Notes under the pieces: generated by a model
What the model saw: only the letters and a program-made list of their open reading frames with translations
What the model was told of the DNA's origin: nothing
Databases searched by the model: none
NCBI GenBank assembly: GCA_016742275.1
Contig: JACVCD010000010.1
Span: forward strand, 62,001 to 126,000
DNA length: 64,000 bases
Reading direction: 5' to 3'
Origin: Gemmatimonadaceae bacterium
GTDB taxonomy: Bacteria; Gemmatimonadota; Gemmatimonadetes; Gemmatimonadales; Gemmatimonadaceae
Translations under genes and position numbers: made by a program
Shown here: positions 1 to 64,000 of the stretch, one piece after another
How the letters are laid out: each line of letters starts with the position of its first letter
Position numbering within the stretch: position 1 is the stretch's first letter

Positions 1-1806
1 CACCTGATGCTCCGGAGCAATGCCGTCACCAGTATCGCGTACGACCAGACGCACGTAGCGTCCCGGTGACAGACCAAGCGCCGACGAGACCGGGCTCGAC
101 TCCACAGTCTTGTGATCCACCGCAATTCTGAGCGTGCCGCCGTCCGCCATGGCATCACGTGCGTTGACAGCGAGGTTCATGATCACCTGATGCAGCTGCG
201 TGGCGTCACCACGCAACAAGCACGGTGCTTCGTCGAGTGCGAAAGTGAGCGCAATGTTCTTGGGGAATGTGTCGCGCACCACCGACTCGAGTTCGTTCGC
301 TACGGTGCGCAGGTCGAGCGGCTCCCGCTTGCCATCCAGTCCGCGGGCGAATGTCAGCACATGCCGCACGAGATCCGCGCCACGCCCCACACTCTGCCGA
401 AGGCTGTCTACCAGGTCGGCTCCTTCGGGACCGGCCAGTTCGCGCAACAGATTGAGCGAAAGCATGACCGGCGCGAGCACGTTGTTGAGATCGTGCGCGA
501 TCCCGCCAGCCAATGTGCCAATACTCTCGAGACGCTGCGCCCGCAAAAACTGCAGTTCGAGATTGCGACGTTCCGATACATCGGTATTGATCGCCAGAAT
601 GGATGGTGGTTCGCCATCGTCGCTGCGCACCAGTGTCCAGCGGCACTCGGTCACCACGCGGCGGCCATCGCGTGCCACCTGACGCAGCGAGCCGATCCAT
701 TCACCACGAGCGAGCAGCGCCGCACGCGCTTCGGCGTATTCGCTCGAATCGTCGTGAATCAGCTGATGCGCACTCCGCCCAATGGCTTCCGCCGCACTCC
801 ACCCGTAGAGTCGCTCGGCGCTTCGGTTCCAGTAGCGAATGGTGTCATCGAGGTCGTGCACCAGAATGGCATCCTGCGCCTTGTCGAGCAGTGCAGCCTG
901 CTGCGCCAGCCGACGATCAGCGGCGCGGCGCTCACTGACATCCTGCAACGCCCCCTGCACACGACTGATCCGACCATGATCGTCGCGCACCGCTTCGCCG
1001 ATCGCGCGCACACTCACCCGCGCTCCCGTGCGTGAATGGAGCTCGAGTTCGAGATCGAACGGTGTTCCATCCGCGAGGCAACGCTCGACCGCAGCGCGAA
1101 TCACCGGGCGCGATCGATGCTCCTCGTAGTAGTTGATCGCACGTTCGATGTCGGGGGCCGTTCCTTCCGGTTCGCCATGAATACGGCAGGTTTCCGCAGA
1201 CCACACGACATGACTGGCGCCCACCTCGAGCCACCAGCCGCCCATGCGTGTCACCTGACCGGCAATTTCGAGCAGCAGCGAGGCACGCGACAAACGCTTG
1301 TTCGCATCTTCGAGCTGAAGGGACTTTTCCTCCAGCTTGCGAATGAGCGCCTCGCTGTACACCTGCATGATCTCGTCACTGCGGCCATCTGAACGAGCGG
1401 CACCTGAGCTGCCGGCATCAGCACCGGATGCAGCCGTTCCTCGGGCCAGCACCTCGCGGATATGCGCCAGCAACTCGTCCGGCTCGCACGGCTTGAGGAT
1501 AAACGCGTCTGCGCCAAGATCACGAGCGAGCCGGGCGTCCTTTTCCTCGGTGTAGGTGGCCGTATACACCACGAACGGAATGCGCTGCAGTTGCCGATCA
1601 GCCTTCCAGTATCGCAGCAGCGTGTATCCATCCATGACCGGCATGAGCAGGTCAGAGATGATCACATCCGGCGGATGACTGCGTGCCACGACCAGCGCCT
1701 CCGCACCATGTCGGGCTTCTTCGACCGTGAATCCCGAGCCCGTGAGCAGCGCTCGCAGGTAGTAGAGATTCTCGGCCTTGTCATCGACGATGAGCACATG
1801 CGTCAT
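1..1806 (-). CDS. Hybrid histidine kinase with N-terminal receiver (3' end outside window)
   Basis: The frame is open from an ATG at 1806 to the window edge, so the C-terminus is missing. Residues 1-118 form a CheY-like receiver (N-terminal THVLIVDD; phospho-Asp in the VIISDLLMPVMDG stretch). A linker and two PAS/PAC-type segments follow (about 170-285 and 290-405), then a HisKA dimerisation helix with GIAHDLNN; the His near residue 437 is the likely autophosphorylation site. The start of a HATPase domain (N-box VMNLAVNARDA) is visible before the edge. The start codon overlaps the upstream response-regulator stop by 4 bases (ATGA), so the two are translationally coupled. Expected role: cytoplasmic kinase receiving phosphate from the upstream kinase. 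The signal is unknown. Confidence 0.9.
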   Translation of the reverse strand, partial: MTHVLIVDDKAENLYYLRALLTGSGFTVEEARHGAEALVVARSHPPDVIISDLLMPVMDGYTLLRYWKADRQLQRIPFVVYTATYTEEKDARLARDLGADAFILKPCEPDELLAHIREVLARGTAASGADAGSSGAARSDGRSDEIMQVYSEALIRKLEEKSLQLEDANKRLSRASLLLEIAGQVTRMGGWWLEVGASHVVWSAETCRIHGEPEGTAPDIERAINYYEEHRSRPVIRAAVERCLADGTPFDLELELHSRTGARVSVRAIGEAVRDDHGRISRVQGALQDVSERRAADRRLAQQAALLDKAQDAILVHDLDDTIRYWNRSAERLYGWSAAEAIGRSAHQLIHDDSSEYAEARAALLARGEWIGSLRQVARDGRRVVTECRWTLVRSDDGEPPSILAINTDVSERRNLELQFLRAQRLESIGTLAGGIAHDLNNVLAPVMLSLNLLRELAGPEGADLVDSLRQSVGRGADLVRHVLTFARGLDGKREPLDLRTVANELESVVRDTFPKNIALTFALDEAPCLLRGDATQLHQVIMNLAVNARDAMADGGTLRIAVDHKTVESSPVSSALGLSPGRYVRLVVRDTGDGIAPEHQV

Positions 1807-2195
1807 GACGCGTTCCGTCCGGCGCGCACGGTGGTCACGATCTGCTCGATGGTGCTCACGAAGGTGTCGGGATCGATGGGCTTCTCGATGTATCCATCAC
1901 ATCCGGCCGCGAGCGATTTTTCACGATCACCGACCATCGCATACGACGTGACGGCAATGATGGGCGTGGCATCAAGAACGGGGATGGCGCGCAACGCACG
2001 CGCAACGGCATGACCGTCCATCAGCGGCAACTGAATATCGAGCAGGATAAGGTCCGGCACGCTCGATTCTGCTGCTTGTACGCCCGATGCACCGTCGGCA
2101 GCGCTCTCCACGCGATAGCCATGACGCTCGAGCAGGAAGGTCGCGAGGTAGCGATTCTGCTCGTTGTCTTCGATCAGCAGGATGCGATTGCTCAT
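1803..2195 (-). CDS. Stand-alone response regulator receiver
   Basis: This is a 130-residue single-domain CheY/Spo0F-like receiver starting MSNRILLIEDNE. The acidic pair (ED), the phospho-acceptor Asp in LILLDIQLPLMDG, the conserved Thr/Ser near IIAVTSYA and the Lys in GYIEKPID are all present. There is no output domain, so it probably shuttles phosphate between the flanking kinases. An upstream in-frame extension exists, but the ATG at 2195 sits in the ATGA overlap with the preceding kinase gene and matches the normal family start. It overlaps the next gene by 4 bases as well. Confidence 0.92.
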   Translation of the reverse strand: MSNRILLIEDNEQNRYLATFLLERHGYRVESAADGASGVQAAESSVPDLILLDIQLPLMDGHAVARALRAIPVLDATPIIAVTSYAMVGDREKSLAAGCDGYIEKPIDPDTFVSTIEQIVTTVRAGRNAS

Positions 2196-4582
2196 GCCGG
2201 GCGCCGCAAGTGAGTGGGGAGTGTAACGGTGAAGCTGCTGCCGATGCCGGGCGTGCTGGTGACCTGTACCTCTCCACCGAGCAATTCGCATAGACGGCGA
2301 CAGATCGACAGACCCAGCCCTGTTCCCTCATGCTGACGCGCCAGTCCGGAATCCACTTGACGGAACGGTTGAAACAGCGCCGCCAGATCGCGTTCGGAAA
2401 TGCCGATGCCCGTGTCCTGCACTACGAACCGTACGGCCGGCACGGCAGCCTCGTTGGATGTGCGGGCGAAGTTGGCCACGGTGCTTACACGCAGTGTGAC
2501 CTGTCCGCGATCCGTGAACTTCACACCATTGCTCAGCAGGTTGAGCAGAATCTGTTCAACGCGCCGGCGATCGGTATCGAGTTGCTCCGGTGCATCCTCC
2601 ACCAGCAATTCGATAGCAAGTCCCTTGCGATCGGCCTGTGGTTTCATTGTTGCCAGCAGACGATCAAGAACCGGTGAGAGCGCAAAAGATTCTGGAGCGA
2701 CTTCGAGTTGGCCCGCCTCGATCTTCGAAATATCCAGCACATCGTTGATGAGCGAGAGCAGATGCCTCGCGCTGCCACGCACCATCTCCATCTGACGTGA
2801 CTGCTCGTCGTTGAGCGGGCCGGCCAGTCGTTGCAGCAGGATTCCCGTAAAGCCAATGATGGAGTTGAGCGGCGTACGCAGCTCATGTGACATGGTGGCG
2901 AGAAACGCCGATTTGAGACGATCCGCCGATTCAGCCCGCTGGAGCGCCACACGCAGTTCGTGCGTGCGCTGCTCCACACGAAGTTCGAGGCTGGTATTGA
3001 GCTCGCGCAGCTGCGTGTCCTGCGCTCGACGCTCCGTGACATCCTGCAGCGTCACGAAGGCCAGCTCATCTCCGCTCTCGAGCGCCACACAGCCACCAGA
3101 GTAGCTGAAGTAGCGCACCCAATCGGAGTTCTTCCGATGCACACGCACTTCAAAACCATCGAGTGTTTCGCCGCGCCGCACCCGAGCCAGCGGCCAGTCG
3201 GCAACACCGAGCTTGTCGCCGTCTGGCGTATAGATGTCGAAGTAGCGCTGGAATTCACGCTGCGATGCGCGGCCAACCTCCGGATCATCGAAACCCACCA
3301 TCCGAAGCGCTGCAGGATTCCAGTGGAGAAACCCGCCCACCGGATCGGTGATGATGAGTCCTTCGCGCAGATTCTCCACGACGACGGCAATACGCGCCCG
3401 CGTGGCGTGCAGCTCCTTCTCCATGCGCTTGCGGGCCGTGATGTCGATGGCCACACCACCCAGCAGTCGCTCTCCCGACGCATTGCGAAACGGGAACTTG
3501 ACCACATTCCACCAGTGCGTCACCCCGCCATACTCGGTGCGATCTTCGGGGATGTATACGGGCGCATTGGACTCCAGCACCTCACGGTCGCTCGCCCAGA
3601 TACGTTCGGCGACATCATTCGGCACCAGATCATCAGCCCGCCGACCAATGAATGCTTCGCGATCACGGCCAAACGCGAGACTCCACGCGCGGTTCATGTA
3701 GACGTGGCGTCCATCTTCATCGGTGACCCACGCAACAGCCGGGGCCGCGTCCATGAAGGCCAGAAAGCGCGCTTCGCTTTCACGCAGCGCCTGTTCCGTT
3801 CGCGCACGTGTGATGGCGATGGAAGCCAGCTGCGTGGCGATTTCGACTAGGATCAGGTGTTCCTGACGCGGAAGAGCGGGACGCCGGAAATACATGGCAA
3901 ATGTGCCGAGTACTTCACCGGAAGCCGTGCGAATTGGCGTGGACCAGCAGGCGCGCAAACCGTGCGGCAGCGCCAAGTGCTTGTAGTCCGTCCATCGCGC
4001 ATCAGTGGCAATGTCCTCCACATACACTGGCACATTCGTGAAGGCCGCCGTGCCGCACGATCCGGCGGCAGGCCCAATCGTCGCTCCATCAATGGCGGCC
4101 ATGTATTCCGCAGGCAGGCTGGGTCCTGCGCCATGGTGCAATCGCGTGCCTTCACTATCGAGAAGCAGGATGGACCCGAGCATATCGGGAACCTGTGTTT
4201 CAATGAACCGCACGATTTCATCGAGCGAAATCGAGAGCGTTTCACCATGCGCGACATGTTCGAGAATGCGATGCTGGCCAGCCATCCGGGTTTCGTAGCG
4301 CTGACGCTCACGAACTTCGCGCGCGGCCACGGCATCGAGCATGCGACGCAGTACGAGGAACAACATCGCCGATGTGACCGCAACGAACAGCAATCCCTTG
4401 TACACACTGAACTGCACAAATCGCTCGGCGCTGCCGGCGAGTGTCAGCAGCAGGCGATCAGAGAAGGCAATCCAGATGGAGGCAAAGAGCGCATACGCTC
4501 CGGTGACTGCCCATACACGTCGCTGCAATCGAGCCGCGAGGGTGCGTCGCCATCCGGAAGGGCGCGCAGAATCCAGAAGCAT
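2192..4582 (-). CDS. Membrane sensor histidine kinase (GAF-PAS-PAS-HisKA-HATPase)
   Basis: This 796-residue kinase heads the three-gene phosphorelay operon. Two hydrophobic segments near residues 26-48 and 62-82 anchor it in the membrane with a short loop between them. A GAF domain (about 100-265) and two PAS/PAC segments (about 270-400 and 400-525) precede HisKA, which carries MSHELRTPLNS with the phospho-His near residue 564. The HATPase (about 665-790) shows the N box (NLLSNGVKF), G1 (DTGIGI) and G2 (GTGLGLSI). No long periplasmic sensor loop is seen, so sensing is probably by GAF/PAS in the cytoplasm. Its stop overlaps the next ATG. Confidence 0.93.
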   Translation of the reverse strand: MLLDSARPSGWRRTLAARLQRRVWAVTGAYALFASIWIAFSDRLLLTLAGSAERFVQFSVYKGLLFVAVTSAMLFLVLRRMLDAVAAREVRERQRYETRMAGQHRILEHVAHGETLSISLDEIVRFIETQVPDMLGSILLLDSEGTRLHHGAGPSLPAEYMAAIDGATIGPAAGSCGTAAFTNVPVYVEDIATDARWTDYKHLALPHGLRACWSTPIRTASGEVLGTFAMYFRRPALPRQEHLILVEIATQLASIAITRARTEQALRESEARFLAFMDAAPAVAWVTDEDGRHVYMNRAWSLAFGRDREAFIGRRADDLVPNDVAERIWASDREVLESNAPVYIPEDRTEYGGVTHWWNVVKFPFRNASGERLLGGVAIDITARKRMEKELHATRARIAVVVENLREGLIITDPVGGFLHWNPAALRMVGFDDPEVGRASQREFQRYFDIYTPDGDKLGVADWPLARVRRGETLDGFEVRVHRKNSDWVRYFSYSGGCVALESGDELAFVTLQDVTERRAQDTQLRELNTSLELRVEQRTHELRVALQRAESADRLKSAFLATMSHELRTPLNSIIGFTGILLQRLAGPLNDEQSRQMEMVRGSARHLLSLINDVLDISKIEAGQLEVAPESFALSPVLDRLLATMKPQADRKGLAIELLVEDAPEQLDTDRRRVEQILLNLLSNGVKFTDRGQVTLRVSTVANFARTSNEAAVPAVRFVVQDTGIGISERDLAALFQPFRQVDSGLARQHEGTGLGLSICRRLCELLGGEVQVTSTPGIGSSFTVTLPTHLRRPA

Positions 4583-4678
4583 GCGCTCAGCATATCCCGC
4601 TGCTTCAACTCACGCCATGGGGTGTTCGGCGCGAGTACGTGCGACCGTCATGCACGTGGCATGAACGTTACGGCGCGG

Positions 4679-5230
4679 CTATGGATTGGCTCGCAGCGCG
4701 ATGCGAAAGCGATTGGAAATGCGCTGATCGCTCGGGATCGTGCTGCCAAGCGGCGAGCGACCCTCACTATACGACGACAGGAACTGACCCCACACAACAC
4801 GATACTCACCATCGACATCTGTGAATGGCCACTTGGGTTCAACCGGCCCGCCAGCAATCCCAGCTCCCACGCGCACGCTGAAACGTCGAGTCGCACCAGG
4901 CGCCACGATGATGGGCTGACTGAGACACGGGAACTGTGCAGGCGCCCACGCCGTTCGCCATTGTCCGCTGACTCGACGTTCCAACACAACGGCCGTCGCA
5001 CCTCCGCAATTGGCAACGAACACCGTATCGCTTCGGCGGTTGGTGTATGTCATTTCCACGTACGCTTCGTACTCCTGCGACGAGCGGGTCATGCTGTACT
5101 GCATGGAATCCGTCTGAAAATGCGCCGACTCGTCGCGGGTGAGATCACCGGTTGGCTCGGGCTCGGCCGATGATTCGCCGCAGGCCGTGAGCGCCAAGAG
5201 TGTCATAGCCATCAGGTGATGAACACGCAT
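4679..5230 (-). CDS. Putative lipoprotein, paralogue of upstream gene
   Basis: A 183-residue protein with a lipoprotein signal peptide ending in a lipobox (LLALTAC, Cys near residue 17). The mature part is a predicted beta-rich domain without recognised catalytic residues. It is clearly paralogous to the product of 5230-5784: both share TYTNR/IYTNR, ANC(G/N)G, a (V/A)LER stretch and a C-terminal YR(V/A)VW motif. The ATG shares one base with the preceding stop (TGATG), so the pair is a coupled tandem duplication. Function unknown; the conserved Cys pair (ANCGG and FPCLS) could form a disulfide outside the cytoplasm. Confidence 0.75.
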   Translation of the reverse strand: MRVHHLMAMTLLALTACGESSAEPEPTGDLTRDESAHFQTDSMQYSMTRSSQEYEAYVEMTYTNRRSDTVFVANCGGATAVVLERRVSGQWRTAWAPAQFPCLSQPIIVAPGATRRFSVRVGAGIAGGPVEPKWPFTDVDGEYRVVWGQFLSSYSEGRSPLGSTIPSDQRISNRFRIALRANP

Positions 5231-5784
5231 CAGTTGGATGGAGCGATGGTGAAGGTATTGGAGACCCGCAGTTCGAGCGGCAACTGCTGGAGCTTCTGGG
5301 GATCCGGCTCATAGTCCCAAACCAGGCTATGCCAGACGGCACGATACGTCCCACTCACGGGTGCTCCTGGGAACGCGTCGAGCAGGGCAAACTCAAACCG
5401 GTGCGTGCCGCCCGGCTGCACGATCATGGGTACACTCAAGCACAACGATACTGGTGGCGAATAGACCTGCTGCCAGTTGCCGTTCTCCAACCTCTCGAGT
5501 GCGACCATTGTGGAACCGTTGCAATTGGCGATGTACACCGGCTTGGTCGTGCGATTGGTATAGATGGCCGCAATGCGTCCATTGAAACCATGCTCTCCCG
5601 GAGTGACGGTGTACGCCTGTGCATCGGTGCGGAATGCGACACTGTCACCGGTCAACTCGGCATGTGATGACAAGGATGCCACGGTGGCTTCACTGCAGGC
5701 CGCAAACAGCACGGTACTGCTGCACAAGGCAACTACCGACAGTCGTGCGGCGATAGTGCGCGAGATGGGACGAATGGTACGCAT
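5230..5784 (-). CDS. Putative lipoprotein, tandem paralogue
   Basis: A 184-residue protein with an N-terminal signal peptide and lipobox (VLFAAC). It aligns along its mature length with the downstream lipoprotein (shared ANCNG, VALERL, CLSVPMIVQPGG and YRAVW positions). I recognise no enzyme motif. The gene is the upstream member of a two-gene coupled pair, and nothing nearby indicates its pathway. Confidence 0.75.
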   Translation of the reverse strand: MRTIRPISRTIAARLSVVALCSSTVLFAACSEATVASLSSHAELTGDSVAFRTDAQAYTVTPGEHGFNGRIAAIYTNRTTKPVYIANCNGSTMVALERLENGNWQQVYSPPVSLCLSVPMIVQPGGTHRFEFALLDAFPGAPVSGTYRAVWHSLVWDYEPDPQKLQQLPLELRVSNTFTIAPSN

Positions 5785-5859
5785 CAGAACGACTCGCGAT
5801 GGCGGGACGGAGGGAACAGCTCTCCGAGTGGTACCCCGCCATGCCCCATGAACGTCACA

Positions 5860-6555
5860 TCACGCCTTGGGAGCGTCCGATCCGATCCAATCAAACTTGT
5901 AGGTGGTATTGATGCCGGCACCGCCGCCGCCGCCAGCGGCCTGTCCCGTCACCACGACGCGCGCACCATCACTGCTGATCCCGATATCCGCGTCGGCGAT
6001 GGGGAACGTGGTTTGCAAATGCAGATACTCGGCCGCGCCGGCGACACCCTTATTGCCGACCTTGAAGTAGATGAACATGCCGACCGATTCGTTCTGCTTA
6101 CCACCGGACACCACACCCGATACCTCACGCTCCGCACCACCACCAACCGCTGCACCAGTCGCCATAACCGGTTTGCGGTCCGGGACCGGTACATAGGCGG
6201 TCATCTTCGCCATAACGCCGTTGCCGTCGAGCTGTGTGAACATGTGCTTGGCCACCTTCGAGCTCAGCATCACGGCCAGGACCTTGTCGATGTCGGTCGG
6301 CACCACAAACACGCCGTGCTTGCTCTTGCCGACATCGACACCGCCCGAGCCGTCCATCAGCGCCTCGAAGGAAATCGCCGTGTTGTCGTTCGCGTCGTGT
6401 GACATGGAGTGAATGCCGGAGTGGCCCGCAGGTGCTCCGACACCCGTCGAACGCCCCTCACTGGCATCACGCAACTCCTTCACGATCGCGGCCTTGGCCT
6501 TAAGCTCTCCCTTGCCTACGAGCTTGTTGTACCAGTTGATACAGGTATTCGGCAT
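5860..6555 (-). CDS. Hypothetical protein, Gly/Ala-rich
   Basis: I do not recognise this 231-residue protein. I start it at the ATG at 6555 (MPNTCINWYNK); the frame stays open further upstream, but that sequence looks non-coding and would run into the divergent esterase gene. There is no signal peptide or membrane segment. The body contains an SHDANDN segment, a Gly/Val-rich middle and a C-terminal Gly run (GQAAGGGGGAG) before a short KFDWIG tail. It shares a 128-base divergent intergenic region with the esterase gene. Confidence 0.6.
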   Translation of the reverse strand: MPNTCINWYNKLVGKGELKAKAAIVKELRDASEGRSTGVGAPAGHSGIHSMSHDANDNTAISFEALMDGSGGVDVGKSKHGVFVVPTDIDKVLAVMLSSKVAKHMFTQLDGNGVMAKMTAYVPVPDRKPVMATGAAVGGGAEREVSGVVSGGKQNESVGMFIYFKVGNKGVAGAAEYLHLQTTFPIADADIGISSDGARVVVTGQAAGGGGGAGINTTYKFDWIGSDAPKA

Positions 6556-6683
6556 TTCGTGTCCTCGGTATGGGCGAATGAGCCTCCAATCTTGCGCGCG
6601 AACCTCTGTTTGTCGAATGCAACGCACCCGGATTTCCCACGAATTGCACTTGACGTTGCAACCGTGTGACGGAAGTTGCCTGC

Positions 6684-8387
6684 ATGACAACATTCCTTCC
6701 GTGCCGTGCGCTGGGTCGTCACGCGACACGCGTCGCAGCCGCCCTGCTATTGGCGCAATCTTTCCTCGGCAATCCACTCGCCGCGCAGTCGTTTTCATTG
6801 TCGTTTCCCGCTGCGACCCGAAACACGCCCGTGACAGGACGCGCGTTCGTATTCGTTTCCCGAAGCGACCGTACAGAGCCACGGCTGCAATCCGGATCAC
6901 GGCGAAGCAGCGAACCCTTCTTTGGCGTCGACGTCGACGCGCTCGCTCCCGGACAGTCGGTCACCATTGACCGCAGTGTGCCCGGCTTTCCACTGGCATC
7001 GTTGTCCCAGCTGCCGGCCGGAGAATATTTCGTTCAGGCGCTCCTCCTGCCCTATACACGATTCGCGCGCTCCGATGGGCATACGATCTGGGCGCATATG
7101 GATTCGTGGGAGGGTCAGCGCTTCAATGACGCGCCGGGGAGTCTCGTCAGCGCCGTGCAGAAGGTGCGCATCGATGCCAACTCCCGCGTCTCGCTTTCAC
7201 TTGGCACGACGCTGCCAGCAGTAAAGCCCATTGCCGATACGGAATGGGTTCAGCGATTCCGCATTACGTCCAAGCTGGTGAGTGCGTTCTGGAATCATGA
7301 CATGCCGCTGGGCGCGGTGGTGCTGCTACCCAAAGGCTATGCGCAGAATCCCACCAAGCGCTATCCGGTGGTCTACACCATCGGCCACTTCAGCGAGCGT
7401 GCTCCATTCGGTTTTACATTCGACGGATGTGATCGCCCGGAGACCGCCGAAGCCCGTGCGACACGACTGGCGCGTGGCGCGCGCGAACCAGGATGCGAAT
7501 TCCAGCAGGCGTGGACATCCGGCAAGGTCCCGGAGTTCATTGCCGTGTTCATTCAGCATCCCACGCCGTTCTACGACGACAGTTACGCGCTCAACTCGGC
7601 GAACAATGGCCCCTATGGCGATGCACTCACGCGTGAACTGATCCCCGAAGTCGACAAGCGCTATCGCACGATCGCGTCATCGCACGCGCGCATGCTGACC
7701 GGTGGTTCGACGGGCGGATGGAATGTGCTGGCGCTGCAGATTCACTACCCGGATTTCTTTGGTGGCGCGTGGTCATTGTATCCCGACCAACTCGATTTCC
7801 GAAACTATCAGTTCGGCAACATCTATTCCGATTCAAACGCGTTCGTGATGACGGATCGTTCCTGGCTGCCCCGGGAAATTCCTTCGAGCCGCACACCGGA
7901 AGGCATGACCGAACTCACCATGCGCGAGGAGAATCAGGCGGAAGCGGTCATTGCCAGCAAAGGTCGCTCCGGTGGTCAGTGGGATGGCTGGCAGGCGGCG
8001 TGGGCACCTGTTGGGGCCGATGGATATCCCAAGTCGCTGTGGGACAAGCGCACCGGCGTGATCGATCACAGTGTCGCGCAGGCCATGAAAACCAGTGGCT
8101 ACGATCTGCGCGACTATCTAGAGCGCAACTGGAAGACCATCGGTCCGCGCCTCGTCGGCAAGCTGCACATCGCCGTCGGCGACATGGACAACTACTTCCT
8201 CAATCTCGGCGTGTATCGCATGGAGACATTCCTCGAGAGCACGCGCGATCCCGCCAAGGGGCCGTACTACGGTGGAACGGTGAGTTACGGTCGTCCGCTC
8301 AAGCCGCATGGGTGGCAGCCGTGGAGTAACCAGGATCTGCTGAGGATCATGGAGGCTCAAGTGTCGCGCGGGGCCGTGAGGCCTTGA
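6684..8387 (+). CDS. Exported putative esterase (alpha/beta hydrolase)
   Basis: A 567-residue protein with a Sec-type signal peptide ending near PLAAQS. The second half resembles the esterase family that includes enterobactin esterase (Fes/PF00756 type). Visible features are FIQHPTPFYDDSYALNS, ELIPEVDKRYRTI, the nucleophile elbow GGSTGGW (Ser nucleophile) and a late GDMDNYFLN acid region. A GTG lies 18 bases upstream at 6666; I prefer the ATG at 6684 because the signal peptide then starts normally. Substrate unknown, probably an ester outside the cytoplasm. Its stop codon lies in the outer end of the palindromic repeat 8386-8539. Confidence 0.8.
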   Translation: MTTFLPCRALGRHATRVAAALLLAQSFLGNPLAAQSFSLSFPAATRNTPVTGRAFVFVSRSDRTEPRLQSGSRRSSEPFFGVDVDALAPGQSVTIDRSVPGFPLASLSQLPAGEYFVQALLLPYTRFARSDGHTIWAHMDSWEGQRFNDAPGSLVSAVQKVRIDANSRVSLSLGTTLPAVKPIADTEWVQRFRITSKLVSAFWNHDMPLGAVVLLPKGYAQNPTKRYPVVYTIGHFSERAPFGFTFDGCDRPETAEARATRLARGAREPGCEFQQAWTSGKVPEFIAVFIQHPTPFYDDSYALNSANNGPYGDALTRELIPEVDKRYRTIASSHARMLTGGSTGGWNVLALQIHYPDFFGGAWSLYPDQLDFRNYQFGNIYSDSNAFVMTDRSWLPREIPSSRTPEGMTELTMREENQAEAVIASKGRSGGQWDGWQAAWAPVGADGYPKSLWDKRTGVIDHSVAQAMKTSGYDLRDYLERNWKTIGPRLVGKLHIAVGDMDNYFLNLGVYRMETFLESTRDPAKGPYYGGTVSYGRPLKPHGWQPWSNQDLLRIMEAQVSRGAVRP

Positions 8388-8539
8388 GGATAAGAGAGAA
8401 CAGATGGCGTGAGGATTTGAGGATCTGAGGATAAGAGAGCGGGCCCCGAGGACACCCTGTACGATCGGGTGCCCTCGGGGCCCGCACCTCCTTTCCTCAA
8501 GTCCTCTGATCCTCGCGCCATCTGTTCTCTCTTATCCTC
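8386..8539. repeat. Large palindromic repeat element, copy 1
   Basis: This 154-bp imperfect palindrome fills the space between two convergent stop codons. The outer 24 bases are a perfect inverted repeat (GAGGATAAGAG... / ...CTCTTATCCTC). Inner arms are built from TGAGGATN-like 8-mers on one side and a related but different series on the other. The tip is a stem at 8440-8457 / 8467-8484 (17 of 18 paired) with a 9-base loop containing GTACGA. There is no T-tract. A second copy lies at 9842-9992. It could serve as a bidirectional terminator or be a REP/MITE-like element. Confidence 0.9.
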
Positions 8540-9318
8540 TACAACAGCTGGCCACCGGAGACCTCCACCCTCACGCCATTCATCCAGGCCATGTTGTCGG
8601 AGAGGAGAGCGGAGACTGCAGCACCTACGTCATCGGGTAGGCCCACTCGGCCGAGAGGAATGGTTGAAGCGATGTGGCGATTGAGATCAGGTACATCACG
8701 AACGGCGCCGCCGCCGAAGTCGGTTTCGATGGCGCCTGGTGCGATCACATTCACCGTGATCTGACGCTCGCCGAGTTCGCGGGCGAGGTAGCGCGTGAGG
8801 ACTTCGACACCCCCCTTGGCGGCGGCGTATGCGGCGTATCCGGGTAGAGTGAATCGCGCGAGACCACTCGACACATTCAGCACACGTCCGCCGCGATTGA
8901 TGAGCGGGAGCAGTCGCTGTGTGAGAAAGAATGGGGCCTTGAGATGCACGGCCATCAGTTCATCGAACTGTCGCTCGGTGGTTTCGACTACCGAGGCATG
9001 AACACCGATACCGGCGTTGTTGACGAGGTAGTCGAAACCGGTCGCGCCGAAGGTGTCACGCAATGCGTGGCCGACTTGTGTGACGAAATCGGTGAATGTC
9101 TCGCTGCGCGAAACATCGAGTGGCAGCATCACGGCTTTGACGCCGAGTGCTTCGATTTCCTGCGCTAATGACTGCGCTTCGTCGGCGCGTGTGCGATAGG
9201 TGCCGATGATATGCACACCGGAGGTGGCCAGACGGAGCGCCATGTTCCGGCCGAGTCCGCGGCTGGCACCGGTGATGAGCGCAATGCGTGAGTCGTTGGA
9301 GTCCGTAGAAAACGACAT
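8539..9318 (-). CDS. SDR-family NAD(P)-dependent oxidoreductase
   Basis: A 259-residue classical short-chain dehydrogenase. The cofactor motif TGASRGLG lies near residues 15-22, NNAG near 96, catalytic Ser in LNVSSGLA, and YAAYAAAKGG carries the catalytic Tyr and Lys; the PGAIETDFG loop follows. Length is normal for the family. The start at 9318 gives the usual short N-terminus before the Rossmann strand. It is transcribed divergently from an HxlR regulator, which probably controls it. The substrate cannot be told from sequence. Confidence 0.92.
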   Translation of the reverse strand: MSFSTDSNDSRIALITGASRGLGRNMALRLATSGVHIIGTYRTRADEAQSLAQEIEALGVKAVMLPLDVSRSETFTDFVTQVGHALRDTFGATGFDYLVNNAGIGVHASVVETTERQFDELMAVHLKAPFFLTQRLLPLINRGGRVLNVSSGLARFTLPGYAAYAAAKGGVEVLTRYLARELGERQITVNVIAPGAIETDFGGGAVRDVPDLNRHIASTIPLGRVGLPDDVGAAVSALLSDNMAWMNGVRVEVSGGQLL

Positions 9319-9474
9319 GTGATTCCTCGTTGCGTGGAGTGCCTGCAGTTCTTTGGGCGGCGCCAAACGCCATTCACGTCAGCGGCTCGCGTTGATGCTC
9401 CGCAACGATTATCATTTCACTTACCGACAGAAAGTAGGCACCCAAAAGTGCTATACTTACCAAAAGGAGAGTGT
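9319..9474. promoter_or_regulatory. Divergent promoter region with repeated ACTTACC motif
   Basis: This is the shared intergenic region of the SDR gene and the HxlR gene. ACTTACC occurs at 9419-9425 and 9455-9461, and ACTT-N9-AAGT forms a dyad at 9419-9435. A plausible -10 (TATACT, 9452-9457) faces the HxlR gene, and GATAAT on the complement (9413-9408) faces the SDR gene. AAGGAGA at about 9463-9469 is a good ribosome site for the GTG at 9475. HxlR autoregulation through these motifs is inference. Confidence 0.5.
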
Positions 9475-9867
9475 GTGTCAATCGGTCAGGACAATGCCGT
9501 AGATCCGGCAGTCGAGGCGCTGGTGCACGAGCTGATCGGTCGTGTTGCCGACAAGTGGACCATGATCGTGCTCGAGGTACTCACCGAGCATGGAGAGGTG
9601 CGCTTTTCGCGCCTCGCCGACCTGTCCGGTGGAATCAGTCAGAAAATGCTGACGCAGACCGTGCGCCAGATGGAGCGCGACGGACTACTGACGCGCACCG
9701 TACATCCCGTCGTGCCCCCACGCGTGGAGTACAAGCTCACCGGGCTCGGCCTCACACTCGCCGCGGCCTTCTGCGGTGTGTGGGAGTGGGCGGAAGCGCA
9801 TCGCGAGGAGGTGGAGGCGGCCCGCGTGGCGTTCGATGCTAGAGGATCGGAGAAAAAGATGGCGTGA
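9475..9867 (+). CDS. HxlR-family transcriptional regulator
   Basis: A 130-residue winged-helix regulator. DKWTMIVLEVL, SGGISQKMLTQTVRQMERDGLL (recognition helix) and the wing VEYKLTGLG are the standard HxlR landmarks. The typical N-terminal Cys of redox-sensing members is absent from the start used here. I chose GTG at 9475 because AAGGAGA sits just upstream; longer starts would read through the promoter. The last eight codons lie inside the left arm of the palindromic repeat at 9842-9992, so the C-terminal GSEKKMA is repeat-encoded. It probably represses the divergent SDR gene. Confidence 0.88.
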   Translation: MSIGQDNAVDPAVEALVHELIGRVADKWTMIVLEVLTEHGEVRFSRLADLSGGISQKMLTQTVRQMERDGLLTRTVHPVVPPRVEYKLTGLGLTLAAAFCGVWEWAEAHREEVEAARVAFDARGSEKKMA

Positions 9868-9992
9868 GGATCAGAGGATTTGAGGACAGGAGGTACGGGC
9901 GTCGGAGGTACCCGGTACGAATGGGTACCTCCGACGCCCGCTCTCTTATCCTCAGATCCTCAAATCCTCGCGCCATCTGTTCTCAAATCCTC
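9842..9992. repeat. Large palindromic repeat element, copy 2 (opposite orientation)
   Basis: This 151-bp palindrome is related to 8386-8539. The complement of 9941-9984 matches 8396-8439 at 43 of 44 bases, so the asymmetric outer arms are reversed relative to copy 1. The tip stem 9896-9913 / 9923-9940 is perfect (18 of 18) but has different bases from copy 1, with both sides changed together. The 9-base loop again contains GTACGA. The left arm supplies the end of the HxlR gene. Confidence 0.9.
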
Positions 9993-10211
9993 CAGGAACG
10001 GCGTGAAGCGTTCGAATGTCGGGACAGTTGGAAGCGAACAAGCAATCACACGCCGCGGCGAACCAAATCGCGATGGAATTGTGCCTAACGTCCACCGGCA
10101 CCACCCGTCTCATGAACCAGCGCAATTCCTTTTTGTGCGGTATTCTCTGGTGCTAGTGCGCTACATCGCTCCTGCCGCACCACTCCCTCCGTATCACTCG
10201 AGGTTCCCGCC
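9993..10211. other. Intergenic region, no gene seen
   Basis: Together with the repeat just before it this is a 344-base stretch without a dedicated gene. I see no convincing reading frame, RNA gene or terminator; it should contain the promoter of the aldo/keto reductase gene. The ribosome site before 10212 is weak (GAGG about 10 bases upstream). Confidence 0.5.
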
Positions 10212-11171
10212 ATGGTATCCCGTCGAGACTTTCTTGCCACCACGGCCGGCGTAGGCGCCACGCTGAGCCTGACGCCCCGACTCCTCGAGGCACTTGCCCA
10301 GGGGCAGCTCATCCAGCGCGCCATCCCCTCCACCGGTGAAAAAATTCCGGTCATCGGACTCGGCAGCTCGGCCACCTTCTCGTCTGTTGCACGCTCGGAA
10401 GACGTCACGGCCCTGCGCGAAGTCTTCAAGGCCATGACCGACCGCGGTGCTAGTGTCTTCGATACGGCGCCGTCTTACGGTGCATCCGAAGAAGTGGCGG
10501 GCAAGCTCGTGAACGAGATGGGCATCACCAAGAAGGTGTTCTGGGCCACGAAGGTGAATGTGGCGGGCCGCGGTGCTACCAGTGCTGACCCGGCCGCTGC
10601 GCGCGCGCAGATCGAGACATCGCTCGCGCGCTACAAGCAGCCCAAGATCGACCTGATTCAGGTGCACAACATGGGCGATCCGCCAACGCAGCTTGGCATC
10701 GCGCGTGAGTACAAGAAGGCCGGCAAGGTGCGCTACATCGGCATCACCACCACCAGCGACAGCCAGTACGGCCTGCTGGAAAGTGTGATGCGCAACGAGC
10801 AGCTCGATTTCATCGGCATCGACTACGCCGCCGACAATCGTGGCGTGGAGGAAAAGATCCTTCCGCTCGCCATCGAGAAGAAGATCGCCGTACTCGTGTA
10901 TGCCCCGTTTGGTCGCACCAGTCTGTTCCGTCGTGCGGGCACCACGCCACTGCCAGAATTCGCCAAGGAATTCGACGCCACCACGTATGCGCAGATGTAC
11001 CTCAAGTTCATTCTCGCGCATCCCGCTGTCACCGCGATCACGCCGGCCACCAGTCAGGCCAAGAACATGATCGACAATATCGGCGGCGGCATCGGCAAGA
11101 TCCCCACCGCTGCTCAGCGTGAACAGATCATCAAGTTCGTTGACGCTCTTCCCCCCGCGCCCGGTCGTTGA
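10212..11171 (+). CDS. Tat-exported aldo/keto reductase
   Basis: A 319-residue protein. SRRDFL in the first 10 residues followed by a hydrophobic stretch is a twin-arginine signal. The mature part is an aldo/keto reductase barrel: FDTAPSYG carries the conserved Asp and Tyr, WATKV the Lys, and IQVHNM the His of the catalytic set, followed by KVRYIGIT. Export by Tat implies folding in the cytoplasm, perhaps with bound NADP(H). The substrate is unknown. The next gene begins 43 bases downstream on the same strand. Confidence 0.88.
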   Translation: MVSRRDFLATTAGVGATLSLTPRLLEALAQGQLIQRAIPSTGEKIPVIGLGSSATFSSVARSEDVTALREVFKAMTDRGASVFDTAPSYGASEEVAGKLVNEMGITKKVFWATKVNVAGRGATSADPAAARAQIETSLARYKQPKIDLIQVHNMGDPPTQLGIAREYKKAGKVRYIGITTTSDSQYGLLESVMRNEQLDFIGIDYAADNRGVEEKILPLAIEKKIAVLVYAPFGRTSLFRRAGTTPLPEFAKEFDATTYAQMYLKFILAHPAVTAITPATSQAKNMIDNIGGGIGKIPTAAQREQIIKFVDALPPAPGR

Positions 11172-11213
11172 CCGGGCGTTGGCCTTTTGGCCTTGCCATC
11201 CACTACGAACTTC

Positions 11214-12560
11214 ATGACCACCGATTCGGCGGGATCCAACACCGGGCTCTTCGGACGTCTTCGCGCCAGTGTGGGCGCGCAACCGGGCGAAGGCGCGGTG
11301 CTGTTGTGGGCCACGGCGTACTACTTCCTGGTTCTGTGCGCGTATTACGTCATCCGCCCCATTCGCGATGACATGGGCGCCGCCAGCGGCGCCGAGAATC
11401 TCGCATGGCTGTTCACCGGCACGATGGTTGGTATGCTGCTGGTGCATCCGCTGTACACGTCGCTCGTTTCCAAGCTCAAGCGGCGTCAGTTCATCGGATG
11501 GACGTACCGGTTCTTCATTCTGAATCTGGTGGTGTTCTACCTGATCTTCCGCACGGTCAGTGCGGAACAGGCAATCTGGGTGGGACGCATCTTCTTCATC
11601 TGGACCAGCATCTTCAACCTGTTCGTGGTGTCGGTGTTCTGGTCGCTGCTGACTGACGTATTCCGTCCCGGACAGGGCAAGCGACTGTTTGGTGTGGTTG
11701 CTGTGGGCGGTACCATCGGCGCCATGCTTGGAGCCACCATCACCACCGGTCTTGTGGGTGTGATGGGTCCGCTCAATCTCATGCTGGTGTCAGCGGTCAT
11801 TCTCGAACTCGCGGTTCGCGCGTCGCATGTGCTGGATCGCGCCGAAGCGGATATGCGAGCGGCAGATCCGGAGAGCCCGGCGGAAGTCGTAACAGCCCGT
11901 CCGGCCGCATCGGAAGAAGTGATCGGTGGCGGTATGCTTGACGGCATCAAACACATCATGTCGTCGCCGTACCTGCTTGGCATCGCATCGCTCATTCTGT
12001 TCTACACGATCTCGAGCACGTTCCTCTACTTCCAGCAGGTGGACGTAGTGGCGCGCACGTTCGGCGAAGATCGCGCGGCGCGCACGCAGGTATTTGGTGC
12101 GATGGACATCGCGGTGAATGCGCTGACGCTCTTGGCGCAGCTCTTCATCACCGGACGTTTCATCAAGTGGCTCGGCATCGGTGCTGCACTGGCGTTCCTG
12201 CCCGTAGTGACGCTACTCGGCTTCGGCATCATGGGCTTTGCTCCGACGCTGGCCGTGCTGATCGGGTTCCAGGTAGCCCGACGTGCTGGCAACTTCGCCA
12301 TTCAGCGTCCGGCGCGCGAAGCGTTGTTCACCGTGCTCTCACGCAGCGACAAGTACAAGGCCAAGAATTTCAGCGACACCTTCGTGTACCGACTCGGCGA
12401 TCAGGTGGGCGCCTGGTCGTATACCTGGATGGCGGTGTTCGGTCTTGGTCTGTCGGGACTCGCGTTCACCATGGTTCCGCTGTCAGCCGCGTGGCTCGGG
12501 CTCGCGGTGTGGCTTGGCCGCAAGTATGCCGTGCGCGAGGGTCAGGCGCCAACAAAGTAA
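11214..12560 (+). CDS. MFS-like / NTP-NDP exchange-like transporter
   Basis: A 448-residue polytopic membrane protein with about 11-12 hydrophobic segments. The stretch YYVIRPIRDDMG in the first membrane region, and TDVFRPGQGKRLFGVVAVGGTIGA, resemble bacterial relatives of the ATP/ADP (Tlc/NTT) exchange family and related MFS proteins. A TTG at 11187 would add nine residues; the ATG at 11214 is more likely. Late in the protein, QRPAREALFTVLSRSDKYKAKNF is another family-typical loop. The transported substrate is not predictable. A strong terminator follows at 12588-12616. Confidence 0.75.
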   Translation: MTTDSAGSNTGLFGRLRASVGAQPGEGAVLLWATAYYFLVLCAYYVIRPIRDDMGAASGAENLAWLFTGTMVGMLLVHPLYTSLVSKLKRRQFIGWTYRFFILNLVVFYLIFRTVSAEQAIWVGRIFFIWTSIFNLFVVSVFWSLLTDVFRPGQGKRLFGVVAVGGTIGAMLGATITTGLVGVMGPLNLMLVSAVILELAVRASHVLDRAEADMRAADPESPAEVVTARPAASEEVIGGGMLDGIKHIMSSPYLLGIASLILFYTISSTFLYFQQVDVVARTFGEDRAARTQVFGAMDIAVNALTLLAQLFITGRFIKWLGIGAALAFLPVVTLLGFGIMGFAPTLAVLIGFQVARRAGNFAIQRPAREALFTVLSRSDKYKAKNFSDTFVYRLGDQVGAWSYTWMAVFGLGLSGLAFTMVPLSAAWLGLAVWLGRKYAVREGQAPTK

Positions 12561-12587
12561 CGACGCAAGACTCAGCACTTTTACGCG

Positions 12588-12616
12588 AAACCCGGAACCA
12601 ATCAGTTCCGGGTTTT
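12588..12616 (+). terminator. Rho-independent terminator
   Basis: AAACCCGGAAC (12588-12598) pairs with GTTCCGGGTTT (12605-12615) across a 6-base loop and runs into a T tract. It ends the transporter transcript. The A-rich 5' side may also help terminate the convergent AraC-type gene on the other strand. Confidence 0.88.
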
Positions 12617-12649
12617 GTGTTTGTGCACCGAGTTGTGAGAGGCGAAGTC

Positions 12650-13669
12650 TCAGATCAACCGAAGCTTCGGGCGCGGCGCAGCTTCGCGCGCTTCACCAAC
12701 AGTAGCCGCGCGCGGAATTTCCGGGATCGCGGTCTTGATGATCTGCGCCTCGAACATGCGGCCCACGATGCGCACGGCACCGTACGCACGCAGATCACGC
12801 GGCGTCTGTCGCGTATAGCGGCGGATGTGATTGGCCATGAGCGCCGGCGACGGGAAGGCAAGCAGTCCCGCGATGCTCTGGATGGTGCGCCCTTCTTCTT
12901 CGAGATAGTACGCCACCATGAGACATCGCGCCCAGCCGATGATGTGCTGTGGCGATGGCATGCCGTACTGCTCACAGTACTTCCGCAGCGTACGCTCGTG
13001 CATGCGAGCCGCACGTGCGAGCTGCGGGAGCGTTACGGGTTGATGGGCCAGACGCAACGTGGTGCGCAGCAGCGTGGCACACTCGTCGTTGACATCGAGA
13101 TGAGCCAATCGCCACAACCTGGTGGCAACACCCTCCGTCTCGCTGTGCGACAGCGTATCGAGCAGCGCATGTCCAGCGCCGATACGCGATGACGTGATGA
13201 CGTCACTGACTCCACGCGCACCGAGTTTCGCCGTGGCGCTGAGGTCCGAAACACCCTCGACGAACAACCCAACCATCGCCACATGCGGGAATCGCTCCCG
13301 AATGCTGACCAGCTGCTCGAGCAGGTCGGTTTCCCTGGCGGATGGGATGGGAACCAGCAACGTCACACCGGCGCGGTCGAGCAAACGCTCCTGACACTCG
13401 CGCCACGACGAGGTGAACTCCACGGCCACCTTCCCGGCCAGCCCAGCACGCACGTCCGCCTGACAGGACGCCGGGATCTGGTACGCGAGTATGCCAGCAG
13501 GTGCGGGCGTGCGGAGACGCAACCCCGTGATGGCTGCCGCCGACTTGGAACTGGAAGTTCCCGAACCGGACGTGACCGAACTGGACGCGGACGTCGATGA
13601 CGCCCCCGCCCCCCCACCGCTCACTGCGGGAGGAGTTCGATCAGGTTCGGAACGGGATCGACCTGTCAT
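12650..13669 (-). CDS. AraC-type HTH regulator
   Basis: A 339-residue protein. The first 50 residues are Ser/Gly/Thr-rich low complexity. Residues about 60-200 look like an alpha/beta sensor domain without clear family. The C-terminal part has an AraC-type double helix-turn-helix: LPQLARAARMHERTLRKYCEQYG, then IQSIAGLLAFPSPALMANHIRRYTRQTPRDLR. A short tail follows. Its ATG overlaps the stop of the upstream helical-repeat gene by 4 bases, so the two are one operon; the upstream protein may act as its partner or sensor. Target genes unknown. Confidence 0.8.
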   Translation of the reverse strand: MTGRSRSEPDRTPPAVSGGGAGASSTSASSSVTSGSGTSSSKSAAAITGLRLRTPAPAGILAYQIPASCQADVRAGLAGKVAVEFTSSWRECQERLLDRAGVTLLVPIPSARETDLLEQLVSIRERFPHVAMVGLFVEGVSDLSATAKLGARGVSDVITSSRIGAGHALLDTLSHSETEGVATRLWRLAHLDVNDECATLLRTTLRLAHQPVTLPQLARAARMHERTLRKYCEQYGMPSPQHIIGWARCLMVAYYLEEEGRTIQSIAGLLAFPSPALMANHIRRYTRQTPRDLRAYGAVRIVGRMFEAQIIKTAIPEIPRAATVGEAREAAPRPKLRLI

Positions 13670-15042
13670 AGGAATACCGCGCGGCCATCCAACCGATGCT
13701 CATGTTCAAATGAAAGCAGTCGGCGCAGCGCCGCGCCTTTGACGACCGAGATATCCGGAGTGGTCCACGATTCCGCCGTCAAATCGTCAGAAGCGGTACG
13801 TGCGACCTGCCTGTCTCGTTCGTTCGATGCTGCCACTCGGCGGGCCGATTCGATGCGATCGGACAGTGCATCGCACTCGAACACCCACTCGTTGAACTTC
13901 CTGTCGATCGACAAAGCGCGCGCATCGGCCACGGCATGCATCGCGTCATCGAACTGGCCGAGCCGCAGCGCCAGTCGCGCCACGCCGAGCGACAGGTACA
14001 CCACATCGTACGGCGTGAGCCCGCGCTCCGGCGGGTCCGCCAACCACTGCTGTGTCGCTGACAGCACGCGTTCCGATACGGTGGCTTCCTCCCGACGCGA
14101 CAGTACGTGACGTCCCCATGCACTGCGTGCGATCTCGGCTTCGCACATCCGCCGCACTTCATCAGGTGCGCCACTCAGTAATGTGAGCGTGCCAGACAAT
14201 GACGCCACGGCAAGCCGCGGTGAAGTGGTATATGCCAATACGGCGAGGCGAGCCCGAACGGCTGGCACCACAGCACCCAGCTCCACGGCGACTTCTGCGA
14301 GCGTGGTGAGAACGTCCGCATGCCGTGCATCTCCTTCGGCGAGAAGGTCATGCGCACTCCAGATCGCAGCAAGCGCATCGTGGAGTTGCCCACTCTTTCT
14401 CAAAAGCAGCGTCTGCAGCATGTGCGCCTGCACACGATAAAACGCGGATGACAAGCTAGATGGTGCGAGGATCCGCAGTACCATCTTCTTGGCCACCGGA
14501 TAATTGCCGCGCTCCACATGCAGGATACCCAAGCCCAACAGGGCGTTGGGCAGCGCATCGATCCACCGGACTTCTCGCGGCAACCGCGATGAACGGCGCA
14601 TCGCATCGCGATACCACTGCTCGGCATCATCGAGTCGCGCACCAGTGCGCGCAATTCGGCCACGCCTGGTACTGAGGAACGCCAGAACTTCGTCGCGTTC
14701 CACATCGCTTCGGATCGTACTTCCTACACTCAGACGCTCTTCAAGCGCATTGAGCATTTCCCAGGCTTCGTCCAGATACCCCTGCGATTCAATGACGGCA
14801 GCCGCCGATATCCAATCGTACACCGGATCTTCCGCTTGACGCCCAGTCATTGGCAACGGGAGGCGTGAGGCGAACGGTGCGAGGTACTCCGCGACGAAGT
14901 CCGGGACCGGCGAAAGCGATTCGCTTTCGCGCAACACGCCGAGAAGGACGTACCACAACCCCTGCAACGCTTTCCGGTCGGCTACTTCACCGGGCTGCGC
15001 AGCAAGGGTCGCGGACCCTCCGGCATTGGTCGGACGTGACAT
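13666..15042 (-). CDS. Helical-repeat (TPR-like) protein
   Basis: A 458-residue cytoplasmic protein, mostly alpha helical, with TPR-like pairs such as YLDEAWEMLNALEERL, DAEQWYRDAMRRS, GLGILHVERGNYPVAKKM and LGVARLALRLGQFDDAMHAVADAR. No catalytic motif is seen. I use the ATG at 15042 rather than an upstream in-frame start because the extra residues look non-coding. It is coupled to the AraC-type regulator by an ATGA overlap, suggesting a regulatory or scaffold role. The repeat assignment is by eye. Confidence 0.65.
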   Translation of the reverse strand: MSRPTNAGGSATLAAQPGEVADRKALQGLWYVLLGVLRESESLSPVPDFVAEYLAPFASRLPLPMTGRQAEDPVYDWISAAAVIESQGYLDEAWEMLNALEERLSVGSTIRSDVERDEVLAFLSTRRGRIARTGARLDDAEQWYRDAMRRSSRLPREVRWIDALPNALLGLGILHVERGNYPVAKKMVLRILAPSSLSSAFYRVQAHMLQTLLLRKSGQLHDALAAIWSAHDLLAEGDARHADVLTTLAEVAVELGAVVPAVRARLAVLAYTTSPRLAVASLSGTLTLLSGAPDEVRRMCEAEIARSAWGRHVLSRREEATVSERVLSATQQWLADPPERGLTPYDVVYLSLGVARLALRLGQFDDAMHAVADARALSIDRKFNEWVFECDALSDRIESARRVAASNERDRQVARTASDDLTAESWTTPDISVVKGAALRRLLSFEHEHRLDGRAVFL

Positions 15043-15185
15043 GATGGCTCGGTGCGGATGTTCGTGAGCAATTGGGCTGGCCACGGAACACCAGCGAGTA
15101 TCCTACCCGCTGGAGTTCCATGCGAGCTGGAGTTTACCGCAGCCCGATTGCTGCTGGCCAGCCGATTCGTCCCAGGACTTTTCCT

Positions 15186-15229
15186 AATCGGCCCCTGTTT
15201 GGCCCGATAGGTGAAAGTCGGGGCCGATT
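15186..15229. repeat. 10-bp inverted repeat in divergent intergenic region
   Basis: AATCGGCCCC at 15186-15195 and GGGGCCGATT at 15220-15229 form a perfect dyad separated by 24 bases. It lies between the helical-repeat gene (minus) and a small lipoprotein gene (plus), about 64 bases before the lipoprotein start. It could be an operator or a leader hairpin. Confidence 0.6.
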
Positions 15230-15292
15230 TCGCCGTCACGAGCGGGGGTCGCGCACGCGCATTGTGCGGCAACCCCTCCCGTGGAGCCTTTC

Positions 15293-15562
15293 ATGATCGT
15301 CGACCGTCCCCTGAACACCGTTGTTTCGTCGTTTTCCTGGCAGCGCGCACGTCGCACGTTGTTTGTGCTGAGCCTCGCCCTTCCACTGGCCGCTTGCGAA
15401 CGGACCAGTTCGCTTACGGAGCCGGAATTCGAAGGGCCCGCTGCCCCCAAGCGCAACGTGGCATGCGTCCAGACCGATTCGGTTGGCAACGTCATCGCGG
15501 TCGAGCCCTACGACGGAAGCGGTTCGTGCGGCGACGGCTTCGACGTGCGCATCTGGAATTGA
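15293..15562 (+). CDS. Small putative lipoprotein
   Basis: An 89-residue protein beginning MIVDRPLN. A hydrophobic signal peptide ends in a lipobox (LPLAAC, Cys near residue 35). The mature part is only about 55 residues, with three further Cys (ACVQTD, SCGDGF) and a C-terminal FDVRIWN. GGAG 7 bases before the ATG at 15293 supports this start over a GTG at 15281. No known family is recognised. Confidence 0.65.
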   Translation: MIVDRPLNTVVSSFSWQRARRTLFVLSLALPLAACERTSSLTEPEFEGPAAPKRNVACVQTDSVGNVIAVEPYDGSGSCGDGFDVRIWN

Positions 15563-15606
15563 TCGCGCCCACGCAGTCGCTGCGTAGTGCGTTGCGATCC
15601 GGCGAG

Positions 15607-15870
15607 ATGAAACGACCACGCTTCACCACCGCGCAGATCGTTCACGTGCTACTGGAATGGGAGGCTGGCGCACTGCGCGCCGACCTGACCCGTCGCTACG
15701 GCGTCACCGCGCGAACGTTGTATCGCTGGCGTACGCAATACGGACCACAGCTGTTCGCCAACGCAAAGCCATTGGAGTCTGTGCCTGATGAAGGGCACCG
15801 GGGAATGGGACAGGGGAAGGACCAGGAGCTCCTCCTGGATGTCATGAAAGACTTGATGGGACGCCGATAG
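15607..15870 (+). CDS. Solitary transposase-like HTH protein (IS3 OrfA type)
   Basis: An 87-residue protein resembling the N-terminal HTH of IS3-family OrfA: KRPRFTTAQIVHVLLEWEAG, then RRYGVTARTLYRWRTQYG. The leucine-zipper part that normally follows is replaced by a shorter Gly/Glu-rich segment ending LLLDVMKDLMGRR. No OrfB integrase, inverted terminal repeats or target duplication are visible around it. It is either a decayed IS remnant or a domesticated DNA-binding protein. Confidence 0.6.
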   Translation: MKRPRFTTAQIVHVLLEWEAGALRADLTRRYGVTARTLYRWRTQYGPQLFANAKPLESVPDEGHRGMGQGKDQELLLDVMKDLMGRR

Positions 15871-16014
15871 CGTCGATCGCTGAATGCGGTGTGGGGGAGG
15901 TAGGAATGAGTAGACTGAATGAACTGCTGTAATGCTTGACCCTGCATAGTCGGGATCTTTCACGACACGGACAGGGCATGATGGGCCAGCCGCTCCGAGT
16001 GGTGCTGCCTGGTC

Positions 16015-16043
16015 TTTACATACATAGAAGTTCAATGTATAGT
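16015..16043 (+). promoter_or_regulatory. Promoter with overlapping PadR-type operator
   Basis: TTTACA (16015-16020), a 17-base spacer and TATAGT (16038-16043) make a near-consensus sigma-70-type promoter. ATACAT (16020-16025) and ATGTAT (16035-16040) form a dyad with 9 bases between them, lying across the spacer and -10. PadR proteins commonly bind ATGT/ACAT-type dyads, so autorepression of the operon at 16080-18744 is likely. The leader to the ATG is about 30 bases. Confidence 0.75.
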
Positions 16044-16079
16044 AGCCCGAGGTAAGCGAATTCTCGGCCCGTGCCAGTC

Positions 16080-16430
16080 ATGGATATCAACAAGGATCTG
16101 ATCGCCGCGTCGTCCACGCCCATTGTGCTGGCCATCCTCGCGGAGGGGGACAGTTATGGCTACGCCATCCTGCAGCGGGTGCGCGAGCTATCGGGTGGTA
16201 AGCTCGAATGGACTGACGGCATGCTCTATCCCGTGCTCCACCGCCTCGAGCGTGTGGGGCACGTGGAGGCGCGATGGGAGCAGTCGGACACGGGGCGCAA
16301 TCGCAAGTACTATCGGCTGACTGCCCAGGGACGCGAGCAGTTGAAGGAAGAGCGACGGCAATGGTTGGCCGTTGATGCCACGTTGCGTGGCATCTGGCAG
16401 GTGATGCATCCCATGCCACTTGGAGTCTGA
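16080..16430 (+). CDS. PadR-family transcriptional regulator
   Basis: A 116-residue PadR-type winged helix. Landmarks are the N-terminal PIVLAILAEGDSYGYAI, the LEWTDGMLYPVLHRLER recognition region and the wing GRNRKYYRLTAQGREQL. It starts at the ATG at 16080 (an in-frame GTG lies 9 bases before). It is the first gene of a three-gene operon with a membrane protein and a metallo-beta-lactamase, spaced 2 bases from the next start. It probably represses the operon through the dyad in its own promoter. Confidence 0.92.
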   Translation: MDINKDLIAASSTPIVLAILAEGDSYGYAILQRVRELSGGKLEWTDGMLYPVLHRLERVGHVEARWEQSDTGRNRKYYRLTAQGREQLKEERRQWLAVDATLRGIWQVMHPMPLGV

Positions 16431-16432
16431 TC

Positions 16433-17854
16433 ATGACCACCACGTCGGAGCAGGGTTCCTTTCCGGGTTCTCCTCCGGGACCTCCTCCAGGTTCTCTTCC
16501 GGATCCGCTGGAGCTGCAGTTCGACCAGTGGCGTGGCTATCTGCACCGACGTCAACACATCCAGGCCGTGGATGTGGCGGAGCTCGAAGATCATCTGCGT
16601 GAGCAGGTGGACGGTCTTCGGCGATCAGGGTTGTCCGGCGACGAAGCGTTCCTCGTGGCGGTGAAACGCATGGGTGATCTCGATGCGTTGTCGCGCGAGT
16701 TTGCGCGCGAGCACTCCGAGCGCCTCTGGAAGCAGTTGGTGCTGCTGCACGATGACACGAGCGACAGCACCGCGCGCCTCCGCACCGATGCCTTCATGGC
16801 GTGGGGGCTCGCAGTTGCGGCCGGTGTGCTGGTCAAGGTGCCCACGCTGTTCGGGCTGACCTTTGAGAATGCGGAAGGATTCTACGCGCGGCATCTGCCG
16901 TTGTTCGTACTGGCGATGCTCACCACCTATTTCGCGTGGAAGCGTCGTCTTCCCGAAACCACGATTCGTTGGCTGGTGGCTGGCTTTGCGGCGGGCGCGG
17001 TGTTTGCCAATGTGTATCCGTTTGTGACCGGCAGTGATGTAGAAATACTCACCGCGCTGCATCTGCCACTCGCGCTCTGGTTGCTGGTGGGCGTGGCGTA
17101 CACCGGTTCGCGTTGGCGCACGGTGGAGGCCCGTATGGATTTCATCCGCTACACCGGCGAGTTCTTCATCTACTATGTGCTCATTGCGCTCGGTGGCGGC
17201 GTATTGGCCGCGATGACCACGCTGGTGTTTGGCGCCATCGGTATCAAGGTCGATTCGGCGTTCCAGCAGTGGATCGTGCCCTGTGGTGCAGCGGGCGGTG
17301 TGCTGGTAGCGACGTGGCTGGTGGAAGCCAAGCAGAGTGTGGTGGAGAACATGGCGCCGGTGCTGACGCGGCTCTTTGCCCCCATGTTTGCGGCACTGCT
17401 GTTGGCGTTTCTGGTTGCGCTGGCGTTCACGGGCAATGTCATCGACATCCAGCGCGAAGTGCTTATTGGTTTCGATGCGTTGCTCGCGCTCGTGCTGGCT
17501 CTGTTCCTTTACACCGTTTCGGCGCGTGATCCGCAGGCTCCACCGGGTCTGTTTGACGTGGTGCAGGTGGTGCTGGTGGTGAGTGCGCTGGCCGCTGATG
17601 TGGTGGCGCTGTGGGCCATCGGCACGCGCATCACCGAGTTCGGATTCACCCCCAATCGTGTAGCGGCACTCGGGGAGAATGTGTTGCTGCTAGTGAATCT
17701 CGCTGGTTCAGCCGTGCTCGGTCTCCGCTTCCTGCGTGGACGTGGCACGTTCCGCGCACTCGAGCGGTGGCAGACGGCTTATCTGCCGGTTTTTGCGCTG
17801 TGGGCGGCCCTGGTGGTGATCGTGTTTCCATTGTTGTTCAACACGGCCAGCTGA
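16433..17854 (+). CDS. Polytopic membrane protein with permease-prefix-like N-terminus
   Basis: A 473-residue protein. After a Pro/Gly-rich start, residues about 25-100 form a helical cytoplasmic region (DQWRGYLHRRQHI...ELEDHLREQVDGL, then DEAFLVAVKRMGDLDALSREFA), matching the prefix domain typically found downstream of PadR regulators. About 10-11 hydrophobic membrane segments follow, with no transporter family I can name. Its TGA shares a base with the next ATG (TGATG), coupling it to the beta-lactamase gene. Function unknown; a PadR-controlled envelope or drug-response role is inferred from context. Confidence 0.7.
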   Translation: MTTTSEQGSFPGSPPGPPPGSLPDPLELQFDQWRGYLHRRQHIQAVDVAELEDHLREQVDGLRRSGLSGDEAFLVAVKRMGDLDALSREFAREHSERLWKQLVLLHDDTSDSTARLRTDAFMAWGLAVAAGVLVKVPTLFGLTFENAEGFYARHLPLFVLAMLTTYFAWKRRLPETTIRWLVAGFAAGAVFANVYPFVTGSDVEILTALHLPLALWLLVGVAYTGSRWRTVEARMDFIRYTGEFFIYYVLIALGGGVLAAMTTLVFGAIGIKVDSAFQQWIVPCGAAGGVLVATWLVEAKQSVVENMAPVLTRLFAPMFAALLLAFLVALAFTGNVIDIQREVLIGFDALLALVLALFLYTVSARDPQAPPGLFDVVQVVLVVSALAADVVALWAIGTRITEFGFTPNRVAALGENVLLLVNLAGSAVLGLRFLRGRGTFRALERWQTAYLPVFALWAALVVIVFPLLFNTAS

Positions 17855-18744
17855 TGCCAAAGCGCCTGTGGCGTTGGTCGCGTCGACGCACGATTGCACT
17901 TGGTGTTGTGGCGGTGCTTCTGACGGTGTTGTTCACGCAGTGGCAGGCAGCCATTTCGCGAAATCGCTCAATTCCAGATGAGCCGTATCGCATCGCCGGG
18001 AATCTCTATTCGGTTGGTTCGACAGGCGTCACGGCATTTCTGCTCACGGGGCCCGAGGGCCATGTGCTCATCGATGGTGGCTATCCGGAAACGGCATCGC
18101 TCATTGTCGGCAGCATGAAGAAACTCGGGTTCGATATCCGCGATGTGAAGGTGCTGCTCAATTCACATGCGCATTTCGATCATGCCGGTGGACTCAAGGC
18201 ACTGCAGGACACCAGTGGGGCAGAGTTGCTGGTGAGCGAAGGGGATGCCGATGTCATGGCAGCTGGTGGCGCATGGGACCGATCATTCGGGCCTCTGCGT
18301 TTTCTCGGCGTGGGCCGCTTCCCTGCTCCGCGCGTAGATAGACGGTTGCGCGATGGCGATACGGTGCGTGTGGGTTCGGTTGTGCTTGTCGCTCACGTGA
18401 CAGCCGGTCATACGCCAGGGTGCACCAGCTGGGAGTTTCCTGTGCAGGATGGCGAGCGCACACTGCAGGCCGTGAGCGTGTGCAGCTTATCCCTCTTGCC
18501 GTTCATGAATGTGTCTGGTGACAGTGTGTTGCGCGCACAGTTCACCCGGTCGTTTGCCACGCTTCGTGCGTTGCCGGTGGACATTTTTCTCGGTTCACAT
18601 GGCAGCTTCTTTGATCAGGCTCGCAAAGGACGGGAGCAGCGGGCAGCGAACGGTAGTGTGGAGCCTTTCCTTGATCGGTCGGGATACATGGAATACATCG
18701 CGCGGGCAGAAAGGCAGGTGATGGGGGACGGTAAACAGCGGTAG
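17854..18744 (+). CDS. Subclass B3-like metallo-beta-lactamase
   Basis: A 296-residue MBL-fold enzyme. HAHFDHAGG (about residues 106-114) supplies two zinc His and the Asp/His pair of the second site. GHTPGCTSW (about 184) has the third His in its B3-like context, and the late LGSHGSFF (about 247) has the final His. The N-terminal YRIAGNLYSVGSTGVTAFLL is also typical of B3 enzymes. Residues 13-28 are a signal or membrane anchor without a clear cleavage site. Beta-lactam hydrolysis is likely from family membership, but other B3-like hydrolases exist. It is third in the PadR operon, coupled by TGATG. Confidence 0.8.
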   Translation: MPKRLWRWSRRRTIALGVVAVLLTVLFTQWQAAISRNRSIPDEPYRIAGNLYSVGSTGVTAFLLTGPEGHVLIDGGYPETASLIVGSMKKLGFDIRDVKVLLNSHAHFDHAGGLKALQDTSGAELLVSEGDADVMAAGGAWDRSFGPLRFLGVGRFPAPRVDRRLRDGDTVRVGSVVLVAHVTAGHTPGCTSWEFPVQDGERTLQAVSVCSLSLLPFMNVSGDSVLRAQFTRSFATLRALPVDIFLGSHGSFFDQARKGREQRAANGSVEPFLDRSGYMEYIARAERQVMGDGKQR

Positions 18745-18751
18745 CGAAAAG

Positions 18752-18830
18752 GCGGAAGCGAAGGAGCGGAAGCAAGACGGCGGAAGCCAAGGCGCGGGTA
18801 CTGCGCGGGTACTGCGCGCGTACGGCGCGG
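18752..18830. repeat. Two adjacent short tandem repeats (14-mer, then 11-mer)
   Basis: GCGGAAGC recurs at 18752, 18766 and 18780, giving an exact 14-base period. It is followed directly by GCGCGGGTACT at 18792-18802 and 18803-18813 and a variant at 18814-18824 (11-base period). The block starts 7 bases after the beta-lactamase stop. The rest of the gap up to 19024 shows no convincing gene. Confidence 0.85.
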
Positions 18831-19024
18831 AAGATGTTGCTTGGCGGAAAGAATGTCCTGGTCGTTGCTGCCGATTGCATCGAGCATGTTCGCGCCGTTC
18901 GTTGCAAACTCCACCGTTCGTTGGCGCTCGTATGCGATTGGTCCCCTTTGCTTCAAGTTCGTGGGACGGCACAAGGATTGCGCTTCAGGTTGGTGTTTCC
19001 CCACCCACCATTCTGGAGATTGTC

Positions 19025-19369
19025 ATGCGCATTGGTTCCAACACCGTCGCCTCTGCCTATCCGCTTTCATCGCGCCGGGATTTCACCACCATGTCGCGAA
19101 ACGATCTTCGTGAATGGATGAATGGCGAGATCAAACGCGGCGCGATGACACTCGACGAGAGTACGCCGTTTGTTGCCATGACCCTCTACCTGCCGGTCGG
19201 GAACACGGCCGAAGCGCAGCAAGCACATGCGGCAGCCATGGATAGCGAACAAGTCGACTTCGTGGATGCGGCACGCAAGGGTGTGTACGCGGCCAACAGT
19301 CGTGGGGACGACTCCACCGCGCGACTCCTCGAGTCCGCGCTGCTGATCATGCGGAATTATCAGCAGTAG
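19025..19369 (+). CDS. Hypothetical small protein
   Basis: A 114-residue soluble protein without signal peptide or recognised domain. The start at 19025 has GGAG eight bases upstream; longer in-frame starts run into non-coding repeat-rich sequence. It contains SRNDLREWMNGEIKRG, a helical middle, and ends ALLIMRNYQQ. It lies alone between the repeat block and the convergent SRPBCC operon. Confidence 0.6.
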   Translation: MRIGSNTVASAYPLSSRRDFTTMSRNDLREWMNGEIKRGAMTLDESTPFVAMTLYLPVGNTAEAQQAHAAAMDSEQVDFVDAARKGVYAANSRGDDSTARLLESALLIMRNYQQ

Positions 19370-19397
19370 TCGGATTTGATGATGCACGCGAGCGTCG

Positions 19398-19895
19398 TCA
19401 TCCTGGCGCTCGCGACCCCGGCAGCGGACTTCCCGTCTCAAGCAACGTCTTGAGATTCGACAGCACCTTGGGCCAGCCGCCCGAAATGCCGGCGTACATC
19501 TTGGGATCGCTTTCGAGATCCTCGTGCGACACGGTGAGCTTGATCAACCCAGGTCCATGTGGCGCGATGTCAAATGTCACGCGCGAATGTTTGCTCTGAT
19601 CTGCTTCCTCAGCGGGACGCGCCCACGAAATCACGAGACGGTGCGGCGGCTGGGTTTCGAGCACGGTACCCACCATGTCCACGCGCCGCTCGTCGTCCAC
19701 ACGCTGATGCTCCCATCGCGAGCCTTCCTTCCAATCCGACACATTGACGTGCGGCACGGATGTTTCATTCGGTCCGACCCAGTACTGCTGCGTGATGTCG
19801 GTATCCACCAACGCCTGCCACACCTTTTCGGCCGTGGTGGCGATATACGTCACGTACACATAACTCGGCGCAGGGCTCTTCCCGGTATCAGTCAT
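19398..19895 (-). CDS. SRPBCC (AHSA1-like) domain protein
   Basis: A 165-residue START/SRPBCC-fold protein. YIATTAEKVWQALVD, ITQQYWVG, the WKEGSRWEH turn, LVISWARP, and the C-terminal GGWPKVLSNLKTLLETG are the family landmarks of AHSA1-type small-ligand-binding proteins. It starts 8 bases inside the end of the ArsR gene, so the two are translationally coupled. ArsR plus SRPBCC pairs are common; ligand and role are usually unknown. Confidence 0.85.
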   Translation of the reverse strand: MTDTGKSPAPSYVYVTYIATTAEKVWQALVDTDITQQYWVGPNETSVPHVNVSDWKEGSRWEHQRVDDERRVDMVGTVLETQPPHRLVISWARPAEEADQSKHSRVTFDIAPHGPGLIKLTVSHEDLESDPKMYAGISGGWPKVLSNLKTLLETGSPLPGSRAPG

Positions 19896-20208
19896 CGCGT
19901 TCCAGCCTCTTCTTGAGTGTGCGGAGGGCACCAAGCCGGTTGCGTTCGAACTTCGAGATCCAGCGTTCATGGATCTCGTGAATGGGCACCGGATTGAGAT
20001 AGTGAAGCTTCTCGCGTCCCTGGCGCACGATCGCCACCAGGTTCGCGTCCTCGAGAATCTGCAGATGCTGGGAAACCGCCTGTCGTGTCATGTCCATGTG
20101 CTCACACAAGGCGACGAGTGTCAGTCCACTCTCTGCGTGTAGCAGATCGAGCAGTTGTCGTCGAGTTGGATCAGCAAGGGCCTTGAAGACTCGGTCGATT
20201 TCTGTCAA
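19888..20208 (-). CDS. ArsR-family transcriptional regulator
   Basis: A 106-residue winged-helix repressor. VFKALADPTRRQLLDLLH, then MTRQAVSQHLQILEDANLV (recognition helix) and VRQGREKLHYLNP (wing) match ArsR members associated with SRPBCC genes. No metal-binding Cys cluster (CxC) is present, so it is not a typical arsenic sensor. It is the middle gene of three on the minus strand and probably acts on the dyad-containing promoter at 20730-20759. Confidence 0.9.
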   Translation of the reverse strand: MTEIDRVFKALADPTRRQLLDLLHAESGLTLVALCEHMDMTRQAVSQHLQILEDANLVAIVRQGREKLHYLNPVPIHEIHERWISKFERNRLGALRTLKKRLERDD

Positions 20209-20235
20209 CAGCCGTGAGTTCCCGTGTAGTGCGCG

Positions 20236-20676
20236 CTAGTTCCAGTTGTCGATCTTCACATCGTGCGGGTCGGGTAGTCCGATACCGGTCTCGACCAGCG
20301 CTTTGAGGCTCACGAGAAAGATGGCCCACTTGGTGCTGCAATGGTGCATGAACTCGACTGGCTCGCGCCACCCGGCATGCGCGAAGAGGATGATGCAGTA
20401 GTCCCCGTCCTGCTTGAGCTCCCAGCGAATGTGCGTGCCAATCCATTCTTCTGGGCCTTCAAGCACTTCCCACATCACATGGGTGTCCGCACGCGCATCG
20501 CGCACGGCAATGTCAAAACCACCGGCGCCAAAGCGAAACTGGAGGATGCCGCCCTTGCCTGCATCGCCCTCTGTATTCGACGTCCACCAGCCCGCCAAAC
20601 CCTCTCTGGTGGTGATGGCACGATATGTCGCTGACTGGGACGCCTTGACGCCGACCCGATGCAGAATGTCTGGCAT
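20236..20676 (-). CDS. SRPBCC (AHSA1-like) domain protein
   Basis: A 146-residue SRPBCC-fold protein: the N-terminal VGVKASQSATYRAIT, GLAGWWTSNTEGDAGKGG, FDIAVRD, and the C-terminal TKWAIFLVSLKALVETG. It is the first gene of the operon with the ArsR regulator and a second SRPBCC gene (27-base gap to the former). The two SRPBCC proteins share the fold but only limited sequence. The ligand is unknown. Confidence 0.85.
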   Translation of the reverse strand: MPDILHRVGVKASQSATYRAITTREGLAGWWTSNTEGDAGKGGILQFRFGAGGFDIAVRDARADTHVMWEVLEGPEEWIGTHIRWELKQDGDYCIILFAHAGWREPVEFMHHCSTKWAIFLVSLKALVETGIGLPDPHDVKIDNWN

Positions 20677-20729
20677 ATGTCACCGCTCGCCTGAAGTGTC
20701 GTTGCCCTGCTGTACTTTCGTGTGGCAGG

Positions 20730-20759
20730 ATAATAGGCAAGTATTCTCTTGCCTGTCAA
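20730..20759 (-). promoter_or_regulatory. Strong promoter with internal inverted repeat (SRPBCC/ArsR operon)
   Basis: On the minus strand TTGACA (20759-20754), an 18-base spacer and TATTAT (20735-20730) form a near-consensus promoter. AGGCAAG (20735-20741) and CTTGCCT (20748-20754) are a perfect dyad with 6 bases between them, filling the spacer. A repressor bound there would block RNA polymerase; the ArsR product is the obvious candidate. Confidence 0.8.
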
Positions 20760-20790
20760 GCCTGTGCTACTTGACGGTGTGCTCTGCGAG

Positions 20791-21951
20791 TTAACGTCGT
20801 GGGCGTCTCCGCCAGGGATCGGACAGTGTGGTGTCGGTAAGGAACGTGCTGTCCGTGAGGCTTTCGAGGAACGCAATCACATCGCGACGCTGCTGCGCCG
20901 TAAGCGTGAATCCGTCGACATTGGGAGCCTTGTTGGGATTGAGATGTCCAACACCCGCATTGCGTCCATTGGCAATGGTCCGACCACCGGCCGCGTAGTG
21001 ATCGAGCACCGCATCGAGCGTAAGCACACTGCCGTCATGCATGTATGGCGCTGTCACGGCAATATTGCGCAGCGTGGGTGCGCGGAACTTGCCCATGTCT
21101 TCGGCCCGGCCGGTCACACCATGCACACCAGTGTTTTGCGCCGGATACGATGACGCGCCCTTGAGATTGTAGAGACCCGTATTGAAGAATGACGGCTCCA
21201 CATCCGCGCGTCCTTCAAAGCGCACACTACCGGTGAAATTCCATCCGCCGTGGCATTGAAAGCAGCCGCCATGTTGGCCAGAGAAGAAAAAGGCCTCGCC
21301 ACGTTTTGCCGATTCCGAAATGGCATTGGCCTCTCCACCGTACCGGTACTTGTCATACGGGGAACGCATGGAAAGCAACGTACGCTCGAACGCCGCGATG
21401 GCACGAACGACATGCTTCGTAGTGTACACATTCTCGGTTTCTGAGTACGCGCTCGCGAACAACTGCCGATAGACGCTGTCCTGCTGGACAACACGCAGAA
21501 ACTCTGCTTCGCGTCCACCCAACCCAAGTTCGATGGGATGCGCGCCGAGCATAGGTACGAGTGCCTGGTCCTCGAGTGCGCGCGCCCGGGGATCGGCCCA
21601 GGTGAGCGCCGTGTTGTACGCCACATTCGCCAGACTCATGCTGCTGCGCGGATGTGTTTCACCCGTTGTGCCGACGGAACGTGCGCGACCGTCAGTAAAG
21701 GCGAGTTCCTGCCGGTGGCAACTCGCGCACGACTGCTGCCCATTCACCGACATACGGCGATCGTAGAACAGGTGACGCCCCAAAGCCACCTTGGCCACCG
21801 ACATCGGATTGTCTGCTGGTACGGCGGGCCGCGGAAATGATGCGGGAATGTTCCATTCGAATGCGGTTGGTTCGATCACCTTGGACAACATGCCTCCGGC
21901 CACACCCATGGTCGCAAGCGCGATCGCAATCGAAGGCAGGAGGCGCAGCAT
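20791..21951 (-). CDS. Di-heme cytochrome c peroxidase / MauG-like protein
   Basis: A 386-residue exported protein with an N-terminal signal/anchor. The two heme c motifs are CASCH (near residue 80) and CFQCH (near residue 235), followed by conserved FRAPTLRNIAVTAPYMHDGS. This order matches the bacterial CcpA/MauG family, which reduces peroxide or oxidises proteins in the periplasm. The gene follows a small molybdopterin-fold gene with an 8-base gap, so they probably share a transcript. Peroxidase versus MauG-like activity cannot be separated here. Confidence 0.9.
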   Translation of the reverse strand: MLRLLPSIAIALATMGVAGGMLSKVIEPTAFEWNIPASFPRPAVPADNPMSVAKVALGRHLFYDRRMSVNGQQSCASCHRQELAFTDGRARSVGTTGETHPRSSMSLANVAYNTALTWADPRARALEDQALVPMLGAHPIELGLGGREAEFLRVVQQDSVYRQLFASAYSETENVYTTKHVVRAIAAFERTLLSMRSPYDKYRYGGEANAISESAKRGEAFFFSGQHGGCFQCHGGWNFTGSVRFEGRADVEPSFFNTGLYNLKGASSYPAQNTGVHGVTGRAEDMGKFRAPTLRNIAVTAPYMHDGSVLTLDAVLDHYAAGGRTIANGRNAGVGHLNPNKAPNVDGFTLTAQQRRDVIAFLESLTDSTFLTDTTLSDPWRRRPRR

Positions 21952-21959
21952 GTCTTTGG

Positions 21960-22469
21960 CTACTTCTTGAGCAGAACCACTTCGAGTGTGGTCAGCATGC
22001 GCAGCGAACGTGCACCGCGTTTGTCATTCGGCAGCACCAGACGGAATCGACCGTTCTCGGCGAATAGCGGCTTGTCGTTGGCAGTATCGGCCAGCAACAC
22101 CTGTGCATCAGTGATGGCCGGATCGAGTTCGCCAAGTGAGAAAAGCACCTGATACCCGTCACTGGCCTTGGCCAGCAGGTATCCGGACAGCGTGTTGCCT
22201 CGCATCCCTGGTCCAAGTGCCACATCAGCCTTTCGAAGGACCTCGGCCACCCACACACCACTGTAGGTGGTGGTCATGCCGTTGTTGGTCGTCGATACCG
22301 TTGCGCGCGGCAAGGCGGCCAGATCAGCCGGCGACAAAGTGAGCGGTGTAGGTACATCGCCCGTTACGGCAAGGCGCGCCGTTTCCTGCGCGCCCACATC
22401 GGACACCGGAATCAACATGCGCGAAACGACGACCGCGCCGAGCAGGATGCAGCGGGAAACGAATTGCAC
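21960..22469 (-). CDS. Exported molybdopterin-binding-fold protein
   Basis: A 169-residue protein starting at a GTG, with a signal peptide ending near VGAQ. The mature part resembles the core of the oxidoreductase molybdopterin-binding fold (YedY/sulfite-oxidase type): LTLSPADLAALPRATV, TYSGVWVAEVLRKADV, the SDGYQVLFSLGELD turn, and FRLVLPNDKRGARSLRML. It is much shorter than complete enzymes and lacks the second domain. No obvious molybdenum-ligating Cys is seen in the expected place, so cofactor binding is doubtful. Confidence 0.7.
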   Translation of the reverse strand: MQFVSRCILLGAVVVSRMLIPVSDVGAQETARLAVTGDVPTPLTLSPADLAALPRATVSTTNNGMTTTYSGVWVAEVLRKADVALGPGMRGNTLSGYLLAKASDGYQVLFSLGELDPAITDAQVLLADTANDKPLFAENGRFRLVLPNDKRGARSLRMLTTLEVVLLKK

Positions 22470-22537
22470 GAGAAACCCTTGGGAGTTGGCGGTTCCCGAA
22501 ATATACGCCGATGCGACACTACATTCGTCCGGTTGGC

Positions 22538-25500
22538 CTACTCGGAATCGTGCCGGACCTCCACATGGTGCGACTGGCCATCATCGACAAGCGGGATGGC
22601 GTTCCCTTCGATCGCGCGGCCATCGATCGTCACCCGTCCCACGCCGCGCGACTTCCCACCGATGTTGCGTACGACGATCTCATACACACTGCGTCCATGT
22701 CGATACTTGATGGTGTACTCGGCCCATGACGCTGGCGCACGTGGTGCGATGACGAGGGTATCCCCGCGTTTCTCAAACCCGAGAATTCCCTCGAGTCCGA
22801 CACGATACATCCAACTGGCGGACCCGGTATACCATGTCCACCCACCACGACCGACCTGACCGACTGCCGTGTAGACGTCGGCAGCCACGACGTATGGCTC
22901 GACCTTGTAGGTCGCCACGCCTGCGGGCGTTTGCGTATGCGTGAGAGGGTTCACCATCTGGAAGAGTTCGAACGCCCGCTCGCTCCGACCTTGCAACGCC
23001 GTGGCTAGTACAGCCCAGAGCGCCGCGTGCGTGTACTGCGCGCCATTCTCCCGGACACCGGGCAGATATCCCTTGATGTAGCCAGGATCCTTCGGTGAAG
23101 TATTGAATGGCGGCGTGAGCAGCAATACGAGACACTCTTCATCCTTCACCAGATGCTCTTCGAAGGATTGCATGGCCATGACCTGGCGTTCCGGAGATCC
23201 GGCACCGGAAATGACGCTCCAGCTTTGTGCGATCGAGTCGATGCGGCATTCCTCGTTCGCACTCGAGCCAAGTGGCGTTCCGTCGTCGAAATAGGCACGC
23301 CGATACCAGGCACCATCCCATCCGTGTTTCTCCACAGCCACGGCATACTGATCGGCGCGGTCCCGGCACTCCTTCGCCACCGCCGCATCGTTTCGTGCAT
23401 CAGCATGAAGCGCAAAGGCGCGCAGCGTGGTGATCAAGAACCACGCCAGCCAGACACTCTCTCCCCGTCCCTCGACACCTACACGGTTCATGCCGTCGTT
23501 CCAATCGCCACCGCCGATGAGCGGAAGTCCATGTGCACCGGTCGTGCATGCCAGAAACAGCGCAAGTCGACAATGCTCGTAGACACTACTCTCTGCTTCG
23601 GTAATGTCCGGCAGATCATAGATTTCGTGCTCATCGGGCTGCAGTGGTCGCATCTGCAGAAACGGCACGTGTTCGTCGAGTACGGTTGTATCGCCCGTCG
23701 TGCGGACATACTGATCTACGACATAGGGCAGCCATACGAGATCGTCGGAGAAACGTGTTCGCACTCCGCGGCCACTCTGCGGGTGCCACCAGTGCTGCAC
23801 GTCTCCTTCCACGAACTGACGGGCTGCGGCCTGCAGGATGTGTTCGCGCGCCAACCATGGCGCCGTGTATACGAAAGCCATGACATCCTGCAGCTGGTCA
23901 CGAAACCCGAACGCGCCACTGCTTTGATACAGTGCCGATCGTGCCCACATCCGACACCCGAGCGCCTGATAGAGACTCCATCGATTGAGCATGGCATCAA
24001 ACGTCGGAACGGGTGTTCGCACCGTGACAACATCCAATCGCTGACGCCATCCGGCGATGGACCGATCGAGCGCCTCACGCGCCAACGACGACTCCCCATA
24101 CCGGGCAATCAGTGTCCGTGCTGCGGCATCGTTCGGTGCTGCGCCGAGCACTATGGTAACTTCCCGTGTTTCACCCGGATTGAGTTCGAGCACACAACGC
24201 AACGCGGCGCATGGATCGATGCCGGCCCCGGTGCTCCCGGAAAGCACCGCACCTGAACGAAGCCCCTCAGGGGCAGCGGTAGTCCCGTTGCGTCCCAGGA
24301 ACTCCCGCCTGCTGCCCGTATGCTCCGTGACCCGTTCGCTGATGGCGTGAAATGCCGTCCAATCCGCAAACTGCGGGTCGAAGGTATTGCGAGCGAGAAT
24401 AGCCCCGTGATCACGGTCGAACGTGGTATGCACCTGATGCTGTGTGTGCTCACGCAGCACACCAAGCACCCACTCCACGTAGGTCGTGACGATGATTCGT
24501 CGCGGTGCATTCGTTGTGTTGGTCACCCGGAGCACTCCCAGCTTCACCGCAGAGTCATCTGCCATACCAAGCTGATACCTCGTGGCGATGCCTGCATGCA
24601 GATGCTCGAACGACGTGCTACCGGTGTCATGTTGCACACGGTAGGCCGCCGGGGTGCGTATTGGCGCCGGTGTCACGCACCACACGTTGTCCGTGTCGTT
24701 CGTTGTCTCGTCCTGGAGATACACGACATCGCTGATCGGGTCGGCCACCGGATCGTTGTGCCACGGCGTGAGTCTGTAGAAATAGCTGTTGCCGGCCCAC
24801 GCAAATCCGCCGCCCCGTTCGGTAACGAGAAAGCCGCCGTGCTCATTGGCAATCACGTTGGCCCAGGGCGCGGGCGGAACGGTGTCACCACGCACACTCA
24901 TGACGTACGCGCCTGATTCCGTCAGATCACCGATCCCGTTCGCGAAGCCGGACTCCGTCAGTCCCGGCTCCTCCGCGATAGGCTGGGGAGGGGCGATGCG
25001 CGACCAAGACGGCAACGTCACCTGCGGTGGCAACGCCGCCGCCGCGATGGTCGTGCTGAGAATCCGGCTCAGCGCCCTGCCATCACAGGGCAGATGCAAT
25101 CGCGCGGTAGCCCTCAGCATCAATCGCGCTTCGGCGTTCAGTAAATCGCGACGTCGTACGAATACGCCACCCGGCTTTTCCAACAGGCCGGAGTCGTTGA
25201 CCGCGTGAGCTGCCGCAGCGATGCGATCGCCAAGATCCTGCAGATAGGTTGGTGTGTGCTCGTCGAGGATGACGAGATCGATCAACACGCCACGGCGATG
25301 CAGGAAGCGGTGCGCGGCCAACAGTTGCCGCAGCGTCGGCAGTCCTTCCGCAGTATCGATTGTCGCCAACACGATCGGAAGGTCGCCGGATACGCCGACA
25401 CTCCACAAGAGTGGCTGTGAACCGAGATTGCGACGCTGCTCGGACTGCGCGGCGCGAAGGGCGGCGTTGCCGTACAGCAGATGGCCCGCCAATTCGTGAC

Positions 25501-28500
25501 AGACGGCTGCATCGGCCGGCGTGAGTTCGAGCTCGCGCAATTCGACCTGACTCGAAATCCATGCCAGATCGAGCGCTCGCTGTGCCGCGTGTGAATCCCG
25601 ATACCGATCGGCGAGTGTGAACGCCCGTTCCGGTGTCGTGGCGACGAGACTCGTAAAGGCGACGGACGCCGATTGTCCCGCAGCCAGCCGCACGCGAGTA
25701 CGCACAGCGAAAATCGGATCGAGGACAGCGCCCGTTGTACCAGACAAAGGTCCGTCCGCTTCGAGCGCCACCGGATCGCGCGTCGAACGCCCGCGCCCGA
25801 GGAAGCGCGCTCGATCGGTTTCACAGCTGATCGGCCCGGAACGGTCTTTCCCCCAATCCACCACGTGGACAAACCAGAGCGGCTTTTCCATCGCGGAACG
25901 CGGGCGTCGCGTCGCAGTGATCGCGTTGGCCCACTCATGCCAGGCCGTCTCGACAAACAAGTTGCTGAAAGCAGGATGTGCCCGGTCCGCATCGGCCGTC
26001 GCGAGCACGATTTCCCCATAGCTGGTGAGTTCGATCTCGCGGGGAAATCGACCGTTGTTGGTCAGCGTGATACGGCGGACTTCGGCGGAGTCTTCGGGAA
26101 CGACGGCGATTTCGGTGCGCGTCGCAATGTCACCATCGGTCCGATCGAAAGTCACCCGATCCGTCGCCAACGCCACGTGCCATCGATCAGCGGGTGCACA
26201 CACGGGTTGATGCGCAGTGGACCACACCCGTCCGGTCGTGATGTCCTTCACGTAGCAGAACTGCCCCCAGGCGTCGCGTGTGCCGTCAGCCTTCCAGCGG
26301 TTCACGGCCCAGGATTCATACCGACTGTATCCTGCACCTCCACTGGTAAGCATCACCGTGTATGGCTGATGGCCCAGAAAGGCCACGTGTGGCGTCGGAG
26401 TATGCGGTGTATCGAACTCACGGACCACGGGCCGGTCGAGATCGGGCTCCGGCAGCCCGTCGTCGGGCTGTGCGCCCCGCGGAGACTGCAGAATGACCTC
26501 TCGCGGAATGCGCTCATGCAGAAGCAACTCGGCAGAGCGCACCAACGGGTCATCGTGAAAACGCCGTTGCCAGACATTCCCGGTGACCGCATTGGTCAGA
26601 GCGACGAGACTCATGCCGATATGGTGCGCCATATAGTTGCCCACGATGGCGTACCGGTGACCGGCATCAGGACGGGTGAAGTCGACGGCATCGCGAAACC
26701 CGAATTCGCCGAGTGCGCCTATGGACTCCAAGCGGGCCAGATTGGCGAGCGCCTTCGCGGGATCAACCATCACGGCGAGTGCCGATGCATACGGAGCGAT
26801 TACCAGCTCGCGCCCCATTCCACGTTTGAGTGCGAGATCAGGGACACCGAATGGACGATACTGATATGTCCGGTGTCGGTCGCGCACGTTGTATGCGCTC
26901 TCACTCATGCCCCACGGTACGCCGCGTGTCGTCCCGTCGGCGATTTGGCGCGTAAGAGCACCTTCGTATGTCTGCGTCAGTACCGTCGATGGCAAAGCCC
27001 GCATTACGAGCAGCGGCATGAGATACTCGAACATGCTGCCGCTCCAGGATGCGAGCGCTGGCGCTCCTGCCGTCCATGTGAGCCGTCGACCGAGACGGAA
27101 CCAGTGTTCCGTCGGCGCATCGTGTTTGGCTATGGCCAGGAAACTGGCCAAACGCGCTTCTGACGCCAGGAGATCATAGTGCGCCAGGTCGAGCGCGCCA
27201 GAGTTCTCCGCGACCCCGATGGAGAAGAGTTGCTGCTGGGGATCCAGCAGGAACTCGAAATCCATGGCCATCACATCCGCGTATGCCTGATCGCCGATCG
27301 CCTTGAGCCGATCGATCACCGGAGGATCTACGTTGACCTCTCGCGCTGTCTCCAGACAGGCCTGTCGCAGTGCCAACAGATGCCCGGCAAGATTACCGCT
27401 ATCGACCGTGGATACATAGGCTGGCTCGAGCACGGATAGATCGTGCAAGCTGTACCAGTTGCAGTAGTGGCCACGATACCGTCGAAGTTTGGTAAGCGTG
27501 GACATGGTGCGTTCGAGACGTTCGACCATGTCCGCAAGCGTGATGAGCCCCAGATCCCGCGCACTCACCACCGCCAGCAACTGGAGACCGATATTCGTGG
27601 GCGACGTACGCATCGCCACGACAGGTTCCGGATCCTCCTGAAAATTGTCTGGAGCAAGCCAATGTGTTTCGGCTGTCACGAACCGGTCGAAGAATTGCCA
27701 ATGCAAGCGCGCATATCGAAAAACCTGCGTGATGTCCTCCGGCGAAAGTCGGCGATCGCGCTGGGGCACCGGTCGGTCGAGATACGGTGTGATCATGGGC
27801 AGCAGCATCCAACCCAGAACCATCGGACCTGCCAGGATCATCAATACCACCGTCGGCGCCGCACCCATGGCCACGCGTCGATCGACCAGAGAAATCATGA
27901 ACAACAACAGCAGGGCCGCACCGACTGCTGTCGCGAACCCCATGGATCGCCAGCCCGCAGCTACGGACTCCGTACCGCGACGTTCACTGTGTGATGCAGA
28001 CTGCCATTCGAGCAGATGCCGACGCGATACCGCAATACGCCAAAGCGTCCGCGCGATCGCGTCAGCTGAGCGCCATGCCTGGTCCGGCAATACAGCAAGT
28101 GTGAGTGCCACCTGGTGCGCACTCGTCAGCGCATCGCGCCCTGCCGCTGCATAGTACGCACGCCACGACTTGCCTGGGGGAGGCCTGACCATCGTAAGCA
28201 ACAGCGACACGATCCACGGTGCAGCAACAGCGGCCATGCCAAGCAGTGTCCACCGCAACAGTGGAACAGGAAGAAAGAGCCACCCGCCAACCAGAAAGAC
28301 TATCTGCCCGATCTCCACGAGGCTGCGCCGAAGATTGTCGAGAATCTTCCAACGCGACAAAATCGACAGGCGATTACGCTCGGGGCCATTGGGACCGGGC
28401 ACCGTACCGGCGAGCCATGGCAACAGCTGCCAGTCCCCGCGAATCCACCGATGTTTCCGTCGTGCATAGGGGGCGTAACGCGACGGATAGTCATCGTAGA

Positions 28501-30784
28501 CCATGATGTCGGTGACGAGACCGGCACGGGCGTAGCTACCCTCGATGAGATCGTGAGAGAGCAGCGTGTTCTCCGGAAAGCGGCCATGCGTCGCACGCTC
28601 AAACATCTCCACATCGTACACACCCTTGCCGGTGAAACTGCCCTCTCCATACAGATCCTGATACACGTCGGAGACAGCCGTCGTATAGGGATCGACGCCC
28701 GGTTCACCCGAGTGAATCGTTGCGAAGCGTGATCCATGTGCACTCGGCAGCGAAATGCCGACTCGCGGCTGGAGAATGCCATGCCCTCGTACCACACGAC
28801 CCAGCGCCGGATCATACACGGCCCGATTGAGCGGATGGGCGATTGCGCCCACGAGTAGGGGCGCCGCATCGGAAGGAAGTGCAGTATCGGCGTCGAGCGT
28901 GATCACATAGCGCACACTGCGCATGACCTTCGAGTTGCCAACGATCGCGGAGAAACCGTCCCGCGTACCGCTCAGCACATAGCGATTGAACTCACCCAGC
29001 TTGCCTCGCTTGCGTTCCCATCCCATCCATACGCCTTCCTGCGCATTCCATTGACGCGGGCGATGGAACAGATGAAAGGCATCCTGAGTTTCAGGGGCAT
29101 AGCGTGCGTTGAGCGCGTGCACGCCCTGTACGGCCGCGTCGAGAATGGCATCATCGCCTGGCGCGGATTCGGTGGACGCATCGGTGAAATCACTCAACAC
29201 CGCGAAGTGCAGGTGTGGCTGCCGGTTGGCCAGATACTGCACTTCCAGATTACCCAGTGTGTCGTGCACACTCTCGACCGTATCGAACAACGTCGGGATC
29301 ACCACGGCCGTGCGGTACTCCGCCGGTACGCCGTGTTCGACCAGATCCAGCTTGGGCAACCGACGCGGTGGAAGGAAGGTGGTGATCAACCGATTCACCA
29401 CACTCACTGCGATATCGCTGGCCGGCAGCAATCCGAGTAGGAGAACCGCCGGCCATACGGCTCGTGCTGATGGGCCGGCGAGCCAAAGCACCATTGCCAG
29501 AGCAGCAATGGTGGTAGAGATCACCCCGCCCACAAACACGACGCTCGGATGGCGATGGATCCAGCGCAGCACCGCCTCATGTCGCGTGTTTCGACACCCG
29601 GTGATCCGCTCCAATTCCATCAGACCATCGTCGACGAGATAGTAGCCAACGTGGACGCGTCGATGATCGCTTGGGTCGTGGTACAACGCGAGGCACGCCA
29701 TGTCGACGACCTGTCTCGCCACTGCTTCTTCGAGCCACCCGGTGTGCTTGGCGATGCGCTCCACCGCGTGGCGGTACTCGTCACGCGTGGAGAAGGTCAT
29801 GCGTCCGTAGGAACCGAGAGGATCCTCGCGTAGTATCGCTTCGACCCGACTCTGCTCTTCGACGATCGTGCGCCAATCAAGACGGCCAACCGCACGGAGA
29901 CTCGTGATGCTGTTGGCCATCACCACTTGCGTGAGTGCGAGGCGCCGCGTGGCGCGAGCGGTTGCCTCCTCGGCACTCAATGCTTCTTCCGCGATCCAGT
30001 GCTGCAATCGCACGACGGCGGGCAGCGCACCACCTTCTACTCGCAATTGATGCAGAAAGCGCGCGACGAACGTGTCCGTGAGATTCGGCGGATCGTTCGT
30101 GAAGCGTTCGAGCTCGACTTCGAGTGTAGCCCGGCCCATCACTGCGGCCGCGGTGATGCGAGCGGCAGCCACATCGGCCGATTCGATCTCGGCGAGACGC
30201 TGCGTCGTGCGCAACGTCATGCGTCGTACATTCTCGATGAGACCCAGACGCAACATGGCGGGAACCGCCCACAGTTCGCCGAGACTGAGAGTCGACACTT
30301 CCTGAAACGCCGCAATGAATCCGCCGACATTGTCAGAGTCGATCCGCCCCTCGCTGTGCGAGATCAGCGCAATCGCGAGCTCGTAGACGCGTGGATATCC
30401 GGCCAGCGGACCCGTTGCGAGCTCAGGCAATTCCCGATAGTACCGTCGGGGGAGGCTTTCGCGAACCTCATCGATATGCTCCTGGATGACATGGTAGTTA
30501 TCGAGCAGCCAGTCGCCGGCCGGCCCCACATCTGCCATGTGATCGCTGTGCGCCAGCAACGTGGTGTACCCGACTTCGAGAATGCGTCGAGTATCGGCGA
30601 GACGCGTAAGCAGCGGCGTTCGCGATTCAATGCGCGCTGGCGCGAGTTGTTGGCCACCGGCCAGTTCGCGGGCTCGTTCGCCGAGATGCTCTGCACCGAG
30701 CAGCTCGCCACGAATGGGTCCAGCGAGGACATCCTCGGAGGCAGCCGTGCGACGCGGAACGCGTCGAAAGCGGAAACCGGGCAT
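22538..30784 (-). CDS. ndvB: Cyclic beta-1,2-glucan synthase (NdvB/ChvB/Cgs family)
   Basis: About 2748 residues, the normal size for this family. An N-terminal helical region precedes a membrane segment near 415-440 and a GT84 glycosyltransferase domain with LDADTALPS (about 631), HDLIEGSYARAGL and RKHRWIRGDWQLLPW. A second membrane cluster (about 820-1000) is followed by a glucoamylase-like region and two GH94-like parts; the last holds GGDWNDGMNRVG (about 2428) with the probable catalytic Asp. Such enzymes prime, elongate and cyclise beta-1,2-glucan at the inner membrane for osmotic or host-related roles. I start at the ATG at 30784; the upstream in-frame extension looks non-coding. Confidence 0.9.
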   Translation of the reverse strand: MPGFRFRRVPRRTAASEDVLAGPIRGELLGAEHLGERARELAGGQQLAPARIESRTPLLTRLADTRRILEVGYTTLLAHSDHMADVGPAGDWLLDNYHVIQEHIDEVRESLPRRYYRELPELATGPLAGYPRVYELAIALISHSEGRIDSDNVGGFIAAFQEVSTLSLGELWAVPAMLRLGLIENVRRMTLRTTQRLAEIESADVAAARITAAAVMGRATLEVELERFTNDPPNLTDTFVARFLHQLRVEGGALPAVVRLQHWIAEEALSAEEATARATRRLALTQVVMANSITSLRAVGRLDWRTIVEEQSRVEAILREDPLGSYGRMTFSTRDEYRHAVERIAKHTGWLEEAVARQVVDMACLALYHDPSDHRRVHVGYYLVDDGLMELERITGCRNTRHEAVLRWIHRHPSVVFVGGVISTTIAALAMVLWLAGPSARAVWPAVLLLGLLPASDIAVSVVNRLITTFLPPRRLPKLDLVEHGVPAEYRTAVVIPTLFDTVESVHDTLGNLEVQYLANRQPHLHFAVLSDFTDASTESAPGDDAILDAAVQGVHALNARYAPETQDAFHLFHRPRQWNAQEGVWMGWERKRGKLGEFNRYVLSGTRDGFSAIVGNSKVMRSVRYVITLDADTALPSDAAPLLVGAIAHPLNRAVYDPALGRVVRGHGILQPRVGISLPSAHGSRFATIHSGEPGVDPYTTAVSDVYQDLYGEGSFTGKGVYDVEMFERATHGRFPENTLLSHDLIEGSYARAGLVTDIMVYDDYPSRYAPYARRKHRWIRGDWQLLPWLAGTVPGPNGPERNRLSILSRWKILDNLRRSLVEIGQIVFLVGGWLFLPVPLLRWTLLGMAAVAAPWIVSLLLTMVRPPPGKSWRAYYAAAGRDALTSAHQVALTLAVLPDQAWRSADAIARTLWRIAVSRRHLLEWQSASHSERRGTESVAAGWRSMGFATAVGAALLLLFMISLVDRRVAMGAAPTVVLMILAGPMVLGWMLLPMITPYLDRPVPQRDRRLSPEDITQVFRYARLHWQFFDRFVTAETHWLAPDNFQEDPEPVVAMRTSPTNIGLQLLAVVSARDLGLITLADMVERLERTMSTLTKLRRYRGHYCNWYSLHDLSVLEPAYVSTVDSGNLAGHLLALRQACLETAREVNVDPPVIDRLKAIGDQAYADVMAMDFEFLLDPQQQLFSIGVAENSGALDLAHYDLLASEARLASFLAIAKHDAPTEHWFRLGRRLTWTAGAPALASWSGSMFEYLMPLLVMRALPSTVLTQTYEGALTRQIADGTTRGVPWGMSESAYNVRDRHRTYQYRPFGVPDLALKRGMGRELVIAPYASALAVMVDPAKALANLARLESIGALGEFGFRDAVDFTRPDAGHRYAIVGNYMAHHIGMSLVALTNAVTGNVWQRRFHDDPLVRSAELLLHERIPREVILQSPRGAQPDDGLPEPDLDRPVVREFDTPHTPTPHVAFLGHQPYTVMLTSGGAGYSRYESWAVNRWKADGTRDAWGQFCYVKDITTGRVWSTAHQPVCAPADRWHVALATDRVTFDRTDGDIATRTEIAVVPEDSAEVRRITLTNNGRFPREIELTSYGEIVLATADADRAHPAFSNLFVETAWHEWANAITATRRPRSAMEKPLWFVHVVDWGKDRSGPISCETDRARFLGRGRSTRDPVALEADGPLSGTTGAVLDPIFAVRTRVRLAAGQSASVAFTSLVATTPERAFTLADRYRDSHAAQRALDLAWISSQVELRELELTPADAAVCHELAGHLLYGNAALRAAQSEQRRNLGSQPLLWSVGVSGDLPIVLATIDTAEGLPTLRQLLAAHRFLHRRGVLIDLVILDEHTPTYLQDLGDRIAAAAHAVNDSGLLEKPGGVFVRRRDLLNAEARLMLRATARLHLPCDGRALSRILSTTIAAAALPPQVTLPSWSRIAPPQPIAEEPGLTESGFANGIGDLTESGAYVMSVRGDTVPPAPWANVIANEHGGFLVTERGGGFAWAGNSYFYRLTPWHNDPVADPISDVVYLQDETTNDTDNVWCVTPAPIRTPAAYRVQHDTGSTSFEHLHAGIATRYQLGMADDSAVKLGVLRVTNTTNAPRRIIVTTYVEWVLGVLREHTQHQVHTTFDRDHGAILARNTFDPQFADWTAFHAISERVTEHTGSRREFLGRNGTTAAPEGLRSGAVLSGSTGAGIDPCAALRCVLELNPGETREVTIVLGAAPNDAAARTLIARYGESSLAREALDRSIAGWRQRLDVVTVRTPVPTFDAMLNRWSLYQALGCRMWARSALYQSSGAFGFRDQLQDVMAFVYTAPWLAREHILQAAARQFVEGDVQHWWHPQSGRGVRTRFSDDLVWLPYVVDQYVRTTGDTTVLDEHVPFLQMRPLQPDEHEIYDLPDITEAESSVYEHCRLALFLACTTGAHGLPLIGGGDWNDGMNRVGVEGRGESVWLAWFLITTLRAFALHADARNDAAVAKECRDRADQYAVAVEKHGWDGAWYRRAYFDDGTPLGSSANEECRIDSIAQSWSVISGAGSPERQVMAMQSFEEHLVKDEECLVLLLTPPFNTSPKDPGYIKGYLPGVRENGAQYTHAALWAVLATALQGRSERAFELFQMVNPLTHTQTPAGVATYKVEPYVVAADVYTAVGQVGRGGWTWYTGSASWMYRVGLEGILGFEKRGDTLVIAPRAPASWAEYTIKYRHGRSVYEIVVRNIGGKSRGVGRVTIDGRAIEGNAIPLVDDGQSHHVEVRHDSE

Positions 30785-30950
30785 TCTGAGCGCAGCGATA
30801 ATGCGATACCTGCGGCACGAGGCAGTACTGCTGTCGCCCCGGTGCCATGCGGGGATACTGCAATGTAGCTCAAGCGCCGCGCGAAGCATGTAGCCGACGT
30901 CACATCGCGTGCGCGATGCAACGTCACCACGCCGCATTCAACCGGGACTG

Positions 30951-31601
30951 TTACACCTTTCGTCCGCGTTCGCGCAGATAGGCGTGCCACAGAATGCGCG
31001 CGGCCACCGCTCGCCATGGCGCCCACTGCTCAGCGCGATGATTCGCTTCGAGACGCGCAGGCGGTGTCGCCATCCCATCCATTGCCTGAATGGCGAGATG
31101 CAGCGCCAGATCACCCGGGGGCCACACATCAGGGCGCCGCAACGCGAATAGCAGATAGACCGCTGCAGTCCATGGCCCGATGCCGTGCAACCCCGTCAGC
31201 CGTGCAGAAGCGTCCTGGTCAGACATCTGCTCGAGCGACGAAAGCTGCAGTGAGCCATCGGCTACCACGACAGCAAGTCCGTGCAAATAGGCCGCCTTCT
31301 GTCTGGTCAGGCCATGCTGACGCAGCGCATCGATTCCACGCTCGGCAATCGGTTCGGCTTCAAAGCCTCCGGGGATCTCCCTGTCGAGACGTTGCCACAG
31401 CGAGGCAGCCGCTTCGAGTGAGACCTGCTGCTCGAGCACAATGCGCCCGAGCGTGACAAAACCAGGCGGGCGTTCCCAGAGCGGCGGTACGCCATCTCGT
31501 TCCACCAGTGTGGCCAACCGAGGATCGAGAGCTCTGACTGCACGAACAGCCACCGCGAGTGAAGCGCTCGTGAGGGGTTGTATCGGCGTCGACGGGGGCA
31601 T
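30951..31601 (-). CDS. DNA-3-methyladenine glycosylase II (HhH-GPD)
   Basis: A 216-residue HhH-GPD base-excision repair glycosylase. The hairpin-helix LTGLHGIGPWTAAVYLL and the catalytic Asp in WPPGDLALHLAIQ are in the right order, and the C-terminal WAPWRAVAARILWHAYL is typical of AlkA-type proteins. It removes alkylated bases such as 3-methyladenine. The start at 31601 is preferred because the upstream frame is not protein-like. No iron-sulfur Cys cluster is present. The AlkA N-terminal domain is missing, as in many short bacterial members. Confidence 0.9.
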   Translation of the reverse strand: MPPSTPIQPLTSASLAVAVRAVRALDPRLATLVERDGVPPLWERPPGFVTLGRIVLEQQVSLEAAASLWQRLDREIPGGFEAEPIAERGIDALRQHGLTRQKAAYLHGLAVVVADGSLQLSSLEQMSDQDASARLTGLHGIGPWTAAVYLLFALRRPDVWPPGDLALHLAIQAMDGMATPPARLEANHRAEQWAPWRAVAARILWHAYLRERGRKV

Positions 31602-31710
31602 TCTCAAAGCTACGCCTGCGGGGCAGTGCGGGGCACGTGCGCCAGTCGAACTTCGCTGTAACAACCCCAGGTCATGCACCGACGGCGATATCCTGATGAA
31701 TGACTGGCAG

Positions 31711-32487
31711 CTATTCGGGGAGTGGGCCGGCGATGTCTCCCTGCGCTGGGGGATCGTCAATGACAATCGCCATCGATTGATCCAGGAATTCCAAGGGAGC
31801 GATCAGTCGCCATGTTCCATTCGCCTGCTGGCGACAGATCACGACTTGTGCGGAACCATGATTCTCGCATTCACGCGCATACGACTGTACCTCCGGTGGC
31901 AACTCCGCTTTCCAGTCTGGCTCGCCGTCCGCACCCTGCTGTCGATTTCCAAGATCCCTGAAAAGCACATATGCAAAGAGTGCACCCTCTGATGTACCAT
32001 CCGTCACGACACCGATCGTGCGATAGTTGAAGAACGCCCGAGCGATACGGGCAATTGCCGCATCCTGTTCCGCCGTCAGGTGCCGATTCCCTGTTTCCCG
32101 GATGACCATCTCACCGAAGGAGCGCCCGCGAATGTATGCGGCATAGAACCGTTCCGGGGACATCGATCGCAGTTCATCCACGTTGGCGACCGTTGGGAAG
32201 TCCTGACGAAGCCGCGACTCTGGCGCCTGACTCATACACAATTGCTCGACACGGCTCTCGGCCTCCTCCCTGCTTAGGGCATAGGGGCCCTGCATGAACG
32301 CCTCGACCGAGAACGCTGGTCCTTTAGCTCCGGGAAGATAGGGCTTGATAGCATTGTGCTGATGTACGATCAGGCTGTCCGGGTCACACAGCGACGCGAC
32401 AGCATCCCAGTCATCCCGAATGCATGCGGCGACCGCGGCTTCGAATACCAAGGCGGGACTGCTCAATTCGGCCTGCAATTCGTTCAT
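31711..32487 (-). CDS. Hypothetical protein
   Basis: A 258-residue soluble protein. The N-terminal part (VFEAAVAACIRDDWDAVASLCDPDSL) reads like an NTF2/SnoaL-type helical opening, and the C-terminal part has a beta-rich FNYRTIGVVTDGTSEGALFAYVLFR segment. No catalytic motif or signal peptide. A 73-base gap separates it from the divergent upstream frame of the DUF1080 gene. Function unknown. Confidence 0.6.
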   Translation of the reverse strand: MNELQAELSSPALVFEAAVAACIRDDWDAVASLCDPDSLIVHQHNAIKPYLPGAKGPAFSVEAFMQGPYALSREEAESRVEQLCMSQAPESRLRQDFPTVANVDELRSMSPERFYAAYIRGRSFGEMVIRETGNRHLTAEQDAAIARIARAFFNYRTIGVVTDGTSEGALFAYVLFRDLGNRQQGADGEPDWKAELPPEVQSYARECENHGSAQVVICRQQANGTWRLIAPLEFLDQSMAIVIDDPPAQGDIAGPLPE

Positions 32488-32601
32488 AGGATCTGAAATC
32501 TTAGTGGTACAGACAATCGGTCGATCGCAGTCCAGACCGCATGGAATTGTGGTATTCTATTGGGAGATCGACCCCCACGCCTCCCGCCCCGCTTTCTGAC
32601 C

Positions 32602-33333
32602 ATGACCCGCCGCCTGCTCTCCCTTGTTGCCGCAGCCCTGCTGCTTCCGACCGTTGTTTCTGCGCAGGCCGCGCCCCTCAACACGCTGACTACAGCCGAG
32701 CAGAAGGCCGGCTGGCGTTTGTTGTTTGATGGCAAGTCGATGGACGCCTGGCGCGGCTATCAGCAGGAAACCATGCCACCCGAGTGGAGCATCGTCGATG
32801 GCGCCCTCACGAAGATCAAGAACACCAATGATATCGTGACCCGCGAACAGTTCGGTGATTTCGATCTCACGCTCGAATGGAAGGTCGCGCTGCGCGGCAA
32901 CAGTGGCATCTTCTATCGCGCCACGGAAAGGGAAACCAAGGTCTACTGGAGCGCACCCGAGTATCAGCTGGCTGAGGATTCTCTCACTCCGGACAGCCGC
33001 AACATCATGACGTCAGTGGCGGCCGTATACGGCTTCTATCCGTCCAAGCGCGGCGTGGTGAAGCCGGCCGGCGAGTGGAACACCACACGTATCCTGGCGA
33101 AGGGTCCGCATGTGGAGCATTGGCTCAATGGCGTGCTTATCGCGCAGTACGAAATGTGGTCCAAGGAGTGGACGGAGAAGTTGCGCGGTGTTCCGGGTGA
33201 CTCGACCAAGAAGCCGCTCAAGTTTGCGCCGTATGCGGACTGGGGCATGGCCAAGCGCGGTCATCTCGCCATTCAGGGCGATCACAACGGCGCGCTGTCG
33301 CTTCGCAACATCAAGATTCGCGAATTGAAGTAG
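32602..33333 (+). CDS. Exported DUF1080 / 3-keto-disaccharide hydrolase-like protein
   Basis: A 243-residue protein with a clear Sec signal peptide ending VVSAQA. The mature part is the DUF1080 jelly-roll: WRLLFDGKSMDAWRGY, WSIVDGALTKI, DFDLTLEWKVALRGNSGIFYR, GEWNTTRI, HWLNGVLIAQYEM and a final IQGDHNGALSLRNIKIREL. Some family members hydrolyse 3-keto-disaccharides; others are carbohydrate-binding. Its 3' end overlaps the convergent small membrane-protein gene by 23 bases. Confidence 0.9.
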   Translation: MTRRLLSLVAAALLLPTVVSAQAAPLNTLTTAEQKAGWRLLFDGKSMDAWRGYQQETMPPEWSIVDGALTKIKNTNDIVTREQFGDFDLTLEWKVALRGNSGIFYRATERETKVYWSAPEYQLAEDSLTPDSRNIMTSVAAVYGFYPSKRGVVKPAGEWNTTRILAKGPHVEHWLNGVLIAQYEMWSKEWTEKLRGVPGDSTKKPLKFAPYADWGMAKRGHLAIQGDHNGALSLRNIKIRELK

Positions 33334-33601
33334 GCATGGCCTCACGCTGCCGCCGACGAATGATCCACGTGAGCAGAATTGGTGGGCCGAGGAGGTAGGC
33401 AAGCAGTGCTAGCAACCAGAGGATGCTGGTTGCAATAGCGAGAGGATCGGTCGGTAGGGCGAACGCGAATTCGACACTCGCGTTCGCCAGGTGGGGCGAG
33501 AAAATGACGTCGGCAAACACTACCAACAACAGCAGCCCCACTGCGAATGCCGGCCAAAGAATCCAAATGGTTAGCGGTAGTACCCAAATGCTACGCGTCA
33601 T
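33311..33601 (-). CDS. Small membrane protein
   Basis: A 96-residue protein with two strongly hydrophobic helices (about residues 4-30 and 55-80) and a basic tail (IIRRRQREA). AGGAG five bases before the ATG at 33601 fixes the start; an earlier ATG at 33622 lacks such a site. No family is recognised. It ends inside the last codons of the convergent DUF1080 gene. Confidence 0.6.
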   Translation of the reverse strand: MTRSIWVLPLTIWILWPAFAVGLLLLVVFADVIFSPHLANASVEFAFALPTDPLAIATSILWLLALLAYLLGPPILLTWIIRRRQREAMPTSIRES

Positions 33602-33801
33602 TGCCGCTCCTGCATTGTGCATCGAACGAGATGTGCCTGAATAGTTTCGGAGATCTGCACTACGAAATTCGTCGCCTTCCGTAGCGCAGGCAACGGTGAC
33701 CCGCACGAATTCGCGACCCAAATGCGAGATCCATCCCGCCACACGGCGGAATTGTCCCCGGCACGCTGGCAAGGGACCAGCCGGATGCGCAACGTTCCGT
33801 C

Positions 33802-34884
33802 ATGAGCGCGGACACGTGGACCACACGCACCTGGTGGCTGGTATTTGGTATCGCCTGGACCCTTCTGAGCGTGGTCCAGGCCATACAAATCGTGCTGACC
33901 ATGTGGACTGTCGGCGGTCCCGTTCACATTGGCGCCATCCTCACCGGCAGCATCACAGATATGCTGGCCTTTGCGCCCGCCCTGCCGGTGTTGCGCCTGA
34001 TCTCGCACCGCATGCCGCTCGAACGGGTCGGTGGATGGCGCTTCTCGGCTGTATCGGCCGGTGTGATTGCGGTGGCCATCTGGATCAGCACCTGGCTCAT
34101 GCCGGCCACACTCGCGCTCCCGTTCGTGCCTCGCATGGTGTTCAAGGGCAGCATGCTCGCCAAGCAGATCGCCGCCGGTCTTTCGCTGGCGCTGGCTTTC
34201 GCTGTGGCAACGCTCGGACAAGTGCTTTCGCGATTGCGAGCCCACGAGCGGCAAACGCTGCAGCTGGAATCCAGCCTCACAGCCGCGCGGTTACAGGCTC
34301 TCCAGGCACAACTGCAGCCGCACTTCTTGTTCAATACACTGGCCGCCATCGCTGAACTGTTGCACGATGACAGCAGGGCGGCTGGCACCATGCTGACACG
34401 CCTATCGGCATTGTTGCGCGCCTCACTGCGCAGCGACACCGAAAGTCAGATCCCGTTGCGAGAAGAGCTCGCGCTGCTGGACGAGTACCTGGGCATCATG
34501 CGCGTGCGCTTTGGACCGCGTCTCGATGTTACTGTAGACGTGTCGAGTGGACTCAGCGACGCCCTTGTCCCAGCCATGCTACTGCAGCCGCTCGTGGAGA
34601 ATGCGCTTGAACACGGCGTGTCCCGGCGCGCGGGACGCGGCACGGTACACGTGTCTATCCGCCCCCGCGATGCGGTGATTGATATTGTGGTTCGGGACGA
34701 CGGACCAGGCGCGTCGCCCGACAGTGGAGAAAATGGCAATGGCATCGGTCTCTCCAACACTCGCAGGCGACTGGCCACTCTGTATGGTGAGGCCCAATCG
34801 CTGCGATTCGAATCCACGCCAGGTTTAGGTACGATTGTGCACATCACCATTCCCCGTCGCGTGATCCGCGAGTCGATCGCATGA
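33802..34884 (+). CDS. LytS/YehU-type sensor histidine kinase
   Basis: A 360-residue kinase. Four hydrophobic membrane segments occupy about residues 10-150, followed by the His_kinase domain with LQPHFLFNTL (phospho-His near residue 174) and a HATPase with LLQPLVENALEHGV (N box), DDGPG, and GIGLSNTRRRL. This is the kinase class that partners LytTR regulators. Its TGA overlaps the next ATG (34881-34884), so it is coupled to its regulator. The signal is not apparent; the membrane part lacks a large extracytoplasmic domain. Confidence 0.92.
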   Translation: MSADTWTTRTWWLVFGIAWTLLSVVQAIQIVLTMWTVGGPVHIGAILTGSITDMLAFAPALPVLRLISHRMPLERVGGWRFSAVSAGVIAVAIWISTWLMPATLALPFVPRMVFKGSMLAKQIAAGLSLALAFAVATLGQVLSRLRAHERQTLQLESSLTAARLQALQAQLQPHFLFNTLAAIAELLHDDSRAAGTMLTRLSALLRASLRSDTESQIPLREELALLDEYLGIMRVRFGPRLDVTVDVSSGLSDALVPAMLLQPLVENALEHGVSRRAGRGTVHVSIRPRDAVIDIVVRDDGPGASPDSGENGNGIGLSNTRRRLATLYGEAQSLRFESTPGLGTIVHITIPRRVIRESIA

Positions 34885-35675
34885 CACCGAACACGTTGCG
34901 TGTGTTCATTGCCGACGATGAACCGCTTCCCCGCAAGTCGCTCCATCGCCTGCTCTCCGCGCGATCGGACGTGGAGATCGTTGGCGAAGCCGAACATGGT
35001 GGAGAAGCGCAGTCCATGATCGAATCCCTGCAGCCTGATGTCGCCATTCTCGACATTCGTATGCCGGAGCGCGACGGCATTGAGGTTGCCATGACCGTAC
35101 TGGAGCAAGCCGCCTCGCCGCCGGTATTCATTTTTGTTACGGCGTTCGATGAATACGCTGTACGCGCATTCGATTTGCACGCTGTGGACTATTTGCTCAA
35201 ACCCATCGACGCCGCGCAGCTCGATCGCGCGCTGACTCGTGCGGCGGCGCGTCTATCGGCACAGCGCGCCGACGCGGACACCAACAACTTGGCGCTCGAC
35301 CCGGCGCTGCTGGCTTTGCTCGAAACGCTGCAAGCCGAGCGTGCACTGCCTGAACGATTCGCCGTTCGGGACATCAAGGGCGGCACGTACTGGGTGAGAG
35401 CGGCCGATATCGACTGGGTAGACGCGCAGGCCAACTACGTTCGGCTGCATGTGAAAGGCCAGCAGCATCTCATTCGCGACACGATGAAGGCATTTGTCCA
35501 GAAGCTGCCGCCGTCACGTTATGTGCGCATTCATCGCTCGACGATCGTGAATATCGATTTCATCCAGCGTGTGGATCCGCATCTCCACGGCGAACACATC
35601 GTGACACTACGCGATGGAACGCGCTTGCGTACCAGTCGCTCCCACGGCGGCGCACTGGATCGACTGATGCGCTGA
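34881..35675 (+). CDS. LytTR-family response regulator
   Basis: A 264-residue protein. Residues 1-125 are a receiver (IADDEPLPR, phospho-Asp in AILDIRMPERDG near residue 58, VDYLLKPID with the conserved Lys). Residues about 155-262 form a LytTR DNA-binding domain: DIDWVDAQANYVRLHVKGQ, FVQKLPPSRYVRIHRSTIVN, and GTRLRTSRSH. It is coupled to the upstream LytS-type kinase. The exported serine hydrolase 129 bases downstream on the same strand could be a target, but no operator is evident. Confidence 0.93.
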   Translation: MTPNTLRVFIADDEPLPRKSLHRLLSARSDVEIVGEAEHGGEAQSMIESLQPDVAILDIRMPERDGIEVAMTVLEQAASPPVFIFVTAFDEYAVRAFDLHAVDYLLKPIDAAQLDRALTRAAARLSAQRADADTNNLALDPALLALLETLQAERALPERFAVRDIKGGTYWVRAADIDWVDAQANYVRLHVKGQQHLIRDTMKAFVQKLPPSRYVRIHRSTIVNIDFIQRVDPHLHGEHIVTLRDGTRLRTSRSHGGALDRLMR

Positions 35676-35804
35676 ACAATGCTAGGGCGAGGTCATCCCC
35701 AGGCACGGCACAGCCGCCCCTTGGGAGCATCCGCCAGCAGACCATTCGTGTCTTCTTGAGCGACGGCGCACACTTTCGCGCCGAAACTCCCATGGAGACA
35801 CTCG

Positions 35805-37658
35805 ATGCATACCCTGCCCGTTCGTGCGCACCATCTCAAGTGGCGCGCACTGTTATTGACCGGATTGTTCCTATCCGCTGCCACGCTGCATGCCCAACCG
35901 CTATCCGCTCACCTGAAATTTGATCAAGCCTTTGACTCGGTCGTAACCACCGGTTGGTTCAGCGGGCAGATCCTGGTCACACGCAATGGCGAAACACTGC
36001 ATGAGCGCGCCGTTGGCGTGGCCGATCGCGCAAGCGGCACCAAAGTCAGTGAGACCACGCGATTCAATCTGGCGTCGTTGAACAAGTCGTTCACCGCCGT
36101 GGCGATCGCTCAGCTCGCCGAGCGCGGCAAACTCTCGCTGGACGACAAAGTTGGCAAGCGACTTCCCCGCTGGCCTAATGCCACCGTACGCGACAGTGTG
36201 AGCATTCGGCAATTGCTGACCCACACGGCTGGGCTTGGTGTGTACTGGAACTCGCCCAAGTGGGCCGGTGCCCGTGAGAGCATTCGCACCGTGTCCGACT
36301 ACGCCGCTGTGTTTGCCGCGGAGCCACTGCTTTCGTCGCCCGGCACGCGTTTCGAATACAGCAACAATGGATACATCGTACTCGGCGCCATCATCGAAGC
36401 CGTGTCGGGTGAGTCGTACGACACGTATGTGCAGCGCAACATTCTCGATCGCGCCGGCATGAAACACACATCATTTCCGGCCATGAATGAAGTGGGCGGA
36501 ACCATTGCCGTGGGCTACACCGCGGGCGCCATGGCGGCCGGCCCGCAGCGTGCGCCGAATTTCTCCGTCGCGGCTCCCGAATCATCTCCCAATACTGCGT
36601 CGCTTCCCGGACGCGGCGGACCCGCCGGTGGTGCGTATTCCACGGCTGGCGATCTCGTGAAGTTTGGCGAAGCGCTGCTCAACGATCGTCTCGTGAGTCG
36701 CACCTGGCGCGACTCACTCTGGACACCGCGCACGCGTGACCCGCGCGCGCCCGCGAATATTCGCTACGGCCTGGGCTTCAGCATGAGCGTGGACTCCTCC
36801 GGCCGCGTGTTGGATGTGGGGCACAATGGCGGCACGGTGGGTGGTGGAGCAGAACTGGCCATCGATCCGAACACCGGCACCATCATTGCCGCGCTTACCA
36901 ATCACGATGTACCGGCGCTATTTCGCGTGATGGCGCGTGCGCGCGCATTCGTGCGAACACCTGATCAATCCGACGAATTCTCCGACGCCAGTACACTCGC
37001 CAACTGGCAGCGATTCGATGCGGTCGAGGGATGGCCGTCCAAGACCCGGCGGGCCGAGATCAAGGATGGCATGCTGGTACTGGAACCCGCGACCAGTGGA
37101 TGGTATGCCGATTTTCAGGCACCGTTTCTCTTCAAGGATGTCACGGGTGATTTCATTGCCGAAACACGCATTCGTGCCACAGGCATCGGTCATGATATCC
37201 CGCAGGCGCTCTGGTCATTGACGGGGCTGATGGTGCGCGCACCGCGCGCCGGTGGCATGGCATCGTGGACACCAAATACCGAGAACTGGTTGTTCATCAC
37301 CACGGGTATCGCTGCACGACCGGGGCAACCCGTGATCGAGACCAAGACCACCGTGAATAGTCAGTCGGAACTCAAACTGCACGACATTGCTCCGGGTTGG
37401 GTGGAACTGCGCCTGGCGCGACGCGGAGCGAAGTTCTTCCTCGCCTTTCGTCAGGGCGAGAATCCGAATGGCGAGTGGCAGACACTTGCCACATTTGATC
37501 GCCTGGATCTGCCCAGCACGGTGCAACTGGGCATCAATGCCTACACTGACTGGAACAGCACCTTGCACCTGCAGAATGATCCAAAGCGATTCAATTCCAC
37601 TCCGCTCACCGGCTCACCAGATCTGCTCGTGAACGTGGACTACATTCGCATTCGCTGA
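35805..37658 (+). CDS. Exported serine hydrolase (beta-lactamase/class C family) with C-terminal beta domain
   Basis: A 617-residue protein. A signal peptide (ending ATLHAQ) precedes a serine beta-lactamase-like domain with the SxxK motif in LASLNKSF, the Tyr motif EYSNNGY, and HNGGTVGGG replacing KTG. These hydrolyse peptides or esters more often than beta-lactams. Residues about 385-617 form an additional beta-sandwich-like domain (from FSDASTLANWQRFDAVEGW to the end), perhaps substrate- or wall-binding. It sits just downstream of the LytS/LytTR pair. Confidence 0.88.
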   Translation: MHTLPVRAHHLKWRALLLTGLFLSAATLHAQPLSAHLKFDQAFDSVVTTGWFSGQILVTRNGETLHERAVGVADRASGTKVSETTRFNLASLNKSFTAVAIAQLAERGKLSLDDKVGKRLPRWPNATVRDSVSIRQLLTHTAGLGVYWNSPKWAGARESIRTVSDYAAVFAAEPLLSSPGTRFEYSNNGYIVLGAIIEAVSGESYDTYVQRNILDRAGMKHTSFPAMNEVGGTIAVGYTAGAMAAGPQRAPNFSVAAPESSPNTASLPGRGGPAGGAYSTAGDLVKFGEALLNDRLVSRTWRDSLWTPRTRDPRAPANIRYGLGFSMSVDSSGRVLDVGHNGGTVGGGAELAIDPNTGTIIAALTNHDVPALFRVMARARAFVRTPDQSDEFSDASTLANWQRFDAVEGWPSKTRRAEIKDGMLVLEPATSGWYADFQAPFLFKDVTGDFIAETRIRATGIGHDIPQALWSLTGLMVRAPRAGGMASWTPNTENWLFITTGIAARPGQPVIETKTTVNSQSELKLHDIAPGWVELRLARRGAKFFLAFRQGENPNGEWQTLATFDRLDLPSTVQLGINAYTDWNSTLHLQNDPKRFNSTPLTGSPDLLVNVDYIRIR

Positions 37659-37664
37659 ACGCAG

Positions 37665-37701
37665 TGGGCGCGGCGTGCAATCGATCAGCACGCCGCGCCC
37701 A
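37665..37701. terminator. 14-bp perfect inverted repeat between convergent genes
   Basis: TGGGCGCGGCGTGC (37665-37678) pairs perfectly with GCACGCCGCGCCCA (37688-37701) across a 9-base loop. It lies between the stop codons of the serine hydrolase and the convergent M14 peptidase. There is no T tract, so it is either a bidirectional stem that blocks read-through or a repeat. Confidence 0.7.
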
Positions 37702-37725
37702 TTACAAGAGCTACAGTGCAGCCGC

Positions 37726-39615
37726 CTACGGCGTAATCGTCACATCACGCTCGGCCAATCCGCCACGCGTACTCGTGAACTTGGCCTTGGCCGCAACGCT
37801 CTGCCCCTCCGGCACACGGACACGGACCGTGATCACACGGGACTCGTAGCCGCCAAGCCAAAAGTCCTTCGCCCGCGGCCCCACCGTACGTACGCCAGTA
37901 CCAGTGACTGTGAGCAGGTCCGACGGCACCGCATGCACACGCTTGGCCTGCTCCAGTGCCGTGGGAATGCGTCCGGCGTTGCGCACCGTCACCCGCACTT
38001 CATGAGTGGCGGAATCGGCGGCGGCGCCCTTCACTCGCGCGGTCTGCACGTTGGTGATCTCCACCTTGGGCAAGTCCATGGCCATCGTGAGATTGAACAT
38101 GGCCTGATTGCGCGCCCAGCGTTCGAGATCTTCAGCTGGCGGATTCTGTGACCAGAACTTGGGATCGGCTCCGCCGACTTCTACCTCACCAAGCTCCGGG
38201 TGCATGACCTTCGTCCACGCCTGATAACCACGTCCACCAAAACGCTCGTCGTTGTAGCGCAGCACTTCGTACTGATCGATGCGACCATCGTTGTTGTAGT
38301 CCTTCTCGCGGCCACCATTCCACAGCTCATCGCCGTACCACACCTGACCCATCTGGAAGTAGCCGAAGTCCGGTCCATGACCAAACAGCGGCACTGGACG
38401 CTCCTGGCCCTTGGGCTGACCGCGTGTGCCGTAGGTCCAGTACACATCACCAGCAAGACCATAGTTCGTGAACGAGTTGCCCACTGAGTCATAGTGCTGC
38501 AGCAACTTGAGATCGGTCGCGAACATGCATTCGGCGGCCAGACAGGTGCTGGGGCCTCGCAGGTGCATGGGCACTGATGTGTCCATGGAGTTGGTCACGC
38601 TGATGTTCGGATGCGTGGCCTGCCAGAGATACACCGCACGCGTTTCTGGTTCGGAGAGCGGATACTCACCTGCACCAAATTGCGTATGACCGCGTCCCGT
38701 GGATTCGGCCATCGGCTTCCAGTTGTACGGGTAGTTGCGATGCAGATCGAGTCCACCGACACCGTCTTCGTTGTACTGGCCATCCTTGTCGTTGTCGATG
38801 CCTTCGGGATACACGAGATACGTGCCACGCCCCGCGCCGACCTGACGCATGAGACGACCCTTGGGGTCGAGCGAATCCACGACGTGCGTACCCTTGCCGG
38901 CGCCGACGAACTTGCGCATCTGGCGAATGAAACCATCACCGTCGAGATCTTCACCCGGATCTTCGTCGAACAACCCGTCGCCATCATTGTCCACCGGACG
39001 CACCGATGACCGATTGGCCTGCGCCGTGAGCTTGTACATGTCCGCGCCATCGGGATTGTTGTTGGGGCGGATGTACAGTGTTTTTTCGTCGAGCAGCTTC
39101 GTTATGGCGGCGTCGGTGCCGTACTTGGACAGCACATGCCACGTCAACCACAACACACTTTCACTGGACGTGATTTCGCCCGAGTGACGTCCACCCTCAA
39201 AGAAGGCCGCGGGCTTGCTGGTGTGCGTGCCGGTCTTCTTGTTGGTGATGATGAGCTGCCAGATGGGCTGTCCACCAAATGACGTGCCGGCTTGCACCAT
39301 GTCCACAAGCTCGGGCTTTTCCTTCGCCCATCGTGTCATCCAGTAATTGAGCTCGGCCGTGGTGTGATAGTGTTCGAAATCCATCACATCCCACTGCTTG
39401 GCGCGCAATTGCGGATAGTTCACCAGCGCAAATGTGGACTGTCCATCACGCTGACCGGGAATGGTGAGCACCTTGCGCACGGTATCGCGCCGCGCCGTGC
39501 CACTGCGCGCCGGTCCTTCATCAGACTGCGCGCCAAGCGATGGAGCCATCACCATGGTCGCCAGTACGGACAACGCGGTGGTTGTGCGCAGAAGCGCGGA
39601 ACAGGAAGCACGCAT
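37726..39615 (-). CDS. Exported M14-family zinc carboxypeptidase-like protein
   Basis: A 629-residue protein starting at 39615 with a signal peptide ending SLGAQS. The zinc-binding HxxE appears as GGRHSGEITSSE, followed by DLHRNYPYNW with the later His ligand region. DGDG-type calcium-binding-like stretches (DNDGDGLFDEDPGEDLDGDGFI) are inserted between. The C-terminal part (from about residue 510) is beta-rich and Ig-like. Expected role: cleavage of C-terminal residues of peptides outside the cytoplasm. Monocistronic by context. Confidence 0.88.
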   Translation of the reverse strand: MRASCSALLRTTTALSVLATMVMAPSLGAQSDEGPARSGTARRDTVRKVLTIPGQRDGQSTFALVNYPQLRAKQWDVMDFEHYHTTAELNYWMTRWAKEKPELVDMVQAGTSFGGQPIWQLIITNKKTGTHTSKPAAFFEGGRHSGEITSSESVLWLTWHVLSKYGTDAAITKLLDEKTLYIRPNNNPDGADMYKLTAQANRSSVRPVDNDGDGLFDEDPGEDLDGDGFIRQMRKFVGAGKGTHVVDSLDPKGRLMRQVGAGRGTYLVYPEGIDNDKDGQYNEDGVGGLDLHRNYPYNWKPMAESTGRGHTQFGAGEYPLSEPETRAVYLWQATHPNISVTNSMDTSVPMHLRGPSTCLAAECMFATDLKLLQHYDSVGNSFTNYGLAGDVYWTYGTRGQPKGQERPVPLFGHGPDFGYFQMGQVWYGDELWNGGREKDYNNDGRIDQYEVLRYNDERFGGRGYQAWTKVMHPELGEVEVGGADPKFWSQNPPAEDLERWARNQAMFNLTMAMDLPKVEITNVQTARVKGAAADSATHEVRVTVRNAGRIPTALEQAKRVHAVPSDLLTVTGTGVRTVGPRAKDFWLGGYESRVITVRVRVPEGQSVAAKAKFTSTRGGLAERDVTITP

Positions 39616-39666
39616 CAGACAGGAGGGTGGAGTGAGGGAACAGTAGATTCGCCGCAATGGCGCGAC

Positions 39667-40491
39667 TCAATCCTCGATGGTGTCGTGCACATTGGAAGTG
39701 CCACGACGCCAGTATCCGGAGGCTCGCACCAACTTGGGGTCATGAGCGCGATCACGCACTACATGCGTACGCGATTGGCGCACCATGCCAGATTCGCCTC
39801 CAATCCATACAAAGCCCTGCCCTTCCGGCCATGGCAGCGTTGTTAATGTGGTGTATAGGTTTTCCGAATTGATCTGCCCATCACCAGTCCTGTGATGCCA
39901 GTGTACTTCGAGCTTCGCCGGCGATCGCAGCGGCACTTCATCCGCGTGCTCCTCGACTTCAAGGAGCACGATCGCACGGACATGAGCCGGAAGCTCTTCG
40001 AGGCGACGACTCACAGCGGGTAATGTCGTGTCATCACCGATGAACAGATGCCAGTCGTATTCGGCGGACACGATGAACGACCCACGAGGCCCTGCAATAC
40101 CAACTTCATCGCCAGGGGCCGCGCGATCGGCCCATGCAGTCACCGGTCCAGCATCGTGCAGACTGAACCCGATCGTGAGCGTGCCGGCCGCCGAGTCGAA
40201 TGCGCGCGGTGTGTAGTCGCGCATGGTTGGCTTGGCCATGCCTTCGGGCCACACGATGCCATTCGGACCGACCGACGGCAGATGCAATACGCCCGTCTCC
40301 GCATCGGGGATGATCAACTTGATGTGATCATCATACCCCGGGCTCACAAAGCCTACAAGATCGGGTCCGGCAAATGTGATCCGCAGTCGATGCGGAGTAA
40401 CACGAAGTATGTCCCGTACAACCGCGCGGCGCACTCGGATGTCGTGACGTACACGATGTGGCGGCGGCGGTGAGGCAGAGTTTTCGGACAT
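39667..40491 (-). CDS. Siderophore-interacting protein (ViuB/SIP family)
   Basis: A 274-residue flavin reductase-type protein. The FAD-binding motif MRDYTPRAFD, the LHDAGPVTAWADRAAPGDEVGIAGPRGS stretch and the C-terminal GESGMVRQSRTHV and SGYWRRG are diagnostic of the SIP family. These cytoplasmic enzymes release iron from ferric siderophores using NAD(P)H. No siderophore biosynthesis or transport gene lies nearby, so it stands alone. Confidence 0.92.
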   Translation of the reverse strand: MSENSASPPPPHRVRHDIRVRRAVVRDILRVTPHRLRITFAGPDLVGFVSPGYDDHIKLIIPDAETGVLHLPSVGPNGIVWPEGMAKPTMRDYTPRAFDSAAGTLTIGFSLHDAGPVTAWADRAAPGDEVGIAGPRGSFIVSAEYDWHLFIGDDTTLPAVSRRLEELPAHVRAIVLLEVEEHADEVPLRSPAKLEVHWHHRTGDGQINSENLYTTLTTLPWPEGQGFVWIGGESGMVRQSRTHVVRDRAHDPKLVRASGYWRRGTSNVHDTIED

Positions 40492-40574
40492 GTTGGTATC
40501 GGATTCTGGTGGGTCAGGTTCCCATCAGAAGAATACCGACTGTATCGCCAACTGCAGTGCGCACCATGCGGCGC

Positions 40575-43127
40575 TCAGCTATCGTCCACAGGCGTGATCG
40601 TTCGAATCTCAGGCTTTCTTCGGCGCATCCACTCTGCACCATAGTGGTCGAATTCCTTGGGCACACCTTCCTTTGCCCAGTTTAGAGCCTCACGCGTCCC
40701 GCCATCTCCACCGGGATCACGGAGGTCTCTCACGAGCCCCACAATGACATCTGCCCGCTGCACCAGATAGGCGTTCACACGACGGAGGGCATCAGCGCGC
40801 ATCGTTTTGTCAGACATCCAGGTGTCAAGAGTGACTCCAGGCTGCTGCAGGTCCACCGTCGTACTGCTCCCACTCTTCAGGAAGGGTGCCAGGCCATCCT
40901 GATAGTTCGCGACTGCGCGTAGATCCTCCACGATATCTGCGGTTCTTGGAGGACCGTACAATGACCAGATCCCCCCTTGTGGTACACACTCAAGTGCGAA
41001 ATGCAGCATGGCGTGACGAGGCTGAGCCTCGACGACTATCAGGCGATAAGGGATGTCGCGCGTCTCCAGCGCTTCTATCAGCACTTCTGAGCCAATCGTA
41101 TCAGCCCCTGGTGCCAGCGGGGTCAGTATCGAAACGAACTCGATCGTCTCTCCACGTCGACCAAATGCGTTGAGAACATCTGGAATCTCCTGAATCAAAC
41201 GCCGTTTCGACGCTTCGGACACTTCGATGTGCCCGATCACTGCAATTCGCGTTTCGCGGACGATCGTTGGTCGGGCAGTTCCTTTTGCCAACACAAATGC
41301 CGCTGCGGCCTGCAGCTGTTCATTGTCATGGTGTCTGATGGCAGGAGGCAACGCGCTGTATGGCGTCCCCAGTAAATCATGATGACGCGTCGCATCGTTG
41401 CGCACACGTGCCTGGCGCCAACCATCGAGTCGGAGATCCGTCTCCCATGCCTGATGTTCGAGCATGGCAAGCGCATCAATCTGTTCCTGCTCCAACGCAA
41501 AGACATCGCGATTGGCAGTCAGTGCTCCCGGTAGGATGACATTCCCCGCGCTATACAACTTGGATGGCAGGTGATCCACGGCGCGGCGATTCCTTGCCTT
41601 GACCGTATTCGGGAGGTCTTGCCAATCCGCAAGTGTTGATCGCGCTCCACGATCCTGGATCTTATCCGTCGCTCTATGCCAGGCTTCGTGAAATTGTCGA
41701 GCCTGCGCATCACGGACTTCCACATACTCATCAAGTGATGCGATCTCCTGAATGAGCCCCACGGGTATGATCCGATCCGCCAATGCGCGTGTCGGTGGCT
41801 GTTGGACGAAGCTGACAGCTACATCATTTTGTGCTCGCACAAAAATCGGGGCTGACCAGCGGTTCTCACTACGCTTGAGCGACCGAAGCCGCAACGCCGT
41901 TGCCACGGCATGGCTGTCATCCTCGGCCGACACGAGTATGGCAGTGACCGATGGCGCGGGACCGGGTTCTATCTGGCGTAGTCTTGCCGCCTCCGGCAGG
42001 TTGCTTTGCTCATCGATCGGCCAGATGTGCAAATCAACCAGCGCTGGCGCATCACTACTTTCGTCTGCACTCCACTCCACGGTCCCACTATCTGCATGAA
42101 TGCAGGACTTGGCCAGCATGGCGGGACGCATGGCCGCGAGACGTCGCCGTGTGGCGTCCGGATTCGCACTCAGCATATCGATCCGAGGTATGCCGAAATC
42201 GCTGAAGTCCTTGTAGGGCGACAATCGTACAAAATGCTCCATGGCCTCGAGCGCAAAGCCCGTATGACCCACAACAACCAGATGTTGCCGACGCAGTCCA
42301 CGGAGCTCGGCAAGCTCGCCCATCACATGGGATTCAAACATGCGGAGTACAGCCAGTCGATCTTCGTTGAATGCTACCACCCGATGTCGAGTGTCCGGGT
42401 CGGTGAATCGCCGCTCGGCATTCAAGGAACGCGCCAGCGAAGGATTGTCGATACGGACAATGATGCGCGTGCGCTGGCGACGGCTACGCGTGGTCTGGTC
42501 CATCACGGCTCGCCGAATCGCAAGATTCTCGTCGTCATCACCACCGAGAATCAGCACAGTCCTGGCATTCGCCACATTTGCATTGACCAACGTTTCCGCG
42601 TTCTTGGCATCGCCCACGATGGCATAGGTGCGTGATGAGCGCGTCGCAACAGGCCAGATATCATCGGAGCGATCAATCAACACCAGCGGCTCATCAGGGG
42701 AGATCGTGCGCAGTAGCGCTCGCCCGCGCTTGCCAATGCCGATCACTACCGTATGATCGGAAAGCAAACTGACAGTCGTCGCCCACCACGATTGCGCAAT
42801 ACGATCCCAGGCGAACAACAGCACGCCGCCCACGGACGCCACGGACGTCAGCAATCGTGCAATAGAGAATGTGATCGACTCTGGTGCATCTCCCGCAGTT
42901 TCGAACACCAGTAGCGCGAGTGCATCGGAAGCTGCGCCCAATACATGCTTCCATAGGCCGGCCGAAGCCTGTTCCGGATCGTCTCCGATTGAATGAGACA
43001 GATACGCCATGAAGCCCAGAAGCGTGCCGATCGCAGCCGTTGCGATCGTAAGGAGAATCAACCGCCGCCGCAATGGATCTCCATCGCGGATCCGGCGCCG
43101 AACCACTTGCAAGGATTCCATAGTCAT
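40575..43127 (-). CDS. Membrane RCK/TrkA-N, RyR and SLOG-type multidomain protein
   Basis: An 850-residue protein. Two hydrophobic segments (about 22-43 and 88-107) flank a 44-residue linker, as in two-helix channels, but no TVGYG-like filter is present. A TrkA-N/RCK domain follows (VIGIGKRGRAL, VLIDRSDD, IVGDAKNAETL), then a second RCK-like stretch (HLVVVGHTGFALEAM, about 270). A RyR-type segment (about 540-620) has LEHQAWETDLRLDGW. The C-terminus (about 620-840) is SLOG-like: AVIGHIE, LAPGADT, and GGTREALNWA. SLOG and RyR domains are predicted to bind nucleotide-derived ligands. I start at 43127; an in-frame start at 43163 is less likely. Divergent from a TIR gene. Confidence 0.8.
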   Translation of the reverse strand: MTMESLQVVRRRIRDGDPLRRRLILLTIATAAIGTLLGFMAYLSHSIGDDPEQASAGLWKHVLGAASDALALLVFETAGDAPESITFSIARLLTSVASVGGVLLFAWDRIAQSWWATTVSLLSDHTVVIGIGKRGRALLRTISPDEPLVLIDRSDDIWPVATRSSRTYAIVGDAKNAETLVNANVANARTVLILGGDDDENLAIRRAVMDQTTRSRRQRTRIIVRIDNPSLARSLNAERRFTDPDTRHRVVAFNEDRLAVLRMFESHVMGELAELRGLRRQHLVVVGHTGFALEAMEHFVRLSPYKDFSDFGIPRIDMLSANPDATRRRLAAMRPAMLAKSCIHADSGTVEWSADESSDAPALVDLHIWPIDEQSNLPEAARLRQIEPGPAPSVTAILVSAEDDSHAVATALRLRSLKRSENRWSAPIFVRAQNDVAVSFVQQPPTRALADRIIPVGLIQEIASLDEYVEVRDAQARQFHEAWHRATDKIQDRGARSTLADWQDLPNTVKARNRRAVDHLPSKLYSAGNVILPGALTANRDVFALEQEQIDALAMLEHQAWETDLRLDGWRQARVRNDATRHHDLLGTPYSALPPAIRHHDNEQLQAAAAFVLAKGTARPTIVRETRIAVIGHIEVSEASKRRLIQEIPDVLNAFGRRGETIEFVSILTPLAPGADTIGSEVLIEALETRDIPYRLIVVEAQPRHAMLHFALECVPQGGIWSLYGPPRTADIVEDLRAVANYQDGLAPFLKSGSSTTVDLQQPGVTLDTWMSDKTMRADALRRVNAYLVQRADVIVGLVRDLRDPGGDGGTREALNWAKEGVPKEFDHYGAEWMRRRKPEIRTITPVDDS

Positions 43128-43145
43128 GCTGCCAATTCTCCGCCC

Positions 43146-43184
43146 GACCGGATGCCGTGGCAAGACCAGATGCCTGATCCGGTC
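43146..43184. promoter_or_regulatory. Inverted repeat in the TIR / RCK-RyR-SLOG divergent promoter
   Basis: GACCGGAT (43146-43153) and ATCCGGTC (43177-43184) form a perfect dyad separated by 23 bases within the 95-base region between the two starts. It may be an operator shared by both genes. AGGA at 43212-43215 is the likely ribosome site for the TIR gene. Confidence 0.5.
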
Positions 43185-43222
43185 CGACCTTGCCGAAGTC
43201 TCCTGAAGCGGTAGGATCGTTC

Positions 43223-44284
43223 ATGCCTGAATCCAAATTCTTTATTTCTTACAGTCGCGGTGAAAGTGGGTATGTCGCCGCCACGATTCACAACCGTCTG
43301 GCCGAGCACTTCGGGTCGGCATACACCTTCCTCGATGTGCATGCCATTCCAGCCGGTATGGACTTCCGGAAGGCACTAACGGACGGTGTCTCGTCCTGCC
43401 GCGCCATGGTCGTGCTAATGGACGAACAGTGGGTCGCGCAGCGGCGGGAACGCGACGCTTTGCACGACAATGGAACGCCGGATTGGATTCGATTTGAAGT
43501 AGAGCAGGCGCTCCAGCGCGACATCCCCGTCATACCCGTATTGCTCGACCGGGCACTTCCTCCTCGGCCTGAGGATCTGCCATCGTCTCTCAAAGATCTC
43601 GCGTTTCGCAACGCCATCGAGATACGCTCCGGATCAGATTTCGATCACCATCTCGAGCGATTGGTGCAAGCGCTTCATGACACCGGTGGTCTCGGACCGG
43701 CGATCAAACCCGGCGGACGACGTCTGGGTCGCTCCCTCACCGTTGGTGCCATGGCAGTCGCCGGCGCATTCGGCGGCTACTCGTGGCTTATACGCCCGGC
43801 ACCCGATGCGTGGAGCTACTCGGTTGGGCAAACCCAAGTGGGCATGCGTGTGTCCCTCACGCATCCTGCCTCGTGGGTATCGGCGACTGGTCCTGCCATT
43901 CCCCTCAGCTTTCAATCGGCAGCCATCAACCCAAGCGCTGGTGGTCTGGCCTTACAGTTGCCTGACAAGCGTGGCGGCATAGTAGCCGGCATCGACGACT
44001 TTGGCCCGATGCACTCGATCGACTCCACTCTGAGCATCTGGCGTGCTCGATACACTGTTGGCACGATCGCTGTTGATCCAGCGCGCGAAATCTCTGGAGA
44101 TGTCTACCAGGCCATTCTACGTCCGCAGAATGGACGAGACGCGGCCGGTGTGTTGCATGTGGTAGTGCAACGAACTCCGGCAGGCGACCTGGTTCTGTGG
44201 CGTGCTGTGCTTGGTGATCCTGCGCGCGAACGTGAAACATTGCGCATCACCGTGGACTCTCTGCAGGTGCTCGCCGACAAGTAG
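43223..44284 (+). CDS. Membrane-anchored TIR-domain protein
   Basis: A 353-residue protein. Residues 1-150 are a TIR domain: KFFISYSRGESGY, FLDVHAIPAG (BB-loop region), SCRAMVVLMDEQW, and WIRFEVEQAL, where Glu92 or Glu94 is the candidate NADase catalytic residue, then IPVIPVLL. A single membrane helix lies at about 171-191, followed by an approximately 160-residue beta-rich domain with Trp-rich start (DAWSYSVGQ) that should lie outside the cytoplasm and looks faintly like PsbP/DUF1795-type lipoproteins. TIR enzymes cleave NAD or make cyclic ADP-ribose variants. It is divergent from the RCK-RyR-SLOG gene and ends 3 bases from a convergent operon. Confidence 0.88.
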   Translation: MPESKFFISYSRGESGYVAATIHNRLAEHFGSAYTFLDVHAIPAGMDFRKALTDGVSSCRAMVVLMDEQWVAQRRERDALHDNGTPDWIRFEVEQALQRDIPVIPVLLDRALPPRPEDLPSSLKDLAFRNAIEIRSGSDFDHHLERLVQALHDTGGLGPAIKPGGRRLGRSLTVGAMAVAGAFGGYSWLIRPAPDAWSYSVGQTQVGMRVSLTHPASWVSATGPAIPLSFQSAAINPSAGGLALQLPDKRGGIVAGIDDFGPMHSIDSTLSIWRARYTVGTIAVDPAREISGDVYQAILRPQNGRDAAGVLHVVVQRTPAGDLVLWRAVLGDPARERETLRITVDSLQVLADK

Positions 44285-44287
44285 CGA

Positions 44288-45148
44288 CTAGAGCACGTCC
44301 AGCTCGCGCACGACGTCGGTATTCGCGATCCGCCGAGCGTTGAAGTAGGCCACCACATCCGTTCGCGCACGATCAATGGCGGCGGACCGGGCCGGCGGCA
44401 CGGAGGTTGGTGGCGGAACAGCCTGGGGTACCGTTTGAGGCGCAGTCTTGGGCGGTGTGGCTGTCTTGCGCTCCCCCATCAGCGCCACCACATCGTCCAT
44501 GGCAAGACTGTGGCAGGTTGTACTTGCCATCGGAACGGAGAACAACAATGCCAATGCATCCGATCGCCGCCCCGCACGCGCATGTGCGCCCGCTTCGCGT
44601 CGAATGGCCGTGCACTGACGTTCATAAAACGACACCAGTCGTTCACGGGTGCTCGTGGCAAAACTCTGCAGCTCAGGGCTATCGCCTCGTAGCGCACTGA
44701 TGGCCTGTATGATTGCCCGTTCTTCGGTTTGGCCGATCCCGGATCGTTGGAGCACAACCTGCTGAATGGGCACGCGTGTCGTAGCGTCCCGTACCTCCAG
44801 TGCGATCTCAACTTTGCTCGCAACTTGTCGCTGCATGGTGCCATCGAGCGTGGTCGATTCGAGTACGGTCACCCGGGGAACCATGAGGAATCGCGTGCGA
44901 ACGCCAACACCAGACAATCCGCCGGAGGTCGCGATCTGCGCGAGGCGTGTCGTCAGCAGGTCCCGCAGACCAGGTGTAATGATCGGATTGTCCTCTGGCA
45001 CTGCGACGCCCACGAGAATTCCACCCAGATCGTCGGCTGTGATCTGTGATCGTAGACCGCCTTGAGCAATGGCAGGTGCCGCGCTTATTGCCAAGACCGA
45101 GAGAATAGTGGCGAAGCGCAAACGACATCCCTTACTGGATATCGACAT
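44288..45148 (-). CDS. Exported protein of envelope operon, function unknown
   Basis: A 286-residue protein with a signal peptide (about residues 1-28, ending AIAQGG). The middle has alternating strands and helices (GVGVRTRFLMVPRVTVLES, KVEIALEVRDATTRVPIQ) and a C-terminal Pro-rich linker (TPPKTAPQ...) before a short helical end. The ATG at 45148 lies 17 bases inside the preceding gene. It is last of a three-gene operon with CsgG-like and related proteins. No enzyme motif is visible. Confidence 0.65.
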   Translation of the reverse strand: MSISSKGCRLRFATILSVLAISAAPAIAQGGLRSQITADDLGGILVGVAVPEDNPIITPGLRDLLTTRLAQIATSGGLSGVGVRTRFLMVPRVTVLESTTLDGTMQRQVASKVEIALEVRDATTRVPIQQVVLQRSGIGQTEERAIIQAISALRGDSPELQSFATSTRERLVSFYERQCTAIRREAGAHARAGRRSDALALLFSVPMASTTCHSLAMDDVVALMGERKTATPPKTAPQTVPQAVPPPTSVPPARSAAIDRARTDVVAYFNARRIANTDVVRELDVL

Positions 45149-46043
45149 AAATCGCACCATTCGAGACCGACGAAGTGGCACGGACACCGCGTGCTTCGAG
45201 TGCAGACACCAGGCGCGAACCGACCCGACGCGGCGACAAGGGCGTTCCATCCGCTTCACGAAGTGGCATACGCAGTTCTGAGATCTGCAGTACGGTTTCG
45301 GTGGCCGTCCCGATATTGAGAGCACCCTGCACCGCGAGCTTCGTGGCCCAATCTTCAACGAGATCGGCAATGGTGGCAGCGCCGCCCTGCGGTTTCGATG
45401 ACAATCGCGTACTGCTACCGCTTGCCACACGCAGTGTAAGAGACACCGGCGCACCCGCCCGTTGCATGGCGTCGTACTTGTTGCGGAACGACGCCAGGAA
45501 CTCCTCGGTTACGCGTTCAATCGCCTGCTCCACATGCATCGAGACATCTGGCTCACGATTCCGCGTGGATCGTTCCGTGCCCGTAGCCAGAGAGAGGCCG
45601 TTGGCCGTAAGGTGCGAGTCGAGCAAAACCGTCACACTGGTCAGGCCTTCGCTCACCGACGGTCGATAGGCAACCGTTACGAACGCGTCGGCCTTGTACT
45701 GTTCGAAGAGTCGGTCACGGAAATCCCGTTCGGATTCCATTGCCACCGCTCCATCGCGTTTCATCGCCGCCAGCGCGCCATGAAAATCTATGGTCGGAAG
45801 ACTGCAGGCATCGAACGCCTTTTTCACTTGCGAAACGGCAAGTTGCCTATTGAAATCCGACTCGAGAATCGTGCGGATGTCTTCGCCTTCCTTCGTGAAC
45901 GGAATGACGATGATACGCGGAGCCGTACTTCCAGGCAGCGTAGCGGCACATGGACCAGTCCCCGCCTGTGCCGTCGCAATGTGCATTGGCGCCATGAGCG
46001 CGCCAATGCACACCATCAAAGCTTCGGCCAAACGAATTCTCAC
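45132..46043 (-). CDS. Exported protein of envelope operon, CsgG/FlgO-like features
   Basis: A 303-residue protein starting at a GTG (46043) that overlaps the upstream stop by 4 bases (GTGA). A signal peptide ends near HIATAQAG. The segment APRIIVIPFTKEGEDIRTILESDFNRQL and KADAFVTVAYRP reads like the N-terminal alpha/beta part of envelope proteins that list IVVxPF and VTG motifs. The C-terminal half is unassigned. It overlaps the next gene by 17 bases, so all three are tightly coupled. Confidence 0.65.
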   Translation of the reverse strand: MRIRLAEALMVCIGALMAPMHIATAQAGTGPCAATLPGSTAPRIIVIPFTKEGEDIRTILESDFNRQLAVSQVKKAFDACSLPTIDFHGALAAMKRDGAVAMESERDFRDRLFEQYKADAFVTVAYRPSVSEGLTSVTVLLDSHLTANGLSLATGTERSTRNREPDVSMHVEQAIERVTEEFLASFRNKYDAMQRAGAPVSLTLRVASGSSTRLSSKPQGGAATIADLVEDWATKLAVQGALNIGTATETVLQISELRMPLREADGTPLSPRRVGSRLVSALEARGVRATSSVSNGAIYVDIQ

Positions 46044-47218
46044 GGCGTCTTGGCCTTGAGACGTTCCGCCGTAGCGTTGGCCCACTCCCTCACGAGGTGC
46101 TTCGCATCCAGCAATGCCCAGTCGAGCACATCGGCTTCGGTTTCCTTGCACTTCTGACCGAGTCGCTCGACCTGCAATTTGGCCTTGCGTAGACCAATTT
46201 CTCGCCCGGTTTCGGGATTCGTGCTTGGATAGGAAGCCGCAAAGGTTTTGGATGACACCGCAAGCTTGGATTGCACATCACCCATTTGCACGGTGAACCC
46301 GAGCGATGCCCGATGGGCCATGCAGCCGTCGGAGTTTCTGGTGCTGGTTACACTCGCGCGCTCCACCGAACCCACGACGATATAACGTGCATTGACCGAC
46401 ACATTGTCCTTGAGAATGACCGGGCTCTTGAAATTCGCGATACCCTTCGTGCGATCCATCTCGGCGAGCAGCTTCTCATCATTCGTTCGATCCGATACCT
46501 GCCACAATTCCGAGTCAACGAAGGATTGCAGGAGTCGCGTACCAAGGGCGACTTGAACGGGACCTGACTCGGTATCGTAACGTTGCGCCTTGAGTAGCCC
46601 GCCCGCAGCAAACGGATAGATGGCCACACTACCGACTGGCTTTGGTGCCACCTTCGGAGCCGCAGCTGGAGCGGCTTTTGCTACCACCTTCTTCACCGGT
46701 GGCGAAATCATCGCCTTGATGATGTCGTCTGGAATCTTTGCGGTCTTGAGATTTACGAGTCCCGCTGCAGACACATCAAACGCCGGAGGAGCCATCTCCA
46801 TCTTCGCGAGGATAAGCGATTTCGGGACCTTCTTGTTCACCATCTGGATGACCGCGTCGTTGTTGAGCGACTCGTTCATCCCTTCAAGGGAAGCCGTGGC
46901 CGCGCCATTCTCACGCGCTGCTGTGGCGACCTTGATCATCTCCTTGATGATGTTCTGATCCACCTTGTTGTCGAGCAGCGAGATGAGACCTGTGCTGGAC
47001 AGATCAAAACCGGGTCTCGACGAATTGATCTTGCCAACGATGATGTCTTTTGAAAGCTTGCCGACCACCATCTGCGTAACGAGGTCGTTGGTCAGCAGCT
47101 CACTGCTCGCTCCTTGGGCGTGCAGGGTGACAACAGATCCTGTAGACCAAAGCGCTACAGCGCCTGCGAGCAATCGGCGCCGAATAGCCGGCGCGAATCC
47201 AGCGAGAATCGACATCAT
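46040..47218 (-). CDS. CsgG-like envelope protein with duplicated N-terminal helical repeat
   Basis: A 392-residue exported protein; AGGAG five bases before the ATG at 47218 supports the start. After the signal peptide two copies of an approximately 55-residue repeat occur (NDLVTQMVVGKLSKDIIVGKI... and NDAVIQMVNKKVPKSLILAKM..., each followed by FD(L/V)S and a KMI helix). A Lys/Ala/Pro-rich linker (about 185-215) joins them to a CsgG/curli-secretion-like domain (VAIYPFAAGG, LGTRLLQSFVDSELWQVSDR, ARYIVVGSVERA). First gene of the envelope operon. Its role could be a pore, an assembly platform or a stress sensor. Confidence 0.75.
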   Translation of the reverse strand: MMSILAGFAPAIRRRLLAGAVALWSTGSVVTLHAQGASSELLTNDLVTQMVVGKLSKDIIVGKINSSRPGFDLSSTGLISLLDNKVDQNIIKEMIKVATAARENGAATASLEGMNESLNNDAVIQMVNKKVPKSLILAKMEMAPPAFDVSAAGLVNLKTAKIPDDIIKAMISPPVKKVVAKAAPAAAPKVAPKPVGSVAIYPFAAGGLLKAQRYDTESGPVQVALGTRLLQSFVDSELWQVSDRTNDEKLLAEMDRTKGIANFKSPVILKDNVSVNARYIVVGSVERASVTSTRNSDGCMAHRASLGFTVQMGDVQSKLAVSSKTFAASYPSTNPETGREIGLRKAKLQVERLGQKCKETEADVLDWALLDAKHLVREWANATAERLKAKTP

Positions 47219-47426
47219 GCATCTCCTGCTGCCCGGCGAGCATCGCGACCACTCGGCGCGGGAACACGTGGACGTTGACATTGAAATCCGCCGTGGAGGT
47301 CGGCGGTCGCCAATACTAGCACTTCATGTGAGGGACGTCACGTTTCAGAGCAGGTATGTGATGCGGCAACTACGGTGCGAAGAAAATCCAATAGCGAGCT
47401 CAAGTATAAAGATAGGACCTTCCACA

Positions 47427-48101
47427 CTATGGTGCATTCAAAGCCACCACTTCATCGCCTGCAATGGCGTACAACCGATCACGCGGCTGTCGTTCGTACA
47501 TGCCACCCCCGGTGAAGCTGGAGAATGCCGGCAGGATTCCCAGCTTTGCACCGAACACGTACGTCGGCAGCCGCGCGCTCAATCGTCCTCGCCCCCGCAC
47601 CGTGACGCTGGGATGGAGATGCCCGCCAAGCACGTAGCCTGTTTCATTGGCGACTGGCTCATGGACACCAATGAACGGCCCGAGTCGCCAGGGCGCATTG
47701 CTACAGAGAATCCCTAGTGATTCCGGTGGGTCGCCGGCATGCAGATCATGATTGCCACGCACCAAGGTGATGTGCGTATGCATATGCTGCGCACGCCACG
47801 CGGCAATCGTCGCGAATGTATCGTCATGGCGACCGGTGCGAGCATGAAGCAAGTCTCCCAATACCACAAGGTGGCGGGCACCAGTGGCGCTCAGCGCGAT
47901 TGAAAGTCGCGCCAGATCGCTGGCCGTAGTTCCATTTGGCACGGGAACATGCGCCGCACGTAACGCGGCAGCTTTTCCCCAGTGCAGGTCAGCCACCAAC
48001 AGCACGTCGTGCGCCGGTAGCCACAACGCCCGTTCCGGAAGCAATACCACCGACTCGCCGGCCACCTCGATGGCCAAGGCCCCTGGAAGATGTGCCGTCA
48101 T
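47427..48101 (-). CDS. pdeM: Ligase-associated DNA damage response phosphoesterase PdeM
   Basis: A 224-residue metallophosphoesterase. The motifs DLHWGK, GDLLHA, GNHDLH and GGHLHPS carry the standard metal ligands, and GKAAALRAAHVPVPNGTT is a PdeM signature. It is the last gene of the four-gene ligase-associated repair operon, overlapping the Lhr-type helicase stop by 4 bases. Family members cleave phosphodiesters, and in this operon they are thought to process DNA ends. Confidence 0.92.
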   Translation of the reverse strand: MTAHLPGALAIEVAGESVVLLPERALWLPAHDVLLVADLHWGKAAALRAAHVPVPNGTTASDLARLSIALSATGARHLVVLGDLLHARTGRHDDTFATIAAWRAQHMHTHITLVRGNHDLHAGDPPESLGILCSNAPWRLGPFIGVHEPVANETGYVLGGHLHPSVTVRGRGRLSARLPTYVFGAKLGILPAFSSFTGGGMYERQPRDRLYAIAGDEVVALNAP

Positions 48102-50683
48102 CGCGACTTCCTGCGTCCGTTTGCCTTGGTGCGTGACGCAACGTCCTCGAACCGGAACACACTCGCCACTCCGGACTTGGTTGGCTTTTCCGCTGCTACG
48201 GTCATGCGGCGCACGCGATCCGCGAGCTTCTCCATGCTCAGCGTGGCCCGTGTCATGTCCACCATCAGCGGAAACGCCAGCGGTGTTGGTCGCTCCACAT
48301 CCACCACACGCACGGTGCTGTGTGACAGCCGCTCCAGTACACGACCGAGACGACTGGCCTCGAGTTGACGTTCGAGGACTTCACGCCGTGCTTGGGCAAC
48401 CAGCAGGTTGCCCGGATCATGGTTGACGAACACGTCGTACAGCAGCGAACTCGATGCCTGCACCTGCTTGGCGCTTTTCACCTGGCCGGGATAACCGGAA
48501 AAGATGAGGCCTGCCACGCGAGCAATCTCGCGGAACTGTCGCCGTGCCAATTCCGCTGCGTTCAGACTGTGGGTGATATCGTGCAGCAGGTGCGTGGTTG
48601 AAAAGAGCCTGTTTTCGAGTGCTTCCTCGAGTGGTGCAGGATCTGGACTAAGCAGCTCAAAACCGTAGTCGTTGCAGCTGAACGTAAAGGAGAGAGGCGC
48701 AAGCTGTGCGATGCGATATGCACAGAGTGCCGCGAGCCCCTCATGCACGAGGCGTCCCTCGAACGGGTATACAAAGAGGTGATGTCCGTCCCGTGTTTCC
48801 GTACGCTCAATCAACAGCTCGTCCGGTCGCGGGATGACACTGCGCTGAGCCTGTGTTTCGAGGACCGGCTTCACCGCTTGCATCTCCGGAGTCGCATAAA
48901 AACCGGTACGTGCCAGCTCCAGAGTATCCCGCACGGCGGCCGCGAGTTCCGTACTGAGCGGCATACGCGCACCCATCCAGCGCGGAATGGCACCTGCGCG
49001 CTTTCGCGTCCTGCGAACCCACGCCGTGAGATCCCGCAATCGTACAAACTCGAGTGGTATCCCGGAAAAGAAGAAAGTGTCCCCTGCAGACAACCGGCTC
49101 ACAAAGGATTCTTCGATCGTGCCCAGTCGCCGGCCCGTGAGGTAGCGGACCGCAATGGCGTGATCGCTCACGATCGTTCCAATGCTGAGTACATGCCGGA
49201 GGGCGACACGCCGATCGGTCACACGGTACACACCATCAACGTCATGCACCTTCGCGTACTCCGGATAGGTGCGCAACGTGTCACCACCGTGCATCACAAA
49301 TGCCAGCACCCAATCGAGTTCCGCTTCCGTGAGCTGGCGATATGCACGTGTCGTGCGGAGTTCGTTCAACACGGCGGCGTGGGTGAAACCCCCACCCAGG
49401 GCCAGAGTGACGAGGTGCTGCGCCAACAGGTCGAGTGGCCGGTCAATCGGATCGCGGCTCTCCATGGCGCCGGCCTGAATCGCCGCTCGTGCCGCTGCCA
49501 CCTCCACGAGTTCAAAGGCATGCGTCGGTACGCAGACAATACGCGACACACGCCCAGGATTGTGCCCAGAACGACCAGCCCGTTGCAGCAATCGCGCGAC
49601 GCCCTTGGGGCTGCCGACCTGCATGACGACGTCAACCGGAGCAAAGTCCACACCGAGGTCGAGAGAACTGGTGGCCACCACGACCCGATAACGTCCGGTT
49701 CGAAGGCCGTCTTCTACATCTTCGCGTTGAGTGCGCGACAATGAGCCATGGTGAATGGCCGTGAAGGCGAACCAATCCGGATTGGCAGCAATGAGACTCT
49801 GAAACCAGATCTCACACTGCGATCGTGTGTTGGTGAAGACAATGGCACTTTCCGCAGCTTCCAGTCGACGTATCACTTCCGGCAGTAATTTGGTATTGAG
49901 ATGCCCGGCCCATGGGAAGCGATCCATGGTTTCGGGAACCAGCGCTTCCACCTCAACGGCCTTGGGCACCACACCACGGACAATCCGCGCAGGACGCGGT
50001 GCACCGGAAGTGTCGTAACCCAGCAATGTTTCTGCGGCAACATTCAGATTGCCCAGTGTTGCCGACACCCCCCACGTCCGTATGCCCGGACAGAGCATGC
50101 GTAGTCGCGCGAGACACAACTCCACTTGAGCGCCGCGCTTGGTAGAGAGCAGTTCATGCCACTCGTCCACGATCACACAACGCAGATCCGTGAAAAGCGA
50201 GGCATGATCTTCCCGGCAGAGCAGCAGCGAGAGCGACTCCGGCGTAGTGACCAACACGGTAGGCAGACGCTCCCGCTGCCGCGCACGACGTGAGGCCGAC
50301 GTGTCGCCGGTACGTGATTCCACTGTCCACGGCAGCTGAAGTGCCTCTGCCGGCAATCGCAATGCCTGTTCGGTATCTGCAGCCAGTGCCCGCAGCGGCG
50401 TGATCCACAATACCCGGAGAGGAGCGCCGTCGGCACGACGCCGCGGCTTCTTTCGTGTCGGGCCTTCCGTGAGTGCTTCGAGTACGGGGCCAAGAAATGC
50501 CGCGTATGTCTTCCCCGTACCGGTGGCGGCGTGAACCAGCCCGGACTCGCCGCGTGCATATGCATCCCATACTTCGCGCTGAAAAGCAAACGGCTCCCAT
50601 TGCTGCGCCGTGAACCAGCGGTTGAGCAGCTCGTGTGCAGCAAGGGTCGGCTCTTCACTTTGTTGCGGCGTGGCACGGCTCAT
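48098..50683 (-). CDS. Ligase-associated DEXH-box helicase (Lhr-C2 type)
   Basis: An 861-residue superfamily 2 helicase. Walker A ATGTGKTYA, motif Ia TPLRALAAD, DEWHELLS (DExH), SATLGN, the Q-rich C-terminal helicase lobe with IVFTNTRSQCE and ATSSLDLGVD, and QRAGRSGHN (motif VI) are all present. The remaining 400 residues are the Lhr-core winged-helix and beta-rich part. It translocates on single-stranded DNA 3'-5' in characterised relatives. It overlaps the ligase and pdeM genes by 4 bases each. Confidence 0.94.
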   Translation of the reverse strand: MSRATPQQSEEPTLAAHELLNRWFTAQQWEPFAFQREVWDAYARGESGLVHAATGTGKTYAAFLGPVLEALTEGPTRKKPRRRADGAPLRVLWITPLRALAADTEQALRLPAEALQLPWTVESRTGDTSASRRARQRERLPTVLVTTPESLSLLLCREDHASLFTDLRCVIVDEWHELLSTKRGAQVELCLARLRMLCPGIRTWGVSATLGNLNVAAETLLGYDTSGAPRPARIVRGVVPKAVEVEALVPETMDRFPWAGHLNTKLLPEVIRRLEAAESAIVFTNTRSQCEIWFQSLIAANPDWFAFTAIHHGSLSRTQREDVEDGLRTGRYRVVVATSSLDLGVDFAPVDVVMQVGSPKGVARLLQRAGRSGHNPGRVSRIVCVPTHAFELVEVAAARAAIQAGAMESRDPIDRPLDLLAQHLVTLALGGGFTHAAVLNELRTTRAYRQLTEAELDWVLAFVMHGGDTLRTYPEYAKVHDVDGVYRVTDRRVALRHVLSIGTIVSDHAIAVRYLTGRRLGTIEESFVSRLSAGDTFFFSGIPLEFVRLRDLTAWVRRTRKRAGAIPRWMGARMPLSTELAAAVRDTLELARTGFYATPEMQAVKPVLETQAQRSVIPRPDELLIERTETRDGHHLFVYPFEGRLVHEGLAALCAYRIAQLAPLSFTFSCNDYGFELLSPDPAPLEEALENRLFSTTHLLHDITHSLNAAELARRQFREIARVAGLIFSGYPGQVKSAKQVQASSSLLYDVFVNHDPGNLLVAQARREVLERQLEASRLGRVLERLSHSTVRVVDVERPTPLAFPLMVDMTRATLSMEKLADRVRRMTVAAEKPTKSGVASVFRFEDVASRTKANGRRKSR

Positions 50684-52269
50684 GTGGAGAGCAACGCTCG
50701 TACGGTCTCAATTGTGTCCGCTTCTTCCGCTGGTTTGTCCCGGCGCCAGCGCGCCATGCGAGGAAACCGCACCGCGAGTCCACTTTTGTGTCGCGTACTG
50801 CGCTGAATGCCCTCGAACGCCAGTTCGAACACCAATTCCGGCTTTACCGTGCGCACCGGTCCAAATTTCTCGAGTGTATTGGCGCGCACGAATCGATCCA
50901 CCTCACGGATCTCCGCATCCGTCAGACCACTGTATGCCTTGGCAAAGGGTACCAATGTCGCTCCATCCCAAATGGCAAACGTATAGTCCGTGAAGAGACC
51001 CGCTCGGCGTCCATGGCCTACCTGAGCATAGACAAGCACGGCATCCACCGTGAGCGGATTCACTTTCCACTTCCACCAGTCGCCAACCTTTCGGCCGACT
51101 CCATAGGGTGCTTCACGTCGCTTGAGCATGAGCCCTTCGCTCTGCTGCGTACGTGCTGCTTCGCGTGCCAGCACGATTTGAGTCCACGATGTGGCCTCAA
51201 TGATCGGCGAGAGCCCGATCGTGGCGCCAGATGGCAGCGCGCCGATCAGTGCTTCGGCCTGCATACGGCGCTCCCGCAACGGTTCACTGCGGAGATCCAT
51301 ACCACCAGCTTCCAGACAGTCGTACACCAGCAGATGGCATGGCACATCGGCAAGTAGCGTCTTGCCGACCGTTTTGCGGCCGATCCGGCGCTGCAGTTCG
51401 CTGAACGGCAATGGTTGTCCATCACGCCATGCCAACAATTCTCCATCGAGCACCGTACCATCCGGCAACCACTCAGCGCTCGACTCAACCTCCGGGAAAC
51501 GCCCCGTCAACAATTCTTCTCCTCGACTCCACAACAGCGTGCGACCACGTCGACGCACCAGCTGACAACGAATGCCATCCCATTTCCACTCACCCTGCCA
51601 GTCGTGCACGTCGCCGAGTGTTTCCGGAGCGGCTTCGAGAGGATAGGCAAGAAAGAAGGGATAGGGTTTGCTCCAGTCCGAATCTGCCGTCTCGGTGTGT
51701 ATGAGTTGGGCGTACCACGACGCACTGGGTTCCCATTGACCCATGAGCCGATGCGCAATGGTGTCGCTGGGAACCCCGCTCACTTGAGCCAGCGCGCGCA
51801 CGACAAGGCCCTCAGCGACACCGACACGAAAGCCCCCGGTGATCAACTTGTTGAACAGAAATCGCGACGAGCCTCCCAACTCGGACCACGCAGCGTGTAA
51901 CGCTTGACGCTGTACATCGGGGGCCATGCTTGCGAGAGGTAGCAGCCGCTCTTCCACCCACCACGCGAGCGAGCCGCCTGGACTTGTCTCGGGCTCGGGT
52001 ACGAGCAGGGAAATCGTTTCGGCCAGATCACCAACCTGAGCGTAACACTCCTCGAAGAGCCACATCGGCACCTGAGCGACTTCGGCGGCCCAGACTCGCA
52101 GATCCGGCGCCTTGACCAATCGTTTGGGGCGTCGACCCAATAGGAATGAAACCGTCCATGCGGCATCAGCCTCGGTGGCCGAACGAAAATACGACACGAG
52201 GATGGCGACCTTCTCACTCGTTGCCGTGGTTGCATCAATAGCGTCGAAGAGGGCCGCAAAATCCTTCAT
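50680..52269 (-). CDS. ATP-dependent DNA ligase (LigB-type, ligase-associated operon)
   Basis: A 529-residue ligase with an N-terminal helical DNA-binding domain. The nucleotidyltransferase motif EWKWDGIRCQ holds the adenylated Lys near residue 229; DGELLAWR, EGLMLKRREAPYG and WWKWK (motifs IIIa-V) follow, and an OB-fold C-terminal part ends near residue 525. It seals nicks using ATP rather than NAD. It is the second gene of the repair operon, overlapping the exonuclease and helicase genes by 4 bases. Confidence 0.94.
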   Translation of the reverse strand: MKDFAALFDAIDATTATSEKVAILVSYFRSATEADAAWTVSFLLGRRPKRLVKAPDLRVWAAEVAQVPMWLFEECYAQVGDLAETISLLVPEPETSPGGSLAWWVEERLLPLASMAPDVQRQALHAAWSELGGSSRFLFNKLITGGFRVGVAEGLVVRALAQVSGVPSDTIAHRLMGQWEPSASWYAQLIHTETADSDWSKPYPFFLAYPLEAAPETLGDVHDWQGEWKWDGIRCQLVRRRGRTLLWSRGEELLTGRFPEVESSAEWLPDGTVLDGELLAWRDGQPLPFSELQRRIGRKTVGKTLLADVPCHLLVYDCLEAGGMDLRSEPLRERRMQAEALIGALPSGATIGLSPIIEATSWTQIVLAREAARTQQSEGLMLKRREAPYGVGRKVGDWWKWKVNPLTVDAVLVYAQVGHGRRAGLFTDYTFAIWDGATLVPFAKAYSGLTDAEIREVDRFVRANTLEKFGPVRTVKPELVFELAFEGIQRSTRHKSGLAVRFPRMARWRRDKPAEEADTIETVRALLST

Positions 52270-53303
52270 GACGCCTCTTGGCCGGTTGGCTCTTCAACGA
52301 CATCGGCCTTCAACTCTGCCTCGTCGGTATCTCCCCAACGCGTGGGCAGTACCTGCGCATCGTAGCCGTGCTCCGTGAGCCACTGCACCACAGCATTCGT
52401 GAAACCATGGGTCACCCACACCCGTTCGGCGCCGGTGGCCTCGATGGCACCAAGCAGTTGTGGCCAATCCACATGGTCGGATAGCGTAAAGCCTGCATCC
52501 ACACCGCGTCGACGCCGAGCACCGCGCACACGCATCCAGCCACTCGCAAATGCCGTTCGGGTTTCACCAAACCGGCGAAGCCAACTCGATCCCGTCACAC
52601 TGGGCGGTGCAATGACCATGGCCCCCGCGATGGCCTTGTCGCGCAGCGCGTCCCCTGCGTATCGCGTGGCTGGAAGCACGATTCCAGCATCTCGATAGAG
52701 GGCAGTCATGCGCTCCACCGCACCGTGCGTAAGAATGGGACCGATCGACGGATCGAGCCCTGAGATCAGACGCTGCGCTTTGCCCAAGGCATATCCACAC
52801 AGCAACGACACACGCCCCGCCTGCGCATTCTCTGCCCACCAGCGGTTGATATCAGCAAACACCTGCTGTTGCGATGGCCAACGATACACGGGGAGTCCAA
52901 ACGTGCTCTCCGTGATGAACGTGTGACAACGCACCGGCTCCCACGCAGCACAGGTGGGATCGGGGTCGGTCTTGTAGTCACCAGAGACGACCCACACCTC
53001 ACCGCTATACTCTACGCGCACCTGCGCGGACCCGAGAATATGACCGGCAGGATGCAGCGATACGCGCACGCCATTGATGATTCGAGACTCACCATACGAG
53101 ACGGTGTCGAGTCCGTTCGCCCACGCGCCAAGCCGCTCACGAGTGACTCCAATACCATCGCGAGCCACGAGATAGGACTCACATCCCCATGTGAGGTGAT
53201 CACCATGCGCATGAGTGACCACCGCGCGCGCAACAGGCGCCCACGGATCGATATGAAAATCCCCAGCTTCGCAGTAGAGGCCGTTGCTCGTTATGGTCAG
53301 CAT
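52266..53303 (-). CDS. Ligase-associated DNA damage response exonuclease (MBL/beta-CASP)
   Basis: A 345-residue metallo-beta-lactamase-fold nuclease. VVTHAHGDHLTWG gives the HxHxDH zinc motif, LHPAGHILGSAQVRV the next His, and VSGDYKTDPDPT the bridging Asp. The second half is the beta-CASP-like region (ILTHGAVERMTALYRDAG, DHVDWPQLL). First gene of the repair operon, starting at the ATG at 53303. Relatives act as single-strand exonucleases with LigB and Lhr-C2. Confidence 0.93.
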   Translation of the reverse strand: MLTITSNGLYCEAGDFHIDPWAPVARAVVTHAHGDHLTWGCESYLVARDGIGVTRERLGAWANGLDTVSYGESRIINGVRVSLHPAGHILGSAQVRVEYSGEVWVVSGDYKTDPDPTCAAWEPVRCHTFITESTFGLPVYRWPSQQQVFADINRWWAENAQAGRVSLLCGYALGKAQRLISGLDPSIGPILTHGAVERMTALYRDAGIVLPATRYAGDALRDKAIAGAMVIAPPSVTGSSWLRRFGETRTAFASGWMRVRGARRRRGVDAGFTLSDHVDWPQLLGAIEATGAERVWVTHGFTNAVVQWLTEHGYDAQVLPTRWGDTDEAELKADVVEEPTGQEAS

Positions 53304-53399
53304 GTGAGTCAAAGGTGCGCAATTGTGTCCCACATCGCTCGAAATGGGGAACGTGGCGCCCGTTGTGGGCTACGACCTCAAAACCAACAGGACTGTTCC

Positions 53400-54137
53400 A
53401 TGAATCGTCGCAATTTTCTTGGCAGCTCGGCCTCGGCCGTGGCGGGCATGCATGCCTTGTCCATTCTGGATGCTGTGCCCGCCTATGCCGATGCCATGGA
53501 TCAACTGCAGAGTACCGATGTTCTCATGCAGCGCTATCCATTTGCCTTGCCCGCGCTGGGCTACGCGCTCGATGCAGTGGAACCGGCAGTGGATTCGCGT
53601 ACCATGTCAGTCCACCATGCCGGACATCATGCGACGTACGTGGCCAATCTCAACCGTGCGATCGAGTCAGATACCGCACTGCATCAACTCACATTGCGTG
53701 AACTGTTGACCCGACTGCCAACCATACCCGAAAGTGTTCGAACCTCTGTGCGCAACGATGGTGGTGGACATGCCAATCATGGACAGTTCTGGCCACTGCT
53801 GGCGCCCAATCGTGCGGCACAACCGAGCGGCGCACTGGGACAAGCAATTACGCGAGACTTTGGCTCACTGGCCGGCTGTGTCACCGCGCTGAAACAGGCG
53901 GGGACCGGGCAATTCGGCAGCGGCTGGGTGTGGTTGGTTTCCGACAACGGCAAACTGCGTGTGCACACAACCAGCAATCAGGATACGCCGATCAGCGAGC
54001 GTTTGGTTCCCATCATGGGAGTCGACGTATGGGAACATGCGTACTATCTCAAGTACCAGAACAAACGCGCAGACTATCTCGATGCCGTGCTTGCTCGGCT
54101 CAACTGGAGTGCAGCCGACACTCGATATCAGGTGTGA
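53400..54137 (+). CDS. Tat-exported Fe/Mn superoxide dismutase
   Basis: A 245-residue protein. RRNFLG plus a hydrophobic stretch in the first 30 residues is a twin-arginine signal. The SOD part has the metal ligands in VHHAGHHATYV, GHANHGQFW and GVDVWEHAYYLKY (Asp and final His). It dismutates superoxide outside the cytoplasm; Fe versus Mn cannot be read with confidence. It is divergent from the DNA-repair operon with about 96 bases between the starts, and ends just before a convergent gene. Confidence 0.93.
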   Translation: MNRRNFLGSSASAVAGMHALSILDAVPAYADAMDQLQSTDVLMQRYPFALPALGYALDAVEPAVDSRTMSVHHAGHHATYVANLNRAIESDTALHQLTLRELLTRLPTIPESVRTSVRNDGGGHANHGQFWPLLAPNRAAQPSGALGQAITRDFGSLAGCVTALKQAGTGQFGSGWVWLVSDNGKLRVHTTSNQDTPISERLVPIMGVDVWEHAYYLKYQNKRADYLDAVLARLNWSAADTRYQV

Positions 54138-54141
54138 GAAG

Positions 54142-54708
54142 TCAGCGGGTATTTACGCGGCGAAAGAGGTCGGGATAGTCGATGACCAGATCGTGCGCAT
54201 CGACCGGTAGCCGCGCCTCAAAACCGCTCCCATCCAGACTCTCGAACAAGTAGAGTCGGTCTGCCAGTCGTGTGTACGCCTGGGGTTTCGCTTCGCATGT
54301 GAGTTCGGGAGCGGAAATCCAGGCCATGCGGAATTCGCGTCGCTCGCCAACCTCCAGTTGACTGCGCCAGATCGGCAAGCTGTTCGTCAGCGGCGTTGGC
54401 CAGATATCTATATCAATGCAACCGGCCAGTTTATTCAGTATGTGCCCGTCGCCGGTTTGCCACTGCCCTTTGCCATCCGATCGCAGTTTCAGCTCTCTGC
54501 GGTCAAGGCCCTGACGGACTTCAAGGCTCGCTCCGCGAATGCGGCCGACATCGTCCCACGTGAGCGTGTACGCCAATCGAAATGGGACGCCGTCTTCGGT
54601 GCAGGCGAGCAGCACACTGTCCGCACCTCGATCATTCAGCAACACATGTTCGAGCCCGACACTCTCGAAGCCTGGGCTCCACGTCGGCGTCCAACACACG
54701 TGTCGCAT
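54142..54708 (-). CDS. Putative glycolipid-binding domain protein
   Basis: A 188-residue soluble protein matching the putative glycolipid-binding family (DUF1089 type) by the N-terminal GFESVGLEHVLL, FRLAYTLTWDD, the GCIDIDIWPTPLTNSLPIWR stretch, and the C-terminal ...LVIDYPDLFRRV. No signal peptide. Function in bacteria is unsettled. It ends 5 bases from the convergent superoxide dismutase gene. Confidence 0.8.
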   Translation of the reverse strand: MRHVCWTPTWSPGFESVGLEHVLLNDRGADSVLLACTEDGVPFRLAYTLTWDDVGRIRGASLEVRQGLDRRELKLRSDGKGQWQTGDGHILNKLAGCIDIDIWPTPLTNSLPIWRSQLEVGERREFRMAWISAPELTCEAKPQAYTRLADRLYLFESLDGSGFEARLPVDAHDLVIDYPDLFRRVNTR

Positions 54709-54782
54709 AAGTCACTCCTAATGAGGTCCTGCAGGCGCGGAGGTCGCCAATCCGACGACCTCCACGTCCCCAGTGATTCGCC

Positions 54783-55235
54783 TTACAGCCCCGGTGGCGC
54801 GCCCGCCTTGCGCACACGGAATTCCTTGTGCGAGTCGCGCTGCTGATCCTTCATGCTATCGATGATGGCCAGGGCCTCGGTGTTCTTTCCGGCCTTCACC
54901 GCCGCACGCAGCTTCACCACGGTATCAAGAAACTGCTGCATGCCGGCCTTGTAGTCGGCCATGAACTTGGCCTGCTGCGCGGCGGGCACCTGTGCCTTCT
55001 TTTCCGGCTCCAAGGCCATGGCAGCCTTGGCGTTGGTTTCGATGATCGTGAGCTGCTCGAGCGTGCTGGCGTTCTTGGAGGGATCCTCGATCTGCCGGCC
55101 AACGGCTTTGAAAGCAGTATTGAGCGCGGCCATCTTCTTGCCGAGCGGGGTCTTCTCGTCGGCCTGCGCGCGGAGTGTCGTGCTCGTGAGCGCGAGGGCC
55201 AGAACGGTCAGCGTGCCAAGGTGGCGGAATCGCAT
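54783..55235 (-). CDS. Periplasmic four-helix protein (cytochrome b562-like)
   Basis: A 150-residue exported protein with a signal peptide ending TLRAQA. The mature part is almost entirely helical and Lys/Ala-rich (LNTAFKAVGRQIEDPSKNASTLEQL..., KFMADYKAGMQQFLDTVVKLRAAV, DQQRDSHKEFRV), like cytochrome b562. A conserved Met/His pair cannot be assigned firmly, so heme binding is not certain. Confidence 0.7.
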   Translation of the reverse strand: MRFRHLGTLTVLALALTSTTLRAQADEKTPLGKKMAALNTAFKAVGRQIEDPSKNASTLEQLTIIETNAKAAMALEPEKKAQVPAAQQAKFMADYKAGMQQFLDTVVKLRAAVKAGKNTEALAIIDSMKDQQRDSHKEFRVRKAGAPPGL

Positions 55236-55440
55236 GGGATCTTGGGTACGGGCGGGGATCAGGCGGGAGACCAGCAGGGCCAGCCGCCAACTGCATATCG
55301 ACTGGTGCTAGTACATACGAAGGGCTGCCAAAGTTCGCTGACAAGAACCGTATTCCCCCCGGTGGCAGAGCCAGCGAATCGTCCCCACATTGCGTAGTCC
55401 AGACTATCGGGACCGACATGGCGTGGTGACGCAGTTCCCC

Positions 55441-55459
55441 CGGTCGGTCCGACCGTTTT
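55441..55459. promoter_or_regulatory. Dyad followed by T run upstream of Rieske gene
   Basis: CGGTCGG (55441-55447) and CCGACCG (55449-55455) flank one base and run into TTTT. It sits about 30 bases before the Rieske start, followed by a direct repeat TTGCAGCCCCCGCC (two copies back to back). It could be an operator in the Rieske promoter or a weak attenuator. Confidence 0.4.
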
Positions 55460-55487
55460 GCAGCCCCCGCCTTGCAGCCCCCGCCTC

Positions 55488-56024
55488 ATGACTGAGCCAG
55501 AAAAGGCGCCCGACCGGCGCAACTTTGTCACCAAAGCCGCCGCCGTAGTCATTGGTGGCCTCATTTCCGTGGTGGCACCGGTCGCCGGTCTGTTTACCAC
55601 ATTGGACCCGCTGCGCCGCAAATCGGACACGCGTGGTATGGTCCGTGTCGCGACCCTGTCTTCCCTGCCCGATTCCGGCGAGCCTCGCAAGTTCCCGGTG
55701 CTGGACACGCTGGTCGACGCCTGGAATCGCACCGAGAATGTGCCGGTGGGTTCGGTCTACATCCAGAAGACGGGCGACGACAGCGTACGCGTGCTGCACA
55801 CCGTGTGTCCGCACCTGGGTTGCTCGGTGGGATATCAGGCGGCAGCCAAAGGCTACTTCTGCCCCTGCCACAAGAGCGCGTTCGCGCTGGACGGCAGTAT
55901 TGCCGATCCCAAGAGCCCGAGTCCCCGCGGCATGGACGAACTCGAAGCTGTGGTGCGTGATGGCGAAGTCTGGGTGAAATACCAGAACTTCCGCAAAGGC
56001 TCCCCCGAGAAAGTCGCCGTCTGA
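55488..56024 (+). CDS. Rieske 2Fe-2S subunit of cytochrome bc complex
   Basis: A 178-residue protein. A twin-arginine-like RRNFVTKAA plus a membrane helix (about 18-38) anchors it. The cluster motifs VCPHLGCSVG and FCPCHKSAF provide two Cys and two His ligands. It transfers electrons from quinol oxidation to cytochrome c. Its TGA shares a base with the next ATG (TGATG at 56022-56026), coupling it to the cytochrome b/c fusion. The ATG at 55488 is the start; an upstream in-frame start gives a proline-rich non-Tat leader. Confidence 0.93.
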   Translation: MTEPEKAPDRRNFVTKAAAVVIGGLISVVAPVAGLFTTLDPLRRKSDTRGMVRVATLSSLPDSGEPRKFPVLDTLVDAWNRTENVPVGSVYIQKTGDDSVRVLHTVCPHLGCSVGYQAAAKGYFCPCHKSAFALDGSIADPKSPSPRGMDELEAVVRDGEVWVKYQNFRKGSPEKVAV

Positions 56025-57823
56025 TGGCGCAGCGCCTCGACGAAATGCGCACGTGGCTCGATCAGCGCACGGGCTACAAGGGGCTGTTGCATGAAGTGCT
56101 GTTCGAAAACGTCCCCGGCGGCGCACGCTGGCGGTACGTGTGGGGCAGCACGCTCACGTTCTTCTTCGTGGTGCAGGTCATCACCGGCACGTTCCTGTGG
56201 ATGTCCTACAGCCCGAGTTCGCAGACGGCGTGGGAGAGTGTGTACTTCATTCAGAACCAGATGTGGGGTGGCTGGTTTCTGAGAGGTCTGCATCACTTCG
56301 TGGCGCAAGCCATGACGATTCTGCTGGTGTTGCACCTCATGCAGGTCATCATCGATGGTGCGTACAAGGCGCCACGAGAAGTCAATTTCTGGTTTGGCGT
56401 TTTGCTGCTGCTGTTCATTCTGGCGCTGTCACTCACAGGTTATCTGCTGCCGTGGGACCAGAACGGATATTGGTCCACCGCTGTGTCCACGAATCTCGTA
56501 GGCATGAGTCCACTCGTTGGACAATCCATGCAGACGGTGGTGGTGGGCGGTGCGGCATATGGGCATCACACACTCACGCGGTTCTTTGCGCTGCATGCCG
56601 GTCTCATTCCGGGCATGATCATTCTGCTCATCGTCGGACATGTGTATCTGTTCCGTCGACATGGCATCACACCAAAGCTGCCGCCCAAGGGGCCGGACGA
56701 AGGTTTCTGGCCCGAGCAGGTTCTGCGTGATGTCGTCGCATGCCTGGCCGTGTTGGCCGTGATCGTGTTCTTCGTGGTGCGCGAACATGGTGCACCACTT
56801 GGCGCGCCGGCCGATCCGGCTGAACAGTTCGCTGCCGCACGGCCCGAGTGGTACTTCCTGTTCCTGTTCCAGTTCCTCAAGTACTTCCCGGGCAAGACCG
56901 AGATCATCGGCGCAATCATTCTGCCCACGCTCGTGCTGTTGGTGCTCTTTGCCATGCCGGTACTCGGCAAGTGGCGTCTTGGACACCGCTTCAATCTTGG
57001 CTTCATGGGTGTGATGCTGGTGGGCATCGTGCTGCTCACCGGACAGGCGCTGGCTGCGGATCGCAATGATCCCGAGTTCCAGGTGGCCAAGGCCACGTCG
57101 CGTCGTGATGCGGCGCGTGCCGCCGAGCTGGCGGGTGATGGCATTCCCATCACGGGCGCACTCACGTTGATGCGTGAGGACGCCTACACACAGGGTCCGC
57201 GCCTTTTCTCGCGCAACTGTGCCTCATGCCATCGTTTTGATGGACATGATGGTCTGGGCAATGCACTGCCGAAGGACTCGATCTCGGGATCGGATCTCAA
57301 GGGCTTTGGCTCACGCGCGTGGCTGACCGGGTTCCTGCACGCCGACAGCATTCTCACGACGCGCTATTGGGGCGGCACCATTCACTCCGAAGGTGACATG
57401 GCCATGTGGTTGTCCGATCACATGCCGGAAACCGAAGAAGACCTCGCACTGCGCGAGAATGTGGTGATGGCGTTGTCGGCTGAAGCCAAGCTCAAGTCAC
57501 AGTCGGTGATCGATGCGCGCGACAGTGTGCGCATTGCCGCCGGTATCCAGTTCATGCGCAACACCAGCGATGGCTGCGCGCAGTGTCACGTGTTTCAGGA
57601 CGTGGGTACGGACAGTCCGGAACTCACGGGTTGGGGTTCACGCGAATGGATGGTGGCATTCGTGAGTGATCCCACGCACTCGCGCTTCTTCGGCCGAGAC
57701 AACGATCGCATGCCATCGTTCGGGACCGAGAAGAGCATGACGCAGAAGGAGATCGAGATGGTCGTGGACTGGATCCGTGGCGAGTGGTACATACCCAAGC
57801 GTGGTGCGGCGCTGAAGCACTAG
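56024..57823 (+). CDS. Cytochrome b fused to a di-heme cytochrome c domain
   Basis: A 599-residue protein. The first about 350 residues are cytochrome b with the heme His in GLHHFVAQAM...VLHLMQV, HAGLIPGMIILLIVGHVYL, and the quinol site PEWYFLF near 274. Residues about 385-599 carry two heme c motifs, CASCH (about 400) and CAQCH (about 518), each followed by a later Met region. Such b-c fusions replace cytochrome c1 in some bacteria. With the upstream Rieske protein it should form a bc-type quinol:cytochrome c oxidoreductase. Confidence 0.92.
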   Translation: MAQRLDEMRTWLDQRTGYKGLLHEVLFENVPGGARWRYVWGSTLTFFFVVQVITGTFLWMSYSPSSQTAWESVYFIQNQMWGGWFLRGLHHFVAQAMTILLVLHLMQVIIDGAYKAPREVNFWFGVLLLLFILALSLTGYLLPWDQNGYWSTAVSTNLVGMSPLVGQSMQTVVVGGAAYGHHTLTRFFALHAGLIPGMIILLIVGHVYLFRRHGITPKLPPKGPDEGFWPEQVLRDVVACLAVLAVIVFFVVREHGAPLGAPADPAEQFAAARPEWYFLFLFQFLKYFPGKTEIIGAIILPTLVLLVLFAMPVLGKWRLGHRFNLGFMGVMLVGIVLLTGQALAADRNDPEFQVAKATSRRDAARAAELAGDGIPITGALTLMREDAYTQGPRLFSRNCASCHRFDGHDGLGNALPKDSISGSDLKGFGSRAWLTGFLHADSILTTRYWGGTIHSEGDMAMWLSDHMPETEEDLALRENVVMALSAEAKLKSQSVIDARDSVRIAAGIQFMRNTSDGCAQCHVFQDVGTDSPELTGWGSREWMVAFVSDPTHSRFFGRDNDRMPSFGTEKSMTQKEIEMVVDWIRGEWYIPKRGAALKH

Positions 57824-57860
57824 TTTCTGAGGCGCTCCGCAGGGCGCGGATTCGACCCAG

Positions 57861-59339
57861 CTACTGTGATAGCTGATCGAGTCCGCGCAGCAGACGGGCG
57901 AAGAATTCCACCGCAGTACCAAATGCTTCTACGCCAATGCGCTCATTGACGCCGTGCACACGCGGCACATCGCTCGCGCTGATTGGAGCTGCCAGAAAGC
58001 GATAGACCTGATCGGAGTGCGCACTCCAGTACTTGGCGTCCGTTCCACCCATCACGAGATACGGCACCACCGGCACTGGCTTGTCTGGCACCACGGCGCG
58101 AATGGTGCGTTCGATGAGATGATATGCCGGTCCATCGGTGCGTGAAACCCCCGACGGATCTGTCGTAGCACTGTCGCGCGGCGACACATCGATCATCGTG
58201 TCGTTCACGATATCGCGCACACGTGCAATCACACTCTCCCGTGTTTCGCCAGGACGAATGCGAAAGTTCACGACCGCCGTGGCTTCAGGCGGTAGCACAT
58301 TGTCCTTGACGCCGGCATTCAGCATGGTAGGCGCGGTCGTCGTGCGTGTAAGCGCATTGCCCATGGGGCTCTTCTGCAACGCCTTCATCACCAATGGCTC
58401 GGTGAGCCAGAGATTGGCGAGCGCCAAACGCGGCGCAAACGGCACCCACGGAGCAACGGCCGCCACCATCTTCTCCGTTGGACCATCCAGCGACGCCGGA
58501 AATGGTTGCTGCACGAGACGATCCAGTGCCGCACTCAATGCACCGACGGATGTGCGCGTAGGCGGCATGGACGAGTGTCCACCCGCCGAACGCGAGGTGA
58601 GCTTGAGTGAGATGTATCCCTTTTCGGCCACACCGACGATGGCCGCCATGCCCTTGAGACCAGGCACGACATCCGAGGCAAGAAATCCACCTTCGTCGAT
58701 CACGAGGGCCGGCTTCACCCCTCTTGCAACCAATGTGTCCACCAGCACGCGCGCACCATAACGGCCACCCACTTCTTCGTCGTGCCCGAACGCGAGATAG
58801 ACCGTACGGGCGGGCTTGAGTCCTGCAGCAGCCATGGATTCCACGGCTTCGAGAATGGCCACCACGGTCGACTTATCATCGAGCGTGCCGCGCCCCCACA
58901 CAAAACCTTCGGCGACATCACCGCCAAATGGCGCATGCAACCATTCGGCGCGATTCTCCTCGGTGACCGGAACCACATCGAGATGCCCCATGAGCACAAT
59001 GGGCGCGGCGGTCGTGTCGGCGCCTTGCCAGGTATAGAGCAGCGACAGAGAGCCCTGCACTTCGCGCCGCATGGCAGCGTGTGCAGCCGGATATGTCTGC
59101 ATCAGATACTCATGCAAACCGAGAAACGCCGCCGTATCGATTGGTGCACCACTCTGTACGGAGACCGTTTGAAACCGAATGGCGCCGGCGAGACGGGCGG
59201 CCGCAGCTGGAGCGTCTATGGCCAATGACTCACTCTGCCCGGCCGCTGCGGCAGGTTTGGGCACACGCAGCGTGTTCACCACTAGCACTGCGGCGAGGAT
59301 ACCAAGGAGGCCGAGGACGGCGAGTAGAATTCGTTTCAT
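57861..59339 (-). CDS. M20-family peptidase (PM20D1-like)
   Basis: A 492-residue protein with an N-terminal membrane anchor (LLAVLGLLGILAAVLVV). Zinc-ligand motifs include GHLDVVPV, GRGTLDDKSTV, and GHDEEVGGRYGA; the dimerisation lid region (AGGHSSMPPT) and the C-terminal HGVNERIG follow in order. It hydrolyses N-acyl or dipeptide bonds outside or at the membrane. Length and gene order match PM20D1-type carboxypeptidases. Neighbours are amino-acid genes. Confidence 0.9.
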   Translation of the reverse strand: MKRILLAVLGLLGILAAVLVVNTLRVPKPAAAAGQSESLAIDAPAAAARLAGAIRFQTVSVQSGAPIDTAAFLGLHEYLMQTYPAAHAAMRREVQGSLSLLYTWQGADTTAAPIVLMGHLDVVPVTEENRAEWLHAPFGGDVAEGFVWGRGTLDDKSTVVAILEAVESMAAAGLKPARTVYLAFGHDEEVGGRYGARVLVDTLVARGVKPALVIDEGGFLASDVVPGLKGMAAIVGVAEKGYISLKLTSRSAGGHSSMPPTRTSVGALSAALDRLVQQPFPASLDGPTEKMVAAVAPWVPFAPRLALANLWLTEPLVMKALQKSPMGNALTRTTTAPTMLNAGVKDNVLPPEATAVVNFRIRPGETRESVIARVRDIVNDTMIDVSPRDSATTDPSGVSRTDGPAYHLIERTIRAVVPDKPVPVVPYLVMGGTDAKYWSAHSDQVYRFLAAPISASDVPRVHGVNERIGVEAFGTAVEFFARLLRGLDQLSQ

Positions 59340-59399
59340 CGGATCACGTGGGCTGAAGGAGACAGCAACCCGGACCGAAGAATCTTACTCTCGAGATCC

Positions 59400-60881
59400 C
59401 TATTGTGACGTAAGCGCCTTCTGCTTTTCGAACACCGCAGCACCGGTTCTCGCCACCATGTTCGGAATGGCCTCGATATCGTCCATCGATGTGCGGAAGT
59501 TGACCACACATGTCCTGAGCACGTAGGTGCCTTTGATCACCGCGTTGGATACAAAGAGTTCACCTGAAGTTTCCAGCGCCGATTGAATGCCCTTGTTGAG
59601 CGCATTCAGCATCGCCTCCGCCTCCGGCTGCCCTACGGTCGCCCGCAACTCCTGCGGCACATAGCGGAACGTGGTGATACTCAAATTTACCGTACGCACT
59701 TCGAATCGATCATCGGCCTTCAGCCGATCATACAGTGCGTGAGCCAAGGCGATATCGTCACCGATCATCTGCTGATAGCCACTGCGCCCAACCTGCCGCA
59801 GCGCCATCCAGACCTTGAGCGCCCGGAAACCGCGGGAGTTCTGCGGCCCGAAGTCCACGTAGTTCGTGGCCGCTTCACCGAAATGGTAGTACGGCGGATG
59901 ATAGCTATACGCGGCCCGATGCTTGTCGATATCGCGAATGAGTGCGCAGCCCGCCTCGAGCGGTGCATAGAGCCACTTGTGCGGATCAATGGCCACGGAG
60001 TCGGCACGCGCCAGTCCGCGCAGGTCCTCGGACGCATCGTCAAGCATCGCAGCAAATCCGCCATAGGCGCCGTCGATGTGGAGCCACACACCATGTTGCG
60101 CACACAGATCGGCCATGGCCTGCAGTGGATCCACTGCGCCAGTGCTCACCGTGCCTGCGCTGCCAACAATGGCTACGGGCTTCCTACCCGCGGCAATGTC
60201 CGCCGCCAGCTTCTGCTCGAGATCGGACATCAGCAATCGTTGATCGTCATCCACTCGGATGGACCGCAAGGCATCAGCCGGGAGTCCGAACATGGCAATG
60301 GCCTTCTCGATCCACGTATGTGTCTCGCTCGACGCGTACACTGTCGCACGCGACAGATCACGATCTCCGTCGCGCGGGAAGACCGCCCGCAGTGCCGTGT
60401 AAAAGCCAACGAAGTTTGCCTGATTGCCACCACTCACCAACACGCCACTCGATGACGCCGGAAAGCGCAACAATTCCGCAATCCACCGAATGGTCTGACT
60501 TTCGATTTCGGTGGCGACTGGGCCGAGCGCAAACATTCCGACATTCGAATTCACCGCTGCCGCCAGCAGATCAGCCAGCATGCCAATCGGCGCTGGCGAC
60601 GCGGTTACGTAACCAAGGAATTTCGGATGGCCGTTGTAGAGCGAATTCTCGATCAGCTTATCCGCCGCGTCGTTCAGGATCTCCTGCACCGGCATGCCGT
60701 GCTGCGGCATGACCGCATCGGCATCAATCAGTTCTCGTACTCCACTGACCGAGAGACCGGCAGTCACGCGTCGATCACGCATCCCGGACAACAAATCCGC
60801 AATGCGATCCACGAGTTCGTGGCCAGCCGCACGAAATTCGTCGGCCGGCATATCGATCGGCGCGTGACGCCGGCCGTTCAT
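59400..60881 (-). CDS. PLP-dependent group II decarboxylase
   Basis: A 493-residue fold-type I decarboxylase. The N-terminal HPKFLGYVTASPAPIG, the GVLVSGGNQANFVG loop, WLHIDGAYGG (Asp contacting the pyridine nitrogen) and SVAIDPHKWLYAPLEAG with the Schiff-base Lys near residue 302 are all present. This matches aromatic-L-amino-acid/tyrosine/glutamate decarboxylases; the amino-acid substrate is not resolved. Its ATG shares a base with the cysteine synthase stop (TGATG), so the pair is cotranscribed. Confidence 0.93.
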   Translation of the reverse strand: MNGRRHAPIDMPADEFRAAGHELVDRIADLLSGMRDRRVTAGLSVSGVRELIDADAVMPQHGMPVQEILNDAADKLIENSLYNGHPKFLGYVTASPAPIGMLADLLAAAVNSNVGMFALGPVATEIESQTIRWIAELLRFPASSSGVLVSGGNQANFVGFYTALRAVFPRDGDRDLSRATVYASSETHTWIEKAIAMFGLPADALRSIRVDDDQRLLMSDLEQKLAADIAAGRKPVAIVGSAGTVSTGAVDPLQAMADLCAQHGVWLHIDGAYGGFAAMLDDASEDLRGLARADSVAIDPHKWLYAPLEAGCALIRDIDKHRAAYSYHPPYYHFGEAATNYVDFGPQNSRGFRALKVWMALRQVGRSGYQQMIGDDIALAHALYDRLKADDRFEVRTVNLSITTFRYVPQELRATVGQPEAEAMLNALNKGIQSALETSGELFVSNAVIKGTYVLRTCVVNFRTSMDDIEAIPNMVARTGAAVFEKQKALTSQ

Positions 60882-61963
60882 CAGGCGGTCTCCAACTGGT
60901 AGTTGGGCGTCGAACGCATGAGGGCCTTCTCGTCGTCCGTCATGTCTTCGACAATGCCTTCAAAGAGCGGCGTGGAGAGATAACGCTCACCAGTGTCCGG
61001 CAGCATGCAGAGAATCACCGAGCCCGCCGGTGCATCCTTCGCGATGTCGAGCGCCACGCCAAACGATGCGCCACCCGAAATGCCCGTGAGAATGCCTTCC
61101 TGCGCCGCCAACTGGCGCGAGCACTCGATGGCACGCGGACCGGCAATCGGAATCAGCTGGTCGTAGTACTTCTTGTCGATCGATTCCTGCAGCACATACG
61201 GAATGAAGTCGGGCGTCCATCCCTGAATCGGATGCGGCGTCCACGAACCATGACCAGAGGCCGGCGAATTGTCCGCCTCACGCGGCTGCGCCACACCGCT
61301 GCTCACGATGGCGGCGTTGGCCGGTTCACTCAGAATGATCTTGGTATCGGGGCGTTCCTTGCGCAGCACGCGTGCCACACCAGTCACCGTGCCACCCGTG
61401 CCGTATCCGGTCACGAAATAGTCGAGACGCTCACCCTTGAAGTCCGCGAGGATTTCGCGCGCGGTGGTGTGCTCGTGAATGTCGGCGTTGTCCGGTGTTT
61501 CGAACTGACGCGCCAGGAACCATCCGTTGGCATCAGCCAGCTCCTTGGCCTTCTGATACATGCCATAGCCTTTGGCTGCGCGCGGCGTGAGCACCACCTT
61601 GGCGCCAAGGAAGCGCATGAGGCGCCGACGCTCCACCGAAAAGCTGTCGGCCATGGTGACAACGAGCGGATAGCCCTTGGCCGCACACACCATGGCGAGA
61701 CCAATGCCCGTATTGCCACTCGTGGCTTCGATGACTGTCTGACCCGGCTTGAGATCACCCCGACGTTCGGCCTCCTCGATGATGCTGATGGCGAGGCGAT
61801 CCTTCACAGACGCAGCCGGATTGAAGAACTCCGCCTTCACATAGAGGCTCACATGTGAGGGTGCGAGTCGATTGATACGAATGACCGGAGTATCGCCGAT
61901 GGTATCGACGACACTGTTGTAGACACGACCACGGCCTTCAGTGCTGCGAAATGCTGCTGACAT
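60881..61963 (-). CDS. cysK: Cysteine synthase-like PLP enzyme
   Basis: A 360-residue fold-type II enzyme. NPAASVKDRLA holds the PLP Lys (residue 54), TSGNTGIGLAM the substrate loop, GYGTGGTVTGV the phosphate site, and ISGGASFGVALDIA the later Ser region. It makes cysteine from O-acetylserine and sulfide, or cystathionine in CBS-type relatives; a C-terminal CBS pair is absent. The start at 61963 is used; longer starts extend into non-family sequence. Upstream of the decarboxylase gene in one operon. Confidence 0.9.
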   Translation of the reverse strand: MSAAFRSTEGRGRVYNSVVDTIGDTPVIRINRLAPSHVSLYVKAEFFNPAASVKDRLAISIIEEAERRGDLKPGQTVIEATSGNTGIGLAMVCAAKGYPLVVTMADSFSVERRRLMRFLGAKVVLTPRAAKGYGMYQKAKELADANGWFLARQFETPDNADIHEHTTAREILADFKGERLDYFVTGYGTGGTVTGVARVLRKERPDTKIILSEPANAAIVSSGVAQPREADNSPASGHGSWTPHPIQGWTPDFIPYVLQESIDKKYYDQLIPIAGPRAIECSRQLAAQEGILTGISGGASFGVALDIAKDAPAGSVILCMLPDTGERYLSTPLFEGIVEDMTDDEKALMRSTPNYQLETA

Positions 61964-62114
61964 GGAGAACTGCCCTCGTTGGCAGGCGGATTGATGGAGC
62001 GACAATCGAAAAGCGATAGTAACACAAGAAAATTGCGTTCTACTCTTTCGGCGCGCGAATTCCCGACATGTGCGAACATGTCACCGTTCTCATTTGCAGT
62101 CGGGATAGGCTGTA

Positions 62115-62967
62115 CTACTGTTGTTCGCGCGGTGTCACAGACGTGTAGGATCTTCCCAGGAACTGGTCAGCCCAAGGCAGGAAGTATTTCCAGTTTGGCG
62201 CGTCCGTGTGCCCGCCATCATGTTGACGCCAGGCCAGATGTCCATCGAGCAGTCCGGTATTCACCGGTGGCATCTTCTCTGACATGTAGTCGTCGGATCG
62301 GCCGAGATCCTTCGTGCCGAGTAGACGAAATGCGGGCTGAGCCGCAATGGTGGCCATGAAACTGCCTTGCTGATCGAGCCACCGCGCATCGCCACGCTCG
62401 GGTATTCCGTAGCTGAGAATGTGAGACGCGGTGCGCAGAGGGCGATCAGCCGATGCGGTCCGAAGTTACGTCGGTACAGCTTGGCGCCTCCCTCACCCGA
62501 CGATCCGATGAGCACCACCGCGAACCGCGGTATCGAAGGCCATCGTGACGAGCGCGGCCTTACCTTAGCGCGACGCTCTTCACGCCCATTCCCGCAGCGC
62601 TCTCCAATCTTGCGGTGTGAACACGCGTGCGCCCGGTGGCGGTGCTGGCGAAGGACGCCCAACAGCCTGCGCCAGTGCACGACCTCCAAACAGAATCATG
62701 ACGGGTGCGGACTTCACATCGACCGGCATGACCAGATTCATCACCATGTCGACCGAGATAGCGGGATATGCCGTGTTGTCCACGTGACCCGTCACCTGCT
62801 TCTCAATCACTCTCTTCCCGGCAATGGTGCCCGTGTCGGCTGCTGTCACGGCTCAACGCACGCGCGGCACACTGGCCGGTACTTTTCCCACCACGTCACG
62901 CGAGAACTCTTCCAGCAACTCGGCGCGACGTTGTGTCCACGGCTTTGCCGTGGTGACCTTGATCATG
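62115..62967 (-). pseudogene. Degraded glucuronoyl-methylesterase/acetylxylan-esterase-like gene
   Basis: Fragments of one esterase family occur in order on the minus strand but in different frames. First comes TTAKPWTQRRAELLEEFSRDVVGKVPA (from about 62967), then GKRVIEKQVTGHVDNTAYP and MPVDVKSAPVMILFGG (62849-62580), then IGSSGEGGAKLYRRNFG and LIALCAPRLTFSATEYPSVA (near 62530-62370), and finally FRLLGTKDLGRSDDY to the stop at 62115. Frame changes and missing stretches, including much of the region around the Ser nucleophile neighbourhood, show it is broken. The intact family hydrolyses esters of plant cell-wall polysaccharides. Confidence 0.8.
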
Positions 62968-63041
62968 ATCGTTCCAAATTTCCAATGGTTTTTGAGCTAC
63001 TCAATCAATAGGGTGCAGACAATGAGCACTGCTGGCAAGAC

Positions 63042-63791
63042 TCAAGAAGGGGTGCTGTTCTCCATTCCTGTATCGTCTGCAAGCCAGTGTTTGGTCCAGA
63101 AGTACGCCACGATTGTCACCACTTCATTGAGGATAAACAGATACGGTACACCGATCACCGTATCAGCGAGCACCTTGCGCTTGGTAAGCAGATACTCGAG
63201 CAGCATGAATGGCGGCCCCCACACGATGTAGGGCAGGAACGTAAGGAACAGCAGATACCACCACACGCGCTTCGTGTTCCCGATCGCACGCCACGCACCA
63301 ATGAGTGGCGGCAGGCAGCAGGCGACGATGACTGCGAACGTCGTCCACCGCGTTGTTTCCGAAATGCCAAAGAGATGCCAGGCGGCGTAGTACTCATCGT
63401 TGTGCCCAAACAACGGACCGGTGATGCGCTGCAGCGGCAACTGCGCGAAGATCATGGCGAAGCCGAGTTGCCGCGTCAGTGTTGATGAAGCCTGACGGGC
63501 CAGCATCCACCAGCCTACCCACATCACAGCAAAGCTGAACGCGGGGCCTGCAAAGGTCGCCGACCACGACGCTCGACTTCCTTCGCAGGTCGTGATGAAG
63601 TAGTTGAATGTCTTGTATCCCCACGATCCGCAAATGAGATAGCCGGCCACATGGTGCACGAACTCGTGCAGCGAAGCGTACAGCATCACCACGCAATACA
63701 GGGCCACACAGTAGCGCCACGTCACGCGTAGTGTGATTTGTGGCGGCACCGTGGACATGGGTATGGAAGCGGACAATGCAGTGGATGACAT
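63042..63791 (-). CDS. Polytopic membrane protein with HExxH motif
   Basis: A 249-residue protein with about six hydrophobic segments. The first membrane region ends in LHEFVHHVAGY, where HEFVH fits HExxH, the zinc-binding signature of membrane metalloproteases (M50-like), and a later GHNDEYYAAWH could provide a third ligand. No PDZ or full S2P core motif is seen. Start at 63791 follows the preceding gene by 11 bases. Site-2-protease-like activity is possible but not proven. Confidence 0.6.
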   Translation of the reverse strand: MSSTALSASIPMSTVPPQITLRVTWRYCVALYCVVMLYASLHEFVHHVAGYLICGSWGYKTFNYFITTCEGSRASWSATFAGPAFSFAVMWVGWWMLARQASSTLTRQLGFAMIFAQLPLQRITGPLFGHNDEYYAAWHLFGISETTRWTTFAVIVACCLPPLIGAWRAIGNTKRVWWYLLFLTFLPYIVWGPPFMLLEYLLTKRKVLADTVIGVPYLFILNEVVTIVAYFWTKHWLADDTGMENSTPS

Positions 63792-63802
63792 CGTGCGTGA
63801 TA

Positions 63803-64000
63803 TCAGCGTTGTGGTGTATTACGGACCCGCAGGCTCCGGAACTCCTCTGCCCGCTCAGAGGCGCTTCGCGCCAGTGCGGCATCCCATGCCTTTGGGTACG
63901 GTCCGCGTCGTGCTTTTTCGATCAAGACCTGCGCATCGGCAAATTCCCTGCCCCACAACTGCGTCCAGACGTCATACAGCCAGAGAAATAGAACCTCGTG
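63803..64000 (-). CDS. Unknown protein, C-terminal fragment (continues outside window)
   Basis: An open frame enters from the right edge and ends at a TGA at 63803-63805, 11 bases before the HExxH protein start. The visible 65 residues (LFLWLYDVWTQLW near the edge, then a basic helical KARRGPYPKAWDAALARS, ending RVRNTPQR) show no known motif. Spacing suggests cotranscription with the next gene. Confidence 0.6.
   Translation of the reverse strand, partial: HEVLFLWLYDVWTQLWGREFADAQVLIEKARRGPYPKAWDAALARSASERAEEFRSLRVRNTPQR

What the first reader, a model, noticed from the sequence alone, without database searches (positions are those of the whole stretch)
40575..44284. Divergent TIR and RCK-RyR-SLOG membrane pair: possible new Thoeris-like signalling/defence module
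The sequence shows a TIR protein with a candidate catalytic Glu (WIRFEVEQAL) divergent, 95 bp apart, from a membrane protein with two channel-like helices, TrkA-N/RCK, RyR-like and SLOG-like domains. Established: Thoeris TIRs make ADP-ribose-derived messengers sensed by SLOG or macro domains, and RyR/SLOG domains were predicted as nucleotide sensors in conflict systems. Inference: the TIR makes the signal, and the RCK-RyR-SLOG protein senses it and opens or damages the membrane. I know of no described system with this exact effector.
Basis: partly seen in the sequence, partly recalled or inferred. Interest (0 to 1): 0.9.

Follow-up and report, generated by a model that had tools for sequence, protein, structure and literature searches.

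The report
TIR beside RyR-domain ion-channel-like protein
A bacterial immune-type enzyme gene (TIR) lies next to a gene for an ion-channel-like protein that carries the same signal-binding pocket as animal ryanodine receptors, and similar pairings recur in several bacterial phyla, so bacteria may answer infection or stress by opening a channel with an NAD-derived messenger.

Summary
A TIR gene (43223-44284 +, 353 aa) is divergent, 95 bp apart, from an 850-aa protein (40575-43127 -) built as two transmembrane helices with a pore helix, tandem RCK domains, a RyR domain and a SLOG domain. Its model matches CASTOR/DMI1 gating rings (Z 19-21) and the GsuK channel; the TIR matches SARM1 and keeps the catalytic Glu. 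The RyR domain keeps all four residues with which phage RyDEP holds 3'cADPR. The exact fused protein was found nowhere else, so this exact pair is not co-conserved. The 2TM-RCK-RyR family it belongs to is widespread but rare, and TIR or DUF4062 (TIR-like NADase) genes lie within about 8 kb in 15 of 30 loci, against 0 of 20 RyR-less controls. Best reading: the TIR makes an ADP-ribose-type messenger that gates a non-K+-type channel through RyR and probably SLOG. NADase activity, ligand, gating and phage defence are inferred, not shown. It works like Thoeris but fits neither type I nor II. No such effector appears in PADLOC or the held literature; one key 2025 preprint on TIR systems could not be read.

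The parts
40575..43127 (-). 2TM-RCK-RCK-RyR-SLOG channel-like protein, 850 aa (ATG 43127; longer TTG ORF to 43163)
42768..43076 (-). transmembrane part: TM1 (aa 18-48), pore helix (58-74), TM2 (85-120)
   Evidence: AF2 helices, (pLDDT only about 50 around the pore helix); same layout as GsuK/MthK
42888..42911 (-). putative selectivity-filter segment LVFETAGD (aa 73-80), no K+ signature TVGYG
   Evidence: alignment of 27 family members; coordinates
41748..42767 (-). tandem RCK domains (aa 121-460); GxGxxG nucleotide motif at aa 130-135
   Evidence: TrkA_N 1.7e-15; CASTOR/DMI1 gating ring Z 19-21, GsuK Z 18.7
41280..41735 (-). RyR (R12-type) region (aa 465-616); ligand residues H558, W561, H583, D601
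   Evidence: (6.7e-6), alignment to RyDEP H75/W78/H100/D117, coordinates
40620..41249 (-). SLOG domain (about aa 627-836)
   Evidence: hhalign against SLOG family A4: probability 90, E 1.7e-6
43128..43222 (.). 95-bp shared intergenic region between the divergent start codons
   Evidence: one weak sigma-70-like match on the minus strand
43223..44284 (+). TIR protein, 353 aa: TIR (aa 1-155), probable single TM (aa 172-190), C-terminal domain of unknown fold
43496..43498 (+). codon of the putative catalytic glutamate E92

Best explanation
A two-gene signalling module. The probably membrane-anchored TIR is an NADase that, when triggered, turns NAD+ into an ADP-ribose-derived messenger (a cADPR isomer is likeliest). 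The messenger binds the RyR domain, and probably the SLOG domain, on the cytosolic side of a tetrameric 2TM channel with an RCK gating ring of the CASTOR/GsuK type, and opens a pore that is not of the K+ type. Ion flow then depolarises or kills the cell, or stops growth, most likely as an abortive answer to phage. Shown here: domains, fold of the RCK part, conserved TIR Glu, conserved ligand residues of RyR, repeated linkage of 2TM-RCK-RyR genes with TIR or TIR-like NADase genes. Inferred: the NADase activity and product, the binding, the tetramer and its gating, the ion, and the defence role.
For: Linkage: TIR or DUF4062 within about 8 kb in 15/30 2TM-RCK-RyR loci against 0/20 RyR-less 2TM-RCK loci (Fisher p 8e-5, without the window 1.9e-4); TIR density in 22 of these genomes is about 64 per 92 Mb. 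Standalone RyR genes lie beside TIR genes in G034 and G295, each with one TIR_2 gene, and G337 has TIR, CsgG, 2TM-RCK-RyR and a separate RyR together. TIR- and DUF4062-linked members interleave in the tree, as expected of exchangeable NADase partners; DUF4062 are TIR-like NADases (PMC13174449). Ligand: six of eight tested phage RyR-domain proteins bind 2'cADPR/3'cADPR, two measured with nanomolar Kd (PMC13232231), and the window RyR keeps H75/W78/H100/D117 of RyDEP. Channel: CASTOR/DMI1 gating rings Z 19-21, GsuK with NAD or ADP; CASTOR also lacks TVGYG, is Ca2+-selective and needs an acidic filter residue (PMC6697748), and the family has an acidic residue there in most members. TIR: SARM1-like fold and Glu. 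SLOG is a known sensor of cADPR isomers in ThsA (PMC11204291).
Against: No activity is shown. Half of the 2TM-RCK-RyR loci have no TIR or DUF4062 in the stretch seen (several are short contigs). In phages RyR-domain proteins remove or soak up the signal, so RyR need not be a trigger. H100 is not conserved in about half of the family. No other defence gene was seen around the window pair apart from an Lhr-like helicase. Pore helix and SLOG are low-confidence in the model. TIR genes can cluster in defence islands, so linkage alone does not prove interaction.
Confidence: 0.5

Rival explanations
1. The RyR (and SLOG) part is an off-switch: it hydrolyses or soaks up the TIR product, RyDEP-fashion, and the channel is gated by something else, so the membrane protein is the brake or immunity partner of the TIR.
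For: RyDEP is a glycosidase with an H75/D117 dyad (PMC13232231), and the window keeps both as H558 and D601. NUDIX genes, often ADP-ribose hydrolases, accompany related loci.
Against: The eight tested phage homologues of RyDEP did not cleave the signals; six bind them (PMC13232231). A hydrolase would need no channel, yet RyR is fused to the gating ring in nearly every family member. D117 is N, A or C in several members.
Confidence: 0.17
2. The channel senses the fall of NAD+ or the rise of ADP-ribose or ADP through its RCK domains, as GsuK does, not through RyR; the TIR acts simply as an NAD+-depleting enzyme.
For: GsuK structures with NAD and with ADP are among the top matches; RCK1 keeps GxGxxG.
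Against: It leaves the conserved RyR pocket and the repeated presence of extra RyR and SLOG genes unexplained. RyR-less 2TM-RCK genes show no TIR linkage.
Confidence: 0.15
3. The two genes are unrelated neighbours: a housekeeping ion channel and a lone TIR.
For: The exact pair was not found elsewhere; half of the family loci lack a TIR or DUF4062 gene in view.
Against: Single TIR and single RyR gene of the genome adjacent; repeated linkage in at least five phyla with 0/20 in controls; operons with overlapping genes such as L071.
Confidence: 0.12

Closest known systems
Thoeris (types I and II: ThsB TIR with ThsA SIR2-SLOG or macro-TM effector)
   Same: TIR gene with the catalytic Glu beside an effector-like gene with an ADP-ribose-type sensor domain (SLOG here too)
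   Different: Effector is a 2TM-RCK-RyR-SLOG channel-like protein; no SIR2 or macro domain; TIR is probably membrane-anchored
CASTOR / DMI1 (POLLUX) and GsuK / MthK 2TM-RCK channels
   Same: Two-TM pore with RCK gating ring; CASTOR also lacks TVGYG and has an acidic filter residue
   Different: None of these carries RyR or SLOG domains or is known to be coupled to a TIR
RyDEP phage RyR-domain proteins (PF02026)
   Same: Same four ligand residues H, W, H, D
   Different: RyDEP is a soluble phage anti-Thoeris protein; here the domain is part of a cellular channel-like protein
Animal ryanodine receptors
   Same: RyR (R12) domain in a channel-type protein; cADPR has been implicated in RyR control
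   Different: Different pore and scaffold; 850 aa against about 5000
Swarozyc (DUF4062 TIR-like NADase) antiphage system
   Same: DUF4062 proteins stand beside 2TM-RCK-RyR genes in sibling loci
   Different: The window has a true TIR; the paper's text mentions neither RyR nor a channel

Membership tests
Thoeris type I or II | TIR protein with catalytic Glu | tested here: met
   TIR_2 1.7e-13; E92 aligned with the SARM1 catalytic Glu, invariant in six TIRs
Thoeris type I or II | Effector of SIR2-SLOG or macro-TM type | tested here: not met
   Pfam finds TrkA_N and RyR only; no PADLOC model hits any of 18 family members
Thoeris type I or II | TIR makes a cADPR-type signal that activates the effector | not testable with these tools
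   needs enzymology
Thoeris types III-VI and other TIR systems of Yirmiya et al. 2025 | Effector type of each published type | not tested
   preprint not held; NCBIfam ThcB4 matches the TIR at 36.8 bits, far below its 220-bit cut-off
2TM-RCK channel (GsuK/MthK/CASTOR group) | Two TM helices with a pore helix between | tested here: met
   AF2 helices 18-48, 58-74, 85-120, low pLDDT at the pore helix
2TM-RCK channel (GsuK/MthK/CASTOR group) | Tandem RCK gating-ring fold | tested here: met
   MtDMI1 Z 21.2, 336 aligned, rmsd 4.2; LjCASTOR Z 19; GsuK Z 18.7
2TM-RCK channel (GsuK/MthK/CASTOR group) | K+ signature TVGYG (K+ channels only) | tested here: not met
   LVFETAGD at the place; no aligned family member has TVGYG
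RyR domain (PF02026) | Profile match | tested here: inconclusive
   6.7e-6 but 26.7 bits against a 27.4 cut-off; siblings pass the cut-off
RyR domain (PF02026) | Ligand residues H75, W78, H100, D117 of RyDEP | tested here: met
   H558, W561, H583, D601
SLOG superfamily | Profile match to SLOG proteins | tested here: met
   hhalign probability 90, E 1.7e-6
SLOG superfamily | Rossmannoid SLOG fold | tested here: inconclusive
   pLDDT under 50 over most of aa 638-850

The most novel reading that the evidence does not exclude
Bacteria have a cADPR-to-RyR ion-channel pathway: a membrane-anchored TIR makes a cADPR isomer that binds the RyR domain of a CASTOR-like, possibly Ca2+-permeable 2TM-RCK channel, a prokaryotic counterpart of cADPR-ryanodine-receptor signalling and a new effector class for TIR immunity.
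Probability: 0.35. Interest if true: 0.95.

Novelty: new variant of a known kind. Interest (0 to 1): 0.8.

Why it matters
TIR enzymes and cADPR-type messengers link bacterial, plant and animal immunity, and whether cADPR acts on ryanodine receptors directly is an old open question. A small bacterial protein that joins a RyR ligand pocket to a two-helix RCK channel, encoded beside TIR or TIR-like NADases in several phyla, would make that question testable in a purified 850-aa system and would add ligand-gated ion channels to the known TIR effectors. The family is also present on Sinorhizobium and, in split form, Arcobacter plasmids, so tractable relatives exist.

Tried and rejected
Plasmid tblastn and viral-contig scans with the window protein itself found nothing. 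A combined alignment with SLOG rows was misaligned and not used. The three genes beyond the TIR (44288-47281; one DUF6175, the others CsgG-like by reading) were considered as part of the system: a DUF6175 gene cluster without TIR occurs in G015, and they are convergent with the TIR, so they are left out, although G337 has a CsgG gene between TIR and RCK-RyR. No clean empty site was found: synteny with G020 ends after the peptidase at 37726-39657. No defence island in the window by PADLOC. The C-terminal domain of the TIR protein gave no fold. The fold search listed no RyR or SLOG structures among the rows shown, because RCK hits fill the list. A C-terminal extension in the Sinorhizobium relatives looked like a possible SLOG but did not match the window SLOG by BLAST. 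The Yirmiya 2025 preprint and Burroughs 2015 could not be read.
Full report
Observation. The window is part of contig C20 of a 4.57-Mb genome, G000; its phylum is Gemmatimonadota, judged from named contigs (L063, L066) that equal genomes of the same-phylum search. It has the two divergent genes as described. I take ATG 43127 (-) and ATG 43223 (+) as starts; they are 95 bp apart. The genome has one TIR_2 gene and one RyR gene, and they are these neighbours.

The TIR protein. Pfam TIR_2 1.7e-13 and a PADLOC ThsB model at 1.2e-6, SARM1 by sequence at 1.3e-4. The AlphaFold2 model has a fair TIR over residues 1-155 and matches SARM1, C. elegans TIR-1, SPARTA and AbTir. Glu92 aligns with the catalytic Glu of SARM1 and is invariant among six TIRs, five of them from sibling loci. 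A probable TM helix (aa 172-190, hydropathy only 1.43) with Arg before it suggests N-in, C-out. The C-terminal 160 residues have no assigned fold. Of the 13 other TIR proteins linked to RCK-RyR genes, nine have one clear TM helix after the TIR, which suggests receptor-like TIRs; this rests on hydropathy only.

The membrane protein. TrkA_N 1.7e-15; RyR 6.7e-6, slightly under the Pfam cut-off. The model (mean pLDDT 64.7) shows TM1, a short helix where a pore helix is expected, TM2, two RCK Rossmann domains, the helical RyR region and a poorly modelled C-terminus. Foldseek puts GsuK first (E 1.1e-10), then TrkA, MthK and Slo1; VIA-align puts the MtDMI1 and LjCASTOR gating rings first (Z 21.2 and 19.3) and GsuK next (18.7). 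CASTOR is Ca2+-selective, lacks TVGYG and depends on an acidic residue in its filter ADSGNHA (PMC6697748). In 27 aligned family members no TVGYG occurs; many have QLFTLESG or a close form, most have an acidic residue there, and the window has LVFETAGD. RyR-less 2TM-RCK proteins of Chloroflexota lack TVGYG too, so this is a feature of a wider group. That the pore passes Ca2+ or other cations is inference.

The RyR pocket. A 2026 preprint shows that phage RyR-domain proteins bind 2'cADPR and 3'cADPR, and that RyDEP contacts the ligand through H75, W78, H100 and D117 (PMC13232231). I fetched RyDEP (DyoEdafos gp78), confirmed those residues by number, and aligned it: the window protein has H558, W561, H583 and D601 at the four places. 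H75 is kept in all but one of the family, W78 and D117 mostly, H100 in about half.

The SLOG part. SLOG proteins of the YspA type that stand beside RyR genes in L072, L074, L075 and L076, and SLOG heads of membrane proteins in L057 and L067, align among themselves and match the window C-terminus with hhalign probability 90 and E 1.7e-6. Separate genes elsewhere and a fusion here support a functional link of RyR and SLOG; L061 has another RyR-SLOG fusion without the channel.

Survey. Close relatives of the full protein are absent from 60 related genomes and 394 others of the phylum sample. The 2TM-RCK-RyR family was found in a scan of genome contigs (25 loci, not all with RCK) and by profile in 5/301 genomes of the Chloroflexota sample, 2/195 of the Verrucomicrobiota sample and 4/199 of the Planctomycetota sample (the last also has one RyR-only hit). 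Neighbours were annotated by own HMMs and by Pfam. TIR or DUF4062 genes occur in 15/30 such loci, TIR in 10; in 20 control loci of RyR-less 2TM-RCK genes from the Chloroflexota search there are none (Fisher p 8e-5, 1.9e-4 without the window). Caveats: my TIR model was trained partly on these loci, though Pfam confirms nearly all of the TIRs; controls come from one phylum; some loci are on short contigs. DUF4062 was shown in 2026 to be a TIR-like NADase family that defends against phage (PMC13174449). In the tree the TIR-linked and DUF4062-linked members interleave; many deep branches are weak, and the window sits on a long branch nearest the Rhizobium terricola protein, which is beside a DUF4062-STAND gene.

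Recurring companions are RelA/SpoT-TPR-LSDAT-RyR proteins, NUDIX hydrolases, second RyR genes and SLOG-TM genes. An Arcobacter plasmid has a compact TrkA_N, RyR, DUF4062 set next to a type I restriction subunit and an integrase. Sinorhizobium conjugative plasmids have the channel gene behind an AAA-TPR gene whose upstream in-frame extension reads like DUF4062 by eye only, with a SLOG gene nearby.

Mechanism. The simplest account is a TIR signal acting on RyR (and SLOG) at the gating ring of a channel. Shown: architecture, conserved residues, linkage. Inferred: enzyme product, binding, gating, ion, purpose. I give 0.85 that the TIR and the channel protein act together, about 0.65 that the RyR part binds an ADP-ribose-type product, and 0.5 for the whole account. 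The rivals are an off-switch role of RyR, gating through RCK by NAD+ or ADP, and unrelated neighbours.

Known or new. PADLOC has no model that hits any of 18 members; NCBIfam sees only TrkA-type matches far below cut-offs. No held paper found pairs TIR with RyR or RCK in a channel. From memory, Burroughs et al. 2015 predicted TIR, SLOG and related domains as nucleotide-centred conflict systems; that paper is not held. The Yirmiya 2025 preprint on TIR systems, cited by held papers, is not held and is the main risk to novelty. I therefore rate it a new variant of a known kind.

Noticed in passing
L045:5086-8028 and L044:6681-9075: Standalone RyR gene, a membrane protein with weak SLATT_1 similarity and a multi-TM TIR gene in a row: a second kind of TIR-RyR system without RCK.
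   Followed up: partly
L047:4466-8000 and L042:5431-8832: TIR-TM genes related to the window TIR beside SLOG-TM proteins with weak SLATT or DUF4231 similarity and no RyR.
   Followed up: partly
L040:7489-12250, L046:3569-6599, L060:7800-17525, L071, L073: RelA/SpoT-TPR-LSDAT-RyR protein, often with a NUDIX hydrolase, next to 2TM-RCK-RyR genes: alarmone-synthase-like, SLOG and RyR domains in one protein.
   Followed up: partly
L146:6985-10708 (Arcobacter plasmid CP146529.1): Three-gene set TrkA_N protein, RyR protein, DUF4062 protein beside a type I restriction subunit and an integrase; looks like a split, mobile version of the system.
   Followed up: partly
L144, L145, L147 (Sinorhizobium conjugative plasmids): 780-aa 2TM-RCK-RyR-like protein overlapping an AAA-TPR gene that may begin with an unannotated DUF4062-like domain; SLOG gene nearby; genetically tractable hosts.
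   Followed up: partly
window 44288-47281 (-): Three genes in a row, one DUF6175 (6.9e-36), the others CsgG-like by reading only, convergent with the TIR; a DUF6175 cluster without TIR exists in G015.
   Followed up: partly
L119-L138: A common Chloroflexota group of about 350-aa 2TM-RCK proteins that also lack the K+ filter signature; function unknown.
   Followed up: no
phage records MT836850.1 and MT837259.1: RyR-domain reading frames 44-50% identical to the bacterial standalone RyR of L045 in unannotated faecal phage records; possible RyDEP-like anti-TIR proteins.
   Followed up: no
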